This document shows, in pieces, positions 1 through 34,354 of a stretch of DNA of 34,354 nucleotides (its first letter is position 1; every line of letters begins with the position of its first letter). The stretch is taken from positions 11,097 through 45,450 of the forward strand of contig JALUAB010000133.1 in NCBI GenBank assembly GCA_027051195.1, read 5' to 3'. Made by a program: the position numbers and the translations under genes. The stretch comes from Hyphomicrobiales bacterium. Its GTDB lineage: Bacteria > Pseudomonadota > Alphaproteobacteria > Rhizobiales > Aestuariivirgaceae. Under the pieces are notes generated by a model. It did no database searches. It saw nothing but the letters and a program-made list of their open reading frames with translations, and had not been told where the DNA came from.

Positions 1-103
1 CAAGGCCGGGGATGACACGGGAGAGATGTTATCATGCCCGATCTCCGTGTCGGACACCCATGCCGTTCGTTTTTCTGGCGTTAGCAGGAAATGTGGCAAG
101 GAA

Positions 104-177
104 TGGAGGCCTCGCCCGGAATCGAACCGGGGTAAACGGATTTGCAGTCCGCTGCGTAACCACTCCGCCACGAGGCC
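104..177 (-). tRNA. tRNA-Cys (anticodon GCA), CCA encoded
   Basis: Minus strand reads GGCCTCGTGGCGGAGTGGTTACGCAGCGGACTGCAAATCCGTTTACCCCGGTTCGATTCCGGGCGAGGCCTCCA: 7-bp acceptor stem GGCCTCG/CGAGGCC, GGTTCGATTCC T arm, GCA in the anticodon loop, discriminator T, CCA. Confidence 0.96.
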
Positions 178-418
178 GTTCGCAGGCTCTAGATAGGCCA
201 ACGCACCGGAGCTGGCAATGCCCATTTGCGGCCTCTGGTAAACACACCCGCCCGCTGTGACCGAAACGCACACCTGGCGGAAAAAATGTCGCGCGGGAGC
301 ACCCCGTGCGTTGTCTTTTTGCGCTCTGTTTGCCATGAAATGGGCCACGTCTGACAGGCATTGGCCCCCACGCACCAGAAAATGATTCAAAAGGGCCGTG
401 TTGGGGGCAGGAGGACAG

Positions 419-1810
419 ATGGGCATGAGCAGCTTGTTTCCCGCGTGCAGCGCGCGTGCGAAGGCCTTGGGCATGGCGCTGTTTGCCGGCGTGCTGATGC
501 TGCAGGCGCCGGTCCGGGCGGAATCGCTCCAATCGGCGCTGGGCTACGCCTACGATACCAATCCGAAACTTGCCGCCGAGCGCGCCAATCTGCGCGCCAC
601 CGACGAGGGCGTGACCAAGGCGAAGTCCGGCTGGCGGCCGAAGGTGAACGCCGCCGCCAGTGCCACCGTCGGCACCAGCAAGACGAAGCCGCTGCCCGGC
701 GCCTGGCGCGATTACGACAGGGAGCAGGTTTCCATCACCCTCCAGCAGCCCATTTTCGACGGACTGAAGACCCATTACGGCGTCGCCGCCGCGAAGGCGC
801 AGGTGAAGGCCGGGCGCCAGAATCTGCTGGCCACCGAGCAGGAGGTGCTGCTGGATGCCGTGCTGGCCTACATGAACGTGGTGCGTGACCGCGAGATCGT
901 CCGCCTGCGCAGGAAGAACGTCAAGGTCTTCCGCGAGCAGCTGCGCGCCACGCGCGATCGTTTCAACGTCGGCGATGTCACTCGCACCGATGTTTCGCAG
1001 GCCGAGGCCGCGCTGGCCGGCGCCCGCGCCCAGCTTGCGCAGGCCCAGGCGGATCTGGCCAATTCCGAGGCCGCATACGAGGAAGTCATCGGCCGCAAAC
1101 CCGGAAGGGTGCGGTTTCCGCGCCGACTGCCGCGCGCCCTGCCGCGCACGCTGATGGAAGCCCTGCGCCGCGCCGCGCGCAAGAACCCGCAGGTGCTGGC
1201 CGCTGCCTATGGCGAACAGGCTGCCCGCCACGCGGTGGAGCAGGCGTTCGGCGATCTGCTGCCGAAGCTGAACCTGCAGGCTTCGCTGAGCTACACGCGC
1301 AACAAGCAGGAAGGCTCCACGGCCACCCGCACGAAGGATGCCAACATCGGTCTTTCCCTGGAGGTGCCGCTGTATAATGGCGGTTACAACCACGCCGCGG
1401 TGCGCGAGGCCCGCCACAAGGCGCGGGCCGCCGGCCTGCAGGTGGCCGTGGCCCGCCGCGCGGTGGAAAAGGCCGTGGTGCAGGCCTGGTACAATCTTCA
1501 GGCCGCGAAGAGGCTCATTTCCGCCGCTTCCGCCCAGGTAAGGGCGGCACAACTCGCCTACAACGGCGTGCGCGAGGAATACAAGGCCGGTTCCCGCACC
1601 ACGCTGGACGTGCTCAACGCCCGGCAGGATCTGAACAATGCGCGCGTGGAGCTGGTGCAGGCCCGCGCTGCCAAGGTTTCCAGCGCCTATGCGCTGCTCG
1701 CCGCCATGGGTGAGCTTACCGCGCGCCGCCTGGGCCTGCGCGTGGCCCGTTACGATGCGAAGCCGCATTACGAGCGGGTGAAGAACAAGTGGTTCGGCAC
1801 CCGTGACTGA
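419..1810 (+). CDS. tolC: TolC family outer membrane efflux protein
   Basis: Signal peptide then ESLQSALGYAYDTNPKLAAERANLRATDEGV and the repeated second half; AGGAGG ribosome-binding site just upstream of ATG 419/425; lies upstream of a popZ-valS pair as in other alphaproteobacteria. Confidence 0.9.
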   Translation: MGMSSLFPACSARAKALGMALFAGVLMLQAPVRAESLQSALGYAYDTNPKLAAERANLRATDEGVTKAKSGWRPKVNAAASATVGTSKTKPLPGAWRDYDREQVSITLQQPIFDGLKTHYGVAAAKAQVKAGRQNLLATEQEVLLDAVLAYMNVVRDREIVRLRRKNVKVFREQLRATRDRFNVGDVTRTDVSQAEAALAGARAQLAQAQADLANSEAAYEEVIGRKPGRVRFPRRLPRALPRTLMEALRRAARKNPQVLAAAYGEQAARHAVEQAFGDLLPKLNLQASLSYTRNKQEGSTATRTKDANIGLSLEVPLYNGGYNHAAVREARHKARAAGLQVAVARRAVEKAVVQAWYNLQAAKRLISAASAQVRAAQLAYNGVREEYKAGSRTTLDVLNARQDLNNARVELVQARAAKVSSAYALLAAMGELTARRLGLRVARYDAKPHYERVKNKWFGTRD

Positions 1811-1857
1811 TCCGGAGCCCTTCGCGATTTTCCGGTGAAAATCCTGTGCGCAACCGT

Positions 1858-1879
1858 GCCGCGGGCCTTTGCCCGCGGC
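1858..1879 (+). terminator. Putative hairpin terminator after tolC
   Basis: Perfect 9-bp stem GCCGCGGGC-CTTT-GCCCGCGGC, 48 nt after the tolC stop, followed by CTCGTTT (weak T tract). Confidence 0.5.
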
Positions 1880-1945
1880 CTCGTTTGACGCACCCTCTCC
1901 ATGATATGGTGAATGAGGGACAGTGATTCGCACCGGGGCAGGCAC

Positions 1946-2752
1946 ATGGGCACCGCCAACGACATTCAGGAAATGCGGCAGCTGCTGGCTTCCATTCGCG
2001 AGGCCATAGAAAGCCACGGCGCGCAAGGCGCAGGGCACAATGCCCCCGCGCCCGTGGCGGAGCGCCACGATCCCGTGGGGGCGCATGCCGGGGCCGATCT
2101 GCTGGCGGAGGCGCCGGACACCGCGGGCGCGGAACGGGAAGACTGGCCGGATGACGATCTGGAATGGGTGGAGCCGGGCAGCGCGCCCTCGGAAACGACA
2201 TGGCATATGGCGGAACCCGCCGGGGAAGCCGCCGCCCCGCAGGCGCGGGAGGCCGCCGCGACGGCGGTGCCGGCCGGCATGTCGCGCGCGTCGCATGCAC
2301 AGGCTGCGGGGGTGGCGGAGGCGGCGGAGGATTCCACCCTCTCGAGCGTGGCGGAACACGCTGCGGCGGCCACCATGCTCGCCCGTACTGGCACGGATGA
2401 TGCGGCCAGCGCCCTCACCACCGGCGAATCATCGTCACCGCCGTCCGGCACTGCCGCGCCCGCACCGGCCATGCCGCGGTTCGCCGTACTGAGTGGTGGC
2501 CGCAGCGATGCTGAGGTGCTGGGCAATTCACGCCTTTCCGCCCCGGTGCAGGCACGGGTGAAAGCGGCCATGGCCCGCATGGAGCGCATAGAAGCCGCAA
2601 GGCGCGCGCTGGGAGGAGAGGCGGCGCTGCGTCGGCTGGTGGCCGATCTCGTGGAGCCACTCATTGAGAACTGGTTGAACGAACACCTCGCCGACATCGT
2701 GGAGCGCCGCGTGCAGGCCGAGCTGGACCGCATCCTCAAGCGCGAGGACTGA
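1946..2752 (+). CDS. popZ: PopZ-like polar organising protein (DUF2497)
   Basis: N-terminal helix NDIQEMRQLLASIREAIES, long Ala/Pro/Glu-rich linker, C-terminal LRRLVADLVEPLIENWLNEHLADIVERRVQAELDRI; immediately upstream of valS. Confidence 0.85.
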   Translation: MGTANDIQEMRQLLASIREAIESHGAQGAGHNAPAPVAERHDPVGAHAGADLLAEAPDTAGAEREDWPDDDLEWVEPGSAPSETTWHMAEPAGEAAAPQAREAAATAVPAGMSRASHAQAAGVAEAAEDSTLSSVAEHAAAATMLARTGTDDAASALTTGESSSPPSGTAAPAPAMPRFAVLSGGRSDAEVLGNSRLSAPVQARVKAAMARMERIEAARRALGGEAALRRLVADLVEPLIENWLNEHLADIVERRVQAELDRILKRED

Positions 2753-2890
2753 GCAGTCTCCACCTTCCGCCCCGCCGGGCGTTTTCCCGTTTGCGGCCCC
2801 TTGCGCGCCTGCATGCGCTGGTGTTTATACGGGGCCAGCCGGCCCGGCATCCGGGCGTCGATTCAACACCATTCCCGCAAGGGGCTAGCG

Positions 2891-5725
2891 ATGCTGGAAA
2901 AGCATTTCGACCCGCAGCGCGTCGAGCAGCGCCTCTACGAGGCGTGGGAGAAGGCCGGAGCCTTCAAGCCCTCCGGCAAGGGCGAACCGTTCTGCATCGT
3001 CATTCCGCCGCCCAATGTCACCGGCTCCCTGCACATGGGGCACGCACTCAACAACACGCTGCAGGACATCCTCGTGCGTATGATGCGCATGCGGGGCAGG
3101 GACGTGCTGTGGCAGCCGGGCACGGACCATGCCGGCATCGCCACCCAGATGGTGGTGGAGCGCAAGCTGGCCGCCGAGGGCAAGCCCACCCGCTGGGAGA
3201 TGGGCCGCGAGAAGTTCCTCGAGGAAGTGTGGAAGTGGAAGGAGGAGTCCGGCAACACCATCATCAACCAGCTCAAGAGGCTGGGCGCGTCGTGTGACTG
3301 GTCGCGCCTGCGCTTCACCATGGACGAGGGCCTGTCCCGCGCGGTGCTCAAGGTCTTCGTCACCCTGTGGAAGGAAGGCCTCATCTACAAGGACAAGCGG
3401 CTTGTCAACTGGGATCCGAAGCTGCACACCGCCATCTCCGATCTCGAGGTCATGAACGTCGAGGTCAGGGGAAAGATGTGGCACTTCAAATATCCTCTGG
3501 CCAATGGCGAAACCTACACCTACATCGAGCGTGACGAGAACGGCGACGTCATCCTGGAAGAAGAGCGCGACTACATTTCCATCGCCACCACCCGCCCTGA
3601 AACCATGCTGGGCGACGGCGCCGTGGCGGTGCACCCTTCCGATGAACGTTATGCCCCCATCGTCGGCAAGTTGTGCGAAATTCCCGTGGGGCCGAAGCAC
3701 CTGCGCCGCCACATCCCCATCATCACCGATGAATATCCCGACCCGGATTTCGGCTCTGGCGCGGTGAAGATCACCGGTGCGCACGACTTCAACGACTACG
3801 AGGTGGCGCGCCGTAACGACATCCCGCTCTACCGGCTGATGGACGAGAACGCGCGCATGCGCACCGATGGCCTGCCGTATGAGGAAAGCGCAAAGCTGGC
3901 CGAGGCCATCGCCCGCGGCGAACTCTCGCCGGACGAGGTGAACATCGACGAGATCAATCTCGTGCCGGAGCACCTGCGCGGGCTGGACCGCTACGAGGCG
4001 CGCAAGAAGGTCATCGACGAGATCACCGCCGAGGGCCTTGCCGTCATGGTGCAGGGCGACGGCGGCGAGCTGGTGCCGCTGGTGGAGGAGCGGCTGATGA
4101 TGCAGCCCGTGGGCGACCGCTCCGGGGTGGTCATCGAGCCCATGCTCACCGAACAGTGGTTCGTGGACGCTGCCGCGCTGGCCGCCGGCGCCCTGCGCGT
4201 GGTGGAGCGCGGCGATACGAAGTTCTTTCCGGCCAACTGGACAAAGACCTATTTCAACTGGCTGAAGGACATCCAGCCCTGGTGCATTTCGCGCCAGCTC
4301 TGGTGGGGGCACCAGATCCCTGCCTGGTATGGGCCGGACGGGAAGATTTTCGTCGCCGAAACGGAGGAGGAGGCGAAGAATCAGGCGCAGAAGCACTACG
4401 GCGAGCCTGTGCCGCTGAAGCGCGACCCGGACGTGCTGGACACCTGGTTCTCCTCCGCGCTGTGGCCCTTCTCCACGCTGGGCTGGCCGGACGATACGCC
4501 GGAGCTTGAGCGCTACTATCCCACCTCCGTGCTCATCACCGGTTTCGACATCATCTTCTTCTGGGTTGCCCGGATGATGATGATGGGCCTGCACTTCATG
4601 CACGACGTGCCCTTCCGCGACGTCTATATCCACGCGCTGGTGCGCGACGAGCACGGGCAGAAGATGTCCAAGTCGAAGGGCAACGTCATCGACCCGCTCG
4701 ACCTCATCGGGAAATACGGCGCCGATGCCATGCGTTTCACGCTGGCCATCATGGCCGCCATGGGGCGTGACATCCGCCTTTCCGAAAGCCGCGTGGAAGG
4801 TTACCGCAACTTCGGCACCAAGCTGTGGAACGCCGTGCGCTTTCTGGAGATGAACGAGATCGGCCGCGATGTGGTCTTCGACCCGGCCGGTGCGCGCCTG
4901 GCGCTCAACCGCTGGATCATCGGCGAGGCGGTGAAGACCACCCGCGAGGTCACCCGCGCGCTTGACGACTATCGCTTCAACGACGCGGCCGCCACCATCT
5001 ATCATTTCACCTGGGACGTCTTCTGCGACTGGTATCTGGAGCTCATCAAGCCGGTGCTGCGCGAGGGCGATGCGGCGGCACAGGAGGAAACACGCAAGAC
5101 CGCCGGTCATGTGCGTGACGTGATCCTGAAGCTGCTGCACCCCTTTATGCCCTTCATCACCGAGGAGCTGTGGCAGCGCACAGGCGGCGAGGGTTTCCTG
5201 ATGCTCTCCGAATGGCCGGAGGTGAGCGAGGCGCTCATCGACGAGGCCGCGGCGGAGGAGCTGGACTGGGTCATAACCTTCATCCGCGAGGTGCGTTCCA
5301 CCCGCGCCGAGATGAATGTGCCCGCCGGCGCGCAGATCCCGGCGGTGCTGGTGAGCGCGAACGAGGAATCGCGCCGCCGCCTGAAGGAGTGGAAGACGGA
5401 GATCATGCGCCTTGCGCGCCTTTCCGACGTGACGCTGGCCGACGAGGTGCCGCCGAAGGCCGCTCAGATCGTGCACGGCGAGGCCATTGTCGCCATGCCG
5501 CTGGAAGGCGTTATCGACCTCAACGCCGAGCTGAAGCGGCTGGAAAAGGAGCTGGCCGCCGCCGAGAAGGAAATCCGCTCGCTGGAGGGCAGGCTTTCCA
5601 ACGAGAAGTTCCTCACGAAGGCCAAACCCGAGGTGGTGGAGCAGACCCGTCAGCGGCTGGCCGAGATGAAGACCCGCCGCGAGAAGCTGGAGGAAGCCCG
5701 CGCCCGCCTCGCCGCCATGGCGTGA
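2891..5725 (+). CDS. valS: Valyl-tRNA synthetase
   Basis: PPPNVTGSLHMGHAL (HIGH motif), KMSKSKGN (KMSKS), C-terminal coiled coil LNAELKRLEKELAAAEKEIRSLEGRL; start taken at MLEKHFDPQ rather than the longer ORF start. Confidence 0.97.
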   Translation: MLEKHFDPQRVEQRLYEAWEKAGAFKPSGKGEPFCIVIPPPNVTGSLHMGHALNNTLQDILVRMMRMRGRDVLWQPGTDHAGIATQMVVERKLAAEGKPTRWEMGREKFLEEVWKWKEESGNTIINQLKRLGASCDWSRLRFTMDEGLSRAVLKVFVTLWKEGLIYKDKRLVNWDPKLHTAISDLEVMNVEVRGKMWHFKYPLANGETYTYIERDENGDVILEEERDYISIATTRPETMLGDGAVAVHPSDERYAPIVGKLCEIPVGPKHLRRHIPIITDEYPDPDFGSGAVKITGAHDFNDYEVARRNDIPLYRLMDENARMRTDGLPYEESAKLAEAIARGELSPDEVNIDEINLVPEHLRGLDRYEARKKVIDEITAEGLAVMVQGDGGELVPLVEERLMMQPVGDRSGVVIEPMLTEQWFVDAAALAAGALRVVERGDTKFFPANWTKTYFNWLKDIQPWCISRQLWWGHQIPAWYGPDGKIFVAETEEEAKNQAQKHYGEPVPLKRDPDVLDTWFSSALWPFSTLGWPDDTPELERYYPTSVLITGFDIIFFWVARMMMMGLHFMHDVPFRDVYIHALVRDEHGQKMSKSKGNVIDPLDLIGKYGADAMRFTLAIMAAMGRDIRLSESRVEGYRNFGTKLWNAVRFLEMNEIGRDVVFDPAGARLALNRWIIGEAVKTTREVTRALDDYRFNDAAATIYHFTWDVFCDWYLELIKPVLREGDAAAQEETRKTAGHVRDVILKLLHPFMPFITEELWQRTGGEGFLMLSEWPEVSEALIDEAAAEELDWVITFIREVRSTRAEMNVPAGAQIPAVLVSANEESRRRLKEWKTEIMRLARLSDVTLADEVPPKAAQIVHGEAIVAMPLEGVIDLNAELKRLEKELAAAEKEIRSLEGRLSNEKFLTKAKPEVVEQTRQRLAEMKTRREKLEEARARLAAMA

Positions 5726-5761
5726 GTGCAAAACGTGACGCAAATCATTACGGAGCGAGCA

Positions 5762-7255
5762 ATGGACGCACCGGTCATCGAAATCGTCGATACGCGCACG
5801 CCCGACCCGAAGAACTTCATCGAGGGCGCCACGGGCGAATGGGAGGTCGTCATCGGCATGGAGATCCACGCCCAGGTGCTCTCCAGCGCCAAGCTGTTCT
5901 CCGGCGCCTCCGCGGAATTCGGCGGCGAGCCGAACACCCACGTCTCACTTGTGGACGCCGCCATGCCCGGTATGCTGCCCGTGATCAACGAGTTCTGCGT
6001 GGAGCAGGCGGTGCGTACCGGCCTCGGCCTGAACGCGAAGATCAATCTGCATTCCGTCTTCGATCGCAAGAACTACTTCTACCCGGACCTGCCGCAGGGC
6101 TATCAGATCTCGCAATACAAGCAGCCCATCGTCGGCGAGGGCACCGTTTACATCGAGGTGGACGGCGAAACCATCGCGGTGGGCATCGAGCGCCTGCATC
6201 TGGAACAGGATGCCGGCAAGTCCATCCACGACCAGCACCCGGATTATTCCTACGTCGATCTCAACCGCGCCGGCGTGGCGCTGATGGAGATCGTCAGCAA
6301 GCCGGACATGCGCTCCGCGGAGGAGGCCAGGGCCTTCGTGAGCAAGCTGCGCACGATTCTCCGCTACCTGGGCACCTGCGACGGTAACATGGAGCAGGGC
6401 TCCCTGCGGGCGGACATCAACGTCTCCGTGCGCCGCCCCGGCGGCCCCTTCGGCACCCGCTGCGAGATCAAGAACGTCAACTCCATCCGCTTCATCGGCC
6501 AGGCCATCGAATACGAGGCCCAGCGCCAGATCGACATTCTGGAATCCGGCGGCACGGTGGATCAGGAAACCCGCCTGTTCGACCCGAAGAAGGGCGAGAC
6601 GCGATCCATGCGCTCCAAGGAGGAGGCGCACGACTACCGCTATTTTCCCGACCCGGACCTGCTGCCGCTGCGGCTGGAGGCGGAATGGGTGGAGAGGATC
6701 CGCGCCACGCTGCCCGAGCTGCCGGATGCGAAAAAAGCCCGCTTCATGGAGGAATATGGCCTCACCTCCTATGACGCCTCCGTGCTGGTGGCGGACAAGG
6801 CCGCGGCCGACTATTTCGAGCGGGTGGCGAAGGACCGTGACGGCAAGGCGGCGGCCAACTGGGTCATCAACGAGCTGTTCGGCCGCCTGCGCAAGGAGGG
6901 GCTTTCCATCGAGCGCTCGCCCGTCTCCGCCGAACAGCTCGGCAAGATCATCGACCTCATCAGGAAAGGCGACATCTCCGGCAAGATCGGCAAGGAACTG
7001 TTCGACATCGTGTGGACGGAAGGCGGCGATCCGGAGAAGATCGTTGAAGAGCGCGGCATGAAACAGGTCACCGATCTTTCCGCCATCGAGAAGGTGGTGG
7101 ACGAGGTCATCGCCGCCAACCCGGACAAGGTGGAACAGGTGCAGAAGAAGCCGAATCTCGCCGGCTGGTTCGTTGGCCAGGTGATGAAGGCCACGCAAGG
7201 CAAGGCCAACCCGAAGGCCGTGAACGATCTGGTGCGCAAGAAGCTTGGTCTGTGA
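5762..7255 (+). CDS. gatB: Asp-tRNA(Asn)/Glu-tRNA(Gln) amidotransferase subunit B
   Basis: [23 protein letters not shown], SRPDxP-like middle region, C-terminal GatB/YqeY tail [38 protein letters not shown] upstream of ATG. Confidence 0.97.
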
Positions 7256-7272
7256 CCGTTTCCCTCGGGCCG

Positions 7273-7304
7273 GCGCGCGCCTTGCCGCGACCTTCGGCGC
7301 GCGC
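7273..7304. terminator. Hairpin downstream of gatB
   Basis: 9-bp inverted repeat GCGCGCGCC (7273-7281)/GGCGCGCGC (7296-7304), 14-nt loop, shortly after the gatB stop; no clear T tract. Confidence 0.3.
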
Positions 7305-7318
7305 TATGGCTTTGCGCC

Positions 7319-8326
7319 ATGACGAAGCGGGCCGTTGAAACGCAGCGACTGACGATGGAAACCGCCCCGAAGACGACGCCGCAGGCGCCGGATTCGGGAT
7401 GGGGCGGGGTGCTCACCAATTTCTGCCTGCTGGTGCTGGCGGGCGCTCTCGTCGGGTTGGCCGCGCCGTGGCTGGTGCGGCTGTGGCTGGGCTTTGACGT
7501 GCTCACCCATTTCGTGCCGCATTTCGCCTTTGTCGCGCTCGCTGCCTTTCTCTGTATTCTCTACCCGAATGCGCGCGGCCTGCTGGCGCTGCTGGTCGTT
7601 CCGGCTCTCGGCGCGCTCGCCATCGCCGGCATCAGTCACTGGCATGAAAGCCCGGGCTTTTCGGCCCCGCCGCCGCCCGGCCACCTCCGCGTCATGGCCT
7701 ACAACTCCTGGCTGCACAACGATGATCTTGCAGCGATGGAGGCGGAGATCCGCCGCAACCGCCCGGATATACTGGGCGTGCCGGAATTCTTCGCCGGCAA
7801 GCGCCCGCTCATGACTCGCCTGCGCGACATTCTTCCGCACCAGGCCGATTGTGTGAACAAGCGCCATTGTTATCTTGCTCTTTTTTCCCGCTGGCCCATC
7901 CGGGAGGTGCATGCCGCGTCTCTCTGGGAAGGGCCGCCCTACATTCACGCCACCGTGGAAACGCCGAACGGCCCGGTGGAAGTGTTTCTGGTGCACACCC
8001 TGCGCTTTCCGTGGCTCGGGTCGCAGTTTCGCCAGGTTCGGGCCATGGCGCGTATCGTGAAGCTGGCGAAGGGCCCGACCATCGTCATGGGTGACTTCAA
8101 TGCCAGCCCCTTTTCCATCATGCTGCACACCTTCGCGCGGGACACGGGGCTGCGGCGGCTCACCTGGCTGCCCACCTGGCCCGCCAATCCGCTGCCCCTG
8201 CCGCAAATCGCCATCGACCACGTGTTCGTCTCCGGTCATTGGAATCTCGCCGCCGGACCGTGGACGGGGCGCGCCGCCGGGTCGGATCACAGATCCGTCA
8301 TACTGGAGGTGCGGCGACGCGACTGA
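7319..8326 (+). CDS. Endonuclease/exonuclease/phosphatase (EEP) family protein with N-terminal TM segments
   Basis: Hydrophobic N-terminal third, then RVMAYNSW, IVMGDFNASPFS and terminal GSDHRSVILEV, the EEP catalytic motifs. Confidence 0.88.
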   Translation: MTKRAVETQRLTMETAPKTTPQAPDSGWGGVLTNFCLLVLAGALVGLAAPWLVRLWLGFDVLTHFVPHFAFVALAAFLCILYPNARGLLALLVVPALGALAIAGISHWHESPGFSAPPPPGHLRVMAYNSWLHNDDLAAMEAEIRRNRPDILGVPEFFAGKRPLMTRLRDILPHQADCVNKRHCYLALFSRWPIREVHAASLWEGPPYIHATVETPNGPVEVFLVHTLRFPWLGSQFRQVRAMARIVKLAKGPTIVMGDFNASPFSIMLHTFARDTGLRRLTWLPTWPANPLPLPQIAIDHVFVSGHWNLAAGPWTGRAAGSDHRSVILEVRRRD

Positions 8327-8591
8327 TGCCCGTGCCGCGACATTTCGCGCACCGCAAATGTGCGAACATGGTTTCCGGGTGGTAAATGAAGACTGCTCCG
8401 GGAATTTCATATGATATTGTATTTGCAGCTCTATTCAGAATTCCGCATGACCCGTCCCCAGTTCGCGGGCTTAATCCTTTGTTTGCCCTTTGCCGGCACA
8501 ATGCCCGGGTGAACTCCAGAGGGATGTGCGCTCAATGGTGGTGTGGGCGCACGGGCCGCCCGGCTTTTTTGCAATTGGGGAGATTGGGGCA

Positions 8592-8849
8592 ATGGCGACT
8601 CACAATGGTTCTTTTCATCAGCTGGCGCAGGAGGATTTGAGCGCCGACGTGATGTTCGACCTCGGCATGAAATACAGCCTCGGCCGCGGCGTGGAGCGCG
8701 ATCCGCGCGAGGCGCACAAGTGGTTCAACCTCGCCGCCATGCGCGGACATGAAAAGGCGCGCCGTTACCGCATGGAGCTGGCCGAGGAACTGAGCCCGGA
8801 AGAACTGCACGATGCACTGGCCCGCGCCCGCAAGTGGTTGCAGGGCTGA
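8592..8849 (+). CDS. Small Sel1-repeat protein (85 aa)
   Basis: MFDLGMKYSLGRGVERDPREAHKWFNLAAMRGHEKARRYR matches one Sel1 repeat unit; start moved to MATHNGS. Confidence 0.75.
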   Translation: MATHNGSFHQLAQEDLSADVMFDLGMKYSLGRGVERDPREAHKWFNLAAMRGHEKARRYRMELAEELSPEELHDALARARKWLQG

Positions 8850-8935
8850 GGCGCCGGTATGGCCATGTTGACATCTCGGGCGAGACGGGCATGACTCTGC
8901 GGCGGGCGGAAGACTGCCGACGGAGACATCAGCGC

Positions 8936-9295
8936 ATGAAGAACGGCATCATCGCCACCATTACCCTCGCGGCCCTGTTGGCGGCGGGCACTGTCGCGCA
9001 TGCTGGGCGCGCTCTTTCCGGGCAGGAGCTGAAGCGCCTTGGTGGCACGTATCAGGCCGTCTGGAAAGGAAAGCACAGGGCCCGCGTGCTCATCCGCAGG
9101 GATGGTACGCTGCTGGCCCGTTCCGGACCGCGCACTGACGTGGGCCGCTGGAAGATTGAGGGCAATCGCCTGTGCGTCTCCTTCCGCGTCTGGACGAAAG
9201 GGCGCTACAAATGCGGCACCGTGGAGCGGCAGGGCAGGTGGCTCGTGGGGCTGCGCAAGGCAGACGGCACCCCGCGCCTGCGCCTGCGCAAATAG
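8936..9295 (+). CDS. Small secreted protein of unknown function
   Basis: Clear signal peptide MKNGIIATITLAALLAAGTVAHA followed by ~95 aa basic, Gly/Trp-containing domain with two Cys; no family recognised. Confidence 0.7.
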   Translation: MKNGIIATITLAALLAAGTVAHAGRALSGQELKRLGGTYQAVWKGKHRARVLIRRDGTLLARSGPRTDVGRWKIEGNRLCVSFRVWTKGRYKCGTVERQGRWLVGLRKADGTPRLRLRK

Positions 9296-9416
9296 GGCGC
9301 CGGGTGCAGCCGGCATCTCACGCCTCGAACACACCCTTGTGCGTTGAGACATCCGCCACGAAGCGCTACCGTCCTTCAATGAATCGCCTATCACGTCCGC
9401 AAGTGGAGGATTTTTC

Positions 9417-10364
9417 ATGACCGAATTGAACAGGCGCGTCTTCATGGCTGGCGCCCTGGCCGGCGCCGCCGGCACGCTGTTCGCGCCCTTGCGCACCGCC
9501 AACGCCCGTGCGGAGGGGACTGTATCGCCGCTGGTGGATCCGGCTGTGCTCAGCGAGCTGCTGAACGATCCGGCCGTGCGCGTGCTCGAGTGCACCTCCG
9601 CACGCATGTATGCGCAGGCCCACATTCCCGGTTCGGTGTTCACGGATTTCGGCAAGTGGCGCGTGAAGAGGAATGGCGTGCCGGCCATGCTGCCGGATGT
9701 TCCCTATCTGGAAAGGGTCGTCGGTGGCCTTGGCGTGGGGCCGGACACATATGTGGTCATCGCGCCTGCCGGTTTCTCCGCCGGCGATGTCGGCGTCGCC
9801 ACCCGCATCTATTGGACATTGCGCACGCTGGGCCATGCCAGGGTATCCGTGCTCGACGGCGGCCTGAACAACTGGGCGCGCATGAAGCTGCCGCTGGAAA
9901 ACCGCCTCAACCGGCCGAAGCCCGTCACCTACAAGGCGAAATTCACCGGCGAGTGGCTGGCCACGAAAGATGATGTGAAGAAGGCTCTTGAACGGAAGAA
10001 GCCGCAGCTCATCGACGTGCGCACGCCGGGTGAGTATCTGGGGCCGGTCTTTTCGCCCTCCACCGGCCGCCCGGGCACCATCCCGGGCGCGGTTAACGTG
10101 CCGCAGCACTGGTTCATCGATGCTGCCACCGGGCGTTTCCGCACGAAGGCGCAGCTGGCGAAAATTCACGACGCCATGGGCGATACCGGTGGCGAAGCCA
10201 TCATTTTTTGCAACACGGGGCACCGCGCCTCGCTGGGCTGGTTCGCCCGCCATGAGCTGCTGGGCCGCCGCTGCCGCATGTATGACGGCTCCATGGTGGA
10301 GTGGGGCAACCTGAAGCCGCCGGAGGAATACCCGGTGGCGGCCCGCATCGACCTTGACAGGTGA
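9417..10364 (+). CDS. Exported rhodanese-type sulfurtransferase, two rhodanese domains
   Basis: N-terminal NRRVFMAGALAGAAGTLFAPL (Tat-like), two rhodanese-like domains, active-site loop IIFCNTGHRASLGWF in the second. Confidence 0.88.
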   Translation: MTELNRRVFMAGALAGAAGTLFAPLRTANARAEGTVSPLVDPAVLSELLNDPAVRVLECTSARMYAQAHIPGSVFTDFGKWRVKRNGVPAMLPDVPYLERVVGGLGVGPDTYVVIAPAGFSAGDVGVATRIYWTLRTLGHARVSVLDGGLNNWARMKLPLENRLNRPKPVTYKAKFTGEWLATKDDVKKALERKKPQLIDVRTPGEYLGPVFSPSTGRPGTIPGAVNVPQHWFIDAATGRFRTKAQLAKIHDAMGDTGGEAIIFCNTGHRASLGWFARHELLGRRCRMYDGSMVEWGNLKPPEEYPVAARIDLDR

Positions 10365-10423
10365 GCGAAAGCGGCGCCCGCGCCCGGGCGTCGCTGCGCG
10401 TGAATGAGCCTGTCCTGCCCGTA

Positions 10424-10846
10424 TCAGTCTTCCAGCGCCGCGCGGATCTTTTCCGCGTTGGCCGCCAGTTCCTCCTGTGGCGCCATCTCGGAAGGCCGCG
10501 TCGGGCGCACGCCTTCATGGGCCGGAATGATGTGAAAGTGCGTATGGAACACCTCCTGTCCGGCCGCCGTCTCGTTCAGCTGCATGATGCGGATGCCGTC
10601 CGCCCCCATGGCCCGCTTCACCGCTCGCGCAACCTTGTGCAGCGTGCGCATCACATGGCACAGATCTTCCGTATCCGCCTCCAGCAGGTTGCGCGAGGGC
10701 GCCTTGGGAATCACTAGCGTATGCCCCGGTGCATGCGGAAAAACGTCCATGAACGCCAGCGTGTGTTCGTCCTCGTAAACCTTGTGCGCCGGCAGCTCGC
10801 CGCGCAGGATTTTCGCGAACACGTTGTCCTGGTCATATTCCGTCAC
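10424..10846 (-). CDS. HIT family protein
   Basis: NVFAKILRGELPAHKVYEDE...HTHFHIIPAHEG with the HxHxHxx histidine triad; GTG start. Confidence 0.93.
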   Translation of the reverse strand: MTEYDQDNVFAKILRGELPAHKVYEDEHTLAFMDVFPHAPGHTLVIPKAPSRNLLEADTEDLCHVMRTLHKVARAVKRAMGADGIRIMQLNETAAGQEVFHTHFHIIPAHEGVRPTRPSEMAPQEELAANAEKIRAALED

Positions 10847-10861
10847 GATGTCCGCCCTCCG

Positions 10862-11332
10862 TTATCGTTTGTCCACGAGAAAAATCGCCTCCACCTCCAC
10901 TGGCACCCCCAGCGGCAGCGAGGAGCAGCCCACCGCCGCCCGCGCGTGCCCCCCCGCATCGCCGAAGGCCGCCGCCATCAGCGCCGATGCCGCGTCCACC
11001 ACCTTCGGATGATCGGTGAAATCCGCCGTGGCGCTCACGAATCCGGTGAGCTTGACCACCTGTTTCACCCGGTCGAGATCACCATCCAGCGCCGCCTTCG
11101 CCTGCGCGATGCAGTTCACCGCGCACAACTCCGCCGCCGCCCGCGCTTCTCCCAGTGAACAGTCACGCCCCAGTTGGCCGGTGGCAGCCAGGGCGCCGTC
11201 CTTCAGCGGAATCTGGCCGGAAATGAACAGCAACTCGCCCGCCTGCACGAATGCGCGATAGTCTGCCACCGGCGCCGCTGCCTCCGGCACGGAGATGCCC
11301 AGTGCCGCCAGCCGTTTCTCCACTTCCGACAT
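10862..11332 (-). CDS. RidA/YjgF family protein
   Basis: MSEVEKRLAALGISVPEAAAPVADYRAFVQAGELLFISGQIPLKDG...GHARAAVGCSSLPLGVPVEVEAIFLV. Confidence 0.93.
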   Translation of the reverse strand: MSEVEKRLAALGISVPEAAAPVADYRAFVQAGELLFISGQIPLKDGALAATGQLGRDCSLGEARAAAELCAVNCIAQAKAALDGDLDRVKQVVKLTGFVSATADFTDHPKVVDAASALMAAAFGDAGGHARAAVGCSSLPLGVPVEVEAIFLVDKR

Positions 11333-11413
11333 GTTGCCCTCCCGCTTGGCGCGACCGCCTTTTGCCCCTATGCTGGCGCAAGGGTAGAACCGATGCGAAC
11401 GAAGGACAAGAGC

Positions 11414-12364
11414 ATGAGAAAGCTGGTGACGGGGGGCGTGGGCGCGGCGCTGCTGTTCGCGCTGGCCGGCCCGGGCATGACGGCCGCGCCGCTGGCCGAA
11501 TCGTCCACGCACGCGCATGCCGCCGCGCGCATCGTGCCTTACGAGATCGCCTATGACATTTCCCTGCGCCGCGCCGAGGAGCGCTCCGGTCTGCTCATGG
11601 CTCCGGGGCGGCTCACCTCCCGGCTGGAGGGAGGCCCCTGCGAGGGCTGGAGCAGCACGAGCCGCATGACGGTGCGTTTCGTCTTCCGCCGCGAGGCCGT
11701 GCGCGAGACGGAAAGCCGCGTCGCCAGCTGGGAATCGGACGACGGCAACCGCTTCTACAGCCGTATCGAGCGTTACCTGAACGGCCTGCCGGTGGAAACC
11801 GTGCGCGTGAAGGCGAGCCGCGAGAAGGACGGCCGCCCCTACCGGCTGGAGATGACCGAGCCCCAGCGGCGCACCGCGCAGCTGCCGCCGCAAACGCTCT
11901 TTCCCACCGCCGCGCTCAAGAAGCTGCTGGCCGCCGCGCACCGGGGCGACCGCCAGCTCACCCTGCTGCTCTACGAGGGCGACGAGGAAGCCGCGCCACA
12001 GCACGTGGTGGCGCTCATCGGCAGGAAGCGTTCGCCCATCGCCCCGGCGAAGGATGCCGGCGAGGATGCCGTCGGGACGCATGATCGCATGCGGGAGCGC
12101 GACGGCGGCGATCTGCCGCGCCTGCGCCAGATGGCCTACTGGCCCGTTTCCCTGGCCTACTATGGTGTGACGGTGCGTCGCGACGGCTCGAAGGCCTCGG
12201 ACAGGGAGGAAGAAGCCGCGCGCTTCGGCCTGCCGGAATACGAGGTGCACTTTCGCCTGTATGAAAACGGTGTCACCGGCGATGCGCTGCTCATCTATCC
12301 CGATTACGTGCTGGAAGCGAAGGCCACGAAACTGCGCCTGCTGGAGCCGGCCACCTGCAAGTGA
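11414..12364 (+). CDS. eipB: EipB-like periplasmic cell-envelope protein (DUF1849)
   Basis: Signal peptide, VPYEIAYDISL, PCEGWSS, and a second Cys near the C terminus (EPATCK), the Cys pair of the EipB family; AAGGA upstream of ATG 11414 (ATG 11393 also possible). Confidence 0.82.
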   Translation: MRKLVTGGVGAALLFALAGPGMTAAPLAESSTHAHAAARIVPYEIAYDISLRRAEERSGLLMAPGRLTSRLEGGPCEGWSSTSRMTVRFVFRREAVRETESRVASWESDDGNRFYSRIERYLNGLPVETVRVKASREKDGRPYRLEMTEPQRRTAQLPPQTLFPTAALKKLLAAAHRGDRQLTLLLYEGDEEAAPQHVVALIGRKRSPIAPAKDAGEDAVGTHDRMRERDGGDLPRLRQMAYWPVSLAYYGVTVRRDGSKASDREEEAARFGLPEYEVHFRLYENGVTGDALLIYPDYVLEAKATKLRLLEPATCK

Positions 12365-12421
12365 CCGGCGGGTGCGTCTTTTCCCTTTGATGCGGCTCTG
12401 ACATTCCTCCCGGCCATTCCT

Positions 12422-12446
12422 CGCCGCGGCCCGGTTTGCCGCGGCG
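12422..12446. terminator. Hairpin in the convergent eipB/dinB spacer
   Basis: Perfect 9-bp stem CGCCGCGGC-CCGGTTT-GCCGCGGCG; no strong T tract. Confidence 0.4.
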
Positions 12447-12583
12447 GGCCCATCGGCGCGCGAACCGGAATCAGCCTTTCATTTGCCAGGAACAACCGAT
12501 TCATCCGCCGCGTTTTTCCTCTCGCCATTGAATCGAAATGTGAACACTGCCAGGGCGGTGGGTGGCTCTTGTGCATCCAGGCA

Positions 12584-13852
12584 TCACTTCCTCCGCGGCG
12601 CCACCATGCCCAGACCGAAATCCACCGCATTCTCGCCGAAGCGCCGCCGCAGTGCCTCGCCGGCAAGCTCGGCGCGGGCCTTTTTCGCGGCCCGCTCGTC
12701 CAGGCTTTGCGCCAGCATCTCCGGCGTCATCTCCACCAGATCCGAAATGCCAACCCCGATGAGCCGGCACGGGCCGCCGTCGTGCAGTTTCGCCAGCAGC
12801 CGCCGCGCCGCTGGAAACACGTGCACCGCCAGCGCCACCGGTTCGGAAAGCCGCGTCTGCGTGGTGTGGGTGGAAAAGTCCGCATGGCGCAGTTTCAGCG
12901 TCACCACCCGCCCGGCCAGCCCTTTTTCCAGCGCCCGGCGCATCACCTTCCGGCACAGCCGCCACAGCTCCCGTTCCAGCGCTTCACGCGCGGCGATGTC
13001 CTCTTCGAACGTGTGCTCGGCGGAGATGCTCCTGCGCTCGTGCTCCGGTTGCACCGGCCGTTCATCGATGCCATGCGCGAGATTGAACAGGTGCGCCCCC
13101 AGCCGGCCGAACCTCCGCATCATCCAGCGCGCGTCCCTCTCACGCAGCTGCGCCACCGTCACGATGCCCTCCCGCGCCAGCGCGCGGGCCGCAGCGGGGC
13201 CCACGCCGTGCAACTCCTCCACCCCGAGGCCGCGAAGGAAATCCGCCGCCCCGGCTCTCGTGATCACCGAAAAGCCCCGCGGCTTTTCCAGATCGGAGGC
13301 CATTTTGGCAAGGAACTTGTTGAACGACAGGCCGATGGAGACGGTGATGCCCACTTCCCGCTCGATGCGCCGCGCCAGCCGCGCGCACATCACCGCCGGC
13401 GGCGCGCCGTGCAACGTCTGCGTGCCGGAAAGATCCAGGTAGGCCTCATCGATGGAGGCCATCTCCACCAGCGGCGTGGCCGATTCCAGAATGGCTGCGA
13501 TCCGCGCGCTCTCGCGGCGGTATTTGTCGTGATCCGGACGAATGACTTTCGCCTCCGGGCACAGCTTCAGCGCCCGGGTCATGGGCATGGCCGAGCGCAC
13601 CCCGTAAACCCGTGCGATGTAGCACGCCGCCGCCACCACTCCGCGCCTCCCGCCGCCAACGATCACGGGCTTGTCCATCAGGGCCGGGTCGTCGCGCTTC
13701 TCGATGCTGGCGAAGAAGGCGTCGCAATCCACGTGCGCGATGGCGAGGTCGAACAGCTCTGCCGCCACCACCACCCGCGGCGATCCGCATGCCGGACAGC
13801 GCCGGGCGGGGGAGGGCAGGGGCGCGTCGCAGTCACGGCAGAACCCCGCCAT
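12584..13852 (-). CDS. dinB: DNA polymerase IV (Y family) with N-terminal Cys4 motif
   Basis: IAHVDCDAFFASIEKRDDPALMDKPVIVGGG, SIDEAYLDLSGT, SIGLSFNKFLAKMASDLEKP; N-terminal CRDC-x11-CPAC. Start could instead be 13894. Confidence 0.93.
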   Translation of the reverse strand: MAGFCRDCDAPLPSPARRCPACGSPRVVVAAELFDLAIAHVDCDAFFASIEKRDDPALMDKPVIVGGGRRGVVAAACYIARVYGVRSAMPMTRALKLCPEAKVIRPDHDKYRRESARIAAILESATPLVEMASIDEAYLDLSGTQTLHGAPPAVMCARLARRIEREVGITVSIGLSFNKFLAKMASDLEKPRGFSVITRAGAADFLRGLGVEELHGVGPAAARALAREGIVTVAQLRERDARWMMRRFGRLGAHLFNLAHGIDERPVQPEHERRSISAEHTFEEDIAAREALERELWRLCRKVMRRALEKGLAGRVVTLKLRHADFSTHTTQTRLSEPVALAVHVFPAARRLLAKLHDGGPCRLIGVGISDLVEMTPEMLAQSLDERAAKKARAELAGEALRRRFGENAVDFGLGMVAPRRK

Positions 13853-14036
13853 GCCACGCCAGCGCCCTGCGCCGATGTCCGGTTTCGCCGCCATGCCGGC
13901 ATCACACCTTACCGGCGCCGTTTGCGCAACCCCGGCGGCAGCATCGGTGCCAGGGCTGGTGCTGGAATGGGCGATAAAGTGCAAATAATTGAATTTTTGA
14001 TTTTTAGGATGGGGCGCTGAATTTATTCATGCCTGA

Positions 14037-14104
14037 CCTTGGGCTCAGGGCCCATAAATTGCACCGGACTGACGCCGCGCAATTTATGGGTCCTGAGCCT
14101 GGGG
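14037..14104. repeat. Palindromic element overlapping the 3' end of the ROK gene
   Basis: 26-bp stem: CCTTGGGCTCAGGGCCCATAAATTGC (14037-14062) against GCAATTTATGGGTCCTGAGCCTGGGG (14079-14104), 16-nt loop; the 4 non-Watson-Crick pairs are all G-U when read as + strand RNA. Confidence 0.85.
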
Positions 14105-15019
14105 CCACAACCGCGCCGCGCCGCGCACGCCGGACGCGTCTCCGTGTGCCGGCCGCCGGATGTCCACTTTCGGCGCCGCGGCGAAGATCCACTTCTCCAT
14201 CAGCGCGGGCAGGTCCTCATACAGCGAGTTGATGTTGGAAAGCCCGCCCCCCAGCACGATCACCTCCGGGTCGAAGATGTTCACCACGTGCGCCAGCGCC
14301 CGCGCCAGCCGCTCCGTGTATCGCTGCATGCTGGCCGCGCATTCCTCGTCCCCCTTCCGCGCGCCTTCCGCGATCTCACGTGCGGAAAGCGGCCTGCGCG
14401 TGATACGCAGATGCTCGGTTTCCAGCGCCGGGCCGGAAAGGAACGTCTCGATGCATCCGCGCCGCCCGCACCAGCACACCGGCCCCGGCATTTCGCCGAA
14501 CTTCGGCCAGGGCAGGGGGTTGTGCCCCCATTCGCCGCCGATGGCGTTCGCACCCGTGATCACCTGCCCGCGGAAGATCAGCCCGCCGCCAACGCCGGTG
14601 CCGAGGATGACGCCGAACACGCTCTCCGCCCCCTTCGCCACGCCATCATGAGCCTCGGACAGCGCCAGGCAGTTGGCGTCGTTCTCCATGCGCACTTCCC
14701 GCCCCAGCGCCTCCTCCAGATCCTCGCGGAAGGGCATGTCGTTCAGCCAGGTGGAATTGGCGTTCTGCATGCGCCCCGTCACCGGCGAGACGGAACCCGG
14801 CGTGCCGATGCCCACCGTCGCTGCTTCCGGCGCCACGCCCGCCGCCTTCTCGGCGGCCCGCACCAGCGCCGCGATGGCCTCGATGACCCCGCGATAATCG
14901 TGCCGGGGCGTCGGCATCCGTTCGGAAAACACCACCCGCTCTTCCCGGTCGAAGGCGATGGCGGCAATCTTGGTGCCGCCGAGGTCTATACCGATGCGCA
15001 GTTCCGGCAATTCGCTCAT
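14084..15019 (-). CDS. ROK family sugar kinase
   Basis: IGIDLGGTKIAAIAFD, GIGTPGSV, ILGTGVGGGLI, CWCGRRGCIETFLSGPALE (ROK zinc motif). Confidence 0.93.
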   Translation of the reverse strand: MSELPELRIGIDLGGTKIAAIAFDREERVVFSERMPTPRHDYRGVIEAIAALVRAAEKAAGVAPEAATVGIGTPGSVSPVTGRMQNANSTWLNDMPFREDLEEALGREVRMENDANCLALSEAHDGVAKGAESVFGVILGTGVGGGLIFRGQVITGANAIGGEWGHNPLPWPKFGEMPGPVCWCGRRGCIETFLSGPALETEHLRITRRPLSAREIAEGARKGDEECAASMQRYTERLARALAHVVNIFDPEVIVLGGGLSNINSLYEDLPALMEKWIFAAAPKVDIRRPAHGDASGVRGAARLWPQAQDP

Positions 15020-15711
15020 GCCCTGCCTCCCGATACGTGCCCATGATGTCGCGCCGGTGCTTCCACCAGCAGGCGTTTGAGGACGTCTCGCGCTTCCGCC
15101 CAGCTGCGCACCTTCACGTGTGGCGCCGAAAGCGGCGGCAGGTGCGCCACAAAAGGCGAATCCGGCACGAAGTGCAGCAGGTGTATCTCGCCCGCCAGCA
15201 TCTCGTGCGCCGAATGCAGGAAATCCGGATGATCGTCCATGAACGCCACCTGCTCGCGCACTTGCCGCCTCAGCGCCAGCACCGCCGGCCCCTTCGGCCC
15301 GGAATTGGTCACCAGCGGAAAGTTCAGCCCGTGGCGCAGCAGGTTGCGCCGCCGGGCATCGTAATGCGCATGCGGAATGTTCGACAGCAGCACCACCTGC
15401 ACACCCAGCCGGACAAGCTCGGCCAGCGCTTCCGCCGCACCCGAAAGCAGCGGCAGCTCCGCCGTGCGCTCGTGGAAGAAACGTCTCAGCAGCGCTTCGA
15501 ATTCAGCACCGCTCACGGGTCGGCCGTCCGCCGTGCGGATGTTCCCCTCCAGCGCCCAGGAATCGGCATGCAGCCGCAGCCCCCGCGCCGCCAGCCATTC
15601 CTCCAGCGCGTTGATGAAATGCACCAGCACCTCGTCCACGTCGCAGATGAACAGCGGCGCGTGCGGCCTCAGGTTCAGGGTGGCTATCTGCCTTCGCGTT
15701 ATCGGATCCAT
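15016..15711 (-). CDS. HAD-like hydrolase
   Basis: FICDVDEVLVHF (HAD motif I variant), VVLLSNIPHAHYDAR (motif II), AFMDDHPD; 4-nt ATGA overlap with the ROK start. Confidence 0.72.
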   Translation of the reverse strand: MDPITRRQIATLNLRPHAPLFICDVDEVLVHFINALEEWLAARGLRLHADSWALEGNIRTADGRPVSGAEFEALLRRFFHERTAELPLLSGAAEALAELVRLGVQVVLLSNIPHAHYDARRRNLLRHGLNFPLVTNSGPKGPAVLALRRQVREQVAFMDDHPDFLHSAHEMLAGEIHLLHFVPDSPFVAHLPPLSAPHVKVRSWAEARDVLKRLLVEAPARHHGHVSGGRA

Positions 15712-15972
15712 TCACCAGTCCCGCCGCTGCTCCCGTTGCCACAGGCGCGCCGGCAGCTCCGGCGGCGTGCCGGATTCCGCGCAGAACTGCAACAGCAGCG
15801 ATTCGTCCGCCAGCAGGTATTCCATCACCGCCATGTGCAGCGCCGGCGATGCCAGCTCCTCCTTCAACGTGTCCGCCGCATAGCCTGTCTCGGCCATGAA
15901 GCGCGCCAGCCGCTCGGGCTCGCGCGCCATCCAGCCGACCATGGCCAGCGCCATTTCCTCCAGGTTTGACAT
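15712..15972 (-). CDS. DUF3572 family protein
   Basis: SNLEEMALAMVGWMAREPERLARFMAETGYAADTLKEELASPALHMAVMEYLLADESLLLQFCAESG; divergent from divK, as in other alphaproteobacteria; stop abuts the HAD start codon. Confidence 0.78.
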   Translation of the reverse strand: MSNLEEMALAMVGWMAREPERLARFMAETGYAADTLKEELASPALHMAVMEYLLADESLLLQFCAESGTPPELPARLWQREQRRDW

Positions 15973-16065
15973 GCCCGACATCTCTCTCTTCAATTGCGCG
16001 ATGGCGCACGGCCTGGTTAACGGAATCCTGCCATGGCCGGCGCGATTGTAATCATGGCGCGAGGG

Positions 16066-16116
16066 GTCTGCTAACCTGAAATCATAACGCTTTTAATACA
16101 GGTGTCTGCTAGCCTG
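16066..16116. promoter_or_regulatory. Near-identical 13-mer direct repeat upstream of divK
   Basis: GTCTGCTAACCTG (16066-16078) and GTCTGCTAGCCTG (16104-16116), 12/13 identical, 38 bp apart, in the DUF3572/divK divergent spacer; each holds GCTA. Confidence 0.4.
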
Positions 16117-16229
16117 TCCCCGCAATCGAAAAAGGGGCCGTGCTTGCGGTCCGGGTGCCGCGCCGCCAGGGCAAGGCTTCGTGCAGGGGACGCGAAAAGA
16201 TGTTGATGTCGAGTGGAGTAGTGGGGGTC

Positions 16230-16628
16230 ATGGCAGAGGACAACGGCATGCGGGAGGCCCGCGCCCACACCGTGCTCATTGTCGAGGACAACGAGCTGAA
16301 CCTGAAGCTGTTCACCGACCTGCTTCAGGCCCAGGGGTATCGGGTCATTTCCACCCAGGACGGTATGGCGGCGCTGGACATGGCGCGGGCGGAAAGGCCG
16401 GATCTCATTCTCATGGACATTCAGCTGCCGGAGGTTTCCGGCATCGATGTGACCAAGTGGCTGAAGGCCGACGACGAGCTGAAGGACATTCCCGTCATCG
16501 CCGTAACCGCCTTCGCCATGAAGGGAGACGAGGAAAAGATCCGCGCCAGCGGCTGCGAGGCTTACATTTCCAAGCCCATTTCGGTCAGCCATTTTCTGGA
16601 GACGGTTTCGGAATTCCTGAGGAAGTGA
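16230..16628 (+). CDS. divK: Single-domain response regulator DivK
   Basis: [24 protein letters not shown]...[62 protein letters not shown]; followed by pleD. Exact start uncertain (16200/16206 also possible). Confidence 0.93.
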
Positions 16629-16677
16629 AAGCGTAACGCGCTGTTGCGCGGTTTGTGAGTGCAGGGGGTTGGTGGCG

Positions 16678-18045
16678 ATGAGCGCCCGTGTGTTGATAGT
16701 CGATGACGTTCCGGCCAACGTGCGCCTGTTGCAGGCGCTGCTGGAGCGCGAGTATTTCGAAGTGCATACCGCCATGAACGGTGCCGAGGCGCTGGACGCC
16801 GTGCAGCGCGTTAAGCCGGACATCGTGCTGCTGGACGTGATGATGCCGGACATGAGCGGCTTCGAGGTCTGCCGCCGCATCAAGTCCAACCCTCTCACCC
16901 GTTACCTGCCGGTCATCATGATCACCGCGCTGGACCAGCCGGAAGATCGCATAGAGGGCTTCAACGCCGGCGCAGACGACTATCTCGTCAAGCCCATCGA
17001 CGAGCTGGCGCTGCTCACCCGTCTGCGCACGCTGGTGCGTTTCAAGTTCCTGCTGGATGAGCTGGAGAACAGCATCGGCGAGGAGCTTCTGCTGGATACG
17101 CGGCTGGATGTCGATTCCGATGTTCCCGCCCGCGTCGGCGCGTTGCTGAACGCCTCGAAGGGCAACGGCCCGCTGATGGATTGGCTGCGGGCGCATCACC
17201 GCACGCGGGACTATGCCGACCCCGTCCACCTGCTGGAAGACGTGCGTGCGGGCCGGCTGGATGCGGTGCTGCTGGACATGCCGCTGCCGGGGCACGACTC
17301 CCTGCGTATCTGCTCGCAGATCCGCTCGCTGGAAAAGGGCAGGCAGCTGCCGGTGATGCTGCTGGTGGAGCAGGCCCGCCGCGAGGAGCTGTTGCAGGCC
17401 ATGGAAGTCTGCGCCAGCGACTATCTGGTGCAGCCGGTGCCGCTGGAGGAATTCCGCGCCCGCCTGAACATCCAGCTGCGCCGCTGGCGCTACATCCAGC
17501 GTCTGCGCGAGAGCGTGCGCCAGTCCGTCACCTTCGCCATGGTGGATCCGCTCACCGGGCTTTACAACCGCCGCTACCTGACCACCCACGGCCGCGCCCT
17601 GGTGGAGGAAGCAGCGCAGCGTGGCCGGCCGCTTTCCGTGCTGGTGATGGATCTCGACTACTTCAAGAAGGTGAACGACACCTGGGGCCATGACGCCGGC
17701 GACGAGGTGCTGCGCGAGCTGGCGGAGCGGCTCAGGAAGCAGGTGCGCCGGCTGGACGTGATCTGCCGTGTCGGTGGCGAGGAATTCGTGGTGCTGCTGC
17801 CCGGCGCCGATGCCCGCGTGGCCCATCAGGTGGCGGAAAGGTTGCGCCGCGCCATCTGCCGCGAACCCTTCCTCATTTCCGCCGGTGGCGGCAAGCGGCC
17901 GCTTGAGGTCACCATCTCCATCGGCCTGTCGAGCTACGAGCGTGCGGAAGACACGCTGGAAACCCTGCTCAAGCGCGCCGACGAGGCGCTCTATGCCGCC
18001 AAGCAGCAGGGACGCAACTGCGTCGTGCGCCAGCGCGCGGCCTGA
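16678..18045 (+). CDS. pleD: PleD-type response regulator diguanylate cyclase (REC-REC-GGDEF)
   Basis: First REC VLIVDDVPANVRLLQALLE with DIVLLDVMMPDMSG, second degenerate REC, GGDEF domain MVDPLTGLYNRRYL...RVGGEEFVVLLPGA, and RRLD inhibitory-site motif five residues before GGEEF. Confidence 0.94.
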   Translation: MSARVLIVDDVPANVRLLQALLEREYFEVHTAMNGAEALDAVQRVKPDIVLLDVMMPDMSGFEVCRRIKSNPLTRYLPVIMITALDQPEDRIEGFNAGADDYLVKPIDELALLTRLRTLVRFKFLLDELENSIGEELLLDTRLDVDSDVPARVGALLNASKGNGPLMDWLRAHHRTRDYADPVHLLEDVRAGRLDAVLLDMPLPGHDSLRICSQIRSLEKGRQLPVMLLVEQARREELLQAMEVCASDYLVQPVPLEEFRARLNIQLRRWRYIQRLRESVRQSVTFAMVDPLTGLYNRRYLTTHGRALVEEAAQRGRPLSVLVMDLDYFKKVNDTWGHDAGDEVLRELAERLRKQVRRLDVICRVGGEEFVVLLPGADARVAHQVAERLRRAICREPFLISAGGGKRPLEVTISIGLSSYERAEDTLETLLKRADEALYAAKQQGRNCVVRQRAA

Positions 18046-18091
18046 TCGGTAACTGCCTCTTCACGCCGCCCGTCCGGAGTGCGCAGCACCG

Positions 18092-18901
18092 TCATTCGGC
18101 GGCGGCGGGATTGTGGGTCATGGCGTATTCCGCCCGCGCCTGGCGCAGGATGCGCCAGGAGGAATGGGTGAACAGCCCTGCCATGATGAAGGCCACCACG
18201 ATGTCCGGCCACGCCGAGCCGGTGAACCACACCAGCCACGAGGCGGCGATGACGCCGATGTTGCCATAGGCATCGTTGCGCGAGCACAGCCACACCGAGC
18301 GCACGTTGGCATCGCCGTCCTTGTAGGGCAGCAGCAGCAACACGGAGGCCACGTTGGCGGCCAGCGCGGCGAAGGCGATGGCGCCCATCACCGGCGCCGC
18401 GGGCGTTTGCAGGATGAGGGTGTGATACAGCGTGTTGCCCAGCACCCACAGGCCCATGAGGAGTAGCGAGACGCCCTTGACCATGGCCACGGTGGCCCGC
18501 ACCTTCAGTGGCTTGCCGATGACCGCCAGCGACATGCCATAGGTCAGGGTGTCGCCCAGGAAGTCCAGCGCGTCGGCCTTCAGCGCCTGCGAACGGGCCA
18601 GCACGCCGCCGAACATCTCCACGAAGAACATGGAGGCATTGATGGCGATGACCATCCACAGGCGGCGGATATATTCCGGCTTGGTGCCGTCGAACGCGAT
18701 GACCGTGGCCTCGCAGCCGCACTTTCCCTCGCCATCGGCGGAACAGGCGGCGCCGGCGGTAACACTGCCGTGGGCATGCGTATGGTCGTGGGCGTGTTCG
18801 TCGCCACCACAACAGCTTTCCTGCTTCTCCTCTGCCTCCGCACCGGCACATGCCGCGCCGGCGCATGCGGTCTTCTCTTCCGTCTTGTTCTCCTCGGCCA
18901 T
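18092..18901 (-). CDS. Cation diffusion facilitator (CDF) transporter with Cys/His-rich N terminus
   Basis: ADALDFLGDTLTYGMSLAVIGK and SRNDAYGNIGVIAASWLVWFTGSAWPDIVVAFIMAGLF; N-terminal ACAGAACAG..ESCCGGDEHAHDHTHAHG..CSADGEGKCGCE. Confidence 0.87.
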   Translation of the reverse strand: MAEENKTEEKTACAGAACAGAEAEEKQESCCGGDEHAHDHTHAHGSVTAGAACSADGEGKCGCEATVIAFDGTKPEYIRRLWMVIAINASMFFVEMFGGVLARSQALKADALDFLGDTLTYGMSLAVIGKPLKVRATVAMVKGVSLLLMGLWVLGNTLYHTLILQTPAAPVMGAIAFAALAANVASVLLLLPYKDGDANVRSVWLCSRNDAYGNIGVIAASWLVWFTGSAWPDIVVAFIMAGLFTHSSWRILRQARAEYAMTHNPAAAE

Positions 18902-18950
18902 GGTGCGGTCTCCCGGGCGCGATTTCCGTTGCCGGCCGTCATCATGCAAT

Positions 18951-18965
18951 CTACAATGACTGTAG
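18951..18965. promoter_or_regulatory. MerR-type operator/promoter dyad
   Basis: Perfect dyad CTACA-N5-TGTAG between the CDF and MerR genes; on the minus strand it lies in the 19-bp spacer of TTGATG-N19-CATGAT, the long-spacer geometry of MerR-controlled promoters. Confidence 0.65.
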
Positions 18966-18996
18966 CATCAAGACCTTTTTCTCAGGGGTTTGCGGC

Positions 18997-19491
18997 ATGC
19001 GAAAAGGTGGGCGCGGCATGAGCATCGGCCAGCTGGCGGAAGCTGCCGGCGTGGCGGCGCAGACGGTGCGCTGGTATGAGCAGCAGGGGCTGCTGCCGGA
19101 TCCGGCGCGCACGGAGGGCGGGCAGCGGCGCTATGGCAGCGAGGCGCTGCAGCGGCTCACCTTCATCCGCCACGCGCGGGAGCTGGGGCTGTCGCTGGAC
19201 GACATACGGGCACTTTTGGAGCTGGCGGACAACCCGGCGGCGCCGTGCGCGGAGGCCGACGACATCATCCGCCGGGAGCTGGCGAAGGTGCAGGAGAAGA
19301 TCACGCAGCTGCAGGCGCTGGAGCGGGAGTTCACGCGCATGCTGGAGGAATGCCCGGCCGGCGAGGTGCGGCACTGCCGCATCATCGAGATCCTCTCCGA
19401 TCACGCCCAGTGCCTGCATGCGGAGCATCCCGGGCCGGACGACGCCCCCGCCACGCGGCGCCGGAAGGGTCAGACCACCGCCGGAGGATAG
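18997..19491 (+). CDS. MerR family metal-type transcriptional regulator
   Basis: SIGQLAEAAGVAAQTVRWYEQQGLLPDPARTEGGQRRYGSEALQRLTFIRHARELGLSLDDIRALLEL; several Cys in the C-terminal half (APCAEAD, EECPAG, RHCR, AQCLHAEH). Start may be 19018. Confidence 0.92.
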   Translation: MRKGGRGMSIGQLAEAAGVAAQTVRWYEQQGLLPDPARTEGGQRRYGSEALQRLTFIRHARELGLSLDDIRALLELADNPAAPCAEADDIIRRELAKVQEKITQLQALEREFTRMLEECPAGEVRHCRIIEILSDHAQCLHAEHPGPDDAPATRRRKGQTTAGG

Positions 19492-19991
19492 TTCTCTTCC
19501 ATTTGCATGCGCAGCAGGTCCAGCGCCGCGTGCAGGGCCTGAAAGCGCACCTCTGCCCGGCCAATGTCACCGAACAGTTTCATCAGCGCTATGGTCTCGC
19601 CGTCGCGCGCGGCGCAGGCGAAATGCACCAGCCCCACTGGTTTTTCGTCGCTGCCGCCGCCGGGGCCGGCGATTCCGGTGATGGCAACGGTGATGTCCGC
19701 GCGCGAATGCTTCAGCACGCCTTCCGCCATTTCCCGCGCCGTCTGCTCGGACACCGCGCCATGCACCGCCAGCGTGTCGGCGGAAACGCCCAGCAACTCC
19801 ATCTTGGCCTCGTTGGAATAGGTGACGAAGCCGCGCTCGAACACCGTGGACGAACCCGGCACCTCGGTGAAGGCGGTGGCCACCAGCCCGCCGGTGCAGC
19901 TCTCTGCGGTGGCGATCATCAGCCCGCGCTCGCGTGCGGCGTCCAGCACATCCTTCACCACCATGATGGTTTCGCGGTCGAATTCATACAT
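19470..19991 (-). CDS. CinA C-terminal domain family protein (nicotinamide-nucleotide amidase type)
   Basis: MIATAESCTGGLVATAFTEVPGSSTVFERGFVTYSNEAKMELLGV...AITGIAGPGGGSDEKPVGLVHFA. Confidence 0.93.
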   Translation of the reverse strand: MYEFDRETIMVVKDVLDAARERGLMIATAESCTGGLVATAFTEVPGSSTVFERGFVTYSNEAKMELLGVSADTLAVHGAVSEQTAREMAEGVLKHSRADITVAITGIAGPGGGSDEKPVGLVHFACAARDGETIALMKLFGDIGRAEVRFQALHAALDLLRMQMEENYPPAVV

Positions 19992-20051
19992 TGCCCGGCC
20001 TCCTGCCTGCTGCTTTCCCCTTTCCAGTTGTGGGGGCGCGCGGGCCGCGGG

Positions 20052-20564
20052 TCAAGGGAACACCACGGTGGTGGTGGCCAGCGCCGCGATGCCCTCACGG
20101 CGGCCGGTGAAGCCCAGCCTCTCCGTGGTGGTGGCCTTCACCGATACGCGCGCGGTCTCGATACCCAGGATGGCGGCGATATTCTCACGCATGGCCGGTA
20201 CGTGCGGCTTCAGCTTCGGCGCCTCGCAGACGATGGTGATGTCGCAGTGCGTGATGACGCCGCCGCGCGCGCGCACGAGGTCGCGGGCCTTCTCCAGAAA
20301 GATGCGCGAGGGCGCACCCTTCCATCGCGGGTCGGAAGGGGGGAAATGCGTGCCGATGTCGCCTTCCGCCAGCGCCCCGAGAATGGCGTCGGTGAGCGCA
20401 TGCATGGCCACGTCGGCATCCGAATGCCCGGCCAGCGCCGCATCGTGGGGGATCCTCACCCCGCACAGGGTAACGTGATCGCCGGGCGCGAAGGCGTGCA
20501 CGTCGAAGCCGTTGCCGGTGCGCATGTCCGGCACGGCCGGCGGAGTGTCGGCGGTGTTGGTCAT
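20052..20564 (-). CDS. ispF: 2-C-methyl-D-erythritol 2,4-cyclodiphosphate synthase
   Basis: [70 protein letters not shown]. Confidence 0.97.
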
Positions 20565-21262
20565 GTGGCCAGTCCCAGTTTGCGGGCCATGTCCTCGGCC
20601 CAGTCGAAATCTTCCGCGTGCGTGACCTTGCGCAGCTGCGCCGCGCCGTCGATGACCGCCACCGCCAGCCCTGCGTGTTCGGCCACCGCCGCGTCGTCGC
20701 TGAACTCTGTGCCTGTGTCCGCGGCGGCGCGGTGGGCGGCGAGAATATCGGAGAAGCGGAAGGCTTGCGGCGTCTGCGCGGCCCGCAAGGCGTCGCGCGG
20801 CGGCGTTTCCACGATGATGCCGCGCGCGTCCACGCGCTTGATGGTGTCCACCACCGGCAGCGCGGGGATCACGCCCGGATGTTCCTCCAGAGCATCGATG
20901 AGCGCGTCGATGAGCGCGGCGGGAAGGAAGGGCCGCGCCGCGTCGTGGATCAGCACCACGTCCGGCGCGCCTCCGGGCCGTGCGGCCAGCGCCTGAAGCC
21001 CGGCGTGTACGGACTGCTGGCGCGTGGCGCCGCCTCTCACCGGTGCGGGCAGGGCGAGGCCGGCGGTGGCGGCGGCGAACAGCTCCTCATGCCCGGCGCC
21101 GATGACCGCCTGCACCACGTCCACACGCGGGTGCGCGAGAAATGCCTCCAGGCTGTGGCGCAGCAGTGGCCTGCCGGCCACGGGCACGTATTGCTTCGGC
21201 CTGTCCCGGCCTGCGCGGCTGCCGCTACCGGCGGCCACCACCAGCGCGGCGATGCTTGGCAT
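20561..21262 (-). CDS. ispD: 2-C-methyl-D-erythritol 4-phosphate cytidylyltransferase
   Basis: [36 protein letters not shown]...[10 protein letters not shown]...[14 protein letters not shown]; 4-nt overlap with ispF. Confidence 0.96.
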
Positions 21263-21400
21263 GGCATTGCTCCAGGTTGTCGGCTCGCGGGCCATTGTCC
21301 GGCGGAGCGGGCGGGAGTCAAGCATGTTGCGGGTGCCGATATTCTATGCAAGAACATTTTCTGCCTTGTTTTTGAGCGTAAGTTGCGGGATCATTTTCCC

Positions 21401-22417
21401 ATGCTGCACATCGGCCCACATGCCCTGCGCAATCCCGTGCTGCTGGCGCCCATGGCGGGCGTCACGGACGTGCCTTTCCGCGCCGCTGCGGCGCGGCTGG
21501 GTGCAGGGCTGACCATCGCCGAGATGGCGGCGGGCAAGGAGCTGCTGGAGGGGCGTCAGCGTGAACGGCTGGCGGGTGAGAAGGTGGGGGGCAGGCCGTT
21601 CGTGGTTCAGCTGGCAGGGCATGACGCGGTGCTGATGGCGCGGGCCACGGAAGTGGCGCTGGCGCATGGCGCGCAGGTCATCGACATCAACATGGGCTGT
21701 CCGGCGAAGATGGTCACGGGCAAGCTCTCCGGCGCGGCGCTCATGCGCGACCCGGCGCTGGCGCGGACCATCGTGGAGGCGGTGATGGCGGCTGCCGGCG
21801 GCGCGCCGGTAACGGTGAAGATGCGGCTGGGCTGGGACGATGCGCGGCGCAACGCCGCGGAAATCGCGCTGATGGCGGCGGACGCGGGCGTGGCCATGGT
21901 GACGGTGCACGGGCGCACGCGCCGGCAGTTCTACACCGGCCGCGCCGACTGGCGGGCTGTCGGCGGCGTCGTGCGGGCGTTGCGTCATGCAGGCCATGCC
22001 ATTCCCGTCATCGTCAACGGAGACATCGTGGATGCGCCCACCGCGCGCGCGGCGCTGGCGCAATCCGGTGCCGATGGTGTGATGATCGGCCGCGCTGCCA
22101 CCGGACGGCCGTGGCTGCCTGGTGAAATCGCCGAATCGCTGGCACCGGGCCATGGCATCGCGCCGCTTCCGTTCGACCGGCAGGCGGCGGAACTGATGCG
22201 CTTGCACGCGGACATGGTGGCCTTTCACGGTGAGGCGGTGGGAGTGCGCCGCGCGCGCAAGCATCTCAAGGCGGCGCTCACGCACTGGCGGGCGGCCGGT
22301 GCGGTGCCGGTGGACGATGCGGCGCGGTTGCGGGAAGTGTTCCTGCGGTCGGAATCGGCGGCCGAGGTGCAAGACGCGCTTTCGGCGCTGGCGCAAGGGA
22401 GCAGGGCGGCGGCATGA
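21401..22417 (+). CDS. dusB: tRNA-dihydrouridine synthase (NifR3/DusB type)
   Basis: NPVLLAPMAGVTDVPFR, VIDINMGCPAKMVTGKLSGAALMRDP, VTVHGRTRRQFYTGRADW, GVMIGRAATGRPWL; directly upstream of ntrB. Confidence 0.96.
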   Translation: MLHIGPHALRNPVLLAPMAGVTDVPFRAAAARLGAGLTIAEMAAGKELLEGRQRERLAGEKVGGRPFVVQLAGHDAVLMARATEVALAHGAQVIDINMGCPAKMVTGKLSGAALMRDPALARTIVEAVMAAAGGAPVTVKMRLGWDDARRNAAEIALMAADAGVAMVTVHGRTRRQFYTGRADWRAVGGVVRALRHAGHAIPVIVNGDIVDAPTARAALAQSGADGVMIGRAATGRPWLPGEIAESLAPGHGIAPLPFDRQAAELMRLHADMVAFHGEAVGVRRARKHLKAALTHWRAAGAVPVDDAARLREVFLRSESAAEVQDALSALAQGSRAAA

Positions 22418-23547
22418 GCGAACGGCATGACAGGCGGCGAGATCCGCGCGCCGCCAGCGTTTCCCTGCCGGAGGAGGGCGCGCTGTGCCGTGCCATTCTG
22501 GCGGCCATGCCGGGGCCGTTGGTGGTCGTGGCCGCGGACGACGCCATCCTGTTCGCCAACACGGCCGCGGAGAGTTTCTTCCAGACTTCCGCGAAGTCGC
22601 TCAAACGCATGGGCCTTTCCGCCATCGTGGCGGCTGATTCACCGCTGCACCGGGTGCTGGAGGTGGCGCGCGAGGCCGGTGCCAGCGTCAATGAATACGA
22701 GCTGGAAGTGGGCACGCCGCGTACCGGTGGGGTGCGCACCGTTGACGTGCAGGCGGCTGCTCTGCCGGATGTGCCCGGCGCGGTGATCGTGCAGTTCGAA
22801 CCGCGCTCGCTGGCGGAGAAGATCGACCGGCAGCTGTCGCACGCGGCCGCCGCGCGCACCATATCCGGCCTGGCGGCCATGCTGGCGCACGAGATCAAGA
22901 ACCCGCTCTCCGGCATTCGTGGCGCGGCGCAGCTCATCGAGCCGCAGCTGGACGAGGCCGACCGTGAACTGGCGGCGCTCATCATGGACGAGGCCGACCG
23001 CATACGGGCGCTGGTGGAGGAGATGGAAGCGCTGGGCGAGGAACGGCCGCGGCCCTACGAACCGCTGAACATCCATACGGTGCTGGATCACGTGAAGAAG
23101 CTGGCCGAGGCGGGTTTTGCCGCCGGTATCGCCATCCGCGAGCTTTACGACCCCTCCCTGCCGCCGGTGCTGGGTGACCGCGACCGGCTGGTGCAGGCAT
23201 TCATCAATCTTATGAAGAATGCCGCTGAAGCGATTCAGGAATCGGGAAAGGAAGGCGTCATAGAGCTGACCTCCGCCTACCGCCCCGGCGTGCGCGTGGC
23301 GCAGCCAGGGGGCGAATTGCTGGCGCTGCCGCTGGAGGTGAGCGTTCGCAACACCGGCCGCCCGGTGCCGGAGGACATGCTGCCCCACATCTTCGAGCCG
23401 TTCGTTTCCGGCAAGCCGTCGGGCCGCGGGCTGGGGCTGGCGCTGGTAGCCAAGGTGGTGCGCGACCACGGCGGCGTGGTGGAGTGCGCGCGCGAGGGCG
23501 AATGGACGGTGTTCCGCATCCGCCTGCCCATCTTCGAGGGCGAATAG
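22414..23547 (+). CDS. ntrB: Nitrogen regulation sensor histidine kinase NtrB
   Basis: PAS-like N terminus; MLAHEIKNPLSGIRGAAQLIEPQL H-box; VQAFINLMKNAAEAI N-box; GRGLGLALVAKVVRDHGG; ATGA overlap with dusB. Confidence 0.96.
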   Translation: MSERHDRRRDPRAASVSLPEEGALCRAILAAMPGPLVVVAADDAILFANTAAESFFQTSAKSLKRMGLSAIVAADSPLHRVLEVAREAGASVNEYELEVGTPRTGGVRTVDVQAAALPDVPGAVIVQFEPRSLAEKIDRQLSHAAAARTISGLAAMLAHEIKNPLSGIRGAAQLIEPQLDEADRELAALIMDEADRIRALVEEMEALGEERPRPYEPLNIHTVLDHVKKLAEAGFAAGIAIRELYDPSLPPVLGDRDRLVQAFINLMKNAAEAIQESGKEGVIELTSAYRPGVRVAQPGGELLALPLEVSVRNTGRPVPEDMLPHIFEPFVSGKPSGRGLGLALVAKVVRDHGGVVECAREGEWTVFRIRLPIFEGE

Positions 23548-23606
23548 GAAAAGGGATGGGTTGGCATGGTCAGATCGCGAAATCTGCCTGCTGCTTTGCG
23601 CTCTCT

Positions 23607-23755
23607 CGTCATTGCCGGCCTTGTGCCGGCAATCCAGGGCCGAGAGCGCCTTGCTTTCCTGTTCGCTCATGGCGCCCCGTCTGCCTCCGGGCATGCTGCC
23701 CTGGTTCACCGGATCCCCGGAACAAGTCCGAGGACAGGCAAACCCGGTGATGACG
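23607..23755. repeat. Palindrome-rich intergenic repeat element in the ntrB-ntrC spacer
   Basis: Ends CGTCATTGCCGG (23607-23618) and CCGGTGATGACG (23744-23755) are inverted (10/12); internal hairpins ATTGCCGGC-CTTGT-GCCGGCAAT (23611-23633) and TCCCCGGA-ACAAG-TCCGAGGA (23714-23734, one mismatch). Confidence 0.75.
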
Positions 23756-23781
23756 CAATGGTTTTTGGTTGCGGCGATAGC

Positions 23782-23821
23782 ATCCCGCCCGGCAATGGAG
23801 ATTTCAGTTTGCCGGCGGGAT
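23782..23821 (+). repeat. Hairpin directly upstream of ntrC
   Basis: ATCCCGCCCGGCAA (23782-23795) pairs with TTGCCGGCGGGAT (23809-23821): 13 bp with a 1-nt bulge, 13-nt loop, ending 20 nt before the ntrC ATG. Confidence 0.65.
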
Positions 23822-23841
23822 CAACATGCGGATGAACGATC

Positions 23842-25299
23842 ATGGCGGGTGAGACGATACTGGTGATCGATGACGACGCGGCGGTGCGCACGGTGCTCAC
23901 ACGCGCGCTGATGCAGGCGGGTTATGACGTGCGCACGGGAGCGAACGCCGCCGCCATGTGGGAGATGGCCGCCGCCGGCGAGGGCGACGTGTTGATTACC
24001 GACGTGGTGCTGCCGGACGCCGAGGCCTTCGAGGTGCTGCCGCGCATCCGCAAGCGCCGGCCGGAGCTGCCGGTGATAATCATGAGCGCGCGCAACACCG
24101 TGATGACGGCCATCCGCGCCGCCGAGCGCGGGGCTTTCGAATACGTGCCGAAGCCCTTCGATCTCTCGGAGATGCTGGATGTGGTGCGCCGTGCCATGGA
24201 GCAGCGCCAGCGCGGGCTGACGGAGCACAATGGCCGGGTCGGCGAACGGGAGGAACGGCTGCCGCTCATTGGCCGCTCCCGCGCCATGCAGGAGATCTAT
24301 CGCGTCATCGCGCGCCTGACGCAGACCGACCTCACCGTCATGATCCTCGGCGAATCGGGCACCGGCAAGGAGCTGGTGGCGCGTGTGCTGCACGAATACG
24401 GCAAGCGTCGGCATGGGCCGTTCATCGCCGTGAACATGGCGGCCATCCCGCGCGAGCTCATCGAATCGGAGCTGTTCGGCCACGAGAAGGGGGCGTTCAC
24501 CGGCGCCGTGGCGCGGCACGCCGGCTGCTTCGAGCGCGCCCGCGGCGGCACGCTGTTCCTGGACGAGATCGGCGACATGCCGATGGAGGCGCAGACGCGC
24601 CTGTTGCGCGTGCTGCAGGAGGGCGAGTTCACCACCGTGGGCGGGGTGCGGCCCATCAGGGCGGATGTGCGCATCATCGCCGCCACGCACCGGGATCTCA
24701 AGCAGCTCATCGCCACGGGACAGTTCCGCGAAGACCTGTTCTACCGGCTCAACGTGGCCACGGTGCGCTTGCCGCCACTGCGCGAGCGGCTGGAGGACAT
24801 TCCCGATCTCGTCGCGCACTTCATCGAGGAGGCGGTGTCCGAGGGCCTGCCGCGCAAGCATTTCACTCCGGCCGCCCTGGACCGCCTGCGGCAGCACCGC
24901 TGGCCGGGCAACGTGCGTGAGCTGGAAAACATCGTGCGGCGCATTCTCGCCATCCACGCGGAAGAGGAGATCGGGCCGGAGATCGTGGAGGCGGAGCTGG
25001 AGGAATTCGCCCCGGCGCAGGCGGAGGCCATCACCGGCGAGGAGGGCGATCTTTCCCAGCTGTCCGCCTACGCCGAACGCTGGCTGCAGGCGCATTTCGC
25101 CCGACACGGCGAGGATCTCCCGCCGCCGGGGCTTTATCAGCGGGTGATGCGCGAGGTGGAGCGCCCGCTGATCGCCGCGGCGCTGGCCGCCACCGGCGGC
25201 AACCAGGTGAAGGCGGCGCAGCTCCTGGGCATCAACCGCAATACCCTGCGCGCGCACATGAAGGCGCTGAACATCGACATGGTGAAGCTGCCGCGGTAG
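23842..25299 (+). CDS. ntrC: Nitrogen regulation response regulator NtrC (sigma54-dependent)
   Basis: Receiver domain [17 protein letters not shown]+ [34 protein letters not shown]-terminal Fis-type [28 protein letters not shown]. Confidence 0.97.
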
Positions 25300-25305
25300 G
25301 GGCTC

Positions 25306-26379
25306 TTACAGCCGCCCTTCGTGCTGCATGCGGCCCAGTTCCCAGCGGGTGGCCGGATCGTGCTCCACCAGCGAGGAGAGGTAGGCGCGGATGGTGGCGA
25401 TGTCCGCCTCCATCTGCCGCTCCAGCTCGGCGGCGCTGTCGAATTTCCTGTCCTCGCGGATGAAACCGACGAAATCCACGCACAGGCGCGCGCCATAAAG
25501 ATCGCCGGAGAAGTCCAGCAGGTGCACCTCCAGCAGACGCCGGCCATCCGTTTCGAAGGTGGGACGGCGGCCCACGTAACCGGCGCCGAACCAGCCGGAG
25601 GAATGTGGCAGGGCGGGCAGGCCGCCCGGCAGGGGCATGCCGTGCCCCTCCGGATGATCACCGGCCGGGCGCACGCGCATGGCGTAGATGCCTTCCTTCG
25701 GTTCGGCTCCGGCGGGCAGCCGCATGTTGATGGTGGGAAAGCCCATTTCGCGGCCGCGCGCCTCGCCGGGCACCACCTCACCTTCCACCATCCACCAGTA
25801 GCCCAGCTCCTTCATCGCCGCCTCCACATGGCCGCGACGCAGGTGCGCGCGAATGGCAGAGGAGGCAAAAGGCGCGATGCCATCCTCGTTGGTGACCTGT
25901 TCGACGATGGTGACGCCGAAACCCAATTTCTCGCCCAGCGTGCGCATCAACGCCGGATTGCCCTTGCGGCCATGGCCGAAATGGAAGTCGTAACCGGTGA
26001 TGACGTGCGTCGCGCCCAGCGCTTCCACCACAAATCGGCGCACGAACTCCTCCGCCTCCAGCATGGCCATCTCGCGCGAGAACGGCAGCACCGCCAGCAC
26101 GTTGCCCCCCAGCGCCCGCAACAGCCGGTGCTTCATCGGCAGCGGGGTCAGGCGAAACACCGGCTCGTCCGGCCGGAACACGTCGCGCGGGTGCGGCTCC
26201 AGCGTCAGCATGCCCCACGGCGCGCCAGCCTCGCGGGCGATGGCGCGGGCCTGCTCCAGCAGCGCCTGATGGCCGCGGTGCAGGCCGTCGAAGTTGCCGA
26301 TGGCGACGACGGCGCCGCGCGCTTCCTGCGGCGCGGGCCTGTCCAGCGATGCCAGAAGCGGCCAGGGTCTGTCCTGCAT
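25306..26379 (-). CDS. ribF: Bifunctional riboflavin kinase/FAD synthetase
   Basis: VAIGNFDGLHRGHQALLEQA, HVITGYDFHFGHGRKGN, GREMGFPTINMRLP; start assigned at MQDRPWPLL. Confidence 0.95.
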   Translation of the reverse strand: MQDRPWPLLASLDRPAPQEARGAVVAIGNFDGLHRGHQALLEQARAIAREAGAPWGMLTLEPHPRDVFRPDEPVFRLTPLPMKHRLLRALGGNVLAVLPFSREMAMLEAEEFVRRFVVEALGATHVITGYDFHFGHGRKGNPALMRTLGEKLGFGVTIVEQVTNEDGIAPFASSAIRAHLRRGHVEAAMKELGYWWMVEGEVVPGEARGREMGFPTINMRLPAGAEPKEGIYAMRVRPAGDHPEGHGMPLPGGLPALPHSSGWFGAGYVGRRPTFETDGRRLLEVHLLDFSGDLYGARLCVDFVGFIREDRKFDSAAELERQMEADIATIRAYLSSLVEHDPATRWELGRMQHEGRL

Positions 26380-26488
26380 GGCGTTTTCCGTTCGCGACTG
26401 TGTGACGGGTTCGCCCGCACAGGTGCGCATTCGGGGGCTTGAGTCAAGGAGGGAGCGCGATCGTGGTTTCCGGCCGCAGGCGTCGTCT

Positions 26489-27385
26489 TCAGGCGTCGTT
26501 GCGCCCGCCCTCGTCCTCCCAGGCCCGTTTCGCTTCCGCCAACGCCTCCCGCTCCTGCGCCGCCAGCAGCGCGGCGATGGCCTCGTTGGCCACGGCCGGC
26601 CCCTGTTCCCAGAAGGCCTCCGGGATCTGCAACCGGCGGCGTTCGGCCTCCGAGGTGGGCGGCTCTGCGAGGATGCCGGGGTCGAGCAGGCGCTCGTACC
26701 AGTCCGTCCACACGCGCCAGTGTTCGCCCTCACGCGCGTTGAGGATCTCGCGCATGGCCTCCCAGCCCTGTTCGGCCCAGCCGGGGCGCTCGATCATCCA
26801 CAACGGCTGCGCCAGCAGCCATTGCGCCTGCGCGCGCGGTTCCTCCCCGCTGCCCTTCGCCGCGGCGAGGTCGGCGGCGATGGCGTCCCAGCCATCAAAC
26901 ATCTGCGCCATCTGCGCCAGCGCCCGGGCGGCGGCCTGCGGGTCGGAACCGGCAGAAGCCGCATAGGCTGCGCGCACGGCTGCCGCGGCGGCGTTGCGCG
27001 CATGCATGAAGGCCTGCTGCGTGCGTTGATTCGCCACCACCGAGGTGGCGCGGGAGATGGCCGAGGTGGTGTGACGAATGGCGGCATCCACGTCCGCCGC
27101 CAGCAGGCCGGCTTCGGTTTCCGCCGGCAGCAGGGCGGCGTTTTCACCGCCGGACTCGTGCGCCGCCTGCGCCAGCGCCATGGCGTAGCTGGCGGCCAGT
27201 GGACGAATGGTGGGCAGCACCACCGGCAGCGCCTCTTCCTCGTCCCAGTCCAGCCACAGGCTGACGAGCGGCAGCGTGCGCAGCGCCTGGCGCACGGCCA
27301 GCGCCAGCGCCAGCGCCGGGCTGGTCTGTGCCGTCACGGCGTGCTTCAGCCCGGCGGGGTCGCGCGGGATGTTGTCGTTGGTCAT
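26489..27385 (-). CDS. Uncharacterised protein (~298 aa)
   Basis: ORF with consistent coding character starting MTNDNIPRDPAGL; Trp/Tyr-rich segment HWRVWTDWYERLLDPG and IPEAFWEQGPAVANEAIAALLA; no domain recognised. Confidence 0.8.
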   Translation of the reverse strand: MTNDNIPRDPAGLKHAVTAQTSPALALALAVRQALRTLPLVSLWLDWDEEEALPVVLPTIRPLAASYAMALAQAAHESGGENAALLPAETEAGLLAADVDAAIRHTTSAISRATSVVANQRTQQAFMHARNAAAAAVRAAYAASAGSDPQAAARALAQMAQMFDGWDAIAADLAAAKGSGEEPRAQAQWLLAQPLWMIERPGWAEQGWEAMREILNAREGEHWRVWTDWYERLLDPGILAEPPTSEAERRRLQIPEAFWEQGPAVANEAIAALLAAQEREALAEAKRAWEDEGGRNDA

Positions 27386-27505
27386 GCCATGTCTCCCGGA
27401 AGATCCATTGTACACAGGGTAGGGTGCGCCGTGCACCGGGTCAAGGAAGGCGCTGGCGCAGGGTGATGGGTGGTTCTTTGCGCATTCTGGTGTAAAAGGC
27501 GATTC

Positions 27506-28204
27506 ATGAAGACGGAACTGTTTCTTTCTCCGGAAGTATTGTTGCGCGCCTATGCCGCCGGCATCTTTCCCATGTCAGAGGGCGCGGACGATGCGGATGT
27601 CTTCTGGGTGGATCCGCACATGCGCGGCATCATCCCGCTGGATCGCTTCCACGTGCCGCGCCGCCTGCGCCGCACCATCCGCAAGGGGCCGTTCGAGATA
27701 AGGGTGAACACGGACTTCGCCGGCGTCATTGCCGGGTGCGCCGCGCCGGGGCCGGGGCGCAGAAGCACCTGGATCAGCGACCCCATCCGCACCGCCTACA
27801 TTCGCCTGCACGAGCGCGGCTTCGCCCATTCGGTGGAATGCTGGCGGGAAGGGAAGCTGGTGGGCGGGCTCTACGGCGTTTCGCTGGGCGCCGCCTTCTT
27901 CGGCGAGAGCATGTTCTCGCGTGAACGCGACGCCTCCAAGGTGGCGTTGACGCACCTGGTGGCACGGCTGAATGCCGGCGGCTACCGGCTGCTGGACACG
28001 CAGTTCGTCACCGAACACCTGATGCGCTTCGGCGCGGTGGAGATCCCGCGCTACGAGTATCATCTGCTGCTGGACGCGGCGGTGAACGGAAGCGCCGACT
28101 TCTTCGCCTTTTCCGCTGACGACGATCCGGAGGAGGTGCTGCGGCTGGCTATGTCCACACCAGCACGAGCGAGCCCACCAGCAGGGCCGCCATCATCCGG
28201 TTGA
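27506..28204 (+). CDS. aat: Leucyl/phenylalanyl-tRNA--protein transferase
   Basis: [105 protein letters not shown]. Confidence 0.96.
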
Positions 28205-28757
28205 ACCACACCAGCTGCCGGGCGTTCAGCAGGCGTCCGGCGAAAAGGCCGATGAGCGCCCAGGAAGCGGCGGTGATGGTGCCGATGACGGCGAACAGCG
28301 CTGCCATGAGCAGCATGTCCGCACGAAACCCGGCGTTGTGACCAGCGAACACGCCCATCATGGAAAGCACCATGGCCCAGGCCTTGGGGTTCACCCACTG
28401 GAAGGCCGCCATCTGGAAGAAGCCCGGCGCCGCACCGCGCCGTTCACCTTCCGGCGCCTCGTGATCATCGGCGGGTTTTGCGCTGGCGATCTTCCACGCC
28501 AGCCACAGCATGAAGGCGGTGGCGGGCAGGCGCAGCCAGAAAGCCAGCTGCGGGTATGCCTGAAACAGCCCGCCCAGGCCCAGTCCGGCGGCGGCGATCA
28601 TGAAGGAGAAACCCAGCGAGATGCCGAATATGCCGGGTAGTGCCCGGCGCAGGCCATGATTGGCCGCGGCCGCGGCGATGATGGCGTTGTTCGGCCCCGG
28701 CGTGCCGGCTGTGGCGAAGGCGAAGCCGATGAAGGCGAGCAGCCATTCGGTGTTCAT
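28149..28757 (-). CDS. LysE family amino-acid/metabolite exporter
   Basis: [41 protein letters not shown]...[17 protein letters not shown]; multiple hydrophobic segments. Confidence 0.9.
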
Positions 28758-28834
28758 GGGCGTGTTTCGGGCAACTGGTGAGTGCGGCGGCCAGAATGAC
28801 CCCGCAAGGCGGCTGGTGCAAGCATGCCCCGGGG

Positions 28835-29704
28835 TCATTTCGCCGCGGTGCGCACCGGGCAATCACTCACGCGCATGCTCGCCAGCTTGCGCCAGCGCGG
28901 CGAACAGTTGCCCACGGCGCAGTAGAAGCGCGCCAGCGGCGGCAGGGGAATGGCATGGGCCAGCCGCAGCGGCCGGCCGCCGCGGGAGAGGGTGGAAACC
29001 ACCATGCCCACCAGCTCGCCGCGGGCGTTGAACAGCGGGCCGCCGGATTCGCCGCGGTGGGTGTTCATGCGCACCACCATGGCGTCGTCGTAACCGAAGC
29101 GGCCATAGCGCACCGGGGTGCCGAAGCGCATGGAAACCACTTCGCCCACGCGCGCGGTTTCGCGGCCCTTGCGCGGGCGACCGAGGGAAAAGACCGGTTC
29201 GCCCTTGCGCAGGCAGGGCGATGCGGCGGGAACGACCGGACGGCTTTTCAGCTGCGGGAAGGCGACCAGCCCGATGTCCGGCGCAGTGGAAACGGCCACC
29301 ACCTTGCCATCGTGCACGCGGCCGTCGGCGGCGCGGGCGGATGCCTTCAGCCCCGGCGATACGGCGACATGCCCGGCCGTCATGACATGACCGGCGGCGT
29401 TGATGAAGAATCCGCTGCCCGAGGCCACGCCCCTGGCCGGGCCGAAACTGCCGCCCGAGGTATTCCGCGGCTTGCGAATGACCAGAGTGACGAAGGAAGG
29501 AGAAACCTTTTCGATGGTGCCGGTGATGTTTCCGGCGCTGCCGACACCGCCGGAAGCGGCGTCCACCACCAGCGCGATGTCACGAGAATCACCCTGTAGT
29601 TCAAGGTCCTGTCCGCCGGCGCAGGCAGTCAGAAGCAAGGCCAGCGCCCAGGGCAGGGCGCGGGCCGGCGTATGCTGCGGGCGGCGTGCCGGTATGGCCA
29701 TCAT
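28835..29704 (-). CDS. Trypsin-like serine protease, predicted lipoprotein
   Basis: Lipobox-like LLLTAC; catalytic-type motifs TAGHV, APDIGLV, HRGESGGPLFNARGELVGMV. Confidence 0.85.
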   Translation of the reverse strand: MMAIPARRPQHTPARALPWALALLLTACAGGQDLELQGDSRDIALVVDAASGGVGSAGNITGTIEKVSPSFVTLVIRKPRNTSGGSFGPARGVASGSGFFINAAGHVMTAGHVAVSPGLKASARAADGRVHDGKVVAVSTAPDIGLVAFPQLKSRPVVPAASPCLRKGEPVFSLGRPRKGRETARVGEVVSMRFGTPVRYGRFGYDDAMVVRMNTHRGESGGPLFNARGELVGMVVSTLSRGGRPLRLAHAIPLPPLARFYCAVGNCSPRWRKLASMRVSDCPVRTAAK

Positions 29705-29838
29705 CGATTTTTCTTCCCCCGATGGATGATTGAGCGCTCCCTTTTAGCCCATTCTGCATGGCATTTGCGGCGGCATGGCGGCAAGGAAGAGCAACTTCCG
29801 CGTCCGGTGTGGCGGCGGCGCAACGCTCGGGCGCGCAT

Positions 29839-30459
29839 TCAGGTGAGAAGGACCCCCCAGTAGATCGCCGCCCACGCCAGCGCCCATAACAGGATGACCA
29901 CCTTGCGCGGCAGGAAACATTGCAGGGCGCCGCCGATGCAGAGGGTAATGCAGCCCGCCAGCAGCAGCCGGAATGCACGCACGGCGGCATACACCGCCAG
30001 GAACGGCACGATGCCTATGCCCAGCGCCTGCGCGTAGATGGCCTGCGCCTTGCCGGTGGCAGGAGAAAGCACACCATCGGGCAGCGCCCACAGGCCGTTG
30101 TTCATCAGCGCTTCCTCGGCGGCGCTCAGGATCTCCGGCGTCAATCCGGGCAGGGCGGAAAGCAGCGTCATGGCGGAAAACGGGTCGCGCCCGCCCCAGT
30201 AATAGAGGATGGCGGCGCCGATGATGCCGCCCGCCAGCGCGAACAGGGCGGCGCGCAGGGCGCGCAGCGGGTTGGAGAGCGCCAGCCAGGTGATGAGGAT
30301 TTCCGCCGCCAGGAAGAAAACGGTGGCCTCCGCCAGCCCCCACAGGAAGGCGGCGAGATCCCACGGCCAGTGGCGCCTCGGCCAGGCGCGGGCACGGGCC
30401 AGCCATTGCTCGCGGTAGGTGGCCCGTGCCGGCGTGCCGTTGTCCGAATCGATGCTCAT
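29839..30459 (-). CDS. Multi-pass membrane protein of unknown function
   Basis: AAFLWGLAEATVFFLAAEILITWLALSNPLRALRAALFALAGGIIGAAILYYWG and C-terminal TM helices; start assigned at MSIDSDN. Confidence 0.75.
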   Translation of the reverse strand: MSIDSDNGTPARATYREQWLARARAWPRRHWPWDLAAFLWGLAEATVFFLAAEILITWLALSNPLRALRAALFALAGGIIGAAILYYWGGRDPFSAMTLLSALPGLTPEILSAAEEALMNNGLWALPDGVLSPATGKAQAIYAQALGIGIVPFLAVYAAVRAFRLLLAGCITLCIGGALQCFLPRKVVILLWALAWAAIYWGVLLT

Positions 30460-30479
30460 GCAGGCAGGATAGCAGAAGC

Positions 30480-32021
30480 TCAGGGCAGCTTCGGTTCGGC
30501 CGCCATTTCCCACAGGGCTTCCAGGTCGAGATGATCGGCCAGATGCCGCGCCAGCCCTTCCAGAGCCTCTTCCACCCGTTTCATGTGGCCCCCGCCGAAG
30601 CTCATGACGCCGAATTGCGCGAGATACGCGCGGCGGAAGGTGTCGGAGGCGAAGGCCCCGTGCAGGTAGGTGCCGGCGATGCGGCCGTCCTCCGAGTGTG
30701 CGCCGTCCAGTGAGCCATCCTTGAGCCGGGCGAAGGACCGCGCCGTGTCCGCGCCCGTGGTGCGGCCAAGATGAATCTCGTAGGCTTTCAGCGGCGTGTT
30801 GGTGGGCAGGTGCACGCCCCACACGCCGCGCGTGGTCTTCTCCGGCGAAAGCTCCGTGACGATATCCAGCAGGCCCAGGCCCTCCACACTTTCGCCCGCC
30901 GGGCCTTCCAGTCCGTGGGGGTCGCCGATGCGCCTTCCCAGCATCTGGTATCCGCCGCAGATGCCCAGCACGCGCCCGCCGCGGCGCACGTGCGCGGCGA
31001 GGTCGATGTGCCAGCCCTGCTCGCGGAAGAAGGTGAGGTCGGCGGCCACGGACTTGCTGCCCGGCAGGATGATGAGATCGGCATCACCGGGCAGGGGCTC
31101 GCCGGGGCGCACGAAGACGAGATCCACCTCCGGTTCGTGGGAGAGCGGGTCGAGGTCGTCAAAGTTGGCGATGCGGGGAAACCGCGGCACGGCGATTTTA
31201 ATGGGGCCGCCCACCACCCCGCGCCCCCGCCCAACCCCCGATATGATGGGTGTGGGGTTGGCCGGGGGCGCGGGGACATGGGCGGCTGCCTGCTCCAGCG
31301 CCTGGCTGTCTTCCGCCGGCAGCTTCGCGGCGTCCGGGAAATGTGGCACGACGCCGAGGCAGGGGCGGTGCGTGCGCTCCTCCAGCCAGTGCATACCTTC
31401 AAGAAACAGTTCAGGGTCGCCGTGGAAATTGTTGATGATGAATCCCTTTATGCGATCGGCATCTTCCTCCTCCAGCACCGCCAGCGTGCCCACGATGCTG
31501 GCGATGACGCCGCCGCGGTGAATGTCCCCCACCAACGCCACGGGCGCGTTCACCGCCCGCGCGAAGCCCATGTTGGCGAGGTCGCCGTCGCGCAGGTTCA
31601 CCTCCGCCGGCGAACCGGCGCCCTCGACGATGACGAGGTCGGAGGTGCGGCACAGGCGGGCGAAGCTCTCGAGGATCGCCGGCATGAAGCGCGCACGGTT
31701 ACGGAAGTAGTCCCGCGCGCTCATGGTGGCGGCGCGGCGCCCCTGCACGATCACCTGCGCGCCGCCCTCGCTTTCGGGCTTCAGCAGCACCGGATTCATG
31801 TCGGCAACGGCGGCGCGGCGCGCCGCCTGCGCCTGCAGGGCCTGGGCGCGGCCGATCTCGCCGCCGTCGGCGGTGGCGGCGGCGTTGTTGGACATGTTCT
31901 GCGGCTTGAACGGGGCCACGGACAGCCCGGCGTTGGCGAAGGCCCGGCACAGCCCGGAGACGATGAGGCTCTTGCCCACGTGCGAGCCGGTGCCCTGTAT
32001 CATGATGACCCGCGCGCTCAT
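30480..32021 (-). CDS. cobQ: Cobyric acid synthase
   Basis: [94 protein letters not shown] overlap with cobB. Confidence 0.96.
31206..31286. repeat. In-frame palindromic element inside cobQ
   Basis: Left CCCCGCGCCCCCGCCCAACCCC (31217-31238) vs right GGGGTTGGCCGGGGGCGCGGGG (31254-31275): 21/22 complementary; after a 3/3 internal loop another perfect 7 bp, CCGCCCA (31207-31213)/TGGGCGG (31279-31285), plus G31206-C31286. Confidence 0.88.
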
Positions 32022-33436
32022 GGGGCGCCTCCCTCCGGCACGGGCGCGCGGGAGATGACGTGCGCGAAGCTGCCCATGACGGTGCCCACGCGCAGGCCCA
32101 TGGGCGGCAGGTCGTTGCCCGCCGCATCTCGGGCGGTGAACAGGGCGGGCGCGGCCTCGTCCCGCCAGACGGTGGTGGCGTAATGGAACTCGTGCCCGCG
32201 CAGGCGATTTGGCCAGGGCAGGGCGCCGCTGTGCTCCAGTTGCCGATAGCCCAGATGCAGGCGCCGGTCGGCGAAGCTGGTGGCATGGGGCAGCAGGTCG
32301 CACATGGCGTGTGCCGCGCCGTCGGCATCCACCAGCCCGCGGCCCAGCACCATGTAGCCGCCGCATTCGCCGTAGATCAACGCGCCGCGCTCGGCAGCCC
32401 GCCGCAGCCCGTCGCAGAAATTGCGGGCGGCGGCGAGTTTCCCTGCGTGCAGCTCCGGGTAGCCGCCGGGAAGGAAGATGGCGCCGGCGGTGGCATCCGG
32501 CGCCTCGTCGGCCAGCGGCGAGAAGAAGGTGATCTCCGCCCCGGCGGCGCGCCAGTCCATGAGCTGGTGCGCATAAGTGAAGCAGAAGGCCTCGTCCCGC
32601 GCGATGGCGATGCGCTGGCCCAGCGGCGGCAGGGCAGGGGCCTCGTTGGGCGCGCCGTCCAGCGCCAGCGGGCGGGTGAGATTGGCCAGCCGGCACAGGG
32701 CGACGGACTCCGCCGCGCACTCGGCGGCGTGCTTCAGCCACGCGGCCAGCTCCGGGTGTTCACCCGCAGGCACCAGGCCCAGGTGGCGCGAGGGAAGGGT
32801 CAATTCCTCGTCGCGCAGGAAACGCCCCACCACCGGCAGGCCAGTGACCTCCTCGATGACATGGGCCAGCATCTCGCCGTGGCGGGGCGTGCCCAGCCGG
32901 TTGAGGATGACGCCGGCGATGCGCACGTCCGGCCGCAGGCTGGCGAACCCGTGCAGCAGGGCGGCGGCGGAAGCACCCATGCGCGAGGCGTCCAGCACCA
33001 TGAGCACGGGAATGCCGAACATGGCGGCGAGATCGGCACTGGAGCCAATGCCGGTGAGCGCGGCGGGGTTCGCCGTGCCGGGCGCGGCTTCGGGTTCCTT
33101 CATGTCGCAGAGGTTGGCCGGACGCGCCTCGGCGGGGGCGTGCAGGGCGGCGCCATCGAACAGGCCCATCACGCCCTCGATGAGCAGCATCTCGGCATCC
33201 GCCGCCTGCGCCCGCAGCCGCGCCGCCAGCTCCGCGCGGCCCATGGCCCACGGGTCGAGGTTGACGACCTCGCGGCCGGTCGCGGCGGCATGAAAGGCCG
33301 GGTCGATGTAGTCCGGCCCCACCTTGGCGGCGGCCACCGCCACCCCCCGCGCGCGCAGCAGCGCCAGCAGGGCGGCGGTGATTACCGTCTTGCCCTGCCC
33401 GGAAGCGGGCGCGGCCATCATCAGCACTTCGGTCAT
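32018..33436 (-). CDS. cobB: Cobyrinate a,c-diamide synthase
   Basis: [101 protein letters not shown]. Confidence 0.96.
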
Positions 33437-33501
33437 GGCGTTTACATTCCCTCGCGCGGCCGGTTATCACTGGCACAGCGAAGGGCGGGGGGCAACGGCG
33501 G

Positions 33502-34354
33502 ATGAACCAGGCGGTGGACATGGAGCGCGCCCGGGAGCTGCTATCCCGGGTGTTCGGCCACGAGGACTTCCGTCCCTTGCAGGCCGACGTGGTGGCGGCG
33601 CTGCTGCGCGGTGAAAACGCCTTCCTGCTCATGCCCACCGGCGGTGGCAAGTCGTTGTGCTACCAGCTGCCCGCCATGCTGCGGCCCGGCGTGGGGGTGG
33701 TCGTCTCGCCGCTCATCGCGTTGATGGAAGACCAGGTGCTGGGCTTGCGGGAACTCGGTGTGCAGGCGGCCTTTCTCAACTCCACGCTGGATTTCCATGA
33801 AATGCGGCGCATCGAGGACGCCGTGCGCCATGGCCTTCTCGACCTGCTCTACGTCGCGCCGGAGCGGCTGATGCAGGAGCGCACGCTGGCGCTGCTCGCC
33901 GAATCGCCGCTGGCGCTTTTCGCCATCGACGAGGCCCATTGCGTCTCCCAGTGGGGGCACGACTTCCGCCCTGAATACCGCCAGCTGGAGCGGCTGGCGG
34001 AGCTGTTCCCTGATGTGCCGCGCATCGCGCTCACCGCCACCGCCGACGAGCGCACCCGCCGCGACATCATCCGCCACCTGCGGCTGGAAGAGGCCCGCGT
34101 CTTCATCGCCTCCTTCGACCGGCCCAACATCCACTACCGGGTGGCGGGCGCGGGCGCCGGAAAGACGGAGCTGTTGCGCTTCATCCGGGAACGGCACGAG
34201 GGGCATTCGGGCATCGTCTATTGCCTTTCGCGCCGGCAGGCGGAGGAGACGGCCGAATGGCTGTGCGGCAAGGGGATCGACGCGCTGGCTTACCACGCCG
34301 GGCTTTCGGCATGGGAGCGCAGCGAAAGGCAGAAACGCTTCCTGCACGGCGATG
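33502..34354 (+). CDS. recQ: ATP-dependent DNA helicase RecQ (5' part, runs off the window)
   Basis: Direct translation from ATG 33502: [57 protein letters not shown]...[22 protein letters not shown]...ALTATAD; no stop before the window end, hence absent from the ORF list. Confidence 0.97.

Follow-up and report, generated by a model that had tools for sequence, protein, structure and literature searches.

The palindrome at the 3′ end of the ROK-family sugar kinase gene in the window (the whole stretch of 34,354 nucleotides analysed here) is a copy of a lineage-specific MITE, shortened to 58 bp by an internal deletion. It was probably mobilized in trans by a transposase of the IS5 family (IS427 type), and is likely to have inserted at the stop codon of the kinase gene, whose TA would since have become CA. 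As described in the earlier note, the palindrome has 26-bp arms (14037-14062 and 14079-14104) separated by a 16-nt loop. The element proper extends from 14042 to 14099 on the minus strand, the five outermost bases of either arm being host flank that includes a TG/TG target-site duplication (TSD), one copy at 14040..14041 and the other at 14100..14101, where it reads CA on the minus strand and gives the first two bases of a CAG codon. The left terminal inverted repeat (TIR; GGCTCAGGACCCATAAA) lies at 14083..14099 on the minus strand, and the right one (GGCTCAGGGCCCATAAA) at 14042..14058 on the plus strand.

Compared with the full-length copies of the same genome, the window copy is a join of two segments, nucleotides 1-41 of the left end and a 17-nt right end, with 4 mismatches. 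A fold-back event, in which the left end template-switched on itself, would fit the alignment equally well (4 mismatches for each model), and both arms indeed read ...ATTGC, as the left end does. Such an origin nevertheless appears rather unlikely: an internal deletion takes just one event of a common kind, which makes it the simpler and preferred model, and other short deletion derivatives are known, of 67 bp (L108), 130 bp (L134/L135) and 144 bp (L018). When a second copy of the short left-left palindrome was sought across 69 genomes of the family, only that of the window was found.

The repeat is multicopy, with GGCTCAGGNCCCATAAATTGC matching 47 times at up to 3 mismatches in its own genome, and the reversed control not at all. 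About 27 placements of the family defined by the TIR GGCTCAGGACCCATAAA were recorded in this 2.0-Mb genome, mostly of 219 or 220 bp, together with derivatives of 170, 144 and 58 bp. The family is present in nine of ten congeners, at 161 bp in G007 and G001 and about 232 bp in G004, G009 and G010. Its members display the features of bacterial MITEs: they are short (58-233 bp), carry a 17-bp TIR, occur in tens of copies and lack a transposase. Target-site duplication is indicated by TA/TA flanks in 45 of 70 copies and by empty sites at arsP and dnaJ; CTA/TAG is the commonest flanking context (24 copies), and copies without TA/TA mostly differ on one side only, by a transition. Full-length copies are predicted to fold into a long hairpin, and no plasmid match was found for the 220-bp form.

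Several observations bear on the structure of the family. The 170-bp forms (L010, L011, L026) lack a nested hairpin of about 50 bp (TCTGGCGCAAAATC...GATTTTGCGCCAG) carried by the 220-bp forms, a difference suggesting that the hairpin is a nested insertion or, alternatively, was precisely lost. Tandem copies with a common CTAG junction occur at L011, L102, L118 and L122, and several adjoin a TIR-like TAGGGTCTGGACTCA. At L022:954-1173 (contig C24 of the same genome), a 220-bp copy and its 2-bp duplication amount to 222 bp, or 74 codons, and one frame appears, by eye, to be open across the consensus; a TPP riboswitch (Rfam RF00059) is located near a MITE copy, at L022:711-841.

What could have mobilized these elements? 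An 848-bp IS of G011 has TIRs (GGCTCAGGACCTATTAA/GGCTCAGGACTCATTAA) nearly the same as those of the MITE, cta...tag flanks and two overlapping ORFs, and its transposase matches NF033580 (transpos_IS5_3) above the cut-off as well as PF01609. In G007:C242, the exact TIR GGCTCAGGACCCATAAA is found upstream of an IS5 transposase, at about 90 bp from its start. The MITE thus has its TIRs in common with autonomous ISs (G007:C242 and G011:C235) that reside in relatives and not in its own genome, a fragmented MAG of 264 contigs in which a search for the partner transposase gave no match, so that its MITEs appear to be orphans, unless the IS is missing from the assembly. A genome that harbours MITEs but no functional transposase has been reported for Haloquadratum (PMC3119063). 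The mobilizer is probably an IS5-family (IS427-type) IS, found in the congener G007 and in a related genus. Alphaproteobacterial members of the IS427 group, such as ISPaes/ISPpa, measure 832-865 bp, generate a 2-bp duplication, have two overlapping ORFs with a frameshift and are bordered by imperfect inverted repeats of 13-21 bp (PMC3281130). The G011 element agrees with this description in its length of about 850 bp, its 2-bp TA duplication and its two overlapping frames, whereas the element of the window is a non-autonomous MITE whose transposase was not found in its own genome. Separately, an IS5 transposase fragment is enclosed between MITE-type ends at L109:152-557 (G007:C214), and is a possible IS-to-MITE intermediate.

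The ROK gene (fructokinase-like, 311 aa) extends from 14084 to 15019 on the minus strand, and a dinB-like DNA polymerase IV gene, an ORF judged by eye, lies downstream (12584..13894, minus strand), with the element in the spacer; a dinB-like N terminus also follows ROK in G001, G003, G005 and G010. The final codons announced in the earlier note, CCC CAG GCT CAG GAC CCA TAA, were recovered on the minus strand. Among orthologues of 44-91% identity, most end in RLW followed by no more than a few residues, with some reaching about nine and one longer; the ends are RLWG* in G006 (91% identical) and G004, RLWP* in G002 and G007, and RLWD... or similar in others, and none is PQAQDP. Multiple copies, a family-wide TA duplication and the absence of PQAQDP from orthologues uphold the idea that a mobile palindromic repeat supplies the last codons and the stop of the kinase. 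The accompanying proposal that it replaced the native C terminus did not hold, since the orthologue ends indicate a native end that looks intact, with five residues added. Given these ends, and a Pfam ROK match that stops at residue 307, P306 is probably native (RLWP), Q307 would combine the CA of the TSD with the G of the TIR, and A-Q-D-P-stop would be TIR sequence, the insertion-made part (residues 307-311 and stop; CAG GCT CAG GAC CCA TAA) covering 14084..14101 on the minus strand and closing with the TAA that is the TIR's second stop in this frame. We infer that this five-residue extension is neutral. The ROK site of G006 diverges directly after the stop, and no very close strain offers an empty ROK site. 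An independent element is found at the same gene end in G002, where an IS5-family transposase fragment (G002:C72:16853-17356) lies about 15 bp after ROK.

The scenario favoured here would start with a transposase of the IS5 family (IS427 type) that recognizes TA, with a preference for CTAG, and mobilizes the MITE in trans. When members of the family insert into a TAA or TAG stop codon, the TA is duplicated, and this TA, followed by G as the first base of the TIR, rebuilds a TAG; the fifth codon after it, in frame and within the TIR, is a TAA. At ROK, the MITE would have entered at the kinase's stop codon and the adjacent TA would have changed to CA, turning TAG into CAG (Gln), so that translation would run through A-Q-D-P to the TAA of the TIR. 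The frame of the ROK gene is the same as that of the genes interrupted at their stop codons, (TA)G GCT CAG GAC CCA TAA; a CA in place of the TA would abolish the first stop and leave translation to end at the second.

The window copy is flanked by TG/TG, whereas TA/TA is the family rule (45/70), and this opens another interpretation, namely that the element inserted directly at a CA (TG) not many codons ahead of the native stop in W-P-Q-G-Q-A-TGA, truncating or replacing that end, with no later change from T to C. Both TSD copies read CA on the minus strand, another copy of the same genome (L013) is likewise flanked by CA/CA, and once the element and a single CA are removed the frame stays open as TGG CCC CAA GGT CAG GCA TGA, which would give WPQGQA* and not WP* as the pre-insertion end. 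Against this, deviations from the TA/TA rule are mostly one-sided, and the four closest congeners stop right after W-G or W-P, none having PQGQA. Insertion at a CA is therefore considered unlikely, and the inferred target remains the native stop codon, with TA changed to CA after insertion.

That stop codons are a recurrent site for this family is apparent from 13 of 69 distinct insertions, scored by codon usage, in which a gene stops exactly 1 nt into the element, with TA from the duplication and G as the first TIR base. All 13 genes have Pfam matches, and encode an ArsP permease, argininosuccinate lyase, a DsbD-like protein, a class-III aminotransferase, a TPR protein, TrmD, Dus, FlgEFG, BMFP, GlpX, DnaJ, a 2OG-Fe(II) oxygenase and PdxH, the C-terminal Pfam model of the latter being matched up to the last residue. 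Two empty sites document the event: arsP ends GCC TAG without a MITE in G008 and G004 and GCC TA|G-MITE in the window's genome, and dnaJ ends AGC GAA TAG without a MITE in G005 and G009, while the MITE is present in G004. In the 11 of 13 cases listed, the stop has been restored as TAG or TAA, and the far flank is not TA in three (TG, TG and AA). The second in-frame stop follows within the TIR, as TAG GCT CAG GAC CCA TAA.

The stop-codon share of the MITE insertions (13/69, 19%) exceeds that of non-genic TA (55/1,353, 4.1%; Fisher p ~1e-5) and of non-genic YTAR (7/119, 5.9%; Fisher p ~0.007), p values that are descriptive because elements and background were detected by similar, though not the same, criteria, copies that share a genome are only partly independent of each other, and the comparison was designed after the pattern had been noticed. 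No background CTAG site lies at a stop (0/38). CTAG itself is scarce, with 38 occurrences in 411 kb, and is formed by none of 32 background TAG stops (window and L309-L328). The excess may largely result from target preference combined with selection against insertions within genes. A further reading is that stop codons are a harmless niche in which the family prefers to settle, where TA and the terminal G rebuild TAG in either orientation and the second stop of the TIR serves as a back-up, now used by ROK; this can be put forward only tentatively.

Gene ends are also modified in other ways. Where the MITE is read in other frames, the extensions are longer: an isochorismatase gene gains 18 aa from a copy, its orthologues ending differently, and a HigA-like antitoxin gene (L019:1030-1248, contig C9 of the same genome) apparently gains 53 aa. 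Long ORFs entering the element at L013, L016, L021 and L030 were set aside, the coding signal stopping short of the element.

A different question is whether the palindrome acts at the RNA level. The earlier note had pointed out that all four non-Watson-Crick pairs are G-T on the plus strand and A-C on the minus strand, and had proposed that the element may fold as an antisense or read-through RNA on the plus strand. The pairs (14039/14102, 14040/14101, 14041/14100 and 14050/14091) are as described, and the plus strand does fold better, at -49.6 kcal/mol (z -9.5) versus -42.0 (z -7.2) for the minus strand. However, two of the four pairs belong to the target duplication and a third to host flank, which leaves a single pair within the TIR, so that the advantage comes mainly from the flank, as TG...TG duplications inevitably form T-G and G-T pairs; such a folding energy is, moreover, expected of any TIR element. 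Nor do other copies in the genome reveal a strand bias, with 3 G-T, 1 A-C and 7 other TIR mismatches. An A-C excess in congener copies seems to reflect an inherited difference between the left and right ends, which also appears in the ends of the partner IS. A search of the palindrome for promoter and terminator consensus and for Rfam matches returned nothing. The G-U argument is thus not supported, and a functional antisense or read-through RNA is highly improbable.

Remodelling of gene ends by such elements is already known. Copies of QMITE1/QMITE2 in Coxiella burnetii overlap gene 3′ ends and give C-terminal residues, EnhC gaining 33 aa (PMC5896051), and the MITE reported here likewise supplies C-terminal residues at gene 3′ ends; it is, by description, a different element, and for QMITE no insertion exactly in the stop codon with a rebuilt TAG was noted. 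Similarly, the enterobacterial RU-1, a MITE-like repeat, has fused with the 3′ end of a gene, the native stop being gone and the C terminus extended (ECA3499 amidase; PMC2759123); the repeat at ROK also lengthens a C terminus, but, comparing descriptions, RU-1 is another element and its extension is larger. Rickettsia palindromic elements, likewise from Alphaproteobacteria, are repeats of about 150 bp from which genes acquire codons (as reviewed in PMC10969869), as they do from the present one; they lie in-frame within ORFs, however, whereas the MITE is mostly intergenic or in stop codons. In the open-access literature on insertion into stop codons and on CTAG targets, matched by terms and mostly judged on title and abstract, no description of such stop-codon rebuilding was recognized, which does not establish that none exists.

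Landing in, and rebuilding of, the stop codon is a neat and testable family pattern. Beyond explaining the odd C terminus of the ROK kinase as transposon sequence, it carries a warning for annotation, as terminal residues in this genus can be MITE-derived. The fact that a target duplication and the first base of the element rebuild the stop codon that was hit suggests how dense repeats could spread at low cost in compact 2-Mb genomes.
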